Shown: one piece after another, positions 1 to 64,000 of the stretch
Layout of the letters: the number at the start of each line of letters is the position of its first letter
How positions within the stretch are numbered: the first letter of the stretch is position 1
Origin: Anoxybacillus tengchongensis
Lineage (GTDB): Bacteria > Bacillota > Bacilli > Bacillales > Anoxybacillaceae
NCBI RefSeq assembly: GCF_014201585.1
Contig: NZ_JACHES010000012.1
Location: 5,544-69,543, forward strand
Length of the DNA stretch: 64,000 bases
Direction: 5' to 3'
The notes under the pieces: model-generated
The model's database searches: none
Seen by the model: only the letters and a program-made list of their open reading frames with translations
Told to the model about the DNA's origin: nothing
Made by a program: the position numbers and the translations under genes

Positions 1-1
1 C

Positions 2-2539
2 GTGGAAGCCCGACAACAGCTCGTGCAAGCATTACGTGTAGTGGAAGAAGCAGTCACAACTGAAGTGTTACAAGAGGCGAAAGAAGCGTTGCGAGCGAAT
101 ACTGCAGCGACAAAGGTAGAAACAAAAGAAGCCCAGCTAAAACAAGTGGCAGAGGTACGGAAGCAAGCAGAAATTACCCCGACGGTGAAAGCGATGGATT
201 CGCAAGTGAGAGAGGTCGCTCGTACCTTACCAACGGATCAGGGAGAGAAAGTGGTTCGTGCCCTTGAACAGTCGAAACAGCTAGAGACAACGGGACGCAG
301 CGTGGAAGCCCGACAACAGCTCGTGCAAGCATTACGTGTAGTGGAAGAAGCAGTCACAACTGAAGTGTTACAAGAGGCGAAAGAAGCGTTGCGAGCAAAT
401 ACGCCATCGACAACGTTAGAAACAAAAGAAGCCCAGCTAAAACAAGTGGCAGAGGTACGGAAGCAAGCAGAAAGCGCCTCGACGGTGAAAGCGGTGGAGA
501 CGCCAGTGAGGGAGCTTGTTCGTGCATTACCAACGGATCAGGGAGAGAAAGTGGCTCGTGCCCTTGAACAGTCGAAACAGCTAGAGACAACGGGACGCAG
601 CGTGGAAGCCCGTCAACAGCTCGTGCAAGCGCTACGTGTAGTGGAAGAAGCAGTCACAACTGAAGTGTTACAAGAGGCGAAAGAAGCGTTGCGAGCAAAT
701 ACGCCATCGACAACGTTAGAAACAAAAGAAGCCCAGCTAAAACAAGTGGCAGAGGTACGGAAGCAAGCAGAAAGCGCCTCGACGGTGAAAGCGATGGAGA
801 CGCCAGTGAGGGAGCTTGTTCGTGTATTACCAGCCGAGCAAGCAGAAAAAGTCATGCGTGCATTAAACCAAGCGAAGTTGTTTGAAACGGTTGGACGTAG
901 TGAGGAAGCCCGGCAACAACTCGTGCAAACGTTACGTTCGATTGAACAACAGGTTGCGCCTGAACATGTCAATCGCGCAAACATGATTGCTGATCGCCTC
1001 GAGCAGCAAGCGATGACGTTGACAGAAGCGGTTCGTCAGCTACAAGCTGATACTACACTTGCGAAACAACCAAATATGGCTCAAACGCTTCAGCAAGCAA
1101 CACAAATGTTAGACAAACAACGTCAACAGTTGTTAACTGCCCTTACGACAAAAGAAAGTGAACAACGTGCAACAAATGACGTTCGTGCGATCATCGCCCA
1201 AGCGATGAAAACGATGCAAAAGGAGCCAAACGTCAAAGAAGCGCTGCAAATGGCACGGGTGCAACTTGCCCAACATATGGAACCTTCCATTCATGAAGTG
1301 TTTGCTCGTGCGGAACAGCTGGCAGATGAAGGTCGCGAAATGGCCGCAAGACAAACGGTCGTCCAAGCGCTGCAACAAGTCGAACGGACGTTGTCAACAA
1401 ACGATGCATCGTCACCTGCTGATGAGGCGTACGAATTGTTGAGCGCGCTCGGTTTACAGTCAAAAGATATCATTGTTCAAACGGTAACGAAACGAATGGC
1501 AGAAGCAGCGAAGCAGTTTCAACAAACGAAGCGCGATATGATGCGAAATTTAGATGCGATTGATCGTCTTATTGCTCAATACAAGCAAGCGGCGCGGCCA
1601 CAAGCAAATCAGCTGTTAGAAACGACGATTAAACAGCTTGACCAAACGATTTTAAAAAGTGATGCGATGTTGTTTGCGGATATGACGATGGAGAAAAAAT
1701 TACTGCAAGCCAGTTCGCAATTAGCGGAGGCGAAAAAGCTATTAGATAAAGGACAAACGACAGAAGCGCAAAAAATCGTGAAACAAGTAAAAAGCACGCT
1801 CGAACAAATGCAATTTAAGCCATCGGATGTGAAAGTGAAACATTTTGTTGAAGCGCAGTCGCTAAAACAGCAAGCGCCAGAGCGAGCGTTACTCACGCAA
1901 TGGAACGAGATCGTCCAACCTGAGCCGTCCGCGCGCCACATGCTGCAAACAATTCGTCGCCTCGGTTTCATGCATGAAGCGGATGTTGCCAATACGCTCG
2001 TGTTTAACGGCGAAAGTGAACAGGCTGAAGAAACGATGAAAGGGCTTCTTATGAAATTAGCACAAACGGGTGGCGAAGCAGCGAAACAAGCTGAACAAGC
2101 ATTGACGAATATGACAGGGCAACAGCTGCTAAATAAAAACGACCAAGGAAGCGCGATGCAAACGCTCTTTTTCACGATTCCACTGCTGCTGCAAAAAGAA
2201 GTGAAAGACGTAAAAGTGTACGTCAATGCGCGAAACGATGGGAAACGAGTTGACTGGGAAAACTGCAGCTTATACTTTTTACTTGAAACAAAAAAGCTCG
2301 GGGATGTGGGCGTATTATTAAGCGCAAACGAACGGACGATTTCCGTAACGTTTCGCAACGATCGCGAAGATTTCGCTGAACGTATGCGCCCGCTCGTCGA
2401 AACTGCTACGAAGCGCCTTGAAGAAATCGGCTACCGCGTCGGAAACGTACAATTTACAACGTTTGCGAAAATTGAAGAAAAGCAGAACGATCCAAAACGC
2501 GCAACATGGACGGAGAAAGGATATGATTTTACAATATGA
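2..2539 (+). CDS. YlqG-like flagellar/FliK-like protein with 100-residue tandem repeats (5' end outside window)
   Basis: The reading frame is open from the first bases, so the true start lies upstream. The first 300 residues are near-identical 100-residue repeats (300-nt period, copies beginning near 1, 301 and 601, a degenerate one near 901) rich in Q, E, A and K and predicted to be helical. A long helical region follows. The last ~120 residues are globular and resemble the C-terminal domain of flagellar hook-length control (FliK) proteins. The stop overlaps the start of an FlhB-like gene (ATGA), the same pairing as ylqG-ylqH of Bacillus subtilis. A role in flagellar export or hook-length control is inference. 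The repeats may vary in number between strains. Confidence 0.6.
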   Translation: MEARQQLVQALRVVEEAVTTEVLQEAKEALRANTAATKVETKEAQLKQVAEVRKQAEITPTVKAMDSQVREVARTLPTDQGEKVVRALEQSKQLETTGRSVEARQQLVQALRVVEEAVTTEVLQEAKEALRANTPSTTLETKEAQLKQVAEVRKQAESASTVKAVETPVRELVRALPTDQGEKVARALEQSKQLETTGRSVEARQQLVQALRVVEEAVTTEVLQEAKEALRANTPSTTLETKEAQLKQVAEVRKQAESASTVKAMETPVRELVRVLPAEQAEKVMRALNQAKLFETVGRSEEARQQLVQTLRSIEQQVAPEHVNRANMIADRLEQQAMTLTEAVRQLQADTTLAKQPNMAQTLQQATQMLDKQRQQLLTALTTKESEQRATNDVRAIIAQAMKTMQKEPNVKEALQMARVQLAQHMEPSIHEVFARAEQLADEGREMAARQTVVQALQQVERTLSTNDASSPADEAYELLSALGLQSKDIIVQTVTKRMAEAAKQFQQTKRDMMRNLDAIDRLIAQYKQAARPQANQLLETTIKQLDQTILKSDAMLFADMTMEKKLLQASSQLAEAKKLLDKGQTTEAQKIVKQVKSTLEQMQFKPSDVKVKHFVEAQSLKQQAPERALLTQWNEIVQPEPSARHMLQTIRRLGFMHEADVANTLVFNGESEQAEETMKGLLMKLAQTGGEAAKQAEQALTNMTGQQLLNKNDQGSAMQTLFFTIPLLLQKEVKDVKVYVNARNDGKRVDWENCSLYFLLETKKLGDVGVLLSANERTISVTFRNDREDFAERMRPLVETATKRLEEIGYRVGNVQFTTFAKIEEKQNDPKRATWTEKGYDFTI

Positions 2540-2823
2540 TGTACTTTAACCAAAAGCGAAAGCGAGAAATAAACGGTCCATCCGCTGCGGTCATTCGCTA
2601 TGAACAAGGAGATAAAGCTCCGACCGTCGTCGCCCACGGGCGCGGCTACGTCGCTGAAAAAATTATTGACCTTGCGAAACAAAACGGAGTACCGATTGAA
2701 CAAGATGCCGCGCTCGTCCAACATTTGCTTGACCTTGACCTCGGTGATACGATTCCACCGCAATTGTATGCAGTTATCGCAGAAATTTTAATTTTAATTG
2801 AAAAAATGGAACGAAACTATTAA
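2536..2823 (+). CDS. ylqH: YlqH-like, FlhB cytoplasmic-domain homolog
   Basis: This 95-residue protein matches the C-terminal cytoplasmic domain of the flagellar export switch FlhB, without its membrane part. It has the typical run PTVVAHGRGYVAEKIIDLA followed by ...VPIEQDAALVQHLL and IPPQLYAVIAEIL. FlhB cleaves itself at NPTH; here that position reads APTV, so autocleavage is not expected. The start codon overlaps the stop of the upstream YlqG-like gene (ATGA), so translation is probably coupled. The pair may tune type III export substrate choice, but the function of YlqH is not established. ATG at 2539 is an equally possible start. Confidence 0.8.
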   Translation: MMYFNQKRKREINGPSAAVIRYEQGDKAPTVVAHGRGYVAEKIIDLAKQNGVPIEQDAALVQHLLDLDLGDTIPPQLYAVIAEILILIEKMERNY

Positions 2824-2846
2824 ACAATAAAAAATCGTGACGATAA
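2821..2846 (+). promoter_or_regulatory. Sigma-D-like promoter for fliS paralog and large flagellin
   Basis: TAAA at 2821-2824, 14 nt, then GACGATAA at 2839-2846. This is one base from the sigma-D (FliA-type) -10 element GCCGATAA. It lies directly after the ylqH stop and explains why the fliS paralog must start downstream, at 2882. Confidence 0.6.
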
Positions 2847-2881
2847 ATAAAGTAGGTGAACGACAAAAGGGGAGTGAGCGC

Positions 2882-3295
2882 GTGGAGTTTTTAACTGAAG
2901 AAGTGGTGTATAAAAAAACGCCGCAACAATTAACAGCGCTACTTTATGAAGGATTAATTGAAAGTGTAGAACAAGCGATCGCAAGCACAAAAAAGGGCGA
3001 CTATATCCATGCAAATAGACGCTTGCAAAAGGCAAACGATATTTTACGTCGTCTTGGCGTCGGTTTGAAGTACGACGCTGGCATTATCGCCCATCAATTA
3101 GATGTGCTATACAACTATATGGCAGAACGCCTTATTGACGCAAATATGAAAAAAGATGTAGGAATTATGCAGGAAGTGCTAACGATCGCCAAAGACATTG
3201 CGACCGCATGGAATGAGGCGTTGAAAAAACAACCGACAACGAATGTCGCAGCGAAAAAAGCAGCGGCATACGAACAATTTATCATGACGGAGTGA
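2882..3295 (+). CDS. FliS-family flagellin chaperone, paralog 1
   Basis: A 137-residue FliS-like protein. FliS binds the C-terminal helix of newly made flagellin and delivers it to the export gate. The family pattern is visible ([20 protein letters not shown], then a helical bundle ending ...TAWNEALKK). I place the start at GTG 2882 because AAAGGGGAG precedes it at good spacing; the longer open frame (from 2837) would begin inside the sigma-D promoter. It sits 13 nt before the large flagellin gene, so it is probably the dedicated chaperone of that flagellin. A second, more canonical fliS is at 22118. Confidence 0.8.
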
Positions 3296-3308
3296 AGGAG
3301 AGAGAAAC

Positions 3309-5714
3309 ATGAGAATTAACCATAACATCCAAGCATTAAACGCTTATCGTAATTTGGCAGTAAACCAATCAAACACAGCGAAAAACTTAGAAAAACTTTC
3401 TTCTGGCTTGCGCATTAATCGCGCCGCAGACGACGCAGCTGGGTTAGCGATTTCTGAAAAAATGCGCTCGCAAATTCGCGGTTTAGAAGTAGCAGAACGC
3501 AATGCGTTAGATGCCATTTCGTTAATTCAAACAGCGGAGGGGGCGCTGAACGAAGTACACAGTATTTTGCAACGTATGAGAGAATTGGCGGTGCAAGCGG
3601 CGAATGATACGAATACGGTAGAAGACAGAGAAGCGATTCAAAAAGAAATCAACCAGTTAACATCTGAAATTAACAGAATCGGTAACTCTACTGAATATAA
3701 TACGAAAAAGTTGTTAAACGAATCTGTGTCTAGCAGTGCAAGAAGTGTCAAAATTGACGCAACTAACTTTTCGAGCGGAGGAACAACCATTAATGGCTCG
3801 AGTATGCAATTGGATCCAAAAAGTACAATAGTGCCTGGAAATTATAAAGTGAAAATTGAAGATGTAGTAACAAAAACGCTTCAAAATGTAGATCCAATTA
3901 CGGGTGGAGTTCAAAATATTACTTTAGATCCTTCTTCTACTTTGGTGATCGGCAATACGTATGGAGTAAAAATTGAGCAGGAAAACGTCAAGACAATTAC
4001 TAATAACCCAGCATCATCTCCAATGATTGATGCCGTTTCAATTGCGCCGAACTCTCCGTTGAATGATGGATCGGTCACGCTTTATGTGAAAAGAGAGAAT
4101 ACAGTAACAGGCTTTAATGCAGGAGGAACAGGATTAACAGGCGTTCAAATTACATCAGCTGATCCTAATGTGAGTCCGACAGATACATTTGCTGTAAAAA
4201 CGATCAATAAAGCGTCAGGTGTGACAGCAGGGACAGCAACTGGCACATACATCAGCAACGTGACAATTGACCCTGCTAAATTTACCTATAAAGGTGAAGA
4301 TTTTAGATTAGTGTATGCAGAAACTTCAGCTGGTTCAGGTAAATTTACTGTCACATTACAAGATAAAAGTGGAACGATACTATCTGAACCTGTTATTTTA
4401 GATGACAATCAGCAAAACTATGAATTTTACGACTCATCTGGTAATAAGCTAGGTGTATCTTTTACTACTGATAGTGATATTAATAATAAATTAAATACCA
4501 ATAGCGAAAACGGTAATTACAACGAATTTGATATTACCATTGAGTTATCTTTAGAAAAAAATGGTGTGCAAATTGGTACAGCTACATTACTTCCAACAGA
4601 TGCGACTGTAGGGAATGTCACAATTAATGGCTCGGACGGAATCACATATGAAATTAGCCATAACGGATATGGAAATACAACTGGGAATGAAACAGCTAAT
4701 TTTGGTATTCAAAGTTCGTTAAGCTATTCGACTGACGGTACTAATTATACTTCTTTTAACGTTGATGACGATCTAACTCTTAATGGTGGAATTTTTGTTG
4801 ATACAGCAGATAATGTAAGTGATTATCCAACAGGAGTAACGTCTATTACAATTGATGTTGGCACAACTACAGCGTATACAGCGAAACTTGTCGACTCGTC
4901 ATTTAATCAGGTGGCAGGTACACCGACGATTGTTGTCAATGATAATGGCAACTATTCATTTGGAGGTAATACAGGCGTTTCCTTTACAACAGGGACGTTA
5001 TCTGCAGGCACTCGTATGTTTACTGTTGGAGCAAATACAACAACGAAAGCAACTTTAAGCACGAACGGAATCGATATCGAAACATTAAACAATATTGCAC
5101 CAAACTCCAAATTACAATTCCACAATGGCGATTTAATGATGGATATTGGTGCACTTACTAATGGGGAAGCAACGTTTGCAATTACGGGCGGAACGATTGA
5201 TCAGTCGTTGAAAATCCAAATTGGCGCCAATGAAGGGCAAACGTTAAACATTGGAATTGATGATATGCGTGCGCTAGCATTGAAATTGTCTAGCAATACA
5301 GCAGGTGCATCTGTTTCTTTTCAAAACAATTTAGGTGAAACGCTTATTGCCTATTACACAAGCGTTCCTAATGTAAATAACGGAGATTCAAGTAGCAATA
5401 CAGAATATGCACTTGACGTAACAGCGCATGAAAAAGCTGCCGCTGCTGTAAAAGTATATGATTATGCAATCTCGAGAATTTCAGAACAGCGTTCGAATTT
5501 AGGTGCGATTCAAAACCGTCTCGAGCACACGATCAACAACTTAAAAACAGCTCACGAAAACTTAACGTCGTCTGAGTCTCGTATTCGCGATACAGATATG
5601 GCGATGGAGATGACGAACTTTACGAAAAACAACATTTTAAACCAAGCGGCACAGGCGATGCTCGCGCAATCAAACCAATTGCCGCAAGGAATTTTACAAT
5701 TGTTAAAAAGCTAA
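3309..5714 (+). CDS. hag: Large flagellin (801 aa) with expanded central domain
   Basis: The filament protein, secreted by the flagellar export apparatus. The N-terminal D0/D1 region (about residues 1-140, starting [16 protein letters not shown]) and C-terminal D1/D0 region (about 715-801, ending in [16 protein letters not shown]...) are canonical. Between them lies a central domain of roughly 550 residues rich in T, S, G and N, with repeated beta-type segments. Bacillus flagellins are usually 270-300 residues, so this one is greatly enlarged in the surface-exposed part. The C-terminal coding sequence is uninterrupted at both positions where introns split the second flagellin. No CsrA site is visible in the short leader. 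A FliS paralog lies just upstream. Confidence 0.95.
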
Positions 5715-5718
5715 TGGG

Positions 5719-5756
5719 TAAAAAGGGTAGGTCGATGCGACCTCGCCCTTTTTTTG
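5719..5756 (+). terminator. Rho-independent terminator after large flagellin
   Basis: Hairpin with arms AGGTCG and CGACCT, flanked by AAGGG and CCCTT, then a run of T. It closes the fliS-flagellin unit. Confidence 0.85.
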
Positions 5757-5792
5757 TAACTGTGGCATAATAAAAAGAAAAAGGTGTGAACG

Positions 5793-6233
5793 ATGATGGA
5801 AGTGCAAAAAGTGTCCCGTGCATCGTTGAATCGTGTCGAGAAAAAAGATGATGCACCAATGGAATCGGTGTCGTTTACGGAAGTGATGCATAAGAAAAAA
5901 AGTGATGTGTTATTTGAACGTTTTCAAACGATGGCGCAAGAAATTGAATCGCAAGGGAAAAAGTTAGCGGAGTCGCAAACGGTTGAAGATTTAAAAAAAT
6001 ATAAAAAGTTAGTGAAACAATTTTTAGACGATGCGGTGAAAAATAGTTTGCAGCTTGAAGAACAGCGCGGGTTTAGCCGCGGGGGGCGCACGAAAATTTA
6101 TAAGCTTGTGAAAGAAGTCGACCAGAAGCTCGTCGAACTAACAAACGCTGTATTAGAAAAAGAGAAAAAAGGGCTCGATTTGCTCGGGCTTGTCGGTGAA
6201 ATTCAAGGATTGATTATTAATATATATACGTAA
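5793..6233 (+). CDS. yaaR: YaaR family protein (DUF327)
   Basis: A 146-residue, highly charged, all-helical protein matching the YaaR/DUF327 family in length and in its C-terminal pattern (GRTKIYKLVKEVDQKL then LGLVGEIQGLIINIYT). Family function is unknown. In Bacillus subtilis yaaR lies near tmk and holB, but here it is between two flagellar units, 79 nt after the flagellin stop. GTGTGAACG precedes two ATG codons; 5793 is used and 5796 is possible. A link to flagella is suggested only by position. Confidence 0.75.
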   Translation: MMEVQKVSRASLNRVEKKDDAPMESVSFTEVMHKKKSDVLFERFQTMAQEIESQGKKLAESQTVEDLKKYKKLVKQFLDDAVKNSLQLEEQRGFSRGGRTKIYKLVKEVDQKLVELTNAVLEKEKKGLDLLGLVGEIQGLIINIYT

Positions 6234-6244
6234 GGGGGAGTAAC

Positions 6245-6652
6245 ATGTTAGATAACTGCCCGAAATGTGGAAGTTTGTTTGTGCGGACGCAATTTCGCGA
6301 CGTATGTGACGCATGTTATAAAGAGGAAGAAAAATTGTTTGAAAAGGTGTACGCATTTATTCGAAAACGGGAAAATCGCACGGCAACGATGCCTCAAGTT
6401 GTTGATGCGACAGGAGTAGAGGAAGCGCTAATTATTAAATGGATTAAAAAAGGGCGATTACAGCTCGTTCATTTTCCAAACCTCGGTTATCCGTGCGAAA
6501 AGTGTGGGGCAACGATTCGTGAAGGTCGGTTATGTGCTAAGTGTATTGGTGGCATCCAAAAAGAGATGACAAAAATTCAACAAGAAGAGGAGCGACAAAA
6601 ACAAGCGAAACGCCAGACGACGTACTTTACCGAACGCCGAAAAGATGACTAA
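6245..6652 (+). CDS. yvyF: YvyF flagellar operon zinc-binding protein
   Basis: A 135-residue protein of the YvyF family (flagellar operon protein upstream of flgM). Two CxxC pairs lie at the N-terminus (CPKCG and CDAC) and two more near residues 83-98 (CEKCG and CAKC), which suggests one or two zinc ribbons. A helix-turn-helix-like stretch (MPQVVDATGVEEALIIKWIKKG) lies between them. The gene precedes flgM as in Bacillus subtilis, and the sigma-D promoter of flgM overlaps its stop codon. Molecular function is not known. Confidence 0.85.
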   Translation: MLDNCPKCGSLFVRTQFRDVCDACYKEEEKLFEKVYAFIRKRENRTATMPQVVDATGVEEALIIKWIKKGRLQLVHFPNLGYPCEKCGATIREGRLCAKCIGGIQKEMTKIQQEEERQKQAKRQTTYFTERRKDD

Positions 6653-6676
6653 ACATTTTTTTGTTTTAGCCGATAA
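6650..6676 (+). promoter_or_regulatory. Sigma-D promoter for flgM-csrA late operon
   Basis: TAAA at 6650-6653, 15 nt, then GCCGATAA at 6669-6676, a near-perfect sigma-D promoter. The -35 element overlaps the yvyF stop codon. It would make flgM and the hook-filament junction genes late, sigma-D-dependent genes with auto-feedback through FlgM. Confidence 0.85.
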
Positions 6677-6715
6677 TAAACATAGGAGAAGAACGGAAAA
6701 AAGTGAGGTGGAAAC

Positions 6716-6973
6716 ATGAAAATTAATCGCATTCAACCGATGAACGTCAATCCGTATGAGCGGACGTCACGTGTCGAAAAGCCGACAAAAGCGACAAAAA
6801 AGATGGATCAAGTTGAAATTTCAAGTGCGGCGAAGGAATTGCAAGAAGCAGCAAAGTTTTCTTCGGAACGGTTAGAAAAAGTGGAACAGTTAAAATCAGA
6901 AGTGCAAGCAGGCACGTATGAAATCGATGCGCGGGCGATTGCAGAAAGTGTACTGCGCTATTATAAACGGTAA
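6716..6973 (+). CDS. flgM: Anti-sigma-D factor FlgM
   Basis: An 85-residue protein with the FlgM layout: a disordered N-terminus (MKINRIQPMNVNPYERT) and a C-terminal sigma-binding half (VEISSAAKELQEAAKF ... YEIDARAIAESVLRYY). FlgM holds sigma-D inactive until hook-basal bodies are complete. It is preceded by a sigma-D promoter and AGTGAGGTGG, and its stop overlaps an ATG in front of flgN. Confidence 0.95.
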   Translation: MKINRIQPMNVNPYERTSRVEKPTKATKKMDQVEISSAAKELQEAAKFSSERLEKVEQLKSEVQAGTYEIDARAIAESVLRYYKR

Positions 6974-6987
6974 TGGAGCGAGCGAAC

Positions 6988-7440
6988 ATGATTGATTTGA
7001 TGCAAAAGTTGCTGACGTTTCATCGTGGCTTATTGCAGCTAGCAGAACAAAAAACAGAAGCGATTAAAAAAAGCGACATCGGTACGTTGCAACAAATGAT
7101 GACGAAAGAACAAAAATATGTGATGGCCATTCGGCAGCTAGAAAGCGAACGAATGAGCCTTCTTTCACATATGTCTGAAGAAGAACGAACGGTGAGTCGA
7201 TATGCTGAACAGTTGGAAGAAAAAGAACGAACAAAGCTACTCCAACTAGCCAATGAACTAAGCGACACGATCGCGCGGCTAAAAGCGCAAAATGAACGGA
7301 ATATGCAGCTGCTGCAACAGTCGCTCCAATTTATTCATTTTACGTTAGATTTGATGATACCGAACGAACAAGATGTTACGTATGACCCGAAGCGAACGGA
7401 TGAATTGCCGCCAAGGTCGTCATTTGAAGCGAAAACGTAA
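6988..7440 (+). CDS. flgN: FlgN, chaperone for FlgK and FlgL
   Basis: A 150-residue helical protein in the flgM-flgK interval, matching FlgN (YvyG), the export chaperone of the hook-filament junction proteins. The pattern MTKEQKYVMAIRQLE agrees with the Bacillus family. I choose ATG 6988 because GGAG lies 9 nt upstream; ATG 6973 overlaps the flgM stop and has no separate ribosome site, but remains possible. Confidence 0.85.
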   Translation: MIDLMQKLLTFHRGLLQLAEQKTEAIKKSDIGTLQQMMTKEQKYVMAIRQLESERMSLLSHMSEEERTVSRYAEQLEEKERTKLLQLANELSDTIARLKAQNERNMQLLQQSLQFIHFTLDLMIPNEQDVTYDPKRTDELPPRSSFEAKT

Positions 7441-7452
7441 GGGGGTTTTTTT

Positions 7453-8994
7453 GTGCTTTCGACATTTCATGGGTTGGAAACAGTACGGCGCGGGATGACT
7501 GCCCAGCAGCAAGCGCTATACGTCACCGGTCATAATATCGCAAACGCCAACACGCCAGGCTATTCGCGCCAGCGCGTCAACTTCGAACAAACGCCGCCGT
7601 ATCCGTTTGCGTCGAAAAACCGTCCCGTCATGCCAGGACAAATGGGAACAGGTGTGGAAGGCGGCACGGTGCAACGCATGCGGGAAGAATTTTTAGATGT
7701 CCAATATCGCGGAGAAAACATGAAATACGGCTATTGGAATACGCGTGCGGAAGCATTGTATAAAATGGAAGAAATTATGAACGAACCATCAGACGAAGGG
7801 TTAGCGAAAACGCTTGATCGTTTTTGGCAGTCGCTACAAGATTTAGCTGTGAACCCTTCAAACTCAGGTGCTCGTTCTGTCGTTCGTCAGCGCGGCATTG
7901 CGGTAGCAGAGACGTTTCATTATTTATCTAGTTCACTCAAATCGATTCGCGATGATTTAAAAAATGAGTTGGATGTCACGGTGAAAGCAGTAAACTCTTT
8001 AGCTCGTCAGCTCAATGATATAAACAAACAAATTAGCGAAGTCGAAGTGCACGGATATTTGCCGAACGATTTATATGATGAGCGCAATCGGCTTTTAGAT
8101 GAATTGTCGCAATATGTAAATGTGAAAGTTACGCCTGTGTCCAGTGGTGGAAGCTCCTTAAAAATTGCGGAAGGACGTTTTACGGTAGAACTAGTGGATC
8201 GAACAGGAAGCACTGTGATTGGCACGCTTGTTGATGGACGATTAGGACAAGTAAATGAGTTCCAACTGAGCTATCAAGACAATGTGACAAAAACAGGGCC
8301 AATTGTTGGCTTCTCACTTGGTAATACAACGTTTTCAACATTTGAACGTTTGAAGGAAAATGGAAAAATAGGTGCTCTTCTTTATTCGTATGGGTATAGC
8401 GAAGATGGGGGTACAACGACGAAAGGATTATATCCTGAAATGTTAGGCGATTTAAACGCCATGGCGAAAGCGTTCGCGGATCAGTTTAATGCAGTTCATT
8501 CAAGTGGATTTAGTGTAACAGAAATAAAAAATAATGTCACGATCCCAGGTTCAAAACCATTTTTTACTTATGATCCAAATGATCCAGCTGGAACATTTGA
8601 TGTTGCACAAATCATTAAAGATTCGCTCGATAACATTGCCGCGTCAGCAACGGGTCAAATGGGCGATGGAAGTAACGCCCAAGCGCTAGCTGAAGTGAAA
8701 AATGGGATGATGAATATTGCTGGAAACACAACAACGATTCAAAACTTTTATGAAAGTTTAATTGGACAAATGGCAGTCAACGCGCAAGAAGCGAAACGGT
8801 TATCTGAAAATAGTGAAGTGCTTCGCCAATCCGTTGATGAACGTCGCCAGTCGGTCAGCTCCGTATCGCTTGATGAAGAGATGATGAACATGATGAAATT
8901 CCAGCATGCCTATAACGCCTCTGCGCGTATGATTACAATGATCGATCAAATGTTGGATAAAATTATTAATAATATGGGCATCGTCGGAAGGTAG
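7453..8994 (+). CDS. flgK: Flagellar hook-associated protein 1 FlgK
   Basis: A 513-residue FlgK, the first hook-filament junction protein. The conserved N-terminus (STFHGLETVRRGMTAQQQAL then ITNANTPGYSRQ-type HNIANANTPGYSRQ) and C-terminus (DEEMMNMMKFQHAYNASARM) are both present, the ends that form the axial coiled-coil core. It starts with GTG after AAGGGGG. It sits 12 nt after flgN, which is predicted to be its chaperone. Confidence 0.97.
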   Translation: MLSTFHGLETVRRGMTAQQQALYVTGHNIANANTPGYSRQRVNFEQTPPYPFASKNRPVMPGQMGTGVEGGTVQRMREEFLDVQYRGENMKYGYWNTRAEALYKMEEIMNEPSDEGLAKTLDRFWQSLQDLAVNPSNSGARSVVRQRGIAVAETFHYLSSSLKSIRDDLKNELDVTVKAVNSLARQLNDINKQISEVEVHGYLPNDLYDERNRLLDELSQYVNVKVTPVSSGGSSLKIAEGRFTVELVDRTGSTVIGTLVDGRLGQVNEFQLSYQDNVTKTGPIVGFSLGNTTFSTFERLKENGKIGALLYSYGYSEDGGTTTKGLYPEMLGDLNAMAKAFADQFNAVHSSGFSVTEIKNNVTIPGSKPFFTYDPNDPAGTFDVAQIIKDSLDNIAASATGQMGDGSNAQALAEVKNGMMNIAGNTTTIQNFYESLIGQMAVNAQEAKRLSENSEVLRQSVDERRQSVSSVSLDEEMMNMMKFQHAYNASARMITMIDQMLDKIINNMGIVGR

Positions 8995-9005
8995 GTGAGT
9001 AATCG

Positions 9006-9887
9006 ATGCGCGTGACACAAATGATGTTAGCGAACAATACGCTTCGCAACGTGAGTAAAAGCTATGACAAACTTGGTACGTATCAACAACAACTAGCAAC
9101 AGGGAAAAAAATTCATCGTCCGTCTGAAGATCCAGTCGTTGCGATGAAAGGGATGCATTACCGTACGAGTTTAACTGAAATTGAGCAGTTTCAACGCAAT
9201 CTTTCAGAGGCGTACACGTGGATGGAAAATTCGGAATCTGCGCTCAATCATACGACAAACGTTTTGCAGCGCGCCCGTGAGCTTGTCGTTCAGGCGAAAA
9301 ATGGCACGCTCGGTTCGGAAGACCGCCAAGCGATCGCCCGCGAAATTGAACAGCTGAAAAAAGACTTAGTACAAGTCGCTAACACGAAAGTAGCAGGCAA
9401 ATACATTTTCAACGGGACAAAAATTGAACAAGCGCCTGTGACGGATGGAACACCGCCAACTGTCGACAATAACAACGATGATTTTATGATCGAAGTAGCA
9501 AAAGGGGTTAAATTAAAAATTAATGTCACGCCAGACAATGTGTTTAACCAAGGTTTGTTTAATACGTTGCAGGATATTGAAAATGTGTTAAATGGCACAT
9601 CAACATCAGGAAAAACTTTAGATAACTTATTATCCGATTTAGATAATCATTTAAACGACGTACTCGCAGAGCGTGCAGAGCTCGGTGCGCGCGTCAACCG
9701 TTTAGAGCTTGTTGAACAGCGTTTATCCGAGCAACAACTCATCGCGAAACGAATGATTTCTGATAACGAAGATGCGGACATTGAAAAAATTATTACCGAG
9801 CTGAAGTCACAAGAAAGCGTACATCGCGCGGCACTCTCTGTCGGTGCGCGCATCATTCAACCGACGCTCGTTGACTTTTTGCGTTAA
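9006..9887 (+). CDS. flgL: Flagellar hook-associated protein 3 FlgL
   Basis: A 293-residue FlgL with flagellin-like ends: MRVTQMMLANNTLRNVSKSY at the start, GKKIHRPSEDPVVAMKGM typical of FlgL, and a C-terminal helix with VHRAALSVGARI. It forms the second junction ring between hook and filament. Spacing to flgK is 11 nt and GTAGGTGAG precedes the ATG, so it is co-transcribed. Confidence 0.96.
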   Translation: MRVTQMMLANNTLRNVSKSYDKLGTYQQQLATGKKIHRPSEDPVVAMKGMHYRTSLTEIEQFQRNLSEAYTWMENSESALNHTTNVLQRARELVVQAKNGTLGSEDRQAIAREIEQLKKDLVQVANTKVAGKYIFNGTKIEQAPVTDGTPPTVDNNNDDFMIEVAKGVKLKINVTPDNVFNQGLFNTLQDIENVLNGTSTSGKTLDNLLSDLDNHLNDVLAERAELGARVNRLELVEQRLSEQQLIAKRMISDNEDADIEKIITELKSQESVHRAALSVGARIIQPTLVDFLR

Positions 9888-9899
9888 GGGTGAGTTGAA

Positions 9900-10454
9900 A
9901 TGAAAATTCCACAATTGACGATGCAAGCGACATTTCCGCAGCTTTCGATGACGATTGAGCGCGGATTTATGCATATGCGTCAGTCGCAAGCAGACATGTC
10001 GATCGAGCAGCCGCAACCGCAAGTGGAGATGAAAACGACGCCTCCTCGCCTGACGATTGATCAAACGGAGGCTCGTGCCGATGTCGATTTGAAACATATT
10101 TTTCGCCGCATTGAAGAAGCAGCGCAAGAAGGGTATGCGAGCTGGCTATCATATTTAGAAACGACAGCGATACAAGGCGATGAATTAATGCGCATTGAAC
10201 AAGGTGGTGATGTACTTGCGCTTCAAGCGCAAGCAAATAGCGAGCGTCCACCTTTTGACTATAACGTTGGGCTTATTCCACGCCCATTTAGTGTGAAAAT
10301 TGGCTTTGAACCGGGGCGGCTCGATATGAATTGGCAAACGTTTAGTGCTCGCATTCATATCGAGCCACGCCCTGTGCAAATCGATTATAAACCAAACGTT
10401 GTGCATATTGACTTGGCGCGTCACAACAACTTGCGCATTGACGTGACCGTATAA
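9900..10454 (+). CDS. yviE: YviE (DUF6470) flagellar operon protein
   Basis: A 184-residue protein between flgL and fliW, the place of yviE in Bacillus subtilis. It has short repeated beta-strand units of the type IPQLTMQATFPQLSM and PQVEMKTTPPRLTIDQ, and similar paired strands near the C-terminus (PRPVQIDYKPNVVHIDL). The family has no established function. Conserved position suggests a role in late flagellar assembly or regulation. Confidence 0.85.
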   Translation: MKIPQLTMQATFPQLSMTIERGFMHMRQSQADMSIEQPQPQVEMKTTPPRLTIDQTEARADVDLKHIFRRIEEAAQEGYASWLSYLETTAIQGDELMRIEQGGDVLALQAQANSERPPFDYNVGLIPRPFSVKIGFEPGRLDMNWQTFSARIHIEPRPVQIDYKPNVVHIDLARHNNLRIDVTV

Positions 10455-10467
10455 ATGAGGGATGAAA

Positions 10468-10905
10468 ATGAACATTGAAACGAAATATCACGGAACGGTT
10501 CAACTTTCCGACATGGCGATCGTTTCGTTTGAAAACGGGTTACCGGGCTTTGAACATGAAAAACAATTTGCATTGTTGCCGATTCACGATTCGCCATTTA
10601 CGATTTTACAATCGGTGCAAAATAAAGATGTGGCATTTGTCATGATTGAGCCGTTTTCTTACTTTCCAACGTACGAAATCGAATTGGACGATACGACGTG
10701 TGACCAATTGAAAATAAAAAAAGAAAACGATGTGGCGCTATACGTCATTTTAACGGTCGCAGAACCGTTTACAAATACGACAGCGAACTTACAAGCGCCT
10801 GTCGTCATTAACGCTCACGAACGAATCGGGAAGCAAGTCATTTTAACAAATACGACGTATAAAACGAAACACCGACTTTTTCCAGAAACGGTTGAGGCGA
10901 AATAA
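10468..10905 (+). CDS. fliW: Flagellar assembly factor FliW
   Basis: A 145-residue FliW. In Bacillus, FliW binds either flagellin or CsrA: when flagellin is exported, FliW captures CsrA and relieves repression of hag translation. Typical sequence includes IETKYHGTVQLSD, FENGLPGFEHEKQFALLP and NLQAPVVINAHERIGKQV. GAGGG lies 6 nt before ATG 10468; an in-frame ATG at 10462 touches this site and is less likely. csrA follows after 12 nt. Confidence 0.96.
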   Translation: MNIETKYHGTVQLSDMAIVSFENGLPGFEHEKQFALLPIHDSPFTILQSVQNKDVAFVMIEPFSYFPTYEIELDDTTCDQLKIKKENDVALYVILTVAEPFTNTTANLQAPVVINAHERIGKQVILTNTTYKTKHRLFPETVEAK

Positions 10906-10917
10906 GGAGGCGAGAAT

Positions 10918-11160
10918 ATGCTTGTATTAACGCGCAAATTAAAAGAAGCGATTCAAATCGGCGATGACATCGAGGTCGTCGTTCTCGCCATCGATGGCGA
11001 TCAAGTAAAACTTGGCATTCGCGCACCGAAGCACGTGGATGTGCATCGAAAAGAAATATATCTCGCCATTCAACAAGAAAACAACGCAGCATCACTCGCC
11101 TCTGCCAATTCGCTTCAACAACTATCTGATCAATTAAAGAAAGGAGGGAAGAAACAATGA
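10918..11160 (+). CDS. csrA: Carbon storage regulator CsrA
   Basis: An 80-residue CsrA with the canonical start [20 protein letters not shown] and the [16 protein letters not shown] core. It is an RNA-binding repressor that blocks ribosome access on its target leader, in Bacillus mainly hag. A matching CsrA hairpin lies in the leader of the second flagellin at 11443. The stop overlaps the ATG of the next small gene. Confidence 0.97.
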
Positions 11161-11342
11161 GCGTTAGCATCGGCGGTGTTCACGTCCCTGGCGTTATCGC
11201 ACGCATCGTTCAAGACAATAAAGCGATCGCGGAACAAGCATTAAATGAAATTGTTAACAAACATAAAGACGATCCAGCTCGCATCGTCAAAGAAATTCAA
11301 CAACCATCGCCGTTTTCACAATTTCTTGACATTAAGGTATAA
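11157..11342 (+). CDS. Small unknown protein after csrA
   Basis: A 61-residue open frame that overlaps the csrA stop (ATGA) and has a strong ribosome site (AGGAGGG, 9 nt upstream), so it is very likely translated. I do not recognise the family. It starts [16 protein letters not shown] and is otherwise helical and charged, with no membrane segment, cysteines or signal peptide. It ends 20 nt before the -35 element of the second flagellin. Position suggests a flagellar role, unproven. Confidence 0.65.
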
Positions 11343-11361
11343 AATTTTTTTCTCAACCTAT

Positions 11362-11387
11362 TAAACTTTGAAAAAAAGAGCCGATAA
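11362..11387 (+). promoter_or_regulatory. Sigma-D promoter of intron-containing flagellin
   Basis: TAAA at 11362-11365, 14 nt, then GCCGATAA at 11380-11387. It matches the sigma-D consensus and lies about 95 nt upstream of the flagellin ATG, leaving a leader long enough for CsrA control. Confidence 0.9.
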
Positions 11388-11442
11388 TAAATGTGAGAGC
11401 AAGAAAGAAGGGCGGCCGACTTCCATCTTGCCAACTAAAATA

Positions 11443-11474
11443 CCACAAGGACGTGGACAAACATTCAAGGAGGA
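11443..11474 (+). promoter_or_regulatory. CsrA-binding leader (hairpin site plus Shine-Dalgarno site)
   Basis: CCAC-AAGGAC-GTGG (11443-11456) is a short hairpin that presents AAGGA in its loop, the classic CsrA target. A second CAAGGAGGA (11466-11474) is the ribosome site itself. This two-site layout is that of the Bacillus subtilis hag leader, where one CsrA dimer bridges both sites and shuts off translation until FliW removes it. Confidence 0.75.
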
Positions 11475-11481
11475 ATGAACA

Positions 11482-13043
11482 ATGAGAATTAATCACAACA
11501 TTGCGGCGTTAAATACGCATCGCCAGTTAACAATGGGAACAAGCGCAGCAGCAAAAAATATGGAGAAGTTGTCGTCTGGTCTTCGCATTAACAAAGCTGG
11601 CGATGATGCAGCAGGTCTTGCGATTTCGGAAAAAATGCGCGGACAAATTCGCGGCTTAGAAATGGCAGCGAAAAACTCACAAGATGCGATCTCGTTAATC
11701 CAAACAGCAGAAGGTGCATTGAACGAAACACATGCCATCCTTCAACGCATGCGTGAGTTAGCGGTACAAGGTGCGAACGACACAAACACAACAATTGACC
11801 GCGACCAAATTCAAAAAGAATTGAACCAATTAATTTCAGAAATTGACCGTATTTCGAGCACGACACAATTTAACACAAAGAACTTGCTTGACGGTTCTTT
11901 AAATGCGACGTTCCAAGTTGGAGCGAATAGCGGTCAGATTATTAATTTAACGATTGCAACAATGAACTCTACAGCTTTAACAGTTGATGGAGGAAGTATT
12001 TCTGTCGGTTCAAACGCATTGGCTAGTGCATCGATTGCTAATATTGATAATGCAATCAACGCTGTGTCACAAGAGCGTTCAAAACTTGGTGCATTGCAAA
12101 ACCGCTTAGAGTACACAATTAACAACTTATCTACTTCTGCAGAAAACTTAACAGCTGCAGAATCTCGTATTCGCGACGTAGATTATGCTTTAGCCGCTTA
12201 AGCGGCGACAAGCACAGTCGTCCTAGCTGGAAACGGTTAGGAGTATAACCGGGTGAATTGCTGGAATCCCCTGAGAGCCTTTAGTGCCACAACGAAGCTG
12301 GAAACGGCAAGCGTGATGGCGTGAAAAAGCTAAAGGATTGGGCAACCAGCAGCCAAGCTCCTGTGAGGAAACTCTGGAGAAGGTTCAACGACTAGGACAT
12401 ACCACCTAAGGCGAGAGCTATGGTGATGAAGTCCGTAGGGTGAATAGGATGCTCCATCGTCCTAGATCATTCGAAGTGCCCGGCCCCTACCTAGCGAAAA
12501 GCTAGCGGGTGAAGAGATAGTCTAGTCATTTGTGAAAGCAAATGTTCGCACGATGGCGAAAGAAATGATGGAGTTTACGAAAAACAACATTCTTACACAA
12601 GCAGCACAAGCGATGTTGGCTCAATCCAATCAAATGCCACAAGGTGTATTGCAGTTACTTCGTTAATTTGATTGGAAGGGCGTCTTAGCTGGAAACGGCT
12701 AAGAGGATGACTGGGTGAATTGCTGGGAAGCCCTAAAGCTTTCCTTGCCACAACGAAGCTGGAAACAGCAAGCGTGACGGCCTGAAAAAAGGAAAGATGC
12801 TACAATGGGCAATCAGCAGCCAAGCTCCTGTGAGGAAACTCTGGAGAAGGTTCAACGACTAGGACATACCACCTAAGGCGAGAGCTATGGTGATGAAGTC
12901 CGTAGGGGAAATCCCCGAAGTGCCCAGCCCTTCGCTAGCTAATGGCTAGAAAGGTGAAGATATAGTCTACACAACGATCGAAAGACGTTGCGGCATGGCA
13001 AGCCAACCAACAACCACAAGGAGTATTGCAATTACTCCGTTAA
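11482..13043 (+). CDS. hag: Flagellin split by two group I introns (exons 11482-12183, 12553-12621, 12999-13043)
   Basis: Joined exons of 234, 23 and 14 codons give a 271-residue flagellin, the usual Bacillus length. Exon 1 runs from [16 protein letters not shown] to SRIRDVD. Exon 2 encodes [16 protein letters not shown]...QAMLA and exon 3 encodes [14 protein letters not shown] plus stop. Without splicing, translation ends after DVD-YALAA at 12201. Both junctions restore the invariant D0 helix, and the uninterrupted 801-residue flagellin in this window carries the same residues in order. Splice sites are set by a U.G pair in each P1 stem and a terminal G in each intron. A sigma-D promoter and CsrA leader lie upstream. 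Splicing itself is inferred, not observed. Confidence 0.88.
12184..12552 (+). ncRNA. Group I intron 1 in flagellin (369 nt, encodes YALAA tail)
   Basis: The core has the R element GTTCAACGACTAG (12383-12395) and S element AAGAGATAGTCTAG (12512-12525), which form P7. P1 pairs exon G12181-A12182-U12183 with 12217-12219 and contains U12183.G12217 at the cleavage site. The stem continues through U12184-A12216 and 12186-12190 with 12210-12214, then a GCCGC/GCGGC hairpin. The last base is G12552. The first 18 nt read on from exon 1 as Y-A-L-A-A-stop, so ribosomes stop before the ribozyme core. Group I introns in flagellin genes of thermophilic Bacillaceae are known (from memory, Geobacillus stearothermophilus). 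No ORF lies inside the intron. The IA-type subgroup is tentative. Confidence 0.88.
12622..12998 (+). ncRNA. Group I intron 2 in flagellin (377 nt, encodes alternative C-terminus)
   Basis: R element GTTCAACGACTAG is at 12850-12862 and S element AAGATATAGTCTA at 12957-12969. P1 pairs exon G12619-C12620-U12621 with 12679-12681 (U12621.G12679 at the cleavage site), then C12622-G12678, a small internal loop, U12625-A12676, and a 10-bp stem between 12626-12635 and 12666-12675. The last base is G12998. A stretch of about 94 nt of the core is identical to intron 1 (12347-12440), so the two introns are recent relatives. The first 45 nt continue the frame as [14 protein letters not shown] and stop, a near-copy of exon 3. 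Unspliced message therefore still gives a complete flagellin end. Confidence 0.85.
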
Positions 13044-13050
13044 TGAAGCA

Positions 13051-13090
13051 ACAAGAGACCTTAGGCTTTCTAAGGTCTCTTGTTTATTTC
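13051..13090 (+). terminator. Bidirectional terminator between split flagellin and endonuclease gene
   Basis: A 14-bp stem (13051-13064 with 13070-13083, loop GCTTT) followed by TTATTTC. The endonuclease stop codon lies in its right arm, so the convergent genes share it. Confidence 0.85.
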
Positions 13091-13921
13091 TCTCCATTTG
13101 TACGTAACAGACCAGTAGCTCCGTTGCAATGCGTTTGCAATTTCTTGAACAGTTGCTCCATCCTTTTTCATCTTTTTTATAAGCTGTATTTCTTCTTCGG
13201 TGTAATTTTTCCAACGATCAGAGTTGCTTACTAAAACCTTAAAATCAGGGTACTTACTTTTCCATTTTGCATTTTCTATTTGCAAACGCTCGTTCCAATT
13301 TGTTTTATAATACATGGATGGGCAATCGATCGTAATAGGAGAAATAAGATCTAAAAATAAGAATGTTTCTTTTACAGATGTCGTTTTCAAAATTACCCCC
13401 TGTCCATCTTTTCGTCTGCTTAATTGAAATTTTATATCAAAGGTGTGAAAGATGTGTTGTTGTAATTGCTGAAGTTCGGTTGCTGTGTAGCATTGTAAGT
13501 AGAGATAGATGTGCGGTGTTAAGTAAATCTGTTTTTTTCGAATATTTATTCTTGAAGAGATGCAAAGAGCCCCATCATCCATGTACAAGAAAGCAAGAAA
13601 GTGCGGAAGCGTGCAATATGATAACAAACGTACTGGAACACGTTTTACTCCGTCTTCATCGTAAAAGTGAGCATATAGTGCCGTAAACAGTTGTAAAGAA
13701 GCAGAACGAATACATTGACTCCTTGGTGTTATGTACAACAGTTTATCAAAAAATGATATTTTCCACTGTCGATATTCTTTCTGAGCTATTCCAAAATGTT
13801 CACGGTAGCTATGATTTTTTCTCCGACTGTTTGAATAGATCTTTGTGATTTCCCCATCACCTATGATACTAGCAATTAAAATATTCTGTTGAATAGGAGT
13901 TAATCGCCAGAAATCTTCCAT
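13070..13921 (-). CDS. LAGLIDADG-family homing endonuclease
   Basis: A 283-residue protein with two LAGLIDADG-like helices: ILIASIIGDGEI near residue 14 and FLAFLYMDDGAL near residue 110, each with its acidic catalytic residue. The layout of one chain with two motifs is that of a monomeric enzyme, similar to the LAGLIDADG_2 group found in bacterial group I introns. The C-terminal ~45 residues (YTEEEIQLIKKMKKDGATVQ...) look like a helix-turn-helix DNA-binding module. ATG 13921 is chosen because AGGAGG lies 9 nt upstream; the open frame reaches 14011 without a ribosome site. It is convergent with the split flagellin and outside both introns. It probably drives or drove homing of one of them; the target is not shown. 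Confidence 0.82.
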   Translation of the reverse strand: MEDFWRLTPIQQNILIASIIGDGEITKIYSNSRRKNHSYREHFGIAQKEYRQWKISFFDKLLYITPRSQCIRSASLQLFTALYAHFYDEDGVKRVPVRLLSYCTLPHFLAFLYMDDGALCISSRINIRKKQIYLTPHIYLYLQCYTATELQQLQQHIFHTFDIKFQLSRRKDGQGVILKTTSVKETFLFLDLISPITIDCPSMYYKTNWNERLQIENAKWKSKYPDFKVLVSNSDRWKNYTEEEIQLIKKMKKDGATVQEIANALQRSYWSVTYKWREINKRP

Positions 13922-14086
13922 ATGGTTTTTCCTCCTAACAAGAACGTGTATTCTTTGTTTTACCCATTGTAACACGTTTTTGAATAGATGTGTGTATTTT
14001 TCATTAGACATTCGTCAAAATCTTTTGTTTTAGAAGGTTTCATAAAGCATAAAATGAATAATTACTATATTTGTTTTCTCTCCTCT

Positions 14087-14113
14087 TAACATCTTCAGCT
14101 TTTTATCCGATAT
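14087..14113 (+). promoter_or_regulatory. Sigma-D-like promoter for glycosyltransferase island
   Basis: TAAC at 14087-14090, 15 nt, then TCCGATAT at 14106-14113. This is close to sigma-D (TAAA, GCCGATAT). It would tie the island to flagellin expression. The remainder of 13922-14157 shows only AT-rich sequence and the endonuclease ribosome site. Confidence 0.6.
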
Positions 14114-14157
14114 AAATAGCAGATGAATACATGAATGAAGAAAGAAGGAAGAGAAAG

Positions 14158-16080
14158 ATGAAGCCGTTTTTATCGTTATGTATGATCGTAAAGAATGAAG
14201 AAAAAGTGTTACAACGTTGTTTAGACTCTGTATATGGCGTTGTGGATGAAATCGTTATCGTTGATACAGGTTCAACCGATTTAACGAAAGAAATTGCGTT
14301 GAAATATACGAATAAAGTATATGATTTTGAATGGACGAATAGTTTTGCGGATGCGCGCAACTTTGCTCAGCAACAAGCGACTGGAGAATGGATTCTTGTA
14401 CTCGATGCAGATGAATACGTCGATCAGGCAAATTTAAAAGAAATGATTGATATATTAAAGCAAACGGATGAGAGTGTGGAAGCGTATGACGTTGTCATTT
14501 ACAATTTTATGGGTGTGTACGGCGAGCGTGTTCTTCAACATCGCCATACGCGTATTTATCGCAACTCCCCACATTTACGATACGATCGAGCCATTCATGA
14601 ACAGTTGCGGAGAGTAGACGGCGAATACGTTCAAGCTTCGCAAGGAATTTTAACCGTCTACCATACAGGTTATATGCATCAGGCAGTGACAGAAAAGAAA
14701 AAACATGACCGCAATGCCCCGCTTCTTGAACACGAAATGAAAGCAGGAGAAAGCGTTGCTTTTGACTATTTTAATTTAGGAAACGAGTATCTTTCTAAAG
14801 GTGAAATAGAAAAGGCACTACAATCATTTATTCAAGCATACCAAGAGAAAAAAGATATTCGCTTGAGCTGGGTATCATATTGTCTTGTGCAAATTATTTT
14901 ATGTTTGAAGTATTTACAAAGGTTTGAAGATGCTTTACAAGTCATCACGGATGCAGAAAATTTATATAGTGAAACAGCTGATTTTCCGTTTTTACGGGGG
15001 GAAATTTATTATTTGCAACATCGTTACGATGATGCGATAGAACAGCTTGAATATTTGCTTGAACATAAAAACAAATATCCTCATACGATTAAAACGTTTG
15101 AATATGTCGAATATGATCCGCATATGTTGCTCGGACATATGTACAAGCATAAAGGAAATTTACAAAAAGCAATGTATCACTATTCTAGCGCATTGTCTTT
15201 CAATCGCAATAGTTACGAGGCACTGTATCATGTGTTGCAGTTGCTAGCACGCGTTCATCGCGAGGAAGAAATTATTCAGTTTGTTGAAAATAAACAATTA
15301 GCGAACAATGAGCTATCTATTTTACTTATTTTGCGCATTGCTTCGGTTTTACATTTAGAAAAAGTAGTGCAATGGTACGCTCCGAAGTTAAACGATGAAA
15401 CTATTCAACATGGTTTTGAAATAAAAATAAATATGTTGCAAAAGCGTTATGAAGAAGCGTTACAACAAATATTAAAAAGCTCCCTATCTCATTTACAAAC
15501 GTATATTCGAACGGGTGGTCTAGATTTGTACGACTTATTGGTCGTGGCGTTTAAAACAAATGAACTCGATGTTGTTCGCTTATTGCTTCATCTCGTCTCG
15601 GAGCAAAAAGAAAAAGAGTTTTTGTTGTTTATGATGAACGAGTTAGAGAAAACTTCATCGCATGAATTTTACTTGCTTTTGCTTGAGCGAACGATTCAAC
15701 TGAAAGAGTACGAGCTATTTGAACAATTTGGGGGCTTAAAGGATGCATTTGATCGACATATTTATATGAGAATAGCACATTTGCTCTATGAATATGGATT
15801 TATCGACTTGGCTATCGAAGTATATCGATCTATAAATGATTTGTATATATGGGATGCTCAAGCATTTGTCAATATGATCGAGGGACTTACTGTAAGAAAC
15901 GAAATTTCTGATGCTATTCAGTACGGTATGCTTGCATTTAGTTTAGGGCACAAAGATTTCCGGCTTTATAAATATGTCATTGAGTTAATGAAATTGAATG
16001 ACATGAGGGAAGAGATGAAAAGCATTTTAAGAAAGGCACAAAATATATATCCTGATAGCAAATGGTTAATGAATCAGTAA
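14158..16080 (+). CDS. Family 2 glycosyltransferase with TPR-like C-terminus
   Basis: A 640-residue protein. Residues 1-~230 form a GT2 (GT-A fold) domain: LSLCMIVKNEEKVLQRCLDS, IVDTGSTDLTKEIA, WILVLDADEY (DxD metal/nucleotide site). The rest is helical with TPR-like repeats (for example FDYFNLGNEYLSKGEIEKAL), common in enzymes that glycosylate proteins. ATG 14158 follows AAGGAAG at 9-10 nt; the in-frame ATG 14131 has no ribosome site. It is the first gene of an island between hag and flaG under a sigma-D-like promoter, so flagellin is the likely acceptor (inference). The GT at 18994 shares the same N-terminal design. Confidence 0.85.
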   Translation: MKPFLSLCMIVKNEEKVLQRCLDSVYGVVDEIVIVDTGSTDLTKEIALKYTNKVYDFEWTNSFADARNFAQQQATGEWILVLDADEYVDQANLKEMIDILKQTDESVEAYDVVIYNFMGVYGERVLQHRHTRIYRNSPHLRYDRAIHEQLRRVDGEYVQASQGILTVYHTGYMHQAVTEKKKHDRNAPLLEHEMKAGESVAFDYFNLGNEYLSKGEIEKALQSFIQAYQEKKDIRLSWVSYCLVQIILCLKYLQRFEDALQVITDAENLYSETADFPFLRGEIYYLQHRYDDAIEQLEYLLEHKNKYPHTIKTFEYVEYDPHMLLGHMYKHKGNLQKAMYHYSSALSFNRNSYEALYHVLQLLARVHREEEIIQFVENKQLANNELSILLILRIASVLHLEKVVQWYAPKLNDETIQHGFEIKINMLQKRYEEALQQILKSSLSHLQTYIRTGGLDLYDLLVVAFKTNELDVVRLLLHLVSEQKEKEFLLFMMNELEKTSSHEFYLLLLERTIQLKEYELFEQFGGLKDAFDRHIYMRIAHLLYEYGFIDLAIEVYRSINDLYIWDAQAFVNMIEGLTVRNEISDAIQYGMLAFSLGHKDFRLYKYVIELMKLNDMREEMKSILRKAQNIYPDSKWLMNQ

Positions 16081-16147
16081 AATTATTAAAACAGATTGCA
16101 ATATTCTTAAAAATTAAATAACTTAAAACATGGAAAGGAAACGAGTT

Positions 16148-18445
16148 ATGTTAAAAAAAATATTAATTGGAAGCCCTATTCATCAGAAGGCGAGCATTCT
16201 TCAATATTTTTTGTTATCTCTTGAATATTTAAATACCGATGGGTTTGAGGTTCATTATTTGTTTATAGATGATAATGAAAGTGAAGATTCGAGAAATATT
16301 CTTTTAGATTTTGCTAAACGTCATCATACTGCTCAAATATTAAGCAGTTCTGATCATCAAAAGTATATTTGTGATGAAAATACACATTACTGGAACGAAC
16401 ATTTAATTTGGAAGGTGGCTCATTTTAAAAATACAATTATTCACACAGCAATTCAAAATAATTTTGACTATCTCTTTCTAATTGACTCTGATATTGTATT
16501 ACATCCAAATACATTAAAGCAGTTGTTGCATGCTAATAAAGATATTATTTCAAATATTTTCTGGACGAAGTGGCAACCAGACCTTCCAGAGTTACCGCAA
16601 GTGTGGGTATTTGATCAATATAGCCAGTATTATTGTAAAAGGGGAGAAAAGTTAAGTACAGAACAAATTCAACAAAGACAGCTCCAGTTTCTACAGATGT
16701 TAAAAAAGCCAGGAATATATGAAGTTGGGGGATTGGGAGCATGTACGTTAATAAGTAGAAAAGCGTTAGAAGCTGGAGTAAATTTTAACGAGATAAAAAA
16801 TGTTTCTTTTTGGGGAGAAGATAGACATTTTTGTATAAGAGCCCAAGCCTTGGGATTTGATTTGTTTGTGGATACACATTATCCGGCTTTTCACATATAT
16901 AGAGAGTCGGATTTGAAAAAGGCTGAGGAATATTTATGTCAGTGTGTTAAAAGTAATGTGACAGAAGAGTTTTTTTTGACTATTAAAGAATCCATTGAAA
17001 GCATAGGTTCTTTTGATTATGAGAGTGGCTATGGGCATTTATCTACTATACATTTCTCAAAACAAATGAGAGAAATTGTTTTAAATCAGATTCAGAGTCA
17101 ACTAGAAGAAAATATAGCGCGTAAGCTGCAAGTAAAAGCTACTGTTGATGCATGTAAAATTAAGGAGATAGATGTAAAAAGAAAAAAAGGAATCATTTCA
17201 TTTACTATAACTAATAATGGAACGGAACAGGGAGTCCCCTTCTCCGAAATGTTTTTATGTGAATCTGAGATTATTAGAGAAGGAGGAAAATGGTTTATCA
17301 ATTCCCTTCTTATTAAAAATGATGAAAAGGATATTACCGGATACCATTTAGAAAGAAAGAAAAAGATTTGTCTAGTATATACAAATCTATCTGGTTCAAA
17401 CACAATAGCTTTGTATAAGCTGATCCCCGAAGATATTAGGGAAGAATTTGATATTAAACTACTTAAGCAAGATCTATCACAAGAATACTTCAAAGAACTT
17501 ATAGATAGTGATGCTGTAGTTGTAACCGAGGGGAACTATTTGTTAGATAAAAATAAGTTTAATGAAAAACAACTTGTTATAGATACATGGCACGGATTTC
17601 CATTAAAAGCTATGGGTTTTGTCGACAAGGGGGAGAAATACAAGGATCATATAGATAAAGTATGGAAGAATGTTGATATCATCACGTCCTACTCTAAACT
17701 ATTTAATCATGTTATGAATCAGTGTATTAATACCAATCCCAATAAATATATCGTAACAGGATCACCTCGTAATGACTTTTTGTATTTATGTGATGGAAAG
17801 CATAGGTTATCTAAGATGGTAGGTAAAAATTTAAATGGAAAGAAAATTTTGTTATACATGCCTACTTATAGGTTCACCCCTAGAGGAAATCGATACGATG
17901 GGAAAAGGGAATGGAATAATCTATTTGATATGTCCGAATTCGATAATGAATTATTTAACAATTTTCTGAAAAATAACGATTTATTACTATTAGTGAAACT
18001 ACATCCAGCTGAAGAGTCCATAGTAATTGACCATATTCAAGAAAACGAAAATATATTTATTTTAAAAAGTGAGATGCTAGAAAAGAATAGTGTTGATTTA
18101 TATGAGATTTTAAATGCGGTGGACCTTTTAATTACTGATTACTCGTCGGTGTATTTTGATTACTTATTGTTAAATCGTCCGATGATATTTGTTCCTGTTG
18201 ATTTACATGAATATGAAAATACAAGGGGGTTATTGTTAGAGCCTTACGAAAGATGGACTCCAGGCTCGAAAGTATTCGACCAACATAGCTTGGAAGAAGA
18301 AATTTTAAAAAGTATTTATGATGATACGTATTATAGAGTAGAGAGAGAATATTTATGTGGTCTTATTCACTTTTATAAAGATTCAATGTCTACGAAAAGA
18401 GTGTGGGCAGTAATTAAAGAGAATCTTACTAAAATCCATGGGTGA
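16148..18445 (+). CDS. Fusion of glycosyltransferase and CDP-glycerol glycerophosphotransferase
   Basis: A 765-residue two-domain protein. The N-terminal ~290 residues are a GT2-like enzyme (ILIGSPIHQKASILQYF, DYLFLIDSDIVLHPNT with a DxD-type site, VGGLGACTLISRKAL, FWGEDRHFCIRAQALG). From about residue 405 on it is a TagF/TagB-type domain: VIDTWHGFPLKAMGF, TGSPRNDFLY, LLYMPTYRF, LLVKLHPAEES, LLITDYSSVYFDYLLLNRP, all hallmark motifs. These enzymes move glycerol phosphate from CDP-glycerol to an acceptor. A TagD-like gene follows at 18502. ATG 16148 is preceded by GGAAAGGAA. The gene is clearly more AT-rich than its flagellar neighbours, pointing to transfer. Probable task: build a glycan and cap it with glycerol phosphate, perhaps on flagellin. 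Confidence 0.82.
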   Translation: MLKKILIGSPIHQKASILQYFLLSLEYLNTDGFEVHYLFIDDNESEDSRNILLDFAKRHHTAQILSSSDHQKYICDENTHYWNEHLIWKVAHFKNTIIHTAIQNNFDYLFLIDSDIVLHPNTLKQLLHANKDIISNIFWTKWQPDLPELPQVWVFDQYSQYYCKRGEKLSTEQIQQRQLQFLQMLKKPGIYEVGGLGACTLISRKALEAGVNFNEIKNVSFWGEDRHFCIRAQALGFDLFVDTHYPAFHIYRESDLKKAEEYLCQCVKSNVTEEFFLTIKESIESIGSFDYESGYGHLSTIHFSKQMREIVLNQIQSQLEENIARKLQVKATVDACKIKEIDVKRKKGIISFTITNNGTEQGVPFSEMFLCESEIIREGGKWFINSLLIKNDEKDITGYHLERKKKICLVYTNLSGSNTIALYKLIPEDIREEFDIKLLKQDLSQEYFKELIDSDAVVVTEGNYLLDKNKFNEKQLVIDTWHGFPLKAMGFVDKGEKYKDHIDKVWKNVDIITSYSKLFNHVMNQCINTNPNKYIVTGSPRNDFLYLCDGKHRLSKMVGKNLNGKKILLYMPTYRFTPRGNRYDGKREWNNLFDMSEFDNELFNNFLKNNDLLLLVKLHPAEESIVIDHIQENENIFILKSEMLEKNSVDLYEILNAVDLLITDYSSVYFDYLLLNRPMIFVPVDLHEYENTRGLLLEPYERWTPGSKVFDQHSLEEEILKSIYDDTYYRVEREYLCGLIHFYKDSMSTKRVWAVIKENLTKIHG

Positions 18446-18501
18446 AGTGGGATTTTTAATTAAAATTAAAAGAATGGACTATTTTTTTCAGTGGGGGAGT
18501 A

Positions 18502-18909
18502 ATGTTGAAGAGAGTCATCACATACGGTACATTTGATTTGTTACATTATGGACATATTAATTTATTAAGACGTGCTAAAGAATTGGGTGACTATTTAATA
18601 GTTGCGTTATCAACGGACGATTTTAATAAAATTAAAGGGAAAGAGTCGTATTTTCCTTATGAACAGAGGAAGCTTTTACTGGAATCTATTAGATATGTTG
18701 ATCAAGTAATTCCAGAAAGAAGCTGGAACCAAAAAATTGATGATATCATTTCATACAATGTAGACATTCTTGTTATGGGAAATGATTGGTTAGGAAAATT
18801 CGATTTTTTACGAGATTATTGTCAAGTTGTATACTTGCCGAGAACAGAGGAAATCTCAACGACTAAAATTAAGTCTGACATACGCACAAACACTTTGTTT
18901 TCACCATAA
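18502..18909 (+). CDS. tagD: Glycerol-3-phosphate cytidylyltransferase (TagD-like)
   Basis: A 135-residue nucleotidyltransferase that makes CDP-glycerol from CTP and glycerol 3-phosphate. Visible motifs are TYGTFDLLHYGHINLL (HxGH-type site), STDDFNKIKGK, MGNDWLGKFDFL and RTEEISTTKIK (RTxGISTT-like). Length matches TagD. It follows the glycerophosphotransferase fusion by about 55 nt, supplying its donor. AT-rich like its neighbour. The 84 nt after it show no clear terminator. A classical wall teichoic acid role is possible, but no other tag genes are present here. Confidence 0.88.
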   Translation: MLKRVITYGTFDLLHYGHINLLRRAKELGDYLIVALSTDDFNKIKGKESYFPYEQRKLLLESIRYVDQVIPERSWNQKIDDIISYNVDILVMGNDWLGKFDFLRDYCQVVYLPRTEEISTTKIKSDIRTNTLFSP

Positions 18910-18993
18910 ATGAGATATTTATAAACTACTCTTTTTTAGCAATAAGAATCTATTATTTGTGACAACAATATAGTTTTTTCATGAGGTGAAACG

Positions 18994-20064
18994 TTGAAAA
19001 CATTAGCTTTAGTCATGATCGTAAAAAATGAAGAGAAACATTTAGCTCGCTGTTTGCAAAGCGTTCAGCAGATCGTTGATGACATCGTCATTGTCGATAC
19101 AGGTTCTATCGATGCGACAAAAGATATTGCTTATTCGTTTGGTGCAAAAGTGTTCGACTTCGAGTGGGTAAACGACTTTTCAGCGGCACGCAACTATGCG
19201 CTGATGCAATCCACGTGTGATTGGAATCTTGTACTGGATGCCGATGAGTATATCGTGAATGATTGTAAAAGTACTATTCGACATTTTATTGAAACAAACA
19301 AACAACAAATCGGACGTATTAGAATGGTGAATGAATTCATTCAAAACGGCGAGAAACGATATGCGCAGTCTTACTTGTCACGCTTGCTTCCTAAAGGTGT
19401 AACATACGTCGGCAAAGTTCACGAACAAGTCAATTCCCCTTTTCCGCGTCAAAATATTGACGTGGAAGTATATCATGATGGGTATGTTCACACGAATAAA
19501 ACCGAGCGAAATTTACAGTTACTGCTTGAAGAACTAAAGCAACATCCAAACGATGACTATGTTTTATATCAAGTGGGTAAGCAATATAAACTGTTGCAAC
19601 AATTTAACATGGCGGAGAAGTATTTTGAGGAAAGTTATCACCTTGCTTCACTCCATGCGTGGTATCGTCATAGTTTAGTGATCGATTACTTGTATACAAT
19701 CATCGCCACCCGTTCGTTTGAAAAAGGATTGCAGCTCATCGCGATGGAACAAGAGAGACTAAATGATTCACCAGATTTTCATTTTGCATGTGGATTGTTT
19801 TATATGGATGCGATTTTTTGTCATATGGATCGATATGCGCACTTGTTTCCATTCATTGAGCAATGTTTTACTCGCTGCCTAGAAATTGGTGAAACAAAGA
19901 AATACGATCGTGTGCGTGGAACAGGTAGTTTTTTAGCAGCCTATAATCTCGGTGTGTTTTACGAAGTCACAGGACAGGTGGAAAAAGCGGTATATTTTTA
20001 TAAACAGGCGGTATATGAAGGATATGAAAAGGCGATTGAACGATTAAGCACGTTAAAATCATGA
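18994..20064 (+). CDS. Family 2 glycosyltransferase with TPR-like tail
   Basis: A 356-residue enzyme with a GT2 domain (LALVMIVKNEEKHLARCLQS, IVDTGSIDATKDIAYSFGA, WNLVLDADEYI) and a helical repeat tail (YQVGKQYKLLQQFNMAEKYF; YNLGVFYEVTGQVEKAVYFY). It is a shorter relative of the enzyme at 14158. It starts with TTG after GAGGTGA. GC content returns toward that of the flanking genes. It closes the presumed flagellin-glycosylation island and is followed by a strong terminator. Confidence 0.85.
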   Translation: MKTLALVMIVKNEEKHLARCLQSVQQIVDDIVIVDTGSIDATKDIAYSFGAKVFDFEWVNDFSAARNYALMQSTCDWNLVLDADEYIVNDCKSTIRHFIETNKQQIGRIRMVNEFIQNGEKRYAQSYLSRLLPKGVTYVGKVHEQVNSPFPRQNIDVEVYHDGYVHTNKTERNLQLLLEELKQHPNDDYVLYQVGKQYKLLQQFNMAEKYFEESYHLASLHAWYRHSLVIDYLYTIIATRSFEKGLQLIAMEQERLNDSPDFHFACGLFYMDAIFCHMDRYAHLFPFIEQCFTRCLEIGETKKYDRVRGTGSFLAAYNLGVFYEVTGQVEKAVYFYKQAVYEGYEKAIERLSTLKS

Positions 20065-20076
20065 TGTGATGTCTAG

Positions 20077-20103
20077 CCTCTCGAATCAGAGAGGTTTTTT
20101 CTT
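20077..20103 (+). terminator. Terminator after glycosyltransferase island
   Basis: CCTCTC/GAGAGG hairpin (20077-20094) followed by TTTTTTCTTTT. Confidence 0.85.
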
Positions 20104-20112
20104 TTCCCTCTT

Positions 20113-20137
20113 CAAATTTCCCCTCTTCATCCGATAT
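20113..20137 (+). promoter_or_regulatory. Sigma-D-like promoter for flaG-fliD-fliS-fliT
   Basis: CAAA (20113-20116) followed after 13 nt by TCCGATAT (20130-20137). It resembles the element before the gene at 14158 and precedes the filament-cap operon. Confidence 0.6.
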
Positions 20138-20174
20138 AAATAGTAGGAACGTATATGTAAAGGAGCGAACGGTG

Positions 20175-20534
20175 ATGATTGAACGAATTTCTTCTTCTCT
20201 TTCTTCCACATATATGTATGAAAAATTGACAGAGCGTCCAGCGGAGCAACCAAAACAGGAACAACCGACTTCACAACAAATGATGGCAAAACAAGAAGAA
20301 GAGCGCATTTCAAAAGAAAAGCTTGAAGAAGTTGTCAAAGGTATGAACGAGTTCTTACAGCCGAGCCATACGTCGTTAAAGTTTAACGTACATGAAGATT
20401 TGAAAGAGTATTACGTCCAGCTCATTGATGAACGGACGAAAGAAGTTGTGCGTGAAATTCCGCCGAAAAAACTGTTAGATATGTATGCGGCGATGATGAA
20501 GTTTGTTGGATTAATTGTCGATCGAAAAATTTAG
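20175..20534 (+). CDS. flaG: FlaG family protein (YvyC)
   Basis: A 119-residue FlaG-like protein. The C-terminal half carries the family core: HTSLKFNVHEDLKEYYVQLI, VVREIPPKKLLDMYAAM and FVGLIVD. The N-terminal half is low complexity (E, P, Q rich). FlaG affects filament length in some bacteria. A GTG at 20172 is immediately upstream of ATG 20175 and both fit the AGGAG site. It heads the fliD operon, as yvyC does in Bacillus subtilis. Confidence 0.9.
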   Translation: MIERISSSLSSTYMYEKLTERPAEQPKQEQPTSQQMMAKQEEERISKEKLEEVVKGMNEFLQPSHTSLKFNVHEDLKEYYVQLIDERTKEVVREIPPKKLLDMYAAMMKFVGLIVDRKI

Positions 20535-20547
20535 GAGGTGGTAAGTG

Positions 20548-22101
20548 ATGAATAATATGCGAATTGGCGGCTTGGCGAGCGGAATGGATATTGATAAAAT
20601 CGTCGGCGATTTAATGAAAGTCGAACGTGCGCCGATCGATAAATTAAAACAAAAAAAGCAACTGCTTGAGTGGCAACGCGATGCGTATCGCGATATGAAT
20701 CGTTTGTTAAATGATTTAGACCGCATGATTTTCGACGGCGTCATGCGCCAAAGCACGTTTTTACAAAAAAAAGTGACGAGCTCGAATGAAAATGTCGTCA
20801 CCGCAACAAGCACGCCGAGCGCGTCGAATCAAACAGTTGAGATTAGCAACATTACGCAACTTGCAACTGCGGCAAGATGGACATCACAAAATACGATTAA
20901 TATAAGTGCAAATGACCAGTTGAGCACATTATTTTCAGGTACAGAGGTAATGCCAACTTCTTTACAGTTTAAAGTGAAAAATCCAGATAGCAGTGTTGAA
21001 GAAACTGTTGCTATCTCACTTGACCCGAGTAAGGACACATTGAGCACGTTGATTTCAAAATTGAATCAAGATACTAAATTAGGCGTTCGTGCGTTTTACG
21101 ATGATTTTACACAGAAAATGGTTATTACTAAAAATCAAACGGGTAGCGGATCTTCTATTGAAGTTACAAGCGGTGCAGAACTTTTCACTAAATTAGGATT
21201 TAACCTAGATATACAGGTTGATTCAAGTGATCCATTAAATGTAATCACAAAAACGTTTTTAAAACAAGATGCAGGGACAGGTCAAAACGCTAAATTCACA
21301 ATCAACGGTCTTGAAACAGAACGAACATCAAACACATTTACAATTAGCGGTATGACATACACATTGAAAAACACGCATGCAGGAACGGTGACGATTACAT
21401 CAACGACAAACACTGATGCGATTTTTAACTCGATTAAATCGTTTGTCGATAAATACAACGAAACGATTGATGAGATTAATAAAAAGCTAAAAGAAGCGCG
21501 CTATCGCGATTATCAGCCGTTGACGGACGAACAGCGTGAAAAGCTGACGGAAAAGCAGGCGGAGAAGTGGGAAGAGAAAGCGAAAAGCGGCATTTTGCGC
21601 GGCGATTCGATTTTATCTAACGCTCTTTCTAGCATGCGACAAGCACTTTATCGCAAAGTTGACGCAGCGCCTGAAGGGTTTCAACAACTTGCGCAAATTG
21701 GCATTACGACGACACCGAACTATTTAGAAGGCGGAAAGTTATTGATTGATGAAGCAAAATTACGAAAAAAAATTGAAGAAAATCCTGATGCGATTTATCG
21801 CTTGTTCAGTAACAATGGGGAAGGAAATGCAAAAGGGATTGTGCTGCAACTTCGCGATGAAATAAAAAAGACAATGAAAAGCATTGAAGATAAAGCAGGA
21901 AATACGTTAAAAGCTACGAATCAGTATATTATTGGAAAAAATATTCTTGACATTGATACACGTATTAGCGCAGCGGAAGACCGATTAAAACGAGTGGAAG
22001 ACCGCTATTGGAAGCAGTTTTCGGCAATGGAAAAAGCGGTACAGCGTGCGAACTCGCAAAGCATGTATTTAATGAATGCTTTTGGTGGAGGAGCACAGTA
22101 A
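20548..22101 (+). CDS. fliD: Flagellar filament cap protein FliD (HAP2)
   Basis: A 517-residue FliD, which caps the growing filament and helps flagellin fold. The N-terminal FliD motif (MRIGGLASGMDIDKIVGDLM) and C-terminal helices (NILDIDTRISAAEDRLKRVE ... YWKQFSAMEKAVQRANSQS) are conserved. AGGAGGTGG precedes GTG 20545 and ATG 20548; the ATG is used. The middle domain (residues ~110-310) is the variable part. Confidence 0.96.
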   Translation: MNNMRIGGLASGMDIDKIVGDLMKVERAPIDKLKQKKQLLEWQRDAYRDMNRLLNDLDRMIFDGVMRQSTFLQKKVTSSNENVVTATSTPSASNQTVEISNITQLATAARWTSQNTINISANDQLSTLFSGTEVMPTSLQFKVKNPDSSVEETVAISLDPSKDTLSTLISKLNQDTKLGVRAFYDDFTQKMVITKNQTGSGSSIEVTSGAELFTKLGFNLDIQVDSSDPLNVITKTFLKQDAGTGQNAKFTINGLETERTSNTFTISGMTYTLKNTHAGTVTITSTTNTDAIFNSIKSFVDKYNETIDEINKKLKEARYRDYQPLTDEQREKLTEKQAEKWEEKAKSGILRGDSILSNALSSMRQALYRKVDAAPEGFQQLAQIGITTTPNYLEGGKLLIDEAKLRKKIEENPDAIYRLFSNNGEGNAKGIVLQLRDEIKKTMKSIEDKAGNTLKATNQYIIGKNILDIDTRISAAEDRLKRVEDRYWKQFSAMEKAVQRANSQSMYLMNAFGGGAQ

Positions 22102-22117
22102 TTTAGGAGGTTGAACG

Positions 22118-22510
22118 ATGAACCCATATCAATCATACCAAACGAACGCGGTGCAAACGGCGTCGCCAGGGGAATTAACGCTTATGCTTTACAACGGTTG
22201 CTTAAAGTTTATTGCGCAAGCGAAAAAAGCGATCGAAGACAAAGATATTGAAGCGCGAAACACAAACTTATTAAAAGCGCAAAAAATTATTCAAGAGCTT
22301 ATGGTGACGCTCAATATGGAATATGAAGTGGCGAAATCGATGATGACAATGTATGACTATATGTATCGCCGCCTTGTTGAAGCGAACATTAAAAGCGACA
22401 TAACGATTTTAGAAGAAGTCGAAGGATATGTGAAAGAATTTCGTGATACGTGGAAGCAAGTCATTCAAATGAATCGTCAGCGTCAATATGCGCAAGGCGG
22501 TCACGTGTAA
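22118..22510 (+). CDS. fliS: Flagellin chaperone FliS
   Basis: A 130-residue canonical FliS (YQSYQTNAVQTASPGELTLM, LMLYNGCLKFIAQAKKAI, YDYMYRRLVEANIKSD). It binds the C-terminal helix of flagellin to prevent premature assembly. AGGAGGTTG precedes the ATG. Its stop overlaps the fliT start (TAATG). A divergent paralog sits next to the large flagellin at 2882, so each flagellin may have its own chaperone (inference). Confidence 0.96.
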   Translation: MNPYQSYQTNAVQTASPGELTLMLYNGCLKFIAQAKKAIEDKDIEARNTNLLKAQKIIQELMVTLNMEYEVAKSMMTMYDYMYRRLVEANIKSDITILEEVEGYVKEFRDTWKQVIQMNRQRQYAQGGHV

Positions 22511-22860
22511 TGAGCGTTGTTACGGAGCTTTTTGAGGCGACGGCGGCGATTGTGACGTTGCTTCGTGAGCCGATTGAAAGGGAGAAGCGTGAAGCGGTCA
22601 TTGAACAAATCGAACAACTGCTTGACAAGCGTGAGCAGCTTCTTCAGCTACTTCCGACGATGTTAACCAACGAAGAAAAACAAATAGGAAAACAGCTGCT
22701 TGCGCTTGATCGGGAGGCGAACGCTCTTCTCCAACAATTCAAACAACAAATTCAGCAAGATTTAAAACAAACGAAGCAAACGAAAGTAGCTGTCGAACGG
22801 TATGATGACTTATACGATTCGTTATCGATTGACGGTATGTTTTATGATAAACGAAGGTAG
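22510..22860 (+). CDS. fliT: FliT-like flagellar chaperone
   Basis: A 116-residue helical protein (ELFEATAAIVTLLREPIERE ... RYDDLYDSLSIDGMFYDKR) in the fliT position, directly overlapping the fliS stop. FliT is the export chaperone of the cap protein FliD in Bacillus. Sequence conservation in this family is low, so identification rests on place, length and helical character. Confidence 0.75.
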   Translation: MSVVTELFEATAAIVTLLREPIEREKREAVIEQIEQLLDKREQLLQLLPTMLTNEEKQIGKQLLALDREANALLQQFKQQIQQDLKQTKQTKVAVERYDDLYDSLSIDGMFYDKRR

Positions 22861-22869
22861 GTAGAATAT

Positions 22870-23259
22870 ATGGTACATTTAACTCCAGAACAATTAACAG
22901 TCGTTCGTCAATATGCAGCGTTATTAGACACCATTGAAGAAGGTTTTCGCTACGTCATGGAAAGTTTTGCGAATTACGAGCGCACGCAAGGGGATGTCGT
23001 GCTCGCTGATATTTTTACAGCGTTCGGTCAAATTGATACGACAAATGAACGCTCATTTGCGCATTTTTTTGCCGATGATATCGCGCTATTGAACGAGCTT
23101 CAACGTTTTTCTTCTGTCGTAGAAGAGGCGTGGAAATTAGACGGAAAGCTGCATGATCCAAATGCGAAGCAACAAATTGTCGAAAAACATTTAGCGCCAG
23201 CGTTTGAGGCGTGGAAAGTAAGCGTGATGCAACATCTTCGTCCGTATGTTGAGCAATAA
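22870..23259 (+). CDS. Unknown helical protein after fliT
   Basis: A 129-residue protein I cannot assign to a named family. It is acidic and predicted all-helical, with aromatic-rich segments (TIEEGFRYVMESFANYERT, RSFAHFFADDIALLNELQRF), no signal peptide and no membrane span. It follows fliT by 9 nt and precedes a strong terminator, so it is the last gene of the flaG-fliD-fliS-fliT operon. A chaperone or regulator linked to filament assembly is possible but unproven. Confidence 0.7.
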   Translation: MVHLTPEQLTVVRQYAALLDTIEEGFRYVMESFANYERTQGDVVLADIFTAFGQIDTTNERSFAHFFADDIALLNELQRFSSVVEEAWKLDGKLHDPNAKQQIVEKHLAPAFEAWKVSVMQHLRPYVEQ

Positions 23260-23284
23260 AAGGTGCGAGTGGATCGCACCTTTT
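23258..23284 (+). terminator. Bidirectional terminator between fliD operon and HD-GYP gene
   Basis: Eleven-bp stem (AAAAGGTGCGA with TCGCACCTTTT) and a GTGGA loop. It serves the two convergent units. Confidence 0.9.
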
Positions 23285-23289
23285 GTTAT

Positions 23290-24372
23290 TCAAAACGCTT
23301 CGACAATCGTGACGTTTACTTCTTTACGTAAGTCGATTTCAAACGGCGATTTGAGCATCTCGCCGCTTGGATTTTGTAAAATACGAACGACAGGACGAAG
23401 CGGATATTCAGGGAAAATGTTTGAGACGACGCCTCGGTATCCTGTGTTTAATACGACGTTTGTGCCGAGTGGGTAAATGGCGACATATTTTAAAAACGTT
23501 TTAATGAGTTCGTAGTCAAACAACGTATTACCGGCCGCGCATAAATATTCAGCTGCTTCGTGCGGTGAGTGTTGTTTCCGATGGTCACGCGGAGAAGTGA
23601 GCGCATCGAACACGTCTGCGATGGCGATAATGCGCGCGAACTCATGAATGTATTTACCGGCTGCTTGATGTGGATAGCCGCTCCCATCAAACCGTTCGTG
23701 ATGTTGGAGTGCACAGTAAGCGGATGACGGTGAAACGTTGTTTTGTTTTTTTAGTAATTCAAATCCAAATTCAGTATGATGGGAAACGATTCGACGTTCT
23801 TCGGGGCTAAGCGGTCCCTTTTTGCCCCAAAGGGCGCTTGGAATTTGTGTCATGCCAATGTCAAATAAAAGCGCTCCGACGCCTAAATCAAGCAATTGTT
23901 GCGATGAATATCCTTTCGCTAATCCGATAACGCCTGCGATTGTTGCCACGTTAACCGAGTGGTGAAAGAAATACCCTTTTGAAATAACAAGGTCAGATAA
24001 GTTAATGAGCAAGTTTTCCCGACTTAATAAATAGTCTAAAATCTCTTTAAATATTTTTTGATATTCTTGTCCGAGGTCAAGCGAGGACACGCGCTGGACA
24101 GCTTTTTGTTCCTCTATCAGTTCTGTCATCGTTTCGTACACTTTTTTTACCGCTTGTTGTCGCACAACGGGACTAATCATTGGCTTTTCTTCAATATCAA
24201 ATGTAAAAATGTCGTAAATATAAATATGACGAATGCCATTTTCACGCAATCCGCGAATGTATGAGTCGGTCAGTTTAACCCCCTTAGCGAGCAAAACTGC
24301 ACCGTTTGGTCCGTAAATATCAACGGCGAGGACATCGCCGCTTTTTGCTTCAAATATGTGCACTTTACGCAT
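23290..24372 (-). CDS. HD-GYP domain protein with altered HD motif
   Basis: A 360-residue protein. Residues 1-~110 are a non-catalytic N-terminal region with strands like VLLAKGVKLTDSYIRGLREN. Residues ~135-310 are an HD-GYP domain: HHSVNVATIAGVIGLA, HHTEFGFELLKKQ, QHHERFDGSGYPH and ADVFDALTSPRDHR. HD-GYP enzymes hydrolyse cyclic di-GMP. The usual HDIGK is FDIGM here (codon TTT for the histidine), so one metal ligand is missing and activity may be lost or changed. It is convergent with the flagellar operon. A motility-related signalling role is inferred from context only. Confidence 0.85.
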   Translation of the reverse strand: MRKVHIFEAKSGDVLAVDIYGPNGAVLLAKGVKLTDSYIRGLRENGIRHIYIYDIFTFDIEEKPMISPVVRQQAVKKVYETMTELIEEQKAVQRVSSLDLGQEYQKIFKEILDYLLSRENLLINLSDLVISKGYFFHHSVNVATIAGVIGLAKGYSSQQLLDLGVGALLFDIGMTQIPSALWGKKGPLSPEERRIVSHHTEFGFELLKKQNNVSPSSAYCALQHHERFDGSGYPHQAAGKYIHEFARIIAIADVFDALTSPRDHRKQHSPHEAAEYLCAAGNTLFDYELIKTFLKYVAIYPLGTNVVLNTGYRGVVSNIFPEYPLRPVVRILQNPSGEMLKSPFEIDLRKEVNVTIVEAF

Positions 24373-24480
24373 GCGATAACACCTCAGTAGAAAAATCGAA
24401 CGCCTTTCATCATCTATAAATTATAGCATAATTATCCATTGTTTTGTTCATCATTTTTTCACAAAAAATGTGACGATTGA

Positions 24481-24510
24481 GAAGGAGTTTTGTAGGGAAT
24501 TGTAGAAATA
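24481..24510 (+). promoter_or_regulatory. Possible sigma-H-type promoter for hpf
   Basis: GAAGGAGTT (24481-24489) and GTAGAAATA (24502-24510) are spaced 12 nt apart and resemble the sigma-H pattern. Bacillus subtilis hpf (yvyD) is known to use stress and stationary-phase sigma factors. The remaining intergenic bases 24373-24480 show nothing else clear. Confidence 0.35.
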
Positions 24511-24544
24511 AGTAACCAACCTTTCATAAAAGGAGGAACAGCGT

Positions 24545-25093
24545 ATGAAATACAACATTCGCGGAGAAAACATCGAGGTTACACAAGCCATTCGAGAGTA
24601 TGTCGAGAAAAAAATCGGAAAATTAGAACGCTATTTTGAATCGACGGAAGGAGTAACGGTTCACGTTAACTTAAAAGTATATAATGATAAACAGGCAAAA
24701 ATTGAAGTGACAATCCCTATGCCACAAATTGTGTTGCGTGCGGAAGAGCGCCATGATGATATGTATGCGGCTATTGATTTGGTCGTCGATAAACTCGAAC
24801 GCCAAATTCGTAAACATAAAACAAAAGTGAATCGAAAAATGCGTGAAAAAGAAGCAAACGGTGTAACATTAACAGCAACTGCTCCTGTGGCAACAGAAGA
24901 GCATGAGGAAGAGGAATTCGAAGTTGTTCGTACGAAGCGATTTAGCTTAAAACCGATGGATAGCGAAGAAGCAATTTTACAAATGAATATGCTTGGTCAT
25001 AACTTTTACGTCTTTATTAACGCAGAAACAAACCGTACAAACGTCGTTTACAAACGAAAAGACGGCAAATATGGCTTAATTGAAGCAAACTAA
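24545..25093 (+). CDS. hpf: Long-form ribosome hibernation promoting factor HPF
   Basis: A 182-residue long HPF. The N-terminal domain (~1-100; MKYNIRGENIEVTQAIREYV, RAEERHDDMYAAIDLVVDKL) binds the ribosomal decoding region. The C-terminal domain (~125-182; VVRTKRFSLKPMDSEEAILQ, LGHNFYVFINAETN) dimerises two ribosomes into inactive 100S particles. AAAGGAGGA precedes the ATG. Order fliT-region, hpf, secA, prfB is as in Bacillus subtilis, with one coiled-coil gene inserted after hpf. Confidence 0.96.
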   Translation: MKYNIRGENIEVTQAIREYVEKKIGKLERYFESTEGVTVHVNLKVYNDKQAKIEVTIPMPQIVLRAEERHDDMYAAIDLVVDKLERQIRKHKTKVNRKMREKEANGVTLTATAPVATEEHEEEEFEVVRTKRFSLKPMDSEEAILQMNMLGHNFYVFINAETNRTNVVYKRKDGKYGLIEAN

Positions 25094-25097
25094 TCCT

Positions 25098-25130
25098 ACC
25101 ACCCTCTGTCGAATGAAGACAGAGGGTGGT
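25098..25130 (+). terminator. Strong hairpin after hpf without T-run
   Basis: Thirteen-bp perfect stem (25098-25110 with 25118-25130, loop GAATGAA). No U tract follows, so it may be a weak terminator, RNA stabiliser or processing site. The Shine-Dalgarno site of the next gene is about 10 nt downstream. Confidence 0.6.
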
Positions 25131-25155
25131 ATACTGTGAAAGGAGGTGAAAAAGG

Positions 25156-25716
25156 ATGGAAGCGATTTTACGCGAAATTTTAGCGAAGCTGACGAATATC
25201 GAAAGTAATTTTCTACAGTTTCAACAAGAAGTGCGTAATCAATTTGTTCGGATTGACGAGCGCTTCGCACAGATTGACGAACGCTTCGCGCAGATTGACG
25301 AACGCTTCGCACAGATTGACGAACGCTTCGCGCAGATTGACGAACGCTTCGTACAGATTGACGAGCGCTTCGCACAGATTGACGAACGATTTGCACAAAT
25401 CGATGCGCGATTTGCTAACATGGAGGCTCGTTTAACCGCGCTTGAACAAGAGATGAAAGAGACAAACAAGCGCATTAGTCGTCTCGAAGAAGAAATGTGC
25501 GATGTAAAGAAGCGTCTTGAACATGTAGAAATACAATTGGCTGACGTAAAAGAAACGGTATATCGTTTAGAAATGCAGTTAGCCAACGATGTACAAACAT
25601 TACTGCAACATATTTATAAAAAGATTGATGAAAAAGGATTTGAAATTTATGCTCTCAACAAACGCCTTCACCACGTCGAAGCAACGATCGAACAACTACA
25701 ATCGCCTCAACGATAA
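25156..25716 (+). CDS. Coiled-coil protein with QIDERFA heptad repeats
   Basis: A 186-residue protein, almost entirely predicted coiled coil. Residues 32-87 are eight 7-residue units of the form QIDERFA, and heptads continue to the C-terminus ([20 protein letters not shown]). No membrane or catalytic motif is seen. A strong ribosome site (AAAGGAGGTGA) is present and a terminator follows, so it is a real, probably single-gene unit between hpf and secA. Function is unknown; similar repeat coiled coils act as scaffolds or spacers, which is only analogy. Confidence 0.75.
25249..25416 (+). repeat. Eight 21-nt tandem repeats in coiled-coil gene
   Basis: Eight 21-nt units encode (R/Q)IDERFA heptads with few base changes. 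Such in-frame minisatellites can gain or lose units by slippage, changing coiled-coil length in steps of one turn pair. Confidence 0.9.
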
Positions 25717-25723
25717 CATCTCC

Positions 25724-25748
25724 CCAGCGTCTCCTACGCTGGTTTTTT
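25724..25748 (+). terminator. Terminator after coiled-coil gene
   Basis: CCAGCG/CGCTGG stem (25724-25742) with TTTTTT. Confidence 0.85.
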
Positions 25749-25765
25749 CTTTTCTTTCGTATGAG

Positions 25766-25794
25766 TTGTCACCTTTTCCTGTAAGTGATATGAT
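25766..25794 (+). promoter_or_regulatory. Sigma-A promoter of secA
   Basis: TTGTCA (25766-25771), 17 nt, TATGAT (25789-25794), about 38 nt before the secA ATG. Confidence 0.7.
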
Positions 25795-25831
25795 GGTAAT
25801 TAGCGACTATATAAGCAAGGAGCGTTTTTGT

Positions 25832-28336
25832 ATGCTTGGAATGTTCAAAAAAGTGTTTGATCCGAATAAACGGCAAATTGCGCGATTAGAGAAAATTGCG
25901 AATGACATTGATGCGCTCGGTCCGCAAATGGCGCAGCTTTCTGATGGCGAGTTGCGTCAAAAAACTGAAGATTTTAAGGCTCGTCTTGAAAAAGGCGAAA
26001 CGCTTGATGATTTGCTTGTGGAAGCCTTTGCGGTTGTTCGCGAAGCAGCGAAGCGCGTGCTTGGCATGTATCCGTATAAAGTGCAATTAATGGGAGGCAT
26101 CGCGCTTCATGAAGGCAATATTGCCGAAATGAAGACAGGGGAAGGAAAAACGTTAACTGCAACGATGCCGGTATATTTAAACGCATTAACCGGAAAAGGT
26201 GTTCATGTCGTAACGGTGAACGAATATTTAGCGAGCCGTGACGCGACAGAAATGGGTAAGTTATACCAATTTTTAGGATTATCTGTCGGATTGAACTTAA
26301 CGAATATGTCGCGTGAAGAAAAGCAAGCGGCTTACAATGCAGATATTACATACGGAACGAATAACGAATTTGGTTTCGACTATTTGCGCGATAACATGGT
26401 GCTATATAAAGAACATATGGTGCAACGCCCACTTCATTATGCGATCATTGACGAAGTCGACTCGATTTTAATTGACGAAGCGCGTACGCCGCTCATTATT
26501 TCAGGCACAGCGCAAAAGTCTACGAAATTGTACATTCAAGCGAACGCGTTTGTTCGTACATTAAAGCGCGATGTCGATTATACGTATGATGAAAAAACGA
26601 AGAGCGTTCAGCTGACGGAAGAAGGAATGAACAAAGCGGAGCGCGCGTTTGGCATTGATAACTTATTTGATTTAAAACATGTGACGTTAAACCACCATGT
26701 TAACCAAGCGTTGCGCGCACATGTTGTGATGCAGCGTGACGTTGATTACGTTGTGGAAGACGGAAAAATCGTCATCGTTGACCCGTTTACAGGTCGTCTT
26801 ATGCGCGGACGTCGCTATAGCGATGGGCTTCATCAGGCGATTGAGGCAAAAGAAGGGCTTGAAATTCAAAATGAATCAATGACGCTTGCGACAATTACGT
26901 TCCAAAACTATTTCCGCATGTATGAAAAGCTTGCGGGAATGACAGGAACCGCAAAAACAGAAGAAGAAGAGTTTCGCAACATTTACAATATGCAAGTCGT
27001 TGTCATTCCAACAAATAAGCCCGTTATTCGCGATGACCGCCCAGATTTAATTTATCGCACGATGGAAGGGAAGTTTCGCGCCGTTGTCGAAGACATCGCA
27101 GAACGTCATGCGAAAGGACAACCTGTCCTTGTCGGCACGGTATCCATTGAAACGTCTGAATTATTGTCGAGCATGTTAACGAAGCGCGGCATTCGTCATA
27201 ACGTATTAAACGCGAAAAACCATGCGAAAGAAGCAGAAATTATTGCGCAAGCTGGTCAAAAAGGGGCAGTAACGATTGCGACAAACATGGCAGGACGCGG
27301 AACGGATATTAAACTCGGTGAAGGTGTGCGCGAGCTTGGTGGTTTAGCCGTCATCGGTACAGAACGTCACGAAAGCCGCCGCATCGACAACCAATTGCGC
27401 GGTCGTTCTGGTCGTCAAGGAGACCCTGGGGTATCGCAATTTTACTTGTCGCTCGAAGATGAGCTCATGCGTCGCTTCGGTTCAGAAAATATGATGGCCA
27501 TGATGGATCGTTTAGGCATGGACGATTCACAGCCAATTCAAAGTAAAATCGTATCAAAAGCGGTTGAATCTGCGCAAAAACGTGTAGAAGGAAACAACTT
27601 TGATGCACGGAAACAACTGTTGCAGTACGACGATGTATTGCGTGAACAACGTGAAATTATTTATCGTCAACGTTTCCAAGTACTTGATTCAGAAAACTTG
27701 CGCGATATCGTTGAAAAAATGATTCAATCCGTGATTGAGCGCGTCGTGCGTATGCATACGCCAGATGAAGAGATGCCGGAAGAATGGAATGTGCAAGCGA
27801 TCGTTGATTATGTGCAGGCGAATCTTCTTCCTGAAGGAGACGTGACGATCAACGATTTGCGCGGCAAAGATCCAGAAGAAATGATTGAATTCATTTGGAA
27901 CAAAGTGCGTGCGCGTTACGATGAAAAAGAAAGCCGCATTCCAGTGGAACAAATGCGCGAGTTTGAACGCGTGATCGTTTTACGTGCGGTCGATATGAAA
28001 TGGATGGAACATATCGATGCGATGGAACAGCTTCGCCAAGGCATTCATTTACGTGCGTACGGTCAAATTGATCCATTGCGTGAATATCAAATGGAAGGCT
28101 ATGCGATGTTTGAAGCGATGATCGCTTCTATTGAAGAAGAAGTCGCCCGCTACATTATGAAAGCGGAAATTGAAAGCAACCTTGAACGACAAGAAGTAGC
28201 CAAAGGAGAAGCGGTTCATCCGAAAGAAGGCGAAGAAGTGAAACGCAAACCGGTGAAAAAAGCGGTGGAAGTCGGCCGAAATGATCCGTGCCCGTGCGGA
28301 AGCGGGAAAAAATATAAACATTGTTGCGGACGATAA
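25832..28336 (+). CDS. secA: Preprotein translocase ATPase SecA
   Basis: An 834-residue SecA, motor of Sec-dependent secretion. Motifs include Walker A ([15 protein letters not shown]), DEAD-type box ([20 protein letters not shown]), helicase motif ([12 protein letters not shown]), [11 protein letters not shown] and the C-terminal zinc site ([14 protein letters not shown]). The open frame extends upstream, but ATG 25832 with AAGGAGCG fits the conserved start [10 protein letters not shown]. It has its own promoter. prfB follows after a short gap. Confidence 0.98.
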
Positions 28337-28365
28337 GTGAGGGATGTTCCCTCGCTTTCGTTATG

Positions 28366-28394
28366 TTGCGTCCGCCGAGACGTTTGCATACAAT
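28366..28394 (+). promoter_or_regulatory. Possible sigma-A promoter of prfB
   Basis: TTGCGT (28366-28371), 17 nt, TACAAT (28389-28394), 20 nt before the prfB ATG. It may allow prfB expression apart from secA. An imperfect GAGGGATGTTCCCTC hairpin at 28346-28354 region precedes it. Confidence 0.5.
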
Positions 28395-28413
28395 AATGGT
28401 TGAGGTGAAGGAC

Positions 28414-29524
28414 ATGATTGATTTAGTAGAAATTAAGCAAGAGCTTGAAAAAATGGCTAAGCGATTAGCGGATATTAGGGGGTCTCTTTGACCTCGAAAC
28501 GAAAGAAGCGCGCATTGAACAACTAGAAGCTCAAATGGCCGCGCCTCATTTTTGGGATGATCAAAAAGCAGCTCAAGCGGTAATTAGTGAGGCAAATGCG
28601 CTCAAAGATTTAGTCGGTGAGTTTCGCTCACTGGAAGAGCGGTTCGAAGATTTAGAAGTGACATACGAGCTCGTGAAAGAAGAGCCAGATGAAGATTTAC
28701 AAAAAGAACTCGTAGCTGAGGCGAAAAAACTATCGAAAGACTTTAGCGAATTTGAACTGCAGCTCCTATTAAATGAACCGTACGATAAAAATAATGCCAT
28801 TTTAGAGCTTCATCCTGGCGCAGGCGGAACAGAGTCGCAAGATTGGGCGTCGATGTTGTTGCGTATGTACACGCGCTGGGCAGAGAAAAAAGGATACAAA
28901 GTGGAAACTCTCGATTATTTGCCTGGTGAGGAAGCGGGAATTAAAAGCGTCACGTTGTTAATTAAAGGGCATAATGCATACGGATATTTAAAAGCGGAAA
29001 AAGGTGTTCACCGCCTCGTCCGCATTTCACCGTTTGACGCTTCCGGACGCCGTCATACGTCATTCGTTTCATGCGAAGTTGTACCAGAATTTGACGAAAA
29101 CATCGAAGTCGACATCCGTCCGGATGAAATTAAAGTCGATACGTATCGTTCAAGTGGTGCTGGCGGTCAGCACGTCAATACGACAGATTCGGCTGTGCGT
29201 ATTACACATATCCCGACAGGCATTGTCGTTACATGTCAATCGGAGCGTTCGCAAATTAAAAACCGCGAAAAAGCGATGAATATGTTAAAGGCGAAATTGT
29301 ATCAAAAGAAATTGGAGGAACAACAGGCGGAGCTCGCAGAAATTCGCGGTGAACAAAAAGAAATTGGCTGGGGAAGCCAAATTCGTTCTTATGTGTTTCA
29401 TCCGTATTCGCTTGTAAAAGATCATCGAACAAACACGGAAGTCGGAAACGTACAAGCGGTGATGGACGGAGAAATTGATGTCTTTATTGATGCATATTTA
29501 CGCTCAAAATTAAAACAAGGGTGA
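28414..29524 (+). CDS. prfB: Peptide chain release factor 2 with programmed +1 frameshift
   Basis: RF2 ends translation at UGA and UAA. Frame 1 runs 25 codons ([20 protein letters not shown]...) to an in-frame TGA at 28489. The shift site is CTT TGA C with AGGGGG just upstream, the classic RF2 autoregulatory +1 site; translation resumes at 28490 as [11 protein letters not shown]. Total about 369 residues. The GGQ motif ([15 protein letters not shown]) that enters the peptidyl transferase centre is intact. The +1 shift is favoured when RF2 is scarce. The two-frame structure is normal, not a mutation. Confidence 0.97.
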
Positions 29525-29549
29525 CCTAGATTTTTTAGGTCACCTTTTT
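29521..29549 (+). terminator. Terminator after prfB
   Basis: GTGACCTA (29521-29528) pairs with TAGGTCAC (29536-29543), followed by CTTTTT. The stem includes the stop codon. Confidence 0.85.
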
Positions 29550-29605
29550 CTTCTTCCTATATGAACTTCACTATATTAAATCATTATTGCGTTAATTCGA
29601 TGTCA

Positions 29606-29634
29606 TTTACTTCCTATACCGGACATGCTATACT
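29606..29634 (+). promoter_or_regulatory. Sigma-A promoter of yvjA
   Basis: TTTACT (29606-29611), 17 nt, TATACT (29629-29634), 22 nt before the start codon. Confidence 0.55.
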
Positions 29635-29655
29635 CACGAGGGAAGGTGAGAAAGC

Positions 29656-30516
29656 ATGCGTAAAAGAAACAATATAACAAATCCATTGATTGAAAAAATA
29701 TTGGAATACGTATACATTCTTGTCGGCTCGGCCGTTGTGGCTGTTGCATTCAATTTATTTTTACTTCCGAATCGTGTCGCATCAGGTGGGGTAAGCGGTA
29801 TTAGTACCATTTTGCATGCGACGCTCGGTTGGCAGCCTGCTTATGTACAATGGTCGCTCAACATTCCGCTATTTATTGCAGGCGTGTTGCTGCTTGGAAA
29901 ACAGTTCGGTGTCAAAACGTTAGTTGGCACTGCTTTTTTGCCGTTTGTCGTTTATTTAACGCATGACATGGCGCCAGCAACGAACGATCCATTACTTGGA
30001 GCACTATTTGGCGGCATCGGTGTCGGCATAGGATTAGGCATTGTATTCCGCGGTCGCGCATCGACAGGGGGCACCGATTTAGCTGCTCAAATTATTCATA
30101 AATATACGGGCTTATCGTTAGGAACGTGCGTCATTTTAATTGATGGCTTAATTGTTTTAACAGCCGCTTTTGTATTTGATTTGGAACGTGCGTTATATGC
30201 ATTAATTGCGTTATTTGTTACAAGTAAAACCATTGATTTTGTTCAAGTTGGCTTTGGTAATTCAAAAATGGCAATGATTATTACAAACAAAGAAGAAGAA
30301 GTGCGTGAAGCGATTTTGCATAAAATTGACCGCGGTGTGACAAAACTACATGCATACGGTGGGTATACAGAGCAAGAAAGACCTGTTTTCATGTGTGTTG
30401 TAGCACAAAGTGAGTTCACAAAATTGAAACAATTAGTCAAAACCATTGACCCGTCTGCGTTTGTTGTTGTTATGGACGCAGCAGAAGTGCTTGGGGAAGG
30501 ATTTAAACGTGCCTAA
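29656..30516 (+). CDS. yvjA: YitT/YvjA family membrane protein
   Basis: A 286-residue integral membrane protein of the YitT family (DUF161 plus C-terminal DUF2179). About five to six transmembrane segments lie in residues 15-205 (LVGSAVVAVAFNLFLLP, LFGGIGVGIGLGIVF, RASTGGTDLAAQII), and the soluble C-terminal domain (~215-286; MAMIITNKEEEVREAILHKI) resembles a small ligand-sensing fold. Transport substrate is unknown. Location between prfB and cccB matches yvjA of Bacillus subtilis. Confidence 0.88.
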   Translation: MRKRNNITNPLIEKILEYVYILVGSAVVAVAFNLFLLPNRVASGGVSGISTILHATLGWQPAYVQWSLNIPLFIAGVLLLGKQFGVKTLVGTAFLPFVVYLTHDMAPATNDPLLGALFGGIGVGIGLGIVFRGRASTGGTDLAAQIIHKYTGLSLGTCVILIDGLIVLTAAFVFDLERALYALIALFVTSKTIDFVQVGFGNSKMAMIITNKEEEVREAILHKIDRGVTKLHAYGGYTEQERPVFMCVVAQSEFTKLKQLVKTIDPSAFVVVMDAAEVLGEGFKRA

Positions 30517-30575
30517 CGTAAAAATGATACGATATAATAGAAATGTATGAAAATGTTTACAAGGGGGATTTATGT

Positions 30576-30902
30576 ATGAAGAAAAAACTACTTAGTTTAT
30601 TTGCTGGTACAGCGATTGTGTTAGCAGCCTGTGGTGGAGGGGATAGCACGAGCGAAAAACCAGCAAATGGTGGCGGAAATACAGCTTCAGCTGCGGAAGC
30701 CGTTTACAAAAAATCATGTGCAAGTTGCCACGGACAAAACTTAGAAGGTGGCGTTGGTCCAGCCCTCGATAAAGTGGGCGGAAAATATTCACAAGAAGAA
30801 ATTAAAAACATTATCGCAAACGGTCGTGGTGGCATGCCAGGAGGCTTAGTCCAGGGTGACGATGTCGATAAATTAGCTGAATGGCTAGCGGCGAAAAAGT
30901 AA
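30576..30902 (+). CDS. cccB: Cytochrome c-551 lipoprotein
   Basis: A 108-residue membrane-anchored cytochrome c. A lipobox (LAAC at residues ~16-19) marks it as a lipoprotein, followed by a flexible G/S/N-rich linker. The haem motif CASCH and a distal methionine (GGMPGG) give a standard c-type haem site. It carries electrons on the outer face of the membrane. AAGGGGG precedes the ATG. A TATAAT box lies at 30533-30538. Confidence 0.93.
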
Positions 30903-30934
30903 GAGGATGCGTCCATGTGCATCCTCTTTCTATT
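30902..30934 (+). terminator. Terminator after cccB
   Basis: AGAGGATGC/GCATCCTCT stem with loop GTCCATGT, then TTCTATTT. The weak T tract may allow read-through into ftsE. Confidence 0.7.
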
Positions 30935-31062
30935 TGTAACAGTCTTGAAATATAACTGTAAATAAAATTCACCCCCTTTCTGTCAGAAATGATGATATAA
31001 TGAACAAGGTAAGAATTTTGCAGGAATATGTAGAAAAAGATCGAATAATTAGGTGGTTGCTT

Positions 31063-31749
31063 ATGATCGAAATGCAAGATGTATATAAAACATACCCGAA
31101 CGGAGTCATTGCATTAAACGGGATTTCTGTTCGCATTAAACAAGGAGAATTTGTATATGTCGTCGGTCCGAGCGGTGCTGGGAAATCGACGTTTATTAAA
31201 ATGATGTATCGCGAAGAAAAGCCGACAAGCGGCAAAATTATGATTAACGGTGTGAATTTAGCCAATATAAAAGATAGCAAAGTGCCGTTGCTTCGCCGGA
31301 ATATCGGCATCGTATTCCAAGACTTCAAACTACTTCCAAAGTTAACGGTATATGAAAACGTAGCGTTTGCTTTGGAAGTGATTGAAGAATCCCCAAAAAA
31401 CATTCGTAAACGTGTTATGGAAGTGCTTGACCTAGTAAGATTAAAACATAAAGCGCGCTTTTATCCCGATGAATTATCTGGCGGAGAACAGCAGCGCGTG
31501 TCGATTGCGCGCTCGATCGTTAACAATCCGACAATTGTTATTGCTGATGAGCCGACTGGAAATTTAGATCCTGACACATCTTGGGAAATTATGGATATTT
31601 TCGAGCGCATTAATGATCGCGGAACAACGATTGTCATGGCGACGCACAACCGTGAAATCGTCAATACGATTCGTAAGCGCGTCATTGCGATTGAACGCGG
31701 TAAAATTGTCCGCGATGAAGTGAAGGGAGAGTATGGTTATGAAGCTTAA
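31063..31749 (+). CDS. ftsE: Cell division ATP-binding protein FtsE
   Basis: A 228-residue ABC ATPase. Walker A (GPSGAGKSTFIKMMYREE), signature (LSGGEQQRVSIARSI) and Walker B (IVIADEPTGNLD) are complete. FtsE with FtsX forms a mechanotransmission complex that activates cell-wall hydrolases. ATG 31063 has AGGTGG upstream; the longer frame is not needed. It overlaps ftsX. Confidence 0.97.
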   Translation: MIEMQDVYKTYPNGVIALNGISVRIKQGEFVYVVGPSGAGKSTFIKMMYREEKPTSGKIMINGVNLANIKDSKVPLLRRNIGIVFQDFKLLPKLTVYENVAFALEVIEESPKNIRKRVMEVLDLVRLKHKARFYPDELSGGEQQRVSIARSIVNNPTIVIADEPTGNLDPDTSWEIMDIFERINDRGTTIVMATHNREIVNTIRKRVIAIERGKIVRDEVKGEYGYEA

Positions 31750-32632
31750 CACCCTTCGTCGTCATTTCCGTGAAAGTTTAAAAAGTCTCGGAAGAAACGG
31801 TTGGATGACGTTTGCGTCTATTAGTGCGGTGACGGTGACGCTCTTGCTTGTTGGGGTGTTTCTCGTCATTATGCTCAATATCCAACATATTACGAAGCAA
31901 ATTGAGCGCGACGTCGAAATTCGTGTACATGTTGATTTAAGTGCAACAGAAGCGGATAAAGATGCGCTTCGAGCCAAGCTTGAAGCTCTTTCTGGCGTGG
32001 AAAAAGTAACGTATTCATCTAAGGATGAAGAATTGCAAAAGTTGATCGACAGTTTTGGAGAAGACGGGAAATCGTTTCGTTTGTTTGAGCAGGACAATCC
32101 GTTAAGCGATGTATTTATCGTTAAAGCAAAAAACCCACTCGATACAGCAACAATCGCTAAGCAAATTGAAACGTTTCCTTCCGTTGGCAAAGTGAAATAC
32201 GGAAAAGGGCAAATTGAAAAACTATTTGCCGCTACGAAAACGATTCGTAATGTCGGATTAGCGCTTATTATTGGGTTGTTATTTACAGCGATGTTTCTCA
32301 TCTCAAATACAATTAAAATTACCATTTTTGCTCGTCGTCGCGAAATTGAGATTATGAGATTAGTAGGTGCGACAAACGGGTTTATTCGTTGGCCGTTTTT
32401 CCTCGAAGGGCTATGGCTTGGCGTTTTCGGAGCGATTGTTCCAATTGCGATCGTTCTTTCTGCTTACTCTTATGTATTTGATTTACTATATCCAAAGTTG
32501 AAAGATACATTTTTTCAATTGCTTCCGTTTTATCCATTCGCATGGCAATTGGCGGCTGTGCTCGTCTTATTAGGTGCATGCATCGGCATGTGGGGAAGCA
32601 TGATGTCCGTCAGACGATTTTTAAAAGTATAG
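31739..32632 (+). CDS. ftsX: Cell division membrane protein FtsX
   Basis: A 297-residue protein with four transmembrane segments: one near residues 20-45, then an external loop (~50-165) that contacts the hydrolase, then three C-terminal segments (LALIIGLLFTAMFLISNTIK and following). It overlaps the ftsE stop. ATG 31739 fits GGGAG spacing better than ATG 31733. The next gene encodes a peptidoglycan hydrolase, its likely partner. Confidence 0.96.
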   Translation: MKLNTLRRHFRESLKSLGRNGWMTFASISAVTVTLLLVGVFLVIMLNIQHITKQIERDVEIRVHVDLSATEADKDALRAKLEALSGVEKVTYSSKDEELQKLIDSFGEDGKSFRLFEQDNPLSDVFIVKAKNPLDTATIAKQIETFPSVGKVKYGKGQIEKLFAATKTIRNVGLALIIGLLFTAMFLISNTIKITIFARRREIEIMRLVGATNGFIRWPFFLEGLWLGVFGAIVPIAIVLSAYSYVFDLLYPKLKDTFFQLLPFYPFAWQLAAVLVLLGACIGMWGSMMSVRRFLKV

Positions 32633-32651
32633 AAAGAGAGAGGGGTTTACG

Positions 32652-33917
32652 GTGCGAAAAAGATGGGGAACGATTGTGGTAGCTTTGACGCTGCTTGTTT
32701 CAACTGTTGCTTCGCCCGCGTATGCGGTAACGAAACGCGATATTCAACAAAAGAAACAACAAATTCAAAATGTGCAACAAAAGCAGTCATCAATTGAAAG
32801 CAAACTAGAACAGTCACAACAAGAAATTGCTCGGTTAAAAGCTGAACAAGAAAAAGTGAATGCGGAAATCAAAAAACTTGATTTAGCTGTGGAAGAAACG
32901 AGCGCTAATATTCGTGCAAAACAACAAAATATTGAAGAAACAAAGCAGCAAATTGTTGCGCTTCGAAAAGAAATTGAGGAAGTGACAGCGCGCATTGAAC
33001 AGCGTAACGAATTGTTGAAAGAACGTGCTCGTTCATTACAAGAAAGCGGCGGTGTCGTGAGCTATTTAGACGTATTGCTCGGGGCGAAAAGTTTTAGCGA
33101 CTTTATTGACCGAATGAGTGCGGTGGCGACCATTTTTGAGGCGGATCGTCAAATTATTAAAGAGCAGGAAGCTGATAAAGCGTTAAAAGAGACAAAAGAG
33201 CAACAATTAAATGACAACTTAGTTCGCCTACAAGAACAGCTCAATGAGTTACAAAAACTAAAACAAATGTTAAACGAACAAATTGCCGCAAAAGAGAAAT
33301 TAATGGCGCAGTTAAAAGAACAACAAAAACATGAAGAAGAAAAGCAGCTCGCGTTAGAAGAAGAAAAAGAGTTGCTTGAAAAACAAGAAGCTGCGATGAA
33401 AAACCAATTACAAGAAATGATTCGTCGTCAAAAAGAGCAAGAAGAAGCACGGAAACGCGCATTATCTAGTCGCGGATCGTCTGAAAGCGACTCAGGTAGC
33501 TTGCCGCCTGTGTCTGACGGTGCATTTATGCGTCCAGCAAACGGTCCAATTACATCGACATTTGGGCCGCGTTGGGGTGAATTCCATTACGGCATTGATA
33601 TTGGTAAACGTGGTTCTAGCGTTCCTGTCGTTGCGGCAGCTGACGGTTACGTGTATAGCTCATATTATTCGAGCACATATGGAAATGTCATTTTTATTAT
33701 GCACTATATTGATGGAAAAATGTTTACAACCGTATATGCCCACTTGGAAACAAGACTTGTTGGAGAGAAACAAATGGTGAAAAAAGGTCAAATGATAGGT
33801 TATATGGGGAATACTGGGCGCTCTACTGGGCCGCACTTGCATTTTGAATTGCATCGCGGACCTTGGAATGCGTCGAAATCAAATGCGGTAGACCCAATGC
33901 AATACGTTCCGTTTTAA
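32652..33917 (+). CDS. Coiled-coil M23 peptidoglycan endopeptidase, likely FtsEX partner
   Basis: A 421-residue secreted protein. A signal peptide (~1-25, ending SPAYA) is followed by long coiled coils (~30-285) and a C-terminal M23/LytM domain: HYGIDIGKRGSSVPVVAA, then HLHFELH. The second metal site (HYGID, HxxxD) and HLH are present, so catalysis is plausible. The design (coiled coil plus hydrolase) is that of EnvC/PcsB-type proteins controlled by FtsEX. It follows ftsX by 19 nt with GTG start after GAGGGG. Confidence 0.9.
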   Translation: MRKRWGTIVVALTLLVSTVASPAYAVTKRDIQQKKQQIQNVQQKQSSIESKLEQSQQEIARLKAEQEKVNAEIKKLDLAVEETSANIRAKQQNIEETKQQIVALRKEIEEVTARIEQRNELLKERARSLQESGGVVSYLDVLLGAKSFSDFIDRMSAVATIFEADRQIIKEQEADKALKETKEQQLNDNLVRLQEQLNELQKLKQMLNEQIAAKEKLMAQLKEQQKHEEEKQLALEEEKELLEKQEAAMKNQLQEMIRRQKEQEEARKRALSSRGSSESDSGSLPPVSDGAFMRPANGPITSTFGPRWGEFHYGIDIGKRGSSVPVVAAADGYVYSSYYSSTYGNVIFIMHYIDGKMFTTVYAHLETRLVGEKQMVKKGQMIGYMGNTGRSTGPHLHFELHRGPWNASKSNAVDPMQYVPF

Positions 33918-33942
33918 AGCACAGCTTATTTGCTGTGCTTTT
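33917..33942 (+). terminator. Terminator after M23 peptidase
   Basis: AAGCACAGC/GCTGTGCTT stem followed by TT; overlaps the stop codon. Confidence 0.8.
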
Positions 33943-33951
33943 GCGCATTAG

Positions 33952-33980
33952 TTGAGAAAATCAGACGTTCGGTGTAAAAT
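33952..33980 (+). promoter_or_regulatory. Sigma-A-like promoter of ctpB
   Basis: TTGAGA (33952-33957), 17 nt, TAAAAT (33975-33980). Confidence 0.5.
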
Positions 33981-34037
33981 AAATACATCTTTATAAGTTA
34001 TGAACGGTACAAGCTATTCATATAATGAAAGCAAACA

Positions 34038-34060
34038 GGCATCGCACACGGTGTGATGCC
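34038..34060 (+). promoter_or_regulatory. Leader hairpin upstream of ctpB
   Basis: GGCATC(G)CAC pairs with GTGTGATGCC over a tiny loop and is followed by TTTC. It lies in the untranslated leader about 30 nt before the ctpB start and could be an attenuator or a stability element. Confidence 0.45.
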
Positions 34061-34091
34061 TTTCATGTATCGAAGGGTGAGGAGGCACAAT

Positions 34092-35528
34092 ATGAACAAA
34101 AAAACAATCGCAGCACTAATGATTTTATCGACGTTGTTCGGCTCAGGCGTGACGTATGTTGGGATGCAGTCGCTTTCTTCCGAAACATCGACGATTACGA
34201 TCGATATGCCAACGACAACGGAGAAGCCGTCGAATGAGGAATTTAAAAAAATTGAACAAGCATACAGCATGATTAAACAAAAATATGTTCAAGACGTAGA
34301 TGACGCACAGCTTATTGATGGTGCGATTCAAGGAATGATTGCAACACTAAAAGACCCATATTCCGTTTATATGGATAAAGAAACAGCGGAGCGGTTTAAC
34401 GAGTCGCTCGATTCTTCATTTGAAGGCATCGGAGCGGAAGTCAGCATGGTTGACGGGAAAGTGACGATCGTTGCCCCATTTAAAGGGTCGCCTGCAGAAA
34501 AAGCTGGGCTTCGCCCAAACGATCAAATTATTAAAGTGAACGGTCAAAGCTTAGAAGGGCTTGATTTATATGAAGCGGTATTAAAAATTCGTGGAAAAAA
34601 AGGAACGGTCGCTCGTTTAGAAATCGTCCGTCCAGGAGTAAGTGGCGTATTAACGATTGAAGTCGTTCGCGATGAAATTCCGATTGAAACGGTATATGCG
34701 TCAATAAAAGAAGTAAATGGGAAACAAATTGGCTATATTGAAATTACATCATTTGCAGAAAAAACGGCTGAAGATTTTAAAAAGAAGTTATCTGAATTTG
34801 AGAAAAAAGGAATGGCTGGGCTCATCATCGACGTGCGTGGCAATCCGGGTGGCTACTTACAAAGTGTTGAAGACATTTTGAAAGAGCTTGTGCCAAAAGA
34901 TAAACCGTATGTACAAATTGAAGAACGTGATGGTGACAAACAGCGCTTTTTCTCGAATGCAACGAAGAAAAAAGATTATCCGATTGTCGTGCTTATTGAC
35001 AACGGAAGTGCTTCAGCATCAGAAATTTTAGCGGCAGCGTTAAAAGAAGCAGGCGGCTATATGCTCATCGGTGAAAAAACATTCGGAAAAGGAACGGTTC
35101 AACAAGCGTTGCCGATGGATGACGGCAGCCATATTAAATTAACGTTATATAAATGGCTGACTCCAAATGGGAACTGGATTCATAAAAAAGGAATTGAGCC
35201 AGATGTCAAAGTAAAACAGCCGGACTTTTTCTATGCTCATCCGCTTCAAATCGATCAGCCTTTAGTATATGACATGAATAATGAACAAATTAAGAGTGCA
35301 CAACAAATGTTAAAAGGTCTCGGCTTTGATCCGGGGCGTGAAGACGGATATTTTAGCAAACAAACCGAACAAGCTGTCCAATCGTTCCAAAAGGCAAACG
35401 GCTTACAAGTGACAGGAAAAATTGATAAACAAACGGCGGACGTATTGCAAACAAAAGTGATGGAAGCAGTTCGTGACGAACGATATGACGAGCAATTGAA
35501 AAAAGCATTACAGCTTATTGCGAAATAA
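34092..35528 (+). CDS. ctpB: Carboxy-terminal processing protease CtpB (S41 family)
   Basis: A 478-residue secreted or membrane-anchored serine protease. N-terminal signal/anchor (ALMILSTLFGSGVTYVGM), PDZ domain (~90-180), S41 catalytic core with Ser in LIDNGSASASEILAAAL and Lys in GEKTFGKGTVQQALP, and a C-terminal peptidoglycan-binding domain (GYFSKQTEQAVQSFQKANGL). CtpB of Bacillus subtilis helps trigger sigma-K activation in sporulation by cleaving SpoIVFA. GAGGAGG precedes ATG 34092. Confidence 0.95.
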   Translation: MNKKTIAALMILSTLFGSGVTYVGMQSLSSETSTITIDMPTTTEKPSNEEFKKIEQAYSMIKQKYVQDVDDAQLIDGAIQGMIATLKDPYSVYMDKETAERFNESLDSSFEGIGAEVSMVDGKVTIVAPFKGSPAEKAGLRPNDQIIKVNGQSLEGLDLYEAVLKIRGKKGTVARLEIVRPGVSGVLTIEVVRDEIPIETVYASIKEVNGKQIGYIEITSFAEKTAEDFKKKLSEFEKKGMAGLIIDVRGNPGGYLQSVEDILKELVPKDKPYVQIEERDGDKQRFFSNATKKKDYPIVVLIDNGSASASEILAAALKEAGGYMLIGEKTFGKGTVQQALPMDDGSHIKLTLYKWLTPNGNWIHKKGIEPDVKVKQPDFFYAHPLQIDQPLVYDMNNEQIKSAQQMLKGLGFDPGREDGYFSKQTEQAVQSFQKANGLQVTGKIDKQTADVLQTKVMEAVRDERYDEQLKKALQLIAK

Positions 35529-35531
35529 AAA

Positions 35532-35561
35532 ATCCCCCTGTCCATTTTGAAGACAGGGGGA
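35532..35561 (+). terminator. Bidirectional terminator between ctpB and RacA-like gene
   Basis: Ten-bp GC-rich stem TCCCCCTGTC/GACAGGGGGA with A and T runs on either side. Confidence 0.85.
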
Positions 35562-35566
35562 TACTT

Positions 35567-35992
35567 TTATAAGAAGAAGCTAATCATACCGCGTCTCTTT
35601 TGTTTTGGTTGCTCATGAACAATTGTCGTTTTTTGTTGATGTTCGAGGTGAGCAATTCGTTGCTCGAGCTGTTGAATATATTGAAGCATTTCTTCTATTT
35701 CGCGGCGATGTTGTAGCAATTGAAAAGAGACAACGTCATCTGCTTTTTGATCAATTTTTCGTTCTAGTTCGTTTAATCGTTGTTCAACTTCTTCCCATTC
35801 TGCATGTTCTTTTTCTTCTTCATCGATGCCGAGAAATTTATATTTTTCTAATTGCTCGATCGCTTCGTTCGTAAATACGTAATGCCCTGCTTCATTTTTT
35901 GTGCATGGAATGTTGTATTTTTTCACCCAGCGTTGCACCGTCTTTGTCGATACTCCAAGTCGTTTCGCGACCGCGCTTGTTTTTAACTCCAT
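35567..35992 (-). CDS. RacA-like MerR-type DNA-binding coiled-coil protein
   Basis: A 141-residue protein with an N-terminal MerR/excisionase-like helix-turn-helix (TSAVAKRLGVSTKTVQRWVK, then GHYVFTNEAIEQL) and a C-terminal coiled coil (~65-125) ending in basic residues. This is the architecture and motif order of RacA, which tethers the chromosome origin to the pole during sporulation, though it is shorter than the Bacillus subtilis protein. ATG 35992 has GGAAGGAG upstream; the open frame starts at 36037. The neighbouring minJ also acts at poles, which fits. Assignment as true RacA is likely, not certain. Confidence 0.65.
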   Translation of the reverse strand: MELKTSAVAKRLGVSTKTVQRWVKKYNIPCTKNEAGHYVFTNEAIEQLEKYKFLGIDEEEKEHAEWEEVEQRLNELERKIDQKADDVVSFQLLQHRREIEEMLQYIQQLEQRIAHLEHQQKTTIVHEQPKQKRRGMISFFL

Positions 35993-36170
35993 CGTTCCAC
36001 GCTCCTTCCGAATGATATGTTGAAAAAAGTTAGACATTTTTTATGAAACTCCTTGCATGTTGACAAAACTAGTGCTTATTCGGCAAAGAAAGTGAATTTT
36101 CGTCAACCATAAACGCTTGAATTTTGTTACAATGGGAAATAGACGATCCGAAAAAATGGAGTTGATGGAA

Positions 36171-37337
36171 ATGGAAGCATGGGGATTTGCGTGGTTGAAA
36201 GCGCTCGGAACGTTTTGGTTACAACCGCTATTATATTATGCGATCATATTTGCGTGGTTTATTGGCTGGCTGCGCGTGCAACGTGAAAGACGAGATTTTC
36301 ATACGCGCGTCTATCGAACATCGCGTGAGTGGCGTGCGCTCATTCGTTCACGCAGCTGGTTCGCACTAATTTTTTCGATCGTAACCGTTGGGGCAGGGAT
36401 TGTTCTACCGAATGATACGCTTGTTTTTTGGACGTTGGTGACAATGGTATGTAGTTTTTTTATGCAGCTTCGGTTGTTATCGCCTGCATATGTAGGGAGT
36501 ATCGTTATATTTACTGTTAGTTTTTTTGCGCAAATGGATTGGGTACAGCCATTTTTTTCGCGCTTTTTTCCAAACATCATGGAAACGAACGTGACCGCTT
36601 TGGCACTTCTCATGAGCTTGCTTTTGCTTATAGAAAGGTGGCTCGTTTATCGTGAGGGGGCAGAGATAAGCTCTCCTCGTCTTGCGACAAGCAAGCGCGG
36701 GCTTATGATCGGTGAGCAAGTCGTTCAGCGGCTTTGGCTTGTTCCATTGATGATTCCTGTACCAGGAGATGGCGTGCAATCGTTTGCGACATGGTGGCCG
36801 ATCATTTCAGGCGGTGAGACGTATTCGTTCGTTCTCGTCCCGTTTTTACTTGGATTTTCCCAACGCGTGCAAACAGGAATGCCTGTTCATTTAACGAAAT
36901 GGACAGCGAAACGTATCGGTTGGTTGGCATCGGTCGTTAGTGTATTGGCTATCGGCAGCTATTGGTTGAAGCCGCTTGCGATCATTGCTGCAGTAGTAGC
37001 TATTTTATGGAGAGAATGGATTGCTTTATCAGCAAAATTATATGAACAAAAGCGTCCGCCGTATTTTACGAAACGGGCGAATGGTCTTGTTATTTTAGGA
37101 GTGTTGCCGAACACGCCAGCGCATAAAATGGCGCTTTCGGTCGGAGAAGTAATTGTGAAGGTAAACGGCATACCTGTTGTGACAGAAGACGAATTTTATG
37201 CAGCGTTGCAACAAAATCGAGCGTTTTGTAAGCTAGAAGTATTAAACGAGAGTGGGGAAGTTCGCTTTGCGCAAACGGCTTTATTTGAAGGAGAACATCA
37301 CGAACTCGGGCTGTTATTCGTAAGAGATGAGGGATAA
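36171..37337 (+). CDS. minJ: MinJ-like cell division topology protein (multi-TM plus PDZ)
   Basis: A 388-residue membrane protein with about seven to eight transmembrane segments (for example FWLQPLLYYAIIFAWFIGWL, WFALIFSIVTVGAGIVL) and a C-terminal PDZ domain (~300-388; GVLPNTPAHKMALSVGEVIV). MinJ bridges DivIVA and MinD at poles and septa. Place between ctpB and csbA matches Bacillus subtilis. ATG 36171 has GGAG 9 nt upstream and gives the start MEAWGFAWLKALG; earlier in-frame ATGs are possible. A TACAAT box is at 36128-36133. Confidence 0.88.
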   Translation: MEAWGFAWLKALGTFWLQPLLYYAIIFAWFIGWLRVQRERRDFHTRVYRTSREWRALIRSRSWFALIFSIVTVGAGIVLPNDTLVFWTLVTMVCSFFMQLRLLSPAYVGSIVIFTVSFFAQMDWVQPFFSRFFPNIMETNVTALALLMSLLLLIERWLVYREGAEISSPRLATSKRGLMIGEQVVQRLWLVPLMIPVPGDGVQSFATWWPIISGGETYSFVLVPFLLGFSQRVQTGMPVHLTKWTAKRIGWLASVVSVLAIGSYWLKPLAIIAAVVAILWREWIALSAKLYEQKRPPYFTKRANGLVILGVLPNTPAHKMALSVGEVIVKVNGIPVVTEDEFYAALQQNRAFCKLEVLNESGEVRFAQTALFEGEHHELGLLFVRDEG

Positions 37338-37339
37338 AT

Positions 37340-37564
37340 ATGTGGTTTGTGTTAGCGTTAATTGTACCAGCGTTGTTAGTTATTTTATTTACGAGAGTGA
37401 CGTATAACCATTATGTCGGTACATTGCTTACTGTCGCATTGTTAGTGGCATCATATGTAAAAGGATATACCGACCAGTTGTATGAAATTGTCGCCGATTT
37501 AGCATCGCTTATTGTCGGATTTTTATATGCGAAACAAATGGTAGAGAAACAAAAACAATCGTAA
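37340..37564 (+). CDS. csbA: CsbA family small membrane protein
   Basis: A 74-residue protein with two to three hydrophobic segments. The conserved [20 protein letters not shown] and SYVKGYT match CsbA, a sigma-B-controlled membrane protein of unknown function located before uvrB in Bacillus subtilis. It starts 2 nt after the minJ stop, so it is translationally close to minJ here. Confidence 0.9.
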
Positions 37565-37590
37565 ACCTGTCCAAATGGGCAGGTTTTTTC
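37565..37590 (+). terminator. Terminator after csbA
   Basis: ACCTGTCC/GGGCAGGT stem with AAAT loop, then TTTTTT. Confidence 0.9.
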
Positions 37591-37592
37591 AT

Positions 37593-37606
37593 AGAATATT
37601 TGTTCG
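37593..37606 (+). promoter_or_regulatory. Candidate LexA box upstream of uvrBA
   Basis: AGAATATTTGTTCG differs at two positions from the Bacillus LexA consensus CGAAC-N4-GTTCG. It lies about 30 nt before a TACAAT -10 box (37637-37642). uvrBA is an SOS operon in Bacillus subtilis. Confidence 0.55.
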
Positions 37607-37674
37607 TATTTTTCGCTTTTCGTTTTCGTTATATGGTACAATACGAGGTAGAAATGAAGTGGAGGTTGAAGAAT

Positions 37675-39648
37675 GTGGACGCCTTTCAATTAGTATCCGC
37701 TTATAAGCCGCAGGGTGATCAGCCGAAAGCGATCGCGAAGCTTGTCGAAGGCATTCAGCAAGGAAAAAAGCATCAAACGTTGCTAGGAGCAACAGGAACA
37801 GGAAAAACGTTTACGATTTCAAACGTTATTCAACAAGTGAATAAACCGACGCTAGTGATCGCCCATAATAAAACGCTAGCAGGGCAATTATATAGCGAGT
37901 TTAAACAATTTTTTCCACATAACGCAGTCGAATATTTTGTCAGCTATTACGATTATTATCAGCCGGAAGCGTACGTTCCGCAAACAGATACGTACATTGA
38001 AAAAGATGCGAGCATCAACGACGAAATTGATAAATTGCGCCATTCCGCAACGTCTGCGCTATTTGAACGACGTGACGTTATTATTATCGCCAGCGTGTCG
38101 TGTATTTACGGTTTAGGTTCGCCGGAAGAATATCGCGAACTTGTCGTTTCGCTGCGCGTCGGTATGGAGATCGAGCGCGATCATTTGTTGCGCCGACTTG
38201 TCGACATTCAATATGAACGAAACGATATTGATTTTCGTCGCGGAACGTTTCGGGTGCGCGGAGATGTCGTCGAAATTTTCCCTGCCTCACGAGACGAGCA
38301 TTGTATTCGCATTGAGTTTTTTGGTGATGAAATTGAGCGCATTCGCGAAGTGGATGCACTCACAGGACATGTGATGGCAGAGCGAGAACATGTGGCGATT
38401 TTCCCAGCATCGCACTTCGTCACACGCGAAGAAAAAATGAAGCTGGCCATTGAAAATATTGAAAAGGAATTAGAAGATCGGCTTCGCGAGCTGCGTGAAC
38501 AAGGAAAATTGCTTGAAGCGCAACGATTAGAGCAACGGACGCGCTACGATATTGAAATGATGAAGGAAATGGGCTTTTGTTCAGGTATTGAAAATTATTC
38601 ACGTCATTTAACATTGCGTCCACCAGGCTCAACGCCTTATACATTATTAGATTATTTTCCTGACGACTTTTTAATTGTCATTGACGAATCACATGTGACG
38701 TTGCCGCAAATTCGCGGCATGTATAACGGCGACAAAGCGAGAAAAGAAGTGCTTGTTGAACATGGTTTCCGTTTGCCGTCAGCGCTTGATAACCGTCCGC
38801 TCATGTTTGAAGAATTTGAACAAAAAGTAAATCAAGTCATTTACGTATCTGCGACACCGGGTCCGTATGAGCTTGAACATTGTCCGGAAGTCGTTGAACA
38901 AATTATTCGTCCGACAGGATTGTTAGACCCGACGATTGATGTGCGACCAATTGCCGGACAAATTGACGATTTAGTTGATGAAATTCAAAAGCGCATTGCT
39001 CGCAAAGAACGCACCCTTGTGACGACGTTGACGAAAAAAATGGCGGAAGATTTAACCGATTATTTAAAAGATATCGGCATTCAAGTGGCATATTTGCATT
39101 CGGAAATTAAGACGCTAGAACGAATTGAAATTATTCGCGATTTACGATTAGGCAAATACGATGTGCTCGTCGGCATTAACTTATTGCGGGAGGGGCTCGA
39201 TATTCCGGAAGTGTCGCTTGTAGCGATTTTAGATGCCGATAAAGAAGGATTTTTACGTTCTGAGCGTTCACTCATCCAAACGATTGGACGAGCAGCGCGC
39301 AACGCGAACGGTCACGTCATTATGTATGCCGATACGATCACGAAATCGATGGAAATGGCGATCAATGAAACGAAGCGGCGCCGCGCGATTCAAGAAGCGT
39401 ATAACCGTGAGCACGGCATCGTGCCAAAAACGATTCAAAAAGACATTCCAGATGTCATTCGTGCCACATTTGCCGCGGAAGAAAAAGAAACGTATGAAAC
39501 GAAAGATGTCCGCCATTTATCAAAAGAAGAGCGCCTTGCGCTCATTGCCAAACTCGAACAAGAAATGAAAGAAGCAGCCAAAGCTCTTCATTTTGAACGT
39601 GCTGCCGAACTGCGCGATCTCATTTTAGAATTGAAAGCTGAGGTGTAA
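37675..39648 (+). CDS. uvrB: Excinuclease ABC subunit B
   Basis: A 657-residue helicase-like subunit of nucleotide excision repair. Motifs: Walker A ([12 protein letters not shown]), beta-hairpin ([20 protein letters not shown]) that wedges the damaged strand, DESH ([16 protein letters not shown]), motif VI ([10 protein letters not shown]) and a C-terminal UVR domain ([20 protein letters not shown]) that binds UvrC. I choose GTG 37675 (GGAGG 10 nt upstream; start [15 protein letters not shown]); the frame is open further upstream. uvrA follows after 3 nt. Confidence 0.97.
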
Positions 39649-39651
39649 ACA

Positions 39652-42504
39652 ATGGATCATATTGTCGTCAAAGGCGCACGAGCGCACAATTTAAAAAATA
39701 TTGACGTCGTTATTCCACGCAACAAACTCGTTGTGCTTACCGGTTTGTCTGGTTCAGGAAAATCATCACTTGCATTTGACACGATTTATGCAGAAGGACA
39801 GCGTCGATATGTCGAATCGCTTTCGGCATACGCGCGTCAATTTTTAGGGCAAATGGATAAGCCTGATGTCGATTCGATTGAAGGGTTGTCGCCCGCCATT
39901 TCCATTGACCAAAAAACGACGAGCCGCAACCCGCGATCAACAGTCGGAACAGTGACGGAAATTTACGATTATTTGCGTTTACTGTTTGCACGCATTGGTC
40001 GACCTGTTTGCCCGACTCATGGTATTGAAATTACATCGCAAACGATTGAACAAATGGTTGACCACTTAATGCAATATCCAGAACGGACGAAAATGCAAAT
40101 TTTAGCCCCGATCGTCTCTGGTCGGAAAGGGACGCATGTAAAAACGTTGGAGGAGATTAAAAAACAAGGGTACGTGCGTGTGCGAGTTGACGGGGAATTG
40201 CGTGATGTATCGGAAGACATCGTGCTTGAAAAAAATAAAAAACATTCCATTGAAGTCGTCATCGATCGCATCATGATGAAAGAAGGCATTCAATCGCGCC
40301 TTGCCGATTCCCTTGAAACAGCTTTAAAGCTCGCTGACGGCAAAGTACTCGTCGATGTCATCGGACAAGAAGAGCTGTTGTTTAGTGAACATCACGCTTG
40401 CCCACATTGTGGGTTTTCGATCGGTGAATTAGAGCCGCGTTTATTTTCATTTAACAGTCCGTACGGTGCGTGTCCATCGTGCGACGGATTAGGGGCGAAA
40501 CTAGAAGTCGATCTTGATTTAGTCATTCCAAATAAAGAGTTGACGCTTCGTGAGCACGCGCTTGCGCCATGGGAGCCGCAAAGCTCGCAATATTATCCAC
40601 AATTGCTAGAAACGGTATGCCGTCATTACGGTATTGATATGGATATACCTGTAAAACAATTGTCGAAACAGCAGCTCGATCTTTTATTGTACGGATCAAA
40701 CGGGGAAAAAATATATTTTCGCTATGAAAACGATTTTGGGCATGTGCGTGAAACGTATGTGGAATTTGAAGGTGTCGTGCGCAATGTCGAACGTCGTTAT
40801 CGCGAAACGACGTCCGATTACGTACGTGAACAAATGGAAAAATATATGACTGAACAGCCATGTCCAACGTGTCATGGCAATCGATTGAAAAAAGAAAGTT
40901 TAGCTGTTTTCGTTGGCGGCAAACATATCGGCGAAGTGACGGCGATGTCGGTCAACGAGGCGCTTACGTTTTTTGAAACGCTTCAGCTAACGGAAAAAGA
41001 ACAAAAAATCGCCCATCTCATTTTACGTGAAATTGTCGAGAGACTCGGCTTTTTAAAAAACGTTGGGCTCGATTATTTAACGTTAAATCGCGCGGCAGGA
41101 ACGCTTTCAGGTGGAGAGGCGCAACGCATTCGCCTAGCAACGCAAATCGGATCGCGCTTAACGGGTGTATTATACGTGTTAGACGAACCGTCTATTGGGC
41201 TTCATCAGCGCGATAATGATCGGTTAATTGCGACGTTGCAAAACATGCGCGACTTAGGCAATACGCTTATTGTTGTTGAGCACGATGAAGATACGATGCT
41301 TGCGGCAGATTATTTAATTGACATCGGACCGGGAGCAGGGGCGCACGGCGGACAAGTAGTATCCGCAGGAACACCTGAACAAGTGATGAACGACCCACAT
41401 TCGTTAACCGGTCAATATTTATCGGGGAAAAAATTTATTCCGCTTCCTGTTGAACGAAGAACGCCAGATGGCCGTTGGCTTGAAGTCATTGGGGCGCGCG
41501 AAAACAACTTAAAAAACGTCGATGTACGCATTCCGCTCGGATTGTTTGTTGCGGTGACAGGTGTATCCGGTTCAGGAAAAAGTACGCTCATTAATGAAAT
41601 TTTGCATAAATCGTTAGCACAGAAGCTACATCACGCAAAAGTAAAGCCAGGAGAGCATACGGACATTCGCGGTATTCATTATTTAGATAAAGTCATTGAC
41701 ATCGACCAGTCGCCAATCGGTCGGACCCCACGCTCGAATCCTGCGACATATACGGGCGTCTTTGACGATATTCGCGATTTATTTGCGACGACGAACGAAG
41801 CGAAAATGCGCGGGTATCAAAAAGGACGGTTTAGTTTTAACGTCAAAGGCGGTCGTTGTGAAGCATGTCGCGGCGACGGCATTATTAAAATCGAAATGCA
41901 CTTTTTGCCTGACGTATACGTCCCTTGTGAAGTGTGTCACGGTAAACGGTATAATCGCGAAACGTTGGAAGTGAAATATAAGGATAAAAATATCGCTGAA
42001 GTGCTCGATATGACAGTGGAAGAAGCGCTCACGTTTTTTGAAAACATTCCAAAAATTAAGCGGAAATTGCAAACGTTATACGATGTTGGGCTCGGTTATA
42101 TGCAGCTCGGACAGCCCGCTACGACGCTTTCAGGCGGAGAGGCGCAACGGGTGAAGTTAGCATCTGAATTGCATCGTCGCTCAACAGGAAGAACGTTATA
42201 CATTTTAGACGAACCGACAACGGGTTTGCATGTTGATGATATTGCCCGTTTATTACATGTTCTACAACGGCTTGTGGAACAAGGGGATACGGTGCTTGTC
42301 ATCGAACATAATTTAGATGTCATTAAAACGGCAGACTATATTATTGATCTTGGACCAGAAGGCGGAGATGGGGGCGGACAAATCGTTGCGACAGGTACGC
42401 CGGAGGAAGTCGCTCAAATCGAGCGGTCATATACAGGACGATATTTACAACCGATTTTAGCGCGCGATCGCGAACGCATGCGTCAGCGTATACCGAGCGT
42501 ATAA
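39652..42504 (+). CDS. uvrA: Excinuclease ABC subunit A
   Basis: A 950-residue DNA damage sensor with two ABC ATPase modules. Walker A motifs are [14 protein letters not shown] and [17 protein letters not shown] signatures are [14 protein letters not shown] and [14 protein letters not shown]. Zinc modules include [14 protein letters not shown]...CPSCDGLG and [20 protein letters not shown]...CEVCHG. It loads UvrB at lesions. It is co-transcribed with uvrB. Confidence 0.98.
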
Positions 42505-42520
42505 CACGCTCGGTTTTTTT
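42493..42520 (+). terminator. Terminator after uvrA
   Basis: CCGAGCG/CGCTCGG stem around the stop codon followed by seven T. Confidence 0.9.
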
Positions 42521-42581
42521 GTACGAAACTTTCCTTTCCAACAATCGTATGTATAAGTAAAGGAAAAAGGAGATGATGCGA

Positions 42582-42911
42582 ATGGAAGGAAATAAGTTGC
42601 TTGCGGCGTTATGTTATTTCAGCGTATTTTTTGCCCCGTTTTTATTTCCAATCATCGTTTATTTTGTCACGAAACATGAACGAGTAAAGGAGCATGCGAA
42701 AAAATCATTTTTGTCCCATCTTATTCCTCTTGCCATTGTGATTGCTACGGGTGGGTTATTTATGATTTTCGCCATCGCTGGAGTGGATGGATGGCTCGGT
42801 CTTCCATTCATCGGACTGGTTATCGGAGGCATCGTGCATGTCGTTGTTATTGTTTGGAATATTATTAAAGGGGTTCAAGTATTACAAGAGTCGGGAGGGA
42901 TGTATGAATGA
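42582..42911 (+). CDS. YvlA-like DUF4870 membrane protein
   Basis: A 109-residue protein with three hydrophobic segments (LLAALCYFSVFFAPFLFPII, HLIPLAIVIATGGLFMIFAI, FIGLVIGGIVHVVVIVWNII) and the DUF4870 pattern YFVTKHERVKEHAKKSF. Function unknown. AAAGGAG precedes ATG 42582; ATG 42573 is too close to it. It starts a three-gene overlapping set with PspC-like and holin-like proteins, like yvlA-yvlD of Bacillus subtilis minus yvlB. Confidence 0.8.
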   Translation: MEGNKLLAALCYFSVFFAPFLFPIIVYFVTKHERVKEHAKKSFLSHLIPLAIVIATGGLFMIFAIAGVDGWLGLPFIGLVIGGIVHVVVIVWNIIKGVQVLQESGGMYE

Positions 42912-43105
42912 AAAAGCTTGTACGGCTTCGTCATCATCGCATGATTGCGGGTGTGTTAAGCGGATTGGCAGCTTATATGAATATGGACGCTACTGTGGTA
43001 CGTTTATTATTTGTTGCGTTATTATTCATTACTGGGATTATGCCGTTTGCGATTTTATACGGGCTTGCGGTATTCATTATTCCGAGTGAGGAGACCGTCA
43101 TATGA
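42908..43105 (+). CDS. yvlC: PspC domain protein YvlC
   Basis: A 65-residue PspC-type membrane protein: RHHRMIAGVLSGLAAYMNMD is the typical N-terminus and a hydrophobic span follows (LLFVALLFITGIMPFAILYG). PspC proteins sense membrane stress in phage-shock systems. Start and stop overlap the genes on both sides. Confidence 0.9.
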   Translation: MKKLVRLRHHRMIAGVLSGLAAYMNMDATVVRLLFVALLFITGIMPFAILYGLAVFIIPSEETVI

Positions 43106-43446
43106 GGTGGCTAGTACGTATAGTCATCAACGCCGTTTTATTATTAGCGCTATCTGGATATTTTGACTCCATTTATTTATCAAGCGTTTGGGCAGCGCTC
43201 GTTGCAAGTATTCTTTTGTCTTTTCTCAATACGTTCGTTCGACCGCTACTTATTCTACTGACACTTCCTGTCACTGTATTGACGTTTGGGTTGTTTTTGT
43301 TCGTCATTAACGCAATCACATTGGCAATGACGGCATGGGTCATGGGAAGCTCGTTTCAAATCGGTGGTTTTAGCACTGCATTATTTGCATCGCTTGCAAT
43401 TTCACTCTTTCACTTAATCATTGAGTCGGTCAAAAAAGAAAAGTAA
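43102..43446 (+). CDS. yvlD: Phage holin family 4 membrane protein YvlD
   Basis: A 114-residue protein with four hydrophobic helices (LVRIVINAVLLLALSGYF, LLILLTLPVTVLTFGLFLFV and others), matching the YvlD/holin-4 superfamily. Despite the family name there is no phage context. It overlaps yvlC and probably acts with it at the membrane. Confidence 0.88.
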   Translation: MRWLVRIVINAVLLLALSGYFDSIYLSSVWAALVASILLSFLNTFVRPLLILLTLPVTVLTFGLFLFVINAITLAMTAWVMGSSFQIGGFSTALFASLAISLFHLIIESVKKEK

Positions 43447-43476
43447 AACGTTCCGCTTTGTGCGTGAACGTTTTTA
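43447..43476 (+). terminator. Terminator between yvlD and hprK
   Basis: AAACGTTC pairs with GAACGTTT across CGCTTTGTGCGT, followed by TTATTTT. Confidence 0.75.
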
Positions 43477-43525
43477 TTTTGACGTGAAAGTGTTACAATG
43501 AGAAAAGGAAGAAGGAGGGATACGC

Positions 43526-44461
43526 ATGCCGAAAGTACGGACAAAAGATTTAATTGAAGAGTTTCAATTTGAGCTTGTAAGCGGGGCAGAGGGGATTCAT
43601 CGTCCAATTACAACGAGCGACTTATCCCGTCCGGGCATTGAAATGGCCGGTTATTTTGCATATTATCCAGCTGAGCGCGTACAATTGCTCGGTATGACAG
43701 AGCTGTCTTTTTTTGAACGATTAACGCCTGTAGAAAAACGATTACGCATGGAAAAGCTGTGTACGGATATTACACCTGCGATTATCGTCTCACGCGGATT
43801 AGAAGTGCCAAAAGAACTCATTGAGGCATCGGAGAAAAAAGAAGTACCTGTCATGCGTTCAACGATGAAAACGACGCGGCTTGCTAGCCGTCTAACAAAC
43901 TATTTAGAAAGCAAACTCGCGCCGACAACGGCTGTGCACGGTGTGCTCGTTGATGTGTACGGTGTTGGTGTGCTTATTACAGGAAAAAGTGGCGTTGGAA
44001 AAAGTGAAACAGCGCTTGAGCTTGTGAAGCGCGGACATCGTCTCGTTGCAGATGATTGTGTCGAAATTCGCCAAGAGGATGAAAATTTGCTTATTGGTAG
44101 CGCACCGGAGCTTATTGAACATTTGCTTGAAATTCGTGGACTCGGCATTATTAACGTCATGACGCTATTCGGTGCAGGAGCGGTGCGTCCGCATAAACGC
44201 ATTTCGCTTATCATCGATTTAGAATTATGGGATCCAAATAAACAATACGATCGTCTCGGGCTTGAAGAGGAAAAAGTAAAAATTATTGATACCGAAGTGA
44301 CAAAGCTGACGATTCCTGTTCGTCCAGGACGAAATTTAGCCGTCATCATTGAAGTGGCAGCGATGAATTTCCGTTTGAAGCGCATGGGTGTGAATGCAGC
44401 GGAAGAATTTTCTGCCCGATTGGCAGATGCGATTGGCGATGCAGAGCACGATTATGAATGA
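43526..44461 (+). CDS. hprK: HPr(Ser) kinase/phosphorylase
   Basis: A 311-residue bifunctional enzyme that phosphorylates and dephosphorylates HPr and Crh on Ser46, controlling catabolite repression. Walker A is [20 protein letters not shown] and the family signature [19 protein letters not shown] is intact. Crh is encoded in this window at 60050. AAGGAGGG precedes the ATG. Its stop overlaps the lgt open frame, and ppaX, whose product removes pyrophosphate from its reverse reaction, is in the same operon. Confidence 0.98.
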
Positions 44462-44475
44462 GAGGATGGGTATTC

Positions 44476-45285
44476 ATGTTGTTACATATTGAACCGCTTG
44501 ATCGCGTCTTTCTTCAACTCGGACCAATTACAATTTATTGGTACGGTGTTATTATTGCGACAGGCGTATTGCTCGGACTTTGGCTAGCCACAAGAGAAAG
44601 CGAGCGTTTAGGGATAAGAAAAGAAACGTTTGTCGATCTTGTATTAATTGCTGTGCCCATTGCGATTGTATGCGCACGCGCGTATTACGTCATTTTTCAA
44701 TGGGACTACTATTCACAGCACATAAGCGAAATTCCACAAATTTGGCATGGTGGATTGGCGATTCACGGCGGTTTAATTGGTGCCATTGTGACAGGTGTCA
44801 TTTTTGCGAAAAAACGGCGATTGTCGTTTTGGAAACTCGCAGATATTGCAGCACCAAGCATTATCTTAGGTCAGGCGATTGGACGTTGGGGCAATTTTAT
44901 GAATCAAGAAGCGCACGGAGGACCTGTATCACGAACATTTTTAGAAAGTTTGCATTTGCCGGATTGGATCATTAATCAAATGTACATACAAGGACAATAT
45001 TATCACCCGACGTTTTTATATGAATCGTTATGGAATATGCTCGGCTTTCTCGTTTTACTTGCGCTCCGGAGACGAAATTTACGACGAGGAGAATTATTTT
45101 TCACGTACATCATTTGGTATTCGATCGGGCGCTTTTTTATTGAAGGATTGCGGACAGACAGTTTAATGTTAACCGAGACGATTCGTATGGCCCAGTTCAT
45201 TTCGCTTTTGCTTATTTTGTTTGCGGTCATGATGATCGTTGTACGTCGCATGCGCGGTGTAGCGGATGAGCGGTACAACGATTAA
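44476..45285 (+). CDS. lgt: Prolipoprotein diacylglyceryl transferase
   Basis: A 269-residue integral membrane enzyme with about seven transmembrane segments. It moves a diacylglyceryl group to the lipobox cysteine of prolipoproteins. Signature sequences: [17 protein letters not shown] and [22 protein letters not shown] 44476 is preceded by GAGAGGATGG; the frame opens at 44458 inside the hprK end. Confidence 0.97.
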
Positions 45286-45303
45286 ATGAGAGGGGGAGGA
45301 AAC

Positions 45304-46239
45304 GTGCTTCAAAGGGGTTTGTTTGTTGGATTGAAAACGACATGGACACTCGGAAAAGTCATTTTTCCGATTACGGTCATTGTGACACTTTTACAATACT
45401 CCCCCGTTTTACCGTGGGTGACAAATGTTTTAACGCCGATGATGCGGTGGATCGGCTTACCGGGGGATGCCGCGCTCGTTTTAGTGCTTGGCAATTTTTT
45501 AAATTTATATGCCGGCATTGGTTCGATGTTGACGATGGACTTGACGGTGAAAGAAGTGTTTATTTTAGCGGTGATGTTGTCGTTTTCACACAATATGCTC
45601 GTTGAGTCTGCAGTCGCTGCGCAAGTCGGCGTTCGCGTTTGGTGGACGGTTGCCGTTCGCGTCGGTTTAGCGTTCGTTTCCGCATGGCTCATTCACGTTT
45701 TATGGGATGGCGGAGAACAAATGGCGCAGTACGGACTTATGCCACAGTCTTCAACAGTGCCTCATACGTGGGGAGAAATCATCTGGAACGGCATGGAAAA
45801 GGCCATATACGGAATCGGGCAACTTGCACTAATCATCATTCCGCTTATGATTGCGATTCAAGTGTTAAAAGAATTGAAGTGGCTCGATACGTTTTCAAAG
45901 TGGCTATCGCCATTTGCACGGTTGCTTGGCATTCGTGAAAACGCCTCGCTTACGATGGCGGCTGGTTTATTGTTCGGACTCGCTTACGGTGCAGGCGTCA
46001 TGATTCAGGCGGTGAAAGAAGACGGGGTGTCTAAAAAAGATTTAACGTTGACGTTTTTATTTTTAGTTGCATGTCATGCGGTAGTGGAAGATACGTTATT
46101 GTTCGTGCCACTTGGCATTCCGGTATGGCCGTTGCTTGTCATACGGCTTGTCACCGCTGTTTTATTGACTGTTGCATTAAGCTTTATTTGGAATCGAATG
46201 GAACATCGAAAAAGAAAGGAAGCAACGTATGAATATTAA
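45304..46239 (+). CDS. yvoD: YvoD nucleoside-recognition (gate) domain membrane protein
   Basis: A 311-residue membrane protein with two gate-type repeats ([38 protein letters not shown]) and eight or so hydrophobic segments. Family members relate to nucleoside transporters and spore-maturation proteins, but the substrate of YvoD is unknown. GTG 45304 follows AGGGGGAGG. Its end overlaps ppaX. Order hprK-lgt-yvoD-ppaX-yvoF is conserved in Bacillus. Confidence 0.88.
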
Positions 46240-46876
46240 TACGATTTTATTTGACTTAGACGGTACGCTTATTAATACGAACGATTTAATTATTGAATCG
46301 TTTTTGCACACGCTCAATTATTATTACCCAAATCAATATACGCGTGAAGATGTGCTCGCCTTTATTGGCCCGCCGCTACGGGATACGTTTGAAGCGATCG
46401 ATCCAAATCGGGTCGACGAAATGATTGAAACGTATCGAGCATTTAACCATGCGCATCATGATGCATTAGTGAAAGAATATGAAACGGTGTATGATACCGT
46501 ACAAACGCTACATAAAAAAGGCTTTAAACTCGGTATTGTGACAACGAAAATTCGTCATACAGTAAACATGGGATTGAAGTTAACGAAGTTAGATTCGTTT
46601 TTCCAATGCATCATTACGCTCGATGATGTCGAACATGCGAAACCGCATCCTGAGCCAATTGAAAAAGCACTCGCGTGTTTACAGGCAAAGCCAGAAGAAA
46701 CATTAATGGTTGGCGATAACCATCATGACATTTTAGCTGGGAAACATGCAGGGACAAAAACAGCAGGAGTCGCTTGGACGATTAAAGGGCGCGAACATTT
46801 AGCGAAATACGAACCTGACTTTATGCTTGAAAAAATGAGCGATTTGTTAAGTATTCTAGGGGTGACGTCGCGTTGA
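46229..46876 (+). CDS. ppaX: Pyrophosphatase PpaX
   Basis: A 215-residue HAD-family hydrolase: [17 protein letters not shown] (nucleophile Asp), [17 protein letters not shown], and [20 protein letters not shown]. PpaX hydrolyses the pyrophosphate released when HprK dephosphorylates HPr-Ser-P, pulling that reaction forward. It overlaps both neighbours by a few bases. Confidence 0.94.
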
Positions 46877-47361
46877 GAAAAACCGAACGCCATGTTGTCG
46901 AAGGAACGAATTCCTTATGGCAACTATATCGAACCGTTTCGTTTTGGAAAGTATTGAAAAATGTCATCGTCATTTTGATCGGGCGCTATACCCCGTTTTT
47001 CCCATTAAAAAACTGGTTATATCGCACGTTTTTGCGCATGGAAATCGGCAAACATACGGCGTTAGCGTTTATGGTCATGCCAGATATTTTGTTTCCAGAG
47101 AAAATTCGCATTGGCAACAACACGATTATTGGTTACAATACGACGATTTTAGCGCATGAATATTTAGTAAATGAGTATCGGCTCGGGGATGTTATCATCG
47201 GCAATGAAGTCATGATCGGAGCAAATACAACGATTTTACCGGGAGTGACCATTGGGGATCGTGCGGTTGTTTCCGCAGGCACGCTTGTGCATCGTGATGT
47301 ACCAGCTGGTGCATTTGTTGGCGGCAATCCGATGCAAATTATTCGTCTTAGCGAACGCTAA
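46873..47361 (+). CDS. yvoF: YvoF acyltransferase (hexapeptide repeat)
   Basis: A 162-residue left-handed beta-helix transferase. Hexapeptide repeats are clear: [56 protein letters not shown]. Substrate unknown; related enzymes are acetyltransferases. It starts with TTG overlapping the ppaX stop and ends the operon. Confidence 0.88.
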
Positions 47362-47373
47362 GGCGTTTTTTTA
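47354..47373 (+). terminator. Terminator of hprK-yvoF operon
   Basis: AACGC-TAAG-GCGTT followed by TTTTT, overlapping the yvoF stop. Confidence 0.85.
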
Positions 47374-47412
47374 TGAATAAAAAAGGAATTAAGTCGAAAA
47401 AAATCGAATGAG

Positions 47413-47496
47413 TTTGTAGTTGACGAAACGAAAAACGAGGAGTAAACTACAAATAACAAACTTTACTTTGCTAATATATTAGCGAACTAAAGTAAA
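47413..47496 (+). promoter_or_regulatory. his operon promoter framed by two inverted repeats
   Basis: TTGACG (47420-47425), 17 nt, TAAACT (47443-47448) is a good sigma-A promoter. TTTGTAGTT (47413-47421) and AACTACAAA (47445-47453) form an inverted repeat spanning it. Downstream, TTTACTTT (47462-47469) pairs with AAAGTAAA (47489-47496), and between them GCTAATATATTAGC (47470-47483) is a perfect palindrome. These look like operator sites or leader structure. No T-box or His-codon leader peptide is visible. Confidence 0.65.
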
Positions 47497-47513
47497 AGAA
47501 GGACGGGAAGAAA

Positions 47514-48692
47514 ATGAGAGTATTTATGTTTGAAAAACCGCTCGGCATGCGAGATACGTTGCCAGATGTATATAAAACAAAACGTGCATTGCGGGAAGCA
47601 ATGATGAAAGAAATTGAAACGTGGGGATATTCGTTTATTGAAACACCGACGTTAGAATATGATGAAACGGTTGGCGCTGCATCGGCAATTTTAGATCAGC
47701 AGTTGTTTAAGTTGCTCGATCGGGAAGGGCATACGCTCGTGTTGCGTCCAGATATGACTGCTCCCATTGCTCGCCTAGCAGCATCGAAATTATATAAGGA
47801 AGGGTGTCCGCTTCGTTTAGCGTATGCGGCGAATGTGTTTCGCGCTCAGCAGCGTGAAGGAGGAAGACCAGCAGAGTTTGAGCAAGTGGGGGTGGAATAC
47901 ATTGGCGACGGTACGATGTATGCTGATGCAGAAGTGATTAGTTTAATGATTTTTGCTTTAAAGCGGGCAGGATTGCGCGATTTCACTGTGACGATCGGTC
48001 ATATTGGCTATGTTGATGCGTTGTTTTTCGATATTTTGCGTCACGAACAACGTGTAGAAACGTTGCGTCGTTTTTTATATGAAAAAAATTATGTTGGCTA
48101 TCGAGAGCACGTCAAATCGTTGCCGCTCTCCTCGATTGACCGTGATCGCCTTTTACGTCTTTTAACGTTGAGAGGAGGAGGGGAAGTCGTTGCGGAAGCA
48201 AAAACATTTGCGACAACAGAAGTGGAGCGACGGGCAGTTGATGAATTAGAACTACTATGGGCACATATTAACCAATACGGCGTCACCGATATGGTGAAAT
48301 TAGACATGAGTCTAGTGAGCCATATGAGTTACTATACCGGCGTCCTGTTTGAAGTGTACGCGAAAAACGTTGGGTTTTTACTTGGGAACGGCGGACGATA
48401 TGATGAATTGTTAGCGAAATTTCACCGCCCCTCGCCTGCGACAGGGTTTAGCGTCCGTTTAGATCGCTTAATGGAAGCGCTTGGCGAAGGGCGAAATGAT
48501 GAAAAAACGACGTGTATTATTTTTAGTCAAGAACGTTTTGCGGAGGCGTATGCGAAAGCAGCAGAAATGAGACGAAAAGGGGAAAAAGTCGTATTGCAAC
48601 AAGTGGCAGGTATTCAAGATATGGATCAATTTACTGCATCATTTGACGATGTAGTGTACGTATTAGGGAAACGCGGAAAGGATGAACGATGA
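47514..48692 (+). CDS. hisZ: ATP phosphoribosyltransferase regulatory subunit HisZ
   Basis: A 392-residue catalytically inactive HisRS-like protein. It keeps the class II synthetase core ([32 protein letters not shown]) but lacks the anticodon-binding domain. HisZ partners short-form HisG in a hetero-octamer with feedback control by histidine. [14 protein letters not shown] is the conserved start, so ATG 47526 is an alternative; ATG 47514 has better ribosome-site spacing. It is the first gene of a complete his operon. Confidence 0.95.
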
Positions 48693-49333
48693 TGCTGACG
48701 GTTGCGATGCCAAAAGGACGTATTTTTACGGAGGCGCTCGTATTGTTAAAACAAGCGGGTTATGAAATTCCTGATGACTTAGAACATTCTCGAAAACTAA
48801 TGATTGACGTCCCGAATGAACAGCTGCGCTTTATTTTAGCGAAGCCGATGGACGTTGTGACATATGTTGAACATGGGGTTGCTGATGTCGGCATTGCCGG
48901 TAAAGATGTGCTCCTTGAGGAAGAGCGAGATGTGTATGAAATGTTAGATTTGCGCATAAGTCCTTGTTATTTGGCGGTGGCAGGGCTCCCGAATACGCGC
49001 GTTCACCCGATTGCGCCAAGAGTGGCAACAAAATATCCAAATATCGCATCCACTTATTTTCGCGAGCAAGGGGAACAAGTAGAAATTATTAAATTAAACG
49101 GGTCTGTTGAATTAGCCCCACTCATTGGCTTAGCCGAACGAATTGTTGACATTGTTTCGACAGGGCGAACGTTAAAAGAAAACGGGCTCGTTGAATTAGA
49201 GCGAATTGTTGATGTGACATCGCGCTTTATTGTAAATCCGGTTAGTTATCGCATGCAAGATCGAGCGATTGAACAAATGGTTGATCGTTTAACATACGCG
49301 ATCGAGAAAGCGGGGGAGTGCAATGAAAATTGA
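48689..49333 (+). CDS. hisG: ATP phosphoribosyltransferase HisG (short form)
   Basis: A 214-residue catalytic subunit for step 1 of histidine synthesis (ATP plus PRPP). [34 protein letters not shown] and [16 protein letters not shown] are family hallmarks. The short form lacks the regulatory domain, consistent with HisZ upstream. Start overlaps the hisZ stop (ATGATG; 48692 is the alternative). Confidence 0.97.
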
Positions 49334-50600
49334 ACGTGTACAAGGGACCGTATCGCTTCGACGGACGATCGAAAGTGGAACGGAAGAGCAAAGACAAGCA
49401 GTCAAACGGATTATTGATGATGTGCGAAACAACGGAGATGGCGCATTAAAAAAATATACGGAAATGTTTGATGGCATTTCACTTGATACGTTTGCCGTCA
49501 CCCAAGAAGAAATTGAAGAAGCATATTGGCTAGTTGATGAGAACATGGTTCATATCATTCGTGAAGCGGCACAAAATATTCGAGAATATCATGAACGTCA
49601 ACGAATGACATCGTGGTTTATGACGCGTGACGATGGAACGATTCTCGGACAAAAAGTAACACCGCTTGATGCAGTCGGTTTATATGTGCCGGGCGGAACA
49701 GCCGCTTATCCATCATCGGTGCTTATGAATGTCATTCCCGCGCAAGTAGCTGGAGTGAAGCGTATTGTCATCGTTTCCCCGCCAAATGAACGTGGAACGT
49801 TGCCTGCGGCTGTTCTTGTTGCGGCATGTGAACTCGGTGTTCAAGAGATATATAAAGTTGGCGGCGCCCAAGCAATTGCAGCACTAGCATACGGTACGGA
49901 GACGATCGAGCCAGTCGATAAAATTTTTGGACCTGGAAACATTTATGTCGCACTTGCTAAAAGGGAAGTGTTCGGTCAAGTTGACATTGATATGATTGCG
50001 GGGCCGAGTGAAATTGTCGTGCTCGCTGATGAAACAGCAAAGCCGAACGAAATTGCAGCCGATTTATTATCGCAAGCAGAACATGATGAACGAGCAGTTA
50101 GTATATTGGTGACACCGTCTTTACAACTTGCTTTAAAAGTAGAAGAAGAGGTGGAAAAACAGCTTGCCACCCTTCCACGAAAAGAAATTGCCCAAAAAGC
50201 AATGAATGAATATGGTGTCATTTATGTGACCGATACGATGAAACAGGCGATTGATGTTGTAAATGAATTAGCACCAGAACATTTAGAAGTGATGACGGCT
50301 GAACCGTTTGAAATATTAAGTGACATTCGACATGCGGGTGCCATCTTTTTAGGTCCGTACAGTTCTGAACCTGTAGGAGATTATTTTGCGGGGACGAATC
50401 ATGTGTTGCCGACAAATGGGACCGCCCGTTTTTCGTCTGGGCTAACCGTTGAGGCATTTATGAAAAAATCAAGCATCATTTTTTATAGTCAACAAGCATG
50501 GCAGCAACATGCGGCAAAAATTGCGGCGTTTGCACGATTAGAAGGGCTTGAAGCACATGCACGAGCAGTAGAGGAACGATTAAAAAGGGGAGACAAATGA
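49323..50600 (+). CDS. hisD: Histidinol dehydrogenase
   Basis: A 425-residue enzyme for the last two oxidation steps, histidinol to histidine. Recognisable segments: [52 protein letters not shown] and [18 protein letters not shown]. Overlaps hisG by 11 nt. Confidence 0.98.
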
Positions 50601-51184
50601 TGCGGACAGCAACCATTCAACGAGCGACAAATGAAACACAAATTGAGCTTACGTTTACGATTGATGGGGAAGGAAAAGCGGAGTTAGAAACAGGTGTCCC
50701 ATTTTTAACACATATGCTTGATTTATTTACAAAGCATGGCCATTTCAATTTATTTGTTCATGCAAAGGGAGACACACATATTGACGATCATCATACGACA
50801 GAAGATATTGGTATTTGTTTAGGGCAAGCGATTCGCCAAGCACTCGGTGATAAAAAAGGAATTAGACGATACGGAAATGCGTTCGTTCCGATGGACGATG
50901 CGCTTGCGCAAGTCGTTATTGATGTGAGCAATCGTCCGCATCTTGAGTTTCGTGGGGAGTTTCCAAGTCAAAAAGTCGGGGCGTTTGACGTCGAGCTAGT
51001 GCATGAATTTTTATGGAAACTAGCATTAGAAGCGCGAATGAACGTACATGTCATCGTTCATTATGGACGTAATACACATCATATGATTGAGGCGGTATTT
51101 AAAGCACTTGCACGCGCGCTAGATGAAGCCACGATGATTGATCCACGCGTTACATCTGTACCGTCAACGAAAGGAATGTTGTAA
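50597..51184 (+). CDS. hisB: Imidazoleglycerol-phosphate dehydratase
   Basis: A 195-residue manganese enzyme. Metal-binding histidines lie in [20 protein letters not shown] and [20 protein letters not shown]. It is the monofunctional Gram-positive form, without the phosphatase domain. Start overlaps the hisD stop. Confidence 0.98.
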
Positions 51185-51817
51185 ATGATCGGCATTATTG
51201 ATTATGGCATGGGCAATTTATATAGCGTCAGTAAAGCACTAGAGCGATTAAACGTGCCGTATATCGTTGCAGGTGATCCAAGCAAATTGCGTCAAGCAGA
51301 TGGTTTCATTTTGCCTGGTGTTGGTTCATTTAAAGATGCGATGCATATTTTAACGGAAACGAAGCTTGACTCTTTCATTCGCGAACAAGTCGCGACAGGG
51401 AAACCGCTTCTTGGTATTTGTTTAGGCATGCAACTTTTGTTTGAAGAAAGCGAAGAAAATGGTTTGACGTCGGGATTGCAGTTACTCCCAGGCCGCGTCG
51501 TTCGCTTTGCGGGGATGACAAAAGAAGGAAAGCGATATAAAGTACCGCATATGGGATGGAACGAACTCGTTTTCCATCAGCCGTCCCCGCTTTTTGATCA
51601 CGTTGAGCGAGGACACGTATATTTCGTGCACTCGTATTATGTGCAAGCGGATGACCCAACCGTTGTGTTAGCAAGTGCCCGATATGATGTAGAAGTTCCT
51701 GCGGTCGTTGGACGTGGGACGATATTTGGCACGCAATTTCACCCAGAGAAAAGCGGAAAACTCGGGATGCGTCTATTGCAAAATTATGCGAGGGTTGTAG
51801 AAAGGAAGAGGGGCTAA
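51185..51817 (+). CDS. hisH: Imidazole glycerol phosphate synthase glutaminase HisH
   Basis: A 210-residue class I glutamine amidotransferase. The catalytic Cys is in [15 protein letters not shown] and the His/Glu pair in [13 protein letters not shown]. It supplies ammonia to HisF through a tunnel. Adjoins hisB with no gap and overlaps hisA by one base. Confidence 0.98.
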
Positions 51818-52545
51818 TGTTTACGATTTATCCAGCGATCGACATGCGCGATGGGAAATGTGTTCGCCTCGTGCAAGGAGATTACAATCAAGAAACAGTA
51901 TATGGACACTCGCCAGTAGAAATGGCTCGCTCGTTTGTTTCACAAGGAGCGACATGGATTCATATGGTCGATTTAGACGGCGCGAAAGAAGGAAGGCGTG
52001 TAAATGACGCGTTTGTCGTTGAAGTGGCGAACACGTTAGGGGTGAACGTTCAAATTGGCGGTGGCATTCGTACAGAAGAAGATGTGGCGTATTATTTAGA
52101 ACAAGGTGTGGCACGCGTCATTTTAGGGAGCGCTGCGATTTCGAATCCTTCGTTTGTGAAAGCGATGCTTCGCACGTATGGTGAGCGAATTGTGATCGGT
52201 ATTGATGCAAAAAACGGGTTTGTTGCGACAGAAGGGTGGACGCATACATCGACGATCGAAGCTGTTGAACTTGGCAAACAGCTCGCGGACGCTGGAGCAG
52301 AAACGTTTATTTTTACAGATATTGCGACAGATGGAATGTTATCAGGCCCAAATATCGAGGCAGTCGTTCGGTTAGCCAAAGCGACGAATAAACGTATCAT
52401 CGCCTCAGGGGGGATTCGTTCGCTCGATGATTTACGTTCCTTAAAGCAATTCGAAACAGAAGGAGTGGCTGGAGCGATTGTCGGTAAAGCGCTATATACA
52501 GGAAAGTTTACAGTCGCTGAGGCGTTAAAGGCGGTGGAGCAATGA
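51817..52545 (+). CDS. hisA: ProFAR isomerase HisA
   Basis: A 242-residue TIM-barrel isomerase. Catalytic Asp8 ([19 protein letters not shown]) and Asp in [16 protein letters not shown] are present, as are phosphate-binding loops [10 protein letters not shown] and [14 protein letters not shown]. Confidence 0.98.
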
Positions 52546-53300
52546 TCACTAAGCGAATTATTCCTTGTTTAGACGTGAAAGATGGGCGCGTTGTCAAAGG
52601 GGTGCAATTTGTTTCGTTGCGTGATGCGGGTGATCCGGTAGAGCTTGCTCGCGTGTACGATGAACAAGGAGCTGACGAACTTGTTTTTTTAGATATTTCT
52701 GCGTCACATGAAGGTCGAAAAACGATGGTGGACGTCGTTCAACGTGTCGCTGGGCAGCTTGCCATTCCGTTTACTGTCGGAGGTGGCATTAGCACATTAG
52801 AAGATATGAAAACGATTTTGCGTGCTGGAGCGGACAAGGTATCTGTCAATACCGCAGCACTATTGCGGCCGGAGTTGATTACAGAAGGAGCGAATTTTTT
52901 TGGTTCGCAATGTATCGTCGTGGCAATTGATGCGAAGTACGATCCAACGATGCAGTCGTGGCGCGTGTATACGCACGGTGGCCGCCGTCCGACAGATTGG
53001 GAAGTTGTCGCATGGGCGAAAGAGGCTGTCAAGCGCGGAGCAGGAGAAATTTTATTAACGAGCATGGATCGCGATGGTGGAAAAGACGGTTTTGATTTGG
53101 CGTTAACGAAACAAGTGAGTGAAGCGGTGTCTGTTCCTGTCATTGCATCAGGAGGGGCAGGATGCGCGCAACATTTTGTTGATGTGTTTCAAGTCGCTCA
53201 AGCGGATGCAGCGCTAGCGGCCTCCATTTTTCATTATAAAGAAACGTCTGTCCAACAAGTGAAACAGTACGTGCGTAAACAGGGGGTAAATGTTCGATGA
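52542..53300 (+). CDS. hisF: Imidazole glycerol phosphate synthase cyclase HisF
   Basis: A 252-residue TIM barrel that, with HisH, forms imidazole glycerol phosphate and AICAR. Key residues: [15 protein letters not shown] (Asp11) and [17 protein letters not shown] (Asp130). [10 protein letters not shown] and ASGGAG bind phosphate. Overlaps hisA by 4 nt. Confidence 0.98.
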
Positions 53301-53920
53301 ATGTCAAAGCGGTGCGATTTAATGAACAAGGACTTGTTCCAGCGATTGTCCAAGATGCGCACAGTAAAGAAGTGCTGACGTTAGCATATATGAACGAGCA
53401 GTCGCTACAAAAAACGTTACAAACGAAAGAAACGTGGTTTTATAGTCGCTCCCGTCAAACGTTATGGCATAAAGGGGAAACATCAGGAAACGTGCAAAAA
53501 GTTGTTGATATTCGCTACGACTGCGATGCGGACGCACTCCTGATCCTTGTTGAACCAAAAGGGCCAGCTTGTCATACAGGGGAGTATTCTTGTTTTCATC
53601 ATCGTTTAAGCGATGAAAAACCTATAGCGAAGCCAGATCGCTTTGCCATTTTAAACGTGTTAGAGTCGGTCATTGCGGAGCGTGAGGCCAAACGTCCTGA
53701 AGGATCGTATACGACATATTTATTTGATAAAGGAATTGATAAAATCGCTAAAAAAGTTGGGGAAGAAGCGGCTGAAGTCATTATTGCCGCTAAAAATCGC
53801 TCAAAAGAAGAACTGCGATGGGAAGCGGCGGATTTATTGTATCATTTGCTCGTTTTGCTGCGTGAACAGCGCGTGTCGCTCGATGATGTTCTTTCCGTAT
53901 TAGCTGAGCGTCATCGGTGA
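53297..53920 (+). CDS. hisI: Bifunctional phosphoribosyl-AMP cyclohydrolase / phosphoribosyl-ATP pyrophosphatase
   Basis: A 207-residue HisIE fusion. Residues 1-~110 are the cyclohydrolase ([39 protein letters not shown], metal ligands Asp and Cys). Residues ~120-207 are the pyrophosphohydrolase ([20 protein letters not shown]). It completes the operon; hisC and the histidinol phosphatase are not in this window. Confidence 0.97.
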
Positions 53921-53929
53921 CGCTTTTTT
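53908..53929 (+). terminator. his operon terminator
   Basis: GCGTCA-TCGG-TGACGC followed by TTTTTT; it overlaps the hisI stop. Confidence 0.9.
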
Positions 53930-53940
53930 ACCTATCCATG

Positions 53941-53968
53941 TTGTTCTAAAGCGAAAATGTGGTATACT
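53941..53968 (+). promoter_or_regulatory. Sigma-A promoter of yvcD
   Basis: TTGTTC (53941-53946), 16 nt, TATACT (53963-53968). Confidence 0.6.
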
Positions 53969-54003
53969 TTCTTTCGGTGAAAGAAATCAACATGGAGGGT
54001 TCG

Positions 54004-55452
54004 ATGGAAAAACATTTGCAAAAACGTGTCGGAAAAGTCATCCCGTTTATTCAAGACGGTACGTACTTTTTTAATAAAGGTGTCACATGTTATCGCCGCC
54101 GCGATTTACGTAAAGCGAAAGCGTATTTGCAACGTGCGGTGCAACTCGAGCCAGAACAAAGTACATTTGCTTGCCAACTGGCGATTGTATTGTCAGAATT
54201 GGGGGAATATGCGCAATCGAATGAATGGCTATTGCGCGTTATTGAACATAATGATGATTTAACGGAATGTTTTTATTTTTTGGCTAACAATTATGCCCAT
54301 CTAGGATTATTTGGCGAGGCGACGAAATATGCTGAACAGTATATGGAGCGCGAGCCGGATGGGGAGTTTGCTGAGTATACGCTCGATTTATTAGACATTT
54401 TAACGATTGAACAAGACGATGATGAGTGGCTGAATTACGATGATATGTTAATGAAGCAAGAACAGGCTCGTACGTTGCTTGAAAAAGGTGAGTTTCAAGA
54501 AGCGATTACTTTGTTTGAAGAAATGATCGAACAACATCCAGAGCATTGGGCAGCTTACAACAATTTAGCACTAGCTTATTTTTATCAAGGAAACGTCGGA
54601 AAAGCGAGACAAACGATCGAATACATTTTGAAGCAAAATCCAGGCAATTTGCATGCTCTTTGCAACGATGCGGTGTTCTCGTATTATTTACAAGAACAAG
54701 AGCGGTTATTTTCACTTACTCAGTCGTTACAGCGCGTATATCCGATTTCATTTGAACATCGGTATAAGCTTGGGGTGACATTTGCAATTGTCGGGCGCTA
54801 CGATTTAGCGTTCCAATGGTTGCGGCAATTACAACGCCGCGGTTTCGAAGGGGATGCCCCGTTTTATTATTGGTACGCATATGCGGCATATCATATGGGA
54901 TATCGCATGTTGGCGGAGTCGATGTGGAACAAATTCATTGCGCTTCATCCAGATAAAAAAGGAAGCGAACCGTGGCGTTATCGGGAACAGACGATCGAAC
55001 ACATTCAGTCGTTATTTGCAAAGCAAGATGTCGCTTCTTCCTTATATGCTTTATATTTAATCAGCAAATCGTTTATGACAAATGATTGTCCGTTTCCAAA
55101 ACAGTCATGGTCTCATCCACTTCTACAGCAATGGAACGACTACGTATATGGCCATGACCAACAAGTGCCGACATATATTGTCGATGCCCATCGTATTGTG
55201 ACGTTGCTTATTCAACATAATGGGTTTGAATATGAGCCGTTATACATTGCTTGGTTTTCTTTTTTTGTCGAGGCGATGAAGGGGATCGATTCATTTTCTA
55301 ATCATCAAGCGTGGGCGGCGGCATTTGAATATATGTTTCGCAGACAGCGCGGTCAACGTGTGACACAGCGCATGCTTGCGGAGCGTTACGGTGTATCTGT
55401 TGCGACGGTTGGAAAGTATGTAAAAATCATCAAACAACAGTGGCACGAATGA
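54004..55452 (+). CDS. yvcD: TPR-repeat protein YvcD
   Basis: A 482-residue soluble protein with TPR units, for example NKGVTCYRRRDLRKAKAYLQ, LANNYAHLGLFGEATKYAEQ and YNNLALAYFYQGNVGKARQT. The C-terminal ~40 residues form a helix-turn-helix (QRMLAERYGVSVATVGKYVK), suggesting DNA or protein binding. Cellular role is unknown. It lies before trxB as in Bacillus subtilis. ATG 54004 has GGAGGG upstream. Confidence 0.85.
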   Translation: MEKHLQKRVGKVIPFIQDGTYFFNKGVTCYRRRDLRKAKAYLQRAVQLEPEQSTFACQLAIVLSELGEYAQSNEWLLRVIEHNDDLTECFYFLANNYAHLGLFGEATKYAEQYMEREPDGEFAEYTLDLLDILTIEQDDDEWLNYDDMLMKQEQARTLLEKGEFQEAITLFEEMIEQHPEHWAAYNNLALAYFYQGNVGKARQTIEYILKQNPGNLHALCNDAVFSYYLQEQERLFSLTQSLQRVYPISFEHRYKLGVTFAIVGRYDLAFQWLRQLQRRGFEGDAPFYYWYAYAAYHMGYRMLAESMWNKFIALHPDKKGSEPWRYREQTIEHIQSLFAKQDVASSLYALYLISKSFMTNDCPFPKQSWSHPLLQQWNDYVYGHDQQVPTYIVDAHRIVTLLIQHNGFEYEPLYIAWFSFFVEAMKGIDSFSNHQAWAAAFEYMFRRQRGQRVTQRMLAERYGVSVATVGKYVKIIKQQWHE

Positions 55453-55529
55453 GCAAGTTAATGGACGCCTTTTCTTTTGTTGTATTACGATAGAAATATG
55501 GAAACGATAAAATGGAGAGCTATGTATAA

Positions 55530-56495
<966 letters not shown>

Positions 56496-56596
56496 CGAAA
56501 ACGTAATGTTGCTTTAATTGAACTGTAACACGCTTGAAATAATAAAAGAGTATGATAAAAGTAAGTAATTGACCCCCTTTTTATATACACTTGTTG

Positions 56597-56626
56597 GCAC
56601 GGGCTTTCGTCCCGTGCTTTCTTTTT
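56597..56626 (+). terminator. Terminator between trxB and yvcI
   Basis: GCACGGG/CCCGTGC stem with loop CTTTCGT and TTTCTTTTTT. The ~100 nt between the trxB stop and this hairpin show no gene. Confidence 0.88.
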
Positions 56627-56662
56627 TGCTCATGGTCATGAAAACGTTTCAAAATTTATACT

Positions 56663-56691
56663 TTGTGACCTTTTGTAAGAAATAGTATAAT
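56663..56691 (+). promoter_or_regulatory. Sigma-A promoter of yvcI-rapZ-yvcK-whiA-crh
   Basis: TTGTGA (56663-56668), 17 nt, TATAAT (56686-56691). It precedes an operon with overlapping genes. Confidence 0.75.
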
Positions 56692-56726
56692 GGAAAAAAC
56701 ATATTCATTATTGAGGTGAACGGACG

Positions 56727-57185
56727 TTGCAACGAGTGACGAACTGTGTATTAGTAAAAGACGGACACGTTCTTTTGTTAAAAAAACCTCGGCGCGGTTG
56801 GTGGGTAGCGCCCGGTGGGAAGATGGAACAAGGAGAATCGATACGTGAAGCTTGTGTGCGAGAATATCGTGAAGAAACAGGCGTTTATTTGAAAAAACCT
56901 CAATTAAAAGGGGTATTTACGTTTGTGATGAAACGAGGGGAAGAAGTCGTTTCCGAATGGATGATGTTTACGTTTTTTGCGGAACATTTTGACGGCGAAA
57001 ACGTATTACAATGTGAAGAAGGGGAGCTCGCTTGGCATCCAATTGAACAGATTCCAACGTTGCCGATGGCGCCAGGCGATTATCATATTATTGATTATGT
57101 CATTAAGGGAACAGGAATCATGTATGGCACGTTTACGTATACGGAGGAATTTGAGTTGTTGTCTTACCGGCTTGATCCGAGTTAA
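56727..57185 (+). CDS. yvcI: Nudix hydrolase YvcI
   Basis: A 152-residue Nudix enzyme. The Nudix box spans G...E...REYREETG (residues ~31-53; [20 protein letters not shown]). Such enzymes cleave nucleoside diphosphates linked to another group; the substrate here is not known. It starts with TTG after GAGGTGA and heads the rapZ operon. Confidence 0.9.
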
Positions 57186-57202
57186 AGAAAGGAGAAAGGG
57201 CG

Positions 57203-58093
57203 ATGAGCACAGGTTCAGCACATGTTCAAATGGTTATTATTACAGGGATGTCGGGGGCAGGAAAAACGGTCGCCATTCAAAGCTTTGAAGATTTAGGTTA
57301 TTTTTGTGTCGACAATTTACCGCCAACGTTGTTACCGAAGTTTCTTGAATTAATTCGGGAATCAGGCAATAAAATGAATAAAATTGCACTCGTCATGGAT
57401 TTACGGAGCCGTGACTTTTTTGACCGTCTTTTTGCCGCACTTGATGATTTGGCAGAAACGTCATGGGTAACCCCACAAATTTTATTTTTAGATGCAAATG
57501 ATGCTACGCTTGTGAGTCGTTATAAAGAAACGCGTCGTTCACATCCTCTTGCGCCTAGCGGATTGCCACTTGAAGGGATAAAGCTTGAGCGACAGTTACT
57601 TGAAGAATTAAAAGGGCGTGCTCAAATGATTATTGATACGTCCAACTTAAAGCCGCGTGAACTTCGTGAAAAAATTGTGCAAACATTTGCGACGCCTGCA
57701 ACGACAACTTTTTCTGTCAATGTCGTTTCATTCGGTTTTAAATACGGTCTGCCGATTGATGCGGATCTCGTTTTTGATGTTCGCTTTTTACCGAACCCTC
57801 ATTATATTGAGCATATGCGCCCGAAAACGGGTTTGGATGAAGAAGTATCATCTTACGTATTAAAATGGACAGAAACGCAAAAATTTATTGAAAAAGTAAC
57901 GGATTTGCTTTCGTTTATGCTCCCACATTATAAACGGGAAGGAAAAAGTCAAGTTGTCATTGCGATAGGATGCACAGGTGGACAGCATCGTTCCGTTACG
58001 TTAGCGGAGTATATTGGACGTTATTTTGCTGACGAGTATACAACGCACGTATCACATCGAGATATTGCAAAAAGAAAGGATACGCATCGATGA
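57203..58093 (+). CDS. rapZ: RNase adapter / nucleotide-binding protein RapZ (YvcJ)
   Basis: A 296-residue P-loop protein: [20 protein letters not shown] at the N-terminus and a C-terminal domain with [19 protein letters not shown]. In Escherichia coli RapZ controls glmS through small RNAs; in Bacillus YvcJ binds and hydrolyses nucleotides and affects competence, with an unclear mechanism. Overlaps yvcK by 4 nt. Confidence 0.96.
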
Positions 58094-59055
58094 AAAAAAT
58101 TGTTGTCATCGGTGGGGGGACGGGTCTTCCTGTATTGCTTCGAGGGCTTAAACAATACGATGTCGATTTAACAGCCATTGTTACTGTTGCGGATGACGGT
58201 GGAAGCTCAGGAAGATTGCGCGATGAACTCGATATGCCCCCACCTGGAGATATTCGTAATGTGCTTGCAGCTCTTTCTGACGTAGAACCGCTTATTATCG
58301 AATTGTTTCAACATCGATTTGAAAACGGAAACGGGTTATCAGGTCATTCGCTTGGCAATTTAATTTTAGCAGCGATGACGTCGATTACTGGCGATTTTGT
58401 ACGTGCCGTCCGTGAAATGGGGAAAGTGTTGAATGTACGTGGAAAAGTGTTGCCAGCAGCTAATGAAAGTGTCGTTTTGCATGCTGAAATGGAAGACGGG
58501 ACGATCGTATCAGGTGAGTCAAAAATTCCGTATTCCGGGAAACAAATTAAACGTGTATTTTTAACCCCGGAAAATATAGAACCGCTTGACGAAACGATTA
58601 CAGAATTACGGACGGCAGACTTAATTGTTATTGGACCCGGCAGTTTATACACGAGCATTTTACCGAACTTACTCGTTCCTAAAATTGGCGAAGAGGTATG
58701 TAAATCGAAGGCGAAAAAAGTATATATATGCAACGTCATGACCCAAGCAGGGGAAACATTAAACTATACAGCGAGCGATCATGTGAAAGCGCTGTATGAT
58801 CATATGGCATGTGCCTTTTTAGATGCAGTCATTGTCAATGATGCCCCGATTTTGCCAGAAACAAAAGAGCGATATGCGAAAGAATTTGCCGCACCGGTCG
58901 TTTGTGATATACGAGAGTTAGAAGCGCTCGGTTTACAAGTCATTTGTGATGCGCTCATCGATGAACGAGATGGAACGGTGCGTCATGATACGAAAAAAAT
59001 AGCGGCGTTGCTCGTTTCGCTTCTTGCACCTCCTTCGCACGACACACATGTATAG
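58090..59055 (+). CDS. yvcK: Gluconeogenesis factor YvcK
   Basis: A 321-residue Rossmann-like protein related to CofD-type transferases: [52 protein letters not shown] and [15 protein letters not shown]. YvcK binds UDP-sugars and is needed for growth on gluconeogenic carbon sources and normal cell shape. It overlaps rapZ. Confidence 0.96.
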
Positions 59056-59067
59056 GAGGTGGAATCG

Positions 59068-60030
59068 TTGTCGTTTGCATCAGAAACAAAGAAGGAATTA
59101 ACGAGTATCGAAGTGAAGTCTTGTTGTTTAAAAGCAGAGTTATCTGCTTTAATTCGAATGAACGGTTCCATTTCATTTTCAAACCGACGTTTATTGTTAA
59201 ATATTCAAACAGAAAATGCTGCAATCGCAAGGCGTATTTATACGTTATTAAAAAAAGGATACAACGTAGCAGTCGAGTTACTTGTGCGTAAAAAGATGCG
59301 CTTAAAGAAAAATAATGTATATATCGTACGTGTTGTCGAAGGAACATCTGAATTGCTATCGGATTTAAAAATTATGGAAGAAGGATTTTCGTTTGTCCGT
59401 TCCATTTCACCGGAGCTTGTCCAAAAAAAATGTTGCAAGCGTTCGTATTTGCGCGGGGCTTTTTTGGCAGGGGGATCTATCAACAATCCAGAAACATCGT
59501 CTTATCATTTAGAAATCTTCTCTCTATATCGTGAACATAACGAATCGCTTTGTGAACTGATGAACACGGCTTTTTATTTACATGCCCGCACATTAGAAAG
59601 GAAAAAAGGATTTATTACGTATTTGAAAGAGGCGGAGAAAATTGCAGAGTTTTTAAGCATTATCGGGGCGCATCAAGCACTACTGCGTTTTGAAGATGTT
59701 CGCATCGTACGCGACATGCGCAACTCAGTCAATCGGCTCGTTAATTGCGAAACGGCGAACTTAAACAAAACAATTGGAGCAGCTTTACGCCAAGTGGAAA
59801 ATATTCGTTATATTGATGAGACGATTGGACTTGATCAACTCCCGGAAAAACTTCGTGAAATTGCAAAATTGCGCATTGAATATCAAGATGTGACGCTAAA
59901 AGAGCTTGGGGAGATGGTTTCTGGCGGGAAAATTAGCAAATCTGGCATTAACCATCGTCTGCGCAAACTAGATGAAATTGCCGAGCGACTTCGGGCCGGT
60001 CAGCCTATTGATTTTCATAAATCTTTATAA
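59068..60030 (+). CDS. whiA: WhiA-type DNA-binding regulator
   Basis: A 320-residue protein with a degenerate LAGLIDADG homing-endonuclease-like N-terminal fold ([20 protein letters not shown]) and a C-terminal helix-turn-helix ([20 protein letters not shown]). WhiA affects division and chromosome segregation in Bacillus. TTG 59068 (start [15 protein letters not shown]) is chosen because AGGAGG ends 8 nt upstream; GTG 59059 falls in that site. Confidence 0.96.
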
Positions 60031-60049
60031 ACTATGGGAGGAATGCATG

Positions 60050-60304
60050 ATGGTAGAAAAACAAGTGGAAGTACGGTTAAAAACAGGATTGCAAGCGCGT
60101 CCAGCTGCGTTGTTTGTTCAAGAAGCAAACCGCTTTTCAGCTGATATTTATATTGAAAAAGACGGTAAAAAAGTGAATGCGAAAAGCATTATGGGATTAA
60201 TGAGCTTAGCGATCCATACAGGGGCAGTAATCACGATTTATGCTGACGGTCCAGATGAGCAGGAAGCGCTAAACAAGCTCGTGAAATACGTTGAACAAGA
60301 ATAA
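60050..60304 (+). CDS. crh: HPr-like catabolite repression protein Crh
   Basis: An 84-residue HPr paralog. The active-site His15 of HPr is Gln here (KTGLQARPAALFVQEANRF), so it cannot carry PTS phosphate, but Ser46 (NAKSIMGLMSLA) is kept and is the HprK target. Crh-Ser-P is a co-repressor of CcpA. ATG 60050 fits GGGAGG spacing; ATG 60047 is possible. Adjacent to whiA as in Bacillus. Confidence 0.97.
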   Translation: MVEKQVEVRLKTGLQARPAALFVQEANRFSADIYIEKDGKKVNAKSIMGLMSLAIHTGAVITIYADGPDEQEALNKLVKYVEQE

Positions 60305-60305
60305 A

Positions 60306-60335
60306 AACAAGGCGGTCGCACCGCCTTGTTTTATT
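60306..60335 (+). terminator. Bidirectional terminator between crh and clpP
   Basis: ACAAGGCGGT-CGC-ACCGCCTTGT followed by TTTATTTTT, serving both convergent genes. Confidence 0.9.
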
Positions 60336-60921
60336 TTTCATCGACGCGCGTTAATACGCGGTCAATTAAACCGTATTCTTTTGCTTTTTCTGCTGTCATA
60401 AAGTTATCGCGATCTGTATCGCGCTCGATCACTTCGATCGGTTGCCCTGTATTTTCAGATAAGATGCGGTTTAATTTGTCGCGCAAGAATAAAATACGTT
60501 TCGCTGCAATTTCAATTTCTGTTGCTTGACCTTGCACACCACCGAGCGGTTGGTGAATCATGATCTCACTATTTGGCAATGCGAAACGTTTTCCTTTAGC
60601 GCCAGCTGCAAGTAAAAATGCTCCCATAGAAGCTGCCATACCGATACAAATCGTTGATACGTCTGGCTTAATAAATTGCATTGTATCGTAAATCGCCATG
60701 CCTGCTGTAATCGAACCACCAGGGCTGTTAATGTAAAGGGAAATGTCTTTTTCAGGATCTTCGGCTGCTAAAAATAAAAGCTGAGATACGATTGAGTTTG
60801 CTACATGATCGTCAATTGGACTTCCTAAAATAATAATGCGGTCTTTTAATAAGCGAGAGTAAATGTCATATGCGCGTTCTCCACGGCTCGTTTGTTCAAT
60901 GACTGTAGGAATTAAGTTCAT
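60331..60921 (-). CDS. clpP: ATP-dependent Clp protease proteolytic subunit ClpP
   Basis: A 196-residue serine protease that forms the tetradecameric chamber used by ClpX, ClpC and ClpE. Catalytic Ser is in [20 protein letters not shown], His in [13 protein letters not shown] and Asp in RDTDRDNFM. It degrades regulatory, misfolded and ssrA-tagged proteins, relevant to the YALAA tail of the split flagellin. GGAGGAGGA precedes the start and a CtsR box lies upstream. Confidence 0.98.
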
Positions 60922-60973
60922 GCTCTTCCTCCTCCGATAGATCGTTTTTTATGTACTTTTATCATACAAAAAA

Positions 60974-60990
60974 GGTCAATAAAGGTCAAA
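60974..60990 (-). promoter_or_regulatory. CtsR operator upstream of clpP
   Basis: GGTCAAT-AAA-GGTCAAA is a direct heptad repeat with 3-nt spacing, the form of the CtsR heat-shock box. It lies about 55-70 nt from the clpP start. The rest of 60922-61133 shows nothing I can name. Confidence 0.85.
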
Positions 60991-61133
60991 TGAAATACCT
61001 TTTATTTATATGTATTCGCTTTTTTTCTTCTGCATCCCTTCTTTCATCGTTTCCGCTTTTTGAAATTTTAAACGTCACCGCTATTGCATTTTTTTTTCTT
61101 CTTCACTATAATGGTAAGTGCATTTATCATTAT

Positions 61134-61205
61134 GCCCTCGTAGTGTAGTGGATAGCACGAGAGATTCCGGTTCTCTTAGCGTGGGTTCGAATCCTGCCGA
61201 GGGCG
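61134..61205 (+). tRNA. tRNA-Arg (anticodon CCG)
   Basis: Cloverleaf of 72 nt: acceptor GCCCTCG (61134-61140) pairs with CGAGGGC (61198-61204); D-arm TAGTGTAGTGGATAGC; anticodon stem AGAGA/TCTCT around TTCCGGT giving anticodon CCG; T-loop TTCGAAT. CCA is not encoded. It reads CGG arginine codons. Confidence 0.95.
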
Positions 61206-61213
61206 TCAGTCAC

Positions 61214-61243
61214 CCCCTGCTTGTTATGCAAGCAGGGGTTTTT
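61214..61243 (+). terminator. Terminator after tRNA-Arg
   Basis: CCCCTGCTTG/CAAGCAGGGG stem with TTATG loop and TTTTTT. Confidence 0.92.
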
Positions 61244-61258
61244 TACATAAAAAATAAA

Positions 61259-61279
61259 GTCCGGTGAGCCACACCGGAC
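61259..61279. other. Isolated 8-bp hairpin in tRNA-sigL gap
   Basis: GTCCGGTG and CACCGGAC with loop AGCCA, no T run. Role unknown. Confidence 0.4.
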
Positions 61280-61374
61280 GAATAGATGAATTTTGCGAGG
61301 CTTGCTCGCTTGTTCTATAAGAATGATAACATGCCATCGGTGCATATGCATAGTAGAAAAAACATCCAATATGT

Positions 61375-61407
61375 TTTTATCGTCTCTCCCTTAAAGAGAT
61401 GATAAAA
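61375..61407 (+). promoter_or_regulatory. Inverted repeat upstream of sigL
   Basis: TTTTATCGTCTCT and AGAGATGATAAAA form a 13-bp near-perfect inverted repeat around CCCTTAA, ending in a TAAAAT box 25 nt before the sigL start. It may be an operator or a 5' hairpin. Confidence 0.5.
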
Positions 61408-61431
61408 TGAGGGTGAAGGGAGATGGCATGA

Positions 61432-62712
61432 ATGGAGATGCAATTAACGCAAAGGCAAGAGCTAAAAGTTGCGTTGACAAAAGAGCTTGTACAGGCGATT
61501 GAATTGTTGCAATATTCGACGCTAGAGCTACAATCGCTTTTACATGAGCAAGCGCTTGAAAATCCATTTATCGAGCTACGTGAACGAAAACGAATGGTAA
61601 ATAAGCGACGAGAACGGACGGATCAGAAACATTATATCGAAAATGTAAGCGCTTTTAATCGTTCGCTCGCTTCTCATTTGCATGCTCAACTTGTCGGAAT
61701 GTATATATGCGATAAAGAGAGAAAAGCACTTGATTATTTAATTGCGTCACTTGATGAATACGGTTATTTGCATACAACAATTGCAGAGGCAGCTTGCCAT
61801 CTTCAGCTAGAAGAAACGATCGTGTCACGAGCGCTTCATATGCTACGCTCACTTGATCCTGCTGGGGTAGGGGCAGAAAATTTATCGCATTGTTTATATT
61901 TACAACTCATTCGTCTTCCACAAAGAGATGAGCTAGCAGAGACGATTGTGACGGAGTATTTCGAGCTGTTTGTTCATAAAAAGTGGAAAGAAGTAAAAGC
62001 GAAACTAGGTGTAGAGTTAGCAGATTTACAGCGAGTGTGGGAACTTATTCGTACGCTCCATCCACGCCCTGGAAGTTTGTATAACGATGAACAAATGACG
62101 TACATTGTGCCAGATGTCATCGTGTCATATAGTAATGGGGTGTGGAGTGTAACGATCAATGAAGACATCATTCCAACAATCGTATGGAATGAATCGTATG
62201 AACGAAAAGTGCAGATGGATGATCCGCACATTCAAAAATACATTGAAGAAAAAAGACAACAGTTCCATTGGATTCAACGTTGTTTAACTCAGCGAGCCAC
62301 GACGATTGAACAAATTGCATGTGAGCTCATTTATCGACAGCGCGATTATTTTGAGAAAGGCTTGCTTCATATGAAGCCGCTTACGATGCGCGAAGTTGCA
62401 ACGGCACTAAACATTCATGAATCGACCGTCAGTCGCGCGGTGAAAAATAAATATATGCAAACGCCCCACGGTTTAATTGATATGCGCCGCTTTTTTACAA
62501 GTGGTGTAGATGAACATGCGTCCCAAGAAAAAGTAAAACGTTTAATTGCGGAATTAATTAAGCAAGAAAATAGACAAAAACCTCTCTCTGATCAAAACAT
62601 TGCCGACTTACTCGAGCAACGCTACAATATTTGTGTAGCGCGGCGAACGGTTGCGAAATATCGTGAACAACTTCATATTCCGCCAGCTTCGAAACGAAAG
62701 CAATATGCATAA
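61432..62712 (+). CDS. sigL: RNA polymerase sigma-54 factor
   Basis: A 426-residue sigma-54. Region I (QRQELKVALTKELVQAIELL) contacts activators, the middle is the core-binding domain (LRSLDPAGVGAENLSHCLYL), and the C-terminus has the helix-turn-helix (TMREVATALNIHESTVSRAV) and RpoN box (ARRTVAKYREQLHIP). It needs enhancer-binding ATPases to open promoters. Followed by a glutaredoxin-like gene and cggR, a common Bacillaceae order. Confidence 0.97.
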   Translation: MEMQLTQRQELKVALTKELVQAIELLQYSTLELQSLLHEQALENPFIELRERKRMVNKRRERTDQKHYIENVSAFNRSLASHLHAQLVGMYICDKERKALDYLIASLDEYGYLHTTIAEAACHLQLEETIVSRALHMLRSLDPAGVGAENLSHCLYLQLIRLPQRDELAETIVTEYFELFVHKKWKEVKAKLGVELADLQRVWELIRTLHPRPGSLYNDEQMTYIVPDVIVSYSNGVWSVTINEDIIPTIVWNESYERKVQMDDPHIQKYIEEKRQQFHWIQRCLTQRATTIEQIACELIYRQRDYFEKGLLHMKPLTMREVATALNIHESTVSRAVKNKYMQTPHGLIDMRRFFTSGVDEHASQEKVKRLIAELIKQENRQKPLSDQNIADLLEQRYNICVARRTVAKYREQLHIPPASKRKQYA

Positions 62713-62724
62713 AGGGGACAAAAC

Positions 62725-62958
62725 ATGAAAGTCGTCGTATATTCGAAACAAAACTGTTGTCTTTGTGATGAAGCGAAAGACATTCTTCGCGAGTTACAAG
62801 TAAAATGGGAAGAAGTCGATATTTATAAAGATGAGCAATGGCTCGAACGCTACCATCTCATCATCCCTGTCATCGAAATTGATGGGGAAATCGTCGCATA
62901 TGGTCGCATTCACAAAGATGTCATAAGAAAGCGATTACAACAAATACGAAGCAGTTGA
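62725..62958 (+). CDS. Glutaredoxin-like thiol protein
   Basis: A 77-residue thioredoxin-fold protein of the glutaredoxin/DUF836 type. The redox motif CCLC lies near residues 11-14 (VVVYSKQNCCLCDEAKDILR) and the cis-proline region is IIPVIEIDGEIVAYG. Partner and substrate unknown. It starts 12 nt after sigL with AAAGGGG and is likely co-transcribed. Confidence 0.85.
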   Translation: MKVVVYSKQNCCLCDEAKDILRELQVKWEEVDIYKDEQWLERYHLIIPVIEIDGEIVAYGRIHKDVIRKRLQQIRSS

Positions 62959-62983
62959 ATAACATTTCACTTCCTGTTACAAT
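62955..62983 (+). promoter_or_regulatory. Sigma-A promoter of cggR-gapA operon
   Basis: TTGAAT (62955-62960), 17 nt, TACAAT (62978-62983). The -35 overlaps the stop codon of the glutaredoxin-like gene. Confidence 0.8.
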
Positions 62984-63017
62984 AAAGTTGTAGCAGGGGT
63001 GAATTTTTTGGACCAAG

Positions 63018-63053
63018 TGGGACACAATATGACGTAGTGGGACTTAAATAGTC
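63018..63053 (+). promoter_or_regulatory. CggR operator
   Basis: Two direct half-sites: TGGGAC-N6-TGAC at 63018-63033 and TGGGAC-N6-AGTC at 63038-63053, 4 nt apart. This follows the CggR operator pattern CGGGAC-N6-TGTC-N4-CGGGAC-N6-TGTC. It lies just downstream of the promoter, as expected for a roadblock repressor relieved by fructose 1,6-bisphosphate. Confidence 0.8.
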
Positions 63054-63092
63054 CAGATAGAGAAAAAAGTGAGTGAAAAGGAAGAATAAGTC

Positions 63093-64000
63093 ATGCGACA
63101 ATGGATTGATGTTCAACGAAAATTGTTGCCTGATCTTCTCGCTATTATGCAAAAACGTTATGAAATTTTGCAGCACATTCGCTTAATGCAACCGATCGGA
63201 CGGCGGACGCTTTCGCTAAACTTAGGAATTAGCGAGCGTGTCTTGCGGTCGGAAGTGCAGTTTTTAAAGGAACAAAACTTGCTTGATATAACAGCTGCAG
63301 GCATGAGCGTGACGTCGGAAGGAAATGATGTGCTCATGCAACTTGAAGACATGATGCGAGAAGTGTTAGGGCTAAAAGAGTTGGAAAGAAAAATAAAAAA
63401 GAAACTTCCTGTCGAAGATGTCATTGTCGTTGCTGGTGATAGTGATCAGTCTCCTTGGGTGAAAAGAGAGATGGGAAGAGCTTGTGTCTCACGTATAAAG
63501 CACTCACTAAAAGGAAATGACATTGTAGCAGTAACTGGTGGAACAACCCTTGCTGCGGTTGCTGAAATGATGACACCTGATGTCAAATACCGCGATGTAC
63601 TATTTGTTCCAGCGCGCGGTGGGCTTGGAGAAGATGTAACAAATCAAGCAAACACGATTTGTGCGCGCATGGCTGAAAAAGCAATGGGACATTATCGTTT
63701 GCTACATGTTCCTGATCAATTAAGTGCTGAAACGTATCAATCAATTATTGAAGAACCGGCTATTAAAGAAGTGCTTGAATTAATTAAGTCATCAACAATC
63801 GTCATTCATGGTATAGGTGACGCGAAAACAATGGCGGAGCGAAGAAAAACCCCTCCAGCAGAAATGACAAAAATTGAGCAAAATAAAGCGGTGGCGGAGG
63901 CGTTTGGATATTACTTTAATCAATATGGAGAAGTTGTTCATAAAGTAAATACAGTTGGTATTCAACTTGAAGATGTACGCCACGTTCCTTGTGTCATTGC
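63093..64000 (+). CDS. cggR: Central glycolytic genes regulator CggR (3' end outside window)
   Basis: The frame runs open to the window edge (about 302 residues shown; full length about 340). N-terminal winged helix (GRRTLSLNLGISERVLRSEV) and C-terminal sugar-phosphate-binding domain of the SorC/DeoR type (VAVTGGTTLAAVAEMMTPDV, FVPARGGLGEDVTNQANTIC, IVIHGIGDAKTMAERRK). CggR represses the gapA glycolytic operon, presumably just beyond the window. AAAAGGAAG precedes the ATG. Confidence 0.95.
   Translation, partial: MRQWIDVQRKLLPDLLAIMQKRYEILQHIRLMQPIGRRTLSLNLGISERVLRSEVQFLKEQNLLDITAAGMSVTSEGNDVLMQLEDMMREVLGLKELERKIKKKLPVEDVIVVAGDSDQSPWVKREMGRACVSRIKHSLKGNDIVAVTGGTTLAAVAEMMTPDVKYRDVLFVPARGGLGEDVTNQANTICARMAEKAMGHYRLLHVPDQLSAETYQSIIEEPAIKEVLELIKSSTIVIHGIGDAKTMAERRKTPPAEMTKIEQNKAVAEAFGYYFNQYGEVVHKVNTVGIQLEDVRHVPCVI

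Follow-up and report, generated by a model that had tools for sequence, protein, structure and literature searches.

The window, by which we mean the whole 64,000-nucleotide stretch of Anoxybacillus tengchongensis DNA that was analysed, carries the flagellin gene hag as three exons separated by two group I introns (Table 1). Exon 1 matches Pfam Flagellin_N with 162.9 bits and positions 1-53 of the 86 of Flagellin_C. The Rfam covariance model RF00028 matches the window at 12189-12544 in intron 1 (68.5 bits) and at 12654-12990 in intron 2 (66.6 bits); both matches exceed the gathering score and have a complete core (model positions 1-253 of 253). The splice sites of intron 1 were placed at 12183/12184 and 12552/12553 because the relatives that do not have this intron (eight loci, L029-L036) read RDVD-MAKEMM continuously across the junction. 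Self-splicing has been reported for flagellin introns of relatives in the available part of PMC4853749.

Table 1. Features of the hag locus, in window coordinates
Feature	Position	Strand	Basis
fliW, flagellin-binding regulator (context)	10462..10905	+	Pfam FliW, 142.2 bits
csrA (context)	10918..11160	+	Pfam CsrA, 91.2 bits
hag (flagellin) exon 1, codons 1-234, ending RIRDVD	11482..12183	+	Pfam Flagellin_N, Flagellin_C
P1 helix of intron 1	12181..12219	+	fold; pairing in 50 distinct P1 sequences
P1 parts: exon GAU, 12181-12183; strand coding for the putative degron; loop with stop codon; IGS GUC, 12217-12219			
Group I intron 1, 369 nt, flagellin site 1	12184..12552	+	RF00028; intron-less relatives; alignment of 21 homologues
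In-frame intron 1 tail YALAA-stop, proposed ssrA-like C-degron	12184..12201	+	sequence; homologues; host tmRNA tag
hag exon 2 (MAKEMM...QAMLA), D0-C portion missing from the unspliced product	12553..12621	+	alignment to 6gow_D
Group I intron 2, flagellin site 2a	12622..12998	+	RF00028; ends inferred from P1 U.G pair and in-frame exon 3
In-frame intron 2 tail and stop, substitute flagellin C-terminus	12622..12666	+	sequence; site-2a introns
hag exon 3 through stop	12999..13043	+	sequence

Directly downstream of hag, outside both introns, lies a LAGLIDADG endonuclease gene (13070-14011, minus strand, 69.4 bits), which may mobilise the flagellin introns in trans. LAGLIDADG matches were observed in 10 of the 41 genomes of the family, and several of the nine that are not from this genome are interrupted by stops. 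Those of G003, G010, G035, G030, G019, G017, G016 and, weakly, G012 are about 1 kb or less from an intron match on the same contig. A third group I intron of the same genome (L003, contig C18:7950-8320, 38.5 bits) contains an HNH-like ORF; by reading, its host gene resembles queF, and the exon frame ends nearly at once past SLC-Q.

The first-pass annotation of this DNA had described an in-frame YALAA tail that starts at the first base of intron 1 and lies in the 5' strand of its P1 stem, and exactly such a tail is present. Positions 12181-12201 read GAT, the last codon of exon 1, followed by TAT GCT TTA GCC GCT TAA. These codons continue the frame opened by the ATG at 11482, which without splicing encodes 239 amino acids that close with YALAA-stop. 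Exon letters GAU and IGS letters GUC form base pairs, with U.G at the splice site; the tail supplies the 5' side of P1 and of the P1 extension, and its stop codon falls within the terminal loop. In the window the P1 fold has a free energy of -16.7 kcal/mol (z = -4.18). Among 50 distinct P1 sequences of one length, each pair is standard in 43-50 and changes are found on both strands; the GAU/GUC pairing with its U.G is present in 50 of 50, the exon and IGS letters having belonged to the search pattern.

The conservation of the tail was estimated in at least 114 distinct Bacillota introns at flagellin site 1, where distinct means different in sequence, not in species or independent event. The set was drawn from RF00028 places in the order, from a core pattern scan that disregards the tail (52 stretches), and from searches across the whole phylum and within three classes of it, in which several weaker or repeated places were left out. 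The order-level input comprised 146 of the matches listed, under stricter filters that place weaker matches outside the set; also omitted were three places in G043 that score the same as one included and one in G038 that was already in the set. A sequence pattern recognised 113 of these introns, and L295, which has an AGA codon and was missed by the pattern, was added by hand. Within the family, full-length intron 1 is found in 21 of 41 genomes, with the tail YALAA in 19 and YALVA or YAFVA in the remaining two. In all 114 collected introns the tail starts with Tyr and runs for 5-8 codons to an in-frame stop; the last residue is Ala in 111, and the tail ends Ala-Ala in 105, the others ending VA (six), AS (two) or AV (one). 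The third-last residue, scored in 113 tails, is L in 82, E in 9, S in 7, I in 6, F in 5, K in 2, and A and P in one each. The 18 of 113 tails with E, S or K at this position may bind ClpX more weakly. The tail YALAASAA of L174 was not counted as extra evidence, because Ala is also read from the 3' strand of that stem.

The codon-level constraint on the tail exceeds what P1 pairing requires, although part of the conservation is due to RNA pairing because the tail overlaps P1. Changes were counted as minimum changes on a tree of exon plus core, using one consensus P1 structure and the 96 five-codon tails among 104 compiled. The tail codon positions 1, 2 and 3 have undergone 11, 18 and 83 changes, respectively; over 492 sites of exon plus intron core, the mean is 10.5 changes per site. 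Where the consensus P1 leaves tail sites unpaired, 66 changes are located at three third-codon sites, whereas 4 are at four first- or second-codon sites (P = 5e-20, or 1e-7 without the third position of codon 5, the most variable site). Paired sites show a slight bias in the same direction, with 17 changes over three third-position sites and 25 over the eight others (P = 0.044). The first two positions of the stop codon never change, and the third switches between A and G 13 times. When sequences were simulated on the tree under structure alone, with paired sites evolving at their observed rates and unpaired sites at a shared mean rate, Ala-Ala-stop was present in a mean of 41.6 and a maximum of 75 of the 96 tails; the observed 87 was reached in 0 of 1000 runs. 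Furthermore, tails that differ in length between splice site and stop always do so in complete codons, and the distance from stop to IGS takes all residues modulo 3.

The tail was then compared with the host's own tag. A tmRNA scores above the cut-off in all 41 family genomes, and all 31 tmRNA tags read (this genome and 30 others of the family) are GKENYALAA or GKQNYALAA. Here the tag, encoded by ssrA on contig C11, is GKENYALAA; the comparison with the species' own ssrA tag that had been called for thus finds an ending of exactly YALAA. The commonest intron tails, TATGCTTTAGCTGCNTAA, share their codons with the DNA of a tmRNA tag, TACGCTTTAGCTGCTTAA (L004, where the tmRNA gene occupies 1501-1850), and the intron tail was therefore perhaps copied from ssrA. 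The genome encodes a ClpX (711 bits) with the motifs GYVG, ITRDV and RKH, which we take to be the sites of the ssrA-contact residues. The ssrA-contact pore residues of ClpX are named in the accessible part of PMC7652416, which also states for E. coli ClpXP that recognition of the tag depends most on its terminal Ala-Ala-COO, that substitution of its Leu or Tyr raises KM modestly, and that GFP-YALAA is robustly degraded and GFP-LAA is not. The window tail ends in Ala-Ala-COO, and a degron length of about five residues is reached by the 5-8 residues, counted from the splice junction, in 114 of 114 site-1 introns. Tail length and conservation (at least five residues, Ala-Ala nearly fixed, Leu variable) match the published requirements of ClpXP. 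Poly-alanine tails are also taken by B. subtilis ClpXP, according to the parts seen of PMC8957991 and PMC8138137, and by analogy this acceptance may cover the tail variants with E, K, S or P.

In other Bacillota classes, introns lie at a second flagellin position (site 2b), 21 codons and two bases beyond site 1, where they split a Leu codon in phase 2, as judged from the U.G pair and exon 3. Their tails are DEMAA, EVRWAA, EEIAA, EGIAA, EGLAA, ERMAA, EEMAA, EGMAA, EVLAA, EAPAA and EVPAA, or 6-7 residues in 20 of 20 when counted from the split Leu codon. An in-frame stop is present in all 20, and 19 end Ala-Ala-stop. The sole exception, EVLAK in L314, belongs to a flagellin remnant with only about 20 flagellin codons, which adjoins an intron-less flagellin frame with a normal end (its start lies outside the locus). 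This loss is what relaxed selection should look like, in a single case. On a midpoint-rooted tree of intron cores, for which 20 of the 93 site-2a cores were too short and were dropped, the 20 site-2b cores form a clade (support 0.972) nested in a clade with eight site-1 cores (support 1.0), and the site label changes four times by parsimony. Independent invention of the Ala-Ala tail at site 2b is thus unsupported; given this nesting, the tail was probably inherited and re-phased. Such re-phasing, as opposed to a new origin, is itself an argument for selection.

The second intron of the window occupies site 2a, where a different kind of tail was observed. In all 93 site-2a introns matched, the in-frame tail is a spare C-terminus with the end VLQLL(R/Q/G), and translation without splicing should therefore still give flagellin of full length. 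The genuine exon-3 C-terminus was located downstream in 73 of the 93 loci; its absence means little in the other 20, of which 19 are stretches of about 1.5 kb and one, L010, is at a contig end. The site-2a pattern requires at least 30 bases from exon to IGS and so misses short tails, and a separate reading of every locus found no short-tailed intron at this site.

Introns in other genes served as controls. Among 208 loci examined (some repeats), 121 were flagellin. Another 27 were dropped because no ORF enters their intron; they include site-2a flagellin introns that follow intron 1 and what read as queF-like or RNA genes. The remaining 60 made up the count. Only one of the 60 ends Ala-Ala: 0 of 23 at the nrdE site, 0 of 8 in thyA, 1 of 4 nrdA-like (L177, ...RKDAA) and 0 of 25 others, with classes assigned by short motifs and the last class possibly including non-exon ORFs such as endonuclease ORFs. 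The excess of Ala-Ala-stop tails that was sought in related flagellin introns is very large at sites 1 and 2b (flagellin 123 of 133 vs. non-flagellin 1 of 60; P = 8e-38, Fisher's exact test, relatedness ignored). The wider expectation of the first-pass annotation, an enrichment of ALAA-stop in introns of bacterial protein genes, stood for these two flagellin sites and failed for site 2a and for the nrdE, thyA and nrdA-like introns (1 of 35 together), and an enrichment across all introns of protein genes was rejected. The RKDAA-stop of L177, the lone non-flagellin Ala-Ala end, is a single case near chance. Short GKVA, GKSA, GKTA or GRVA tails precede the stop in 8 of the 23 nrdE-site introns (L203, L233, L238, L240, L248, L249, L257 and L264).

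We put at roughly 0.85 the probability that intron 1 carries a built-in quality-control signal, by which flagellin from unspliced message would be tagged YALAA for ClpXP. A ribosome reaching the junction of exon 1 and intron before splicing would add YALAA and terminate in the P1 loop, giving a flagellin that is without its C-terminal D0 end and closes like the cell's tmRNA tag; where the intron has been removed, full flagellin would be made. Since its end residues are those of the tmRNA tag, ClpXP should destroy this product without tmRNA, and YALAA-ended flagellin is probably shredded. The reading frame, the match to the host tag, the conservation at two insertion sites and the codon-level constraint beyond P1 pairing are observations, whereas the degradation by ClpXP and the reason for it are our inference. 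The degron interpretation, as a prediction from sequence, is strongly supported by comparison.

A possible reason lies in the partners of flagellin. When aligned to B. subtilis flagellin from the FliS complex (6gow_D), the sequence from exon 2 onward (12553-12663) covers residues 268-304. In the consulted portion of PMC6070490, flagellin residues 275-300 wrap around FliS, FliW protects residues 11-34, 50-72 and 240-260, and CsrA blocks flagellin translation in B. subtilis. Given this alignment and these contact regions, the unspliced product should keep the FliW sites and lose the site of the export chaperone FliS. A stable truncated flagellin would then sequester FliW, and CsrA, unopposed, could repress hag.

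Taking the sites together, we consider it likely that flagellin introns make their own failure harmless, those at sites 1 and 2b by writing a ClpXP tag and those at site 2a by writing a spare complete C-terminus, with which even an unspliced message would yield a working flagellin. The choice of solution seems to follow the insertion site and not the intron lineage.

Several other explanations of the tail can be weighed against the same observations. The P1 extension (GCYGC-NUAA-GC) might be conserved because the ribozyme needs it to fold or to make a contact through the loop, with Ala-Ala-stop as a by-product. That the tail is a P1 strand with the standard pairs and two-sided changes described above agrees with this, as does the fact that GCNGC is its own reverse complement, so that stems read Ala from either strand. 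Such a constraint on RNA only is nevertheless very unlikely, considering that changes at unpaired sites fall on third positions, that the motif stays in frame despite tails of 5, 6 or 8 codons and insertion in phase 0 at one site and phase 2 at the other, that Ala-Ala is kept in L063, L158, L166, L277, L282 and L306 though the loop takes in part or all of one or both Ala codons there, and that the motif is absent from introns in other genes. The early stop could instead shield the ribozyme core from ribosomes, with the preceding residues irrelevant. An in-frame stop is indeed universal at sites 1 and 2b, the thyA introns stop at once (QLYQR-stop in 8 of 8), and the part seen of PMC3984707 holds such a view of in-frame stops in many introns. 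This shielding predicts no residue preference, however, which fits the nrdE and thyA tails and does not fit those of flagellin sites 1 and 2b; as a substitute for a degron we regard it as improbable, while the two purposes can coexist.

The tail might also have been copied once, perhaps from ssrA (tmRNA TACGCTTTAGCTGCYTAA, intron TATGCTTTAGCTGCNTAA), and persist functionless through close kinship. All site-1 introns are probably homologous, and the codons of the tmRNA tag are those of most YALAA introns. Against this, exon and core keep changing, the simulation under structure alone loses Ala-Ala-stop in more than half of the tips, the site-2b tails are unlike ssrA save for their last codons and yet end Ala-Ala, and L314, a gene remnant, has lost the ending; mere inheritance is therefore exceedingly unlikely. 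A further proposal keeps the degron and changes its purpose, in that poor splicing at low temperature would turn flagellin off through the tag instead of accidents being cleaned up. Temperature-dependent activity of flagellin introns has been described in thermophilic Firmicutes (PMC4853749, in part, citing Hayakawa and Ishizuka 2012). YALAA or related tails are, however, also found in Metabacillus (YALAA), Halobacillus (YALAS) and Sporosarcina (YVLSAA). These hosts are not thermophiles. A thermal switch is thus possible and on the whole doubtful, and it is not exclusive of the degron explanation.

The proposed intron tag can be set beside known systems. It has the same YALAA end as the host's tmRNA tag and the same expected reader, ClpXP, whereas in trans-translation the tag is added from ssrA onto a stalled chain; here five residues are encoded in cis and reached by normal translation to a stop, with neither tmRNA nor a stalled ribosome, and ssrA lies elsewhere. 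In eukaryotes, the products of readthrough and of retained introns carry aberrant C-terminal tails that lead to protein loss. That is a general property of the translation of noncoding sequence, in contrast to a conserved tag placed by the intron. The RqcH poly-alanine tails of B. subtilis (PMC8957991, PMC8138137, each in part) are likewise C-terminal Ala runs read by ClpXP, but they are added on stalled ribosomes and the intron tails are encoded in the message; on this analogy, YAEAA or EVPAA tails may also work as ClpXP tags. The group I introns described from flagellin genes of thermophilic Bacillaceae (Hayakawa and Ishizuka 2009, 2012) lie in the same gene and are probably the same introns. 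Flagellin introns with temperature-dependent splicing are already known (PMC4853749, available part), and early in-frame stops in bacterial group I introns have been proposed to aid splicing and folding (PMC3984707, available part). The introns described here share the early stop past the 5' exon with the latter and differ in that the preceding residues are conserved too. The portions of these two papers that were available treat the thermophilic Bacillaceae flagellin introns with regard to self-splicing and temperature and mention neither a degron nor a substitute C-terminus. No earlier report of either as an intron-encoded feature was found in the open-licence literature, including the available parts of PMC3984707, PMC4853749, PMC8987985, PMC3649979, PMC13153191, PMC5587285 and PMC6581868, a scope outside which the original flagellin-intron papers fall.

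The intron tails constitute a natural set of tag variants for the specificity of ClpXP in Bacillota. If the quality-control reading is true, a mobile-type RNA element encodes a protease tag and thereby spares its host the consequences of failed splicing, a form of protein quality control encoded by an intron. This would help to account for the persistence of group I introns in a highly expressed protein gene even though transcription and translation are coupled.
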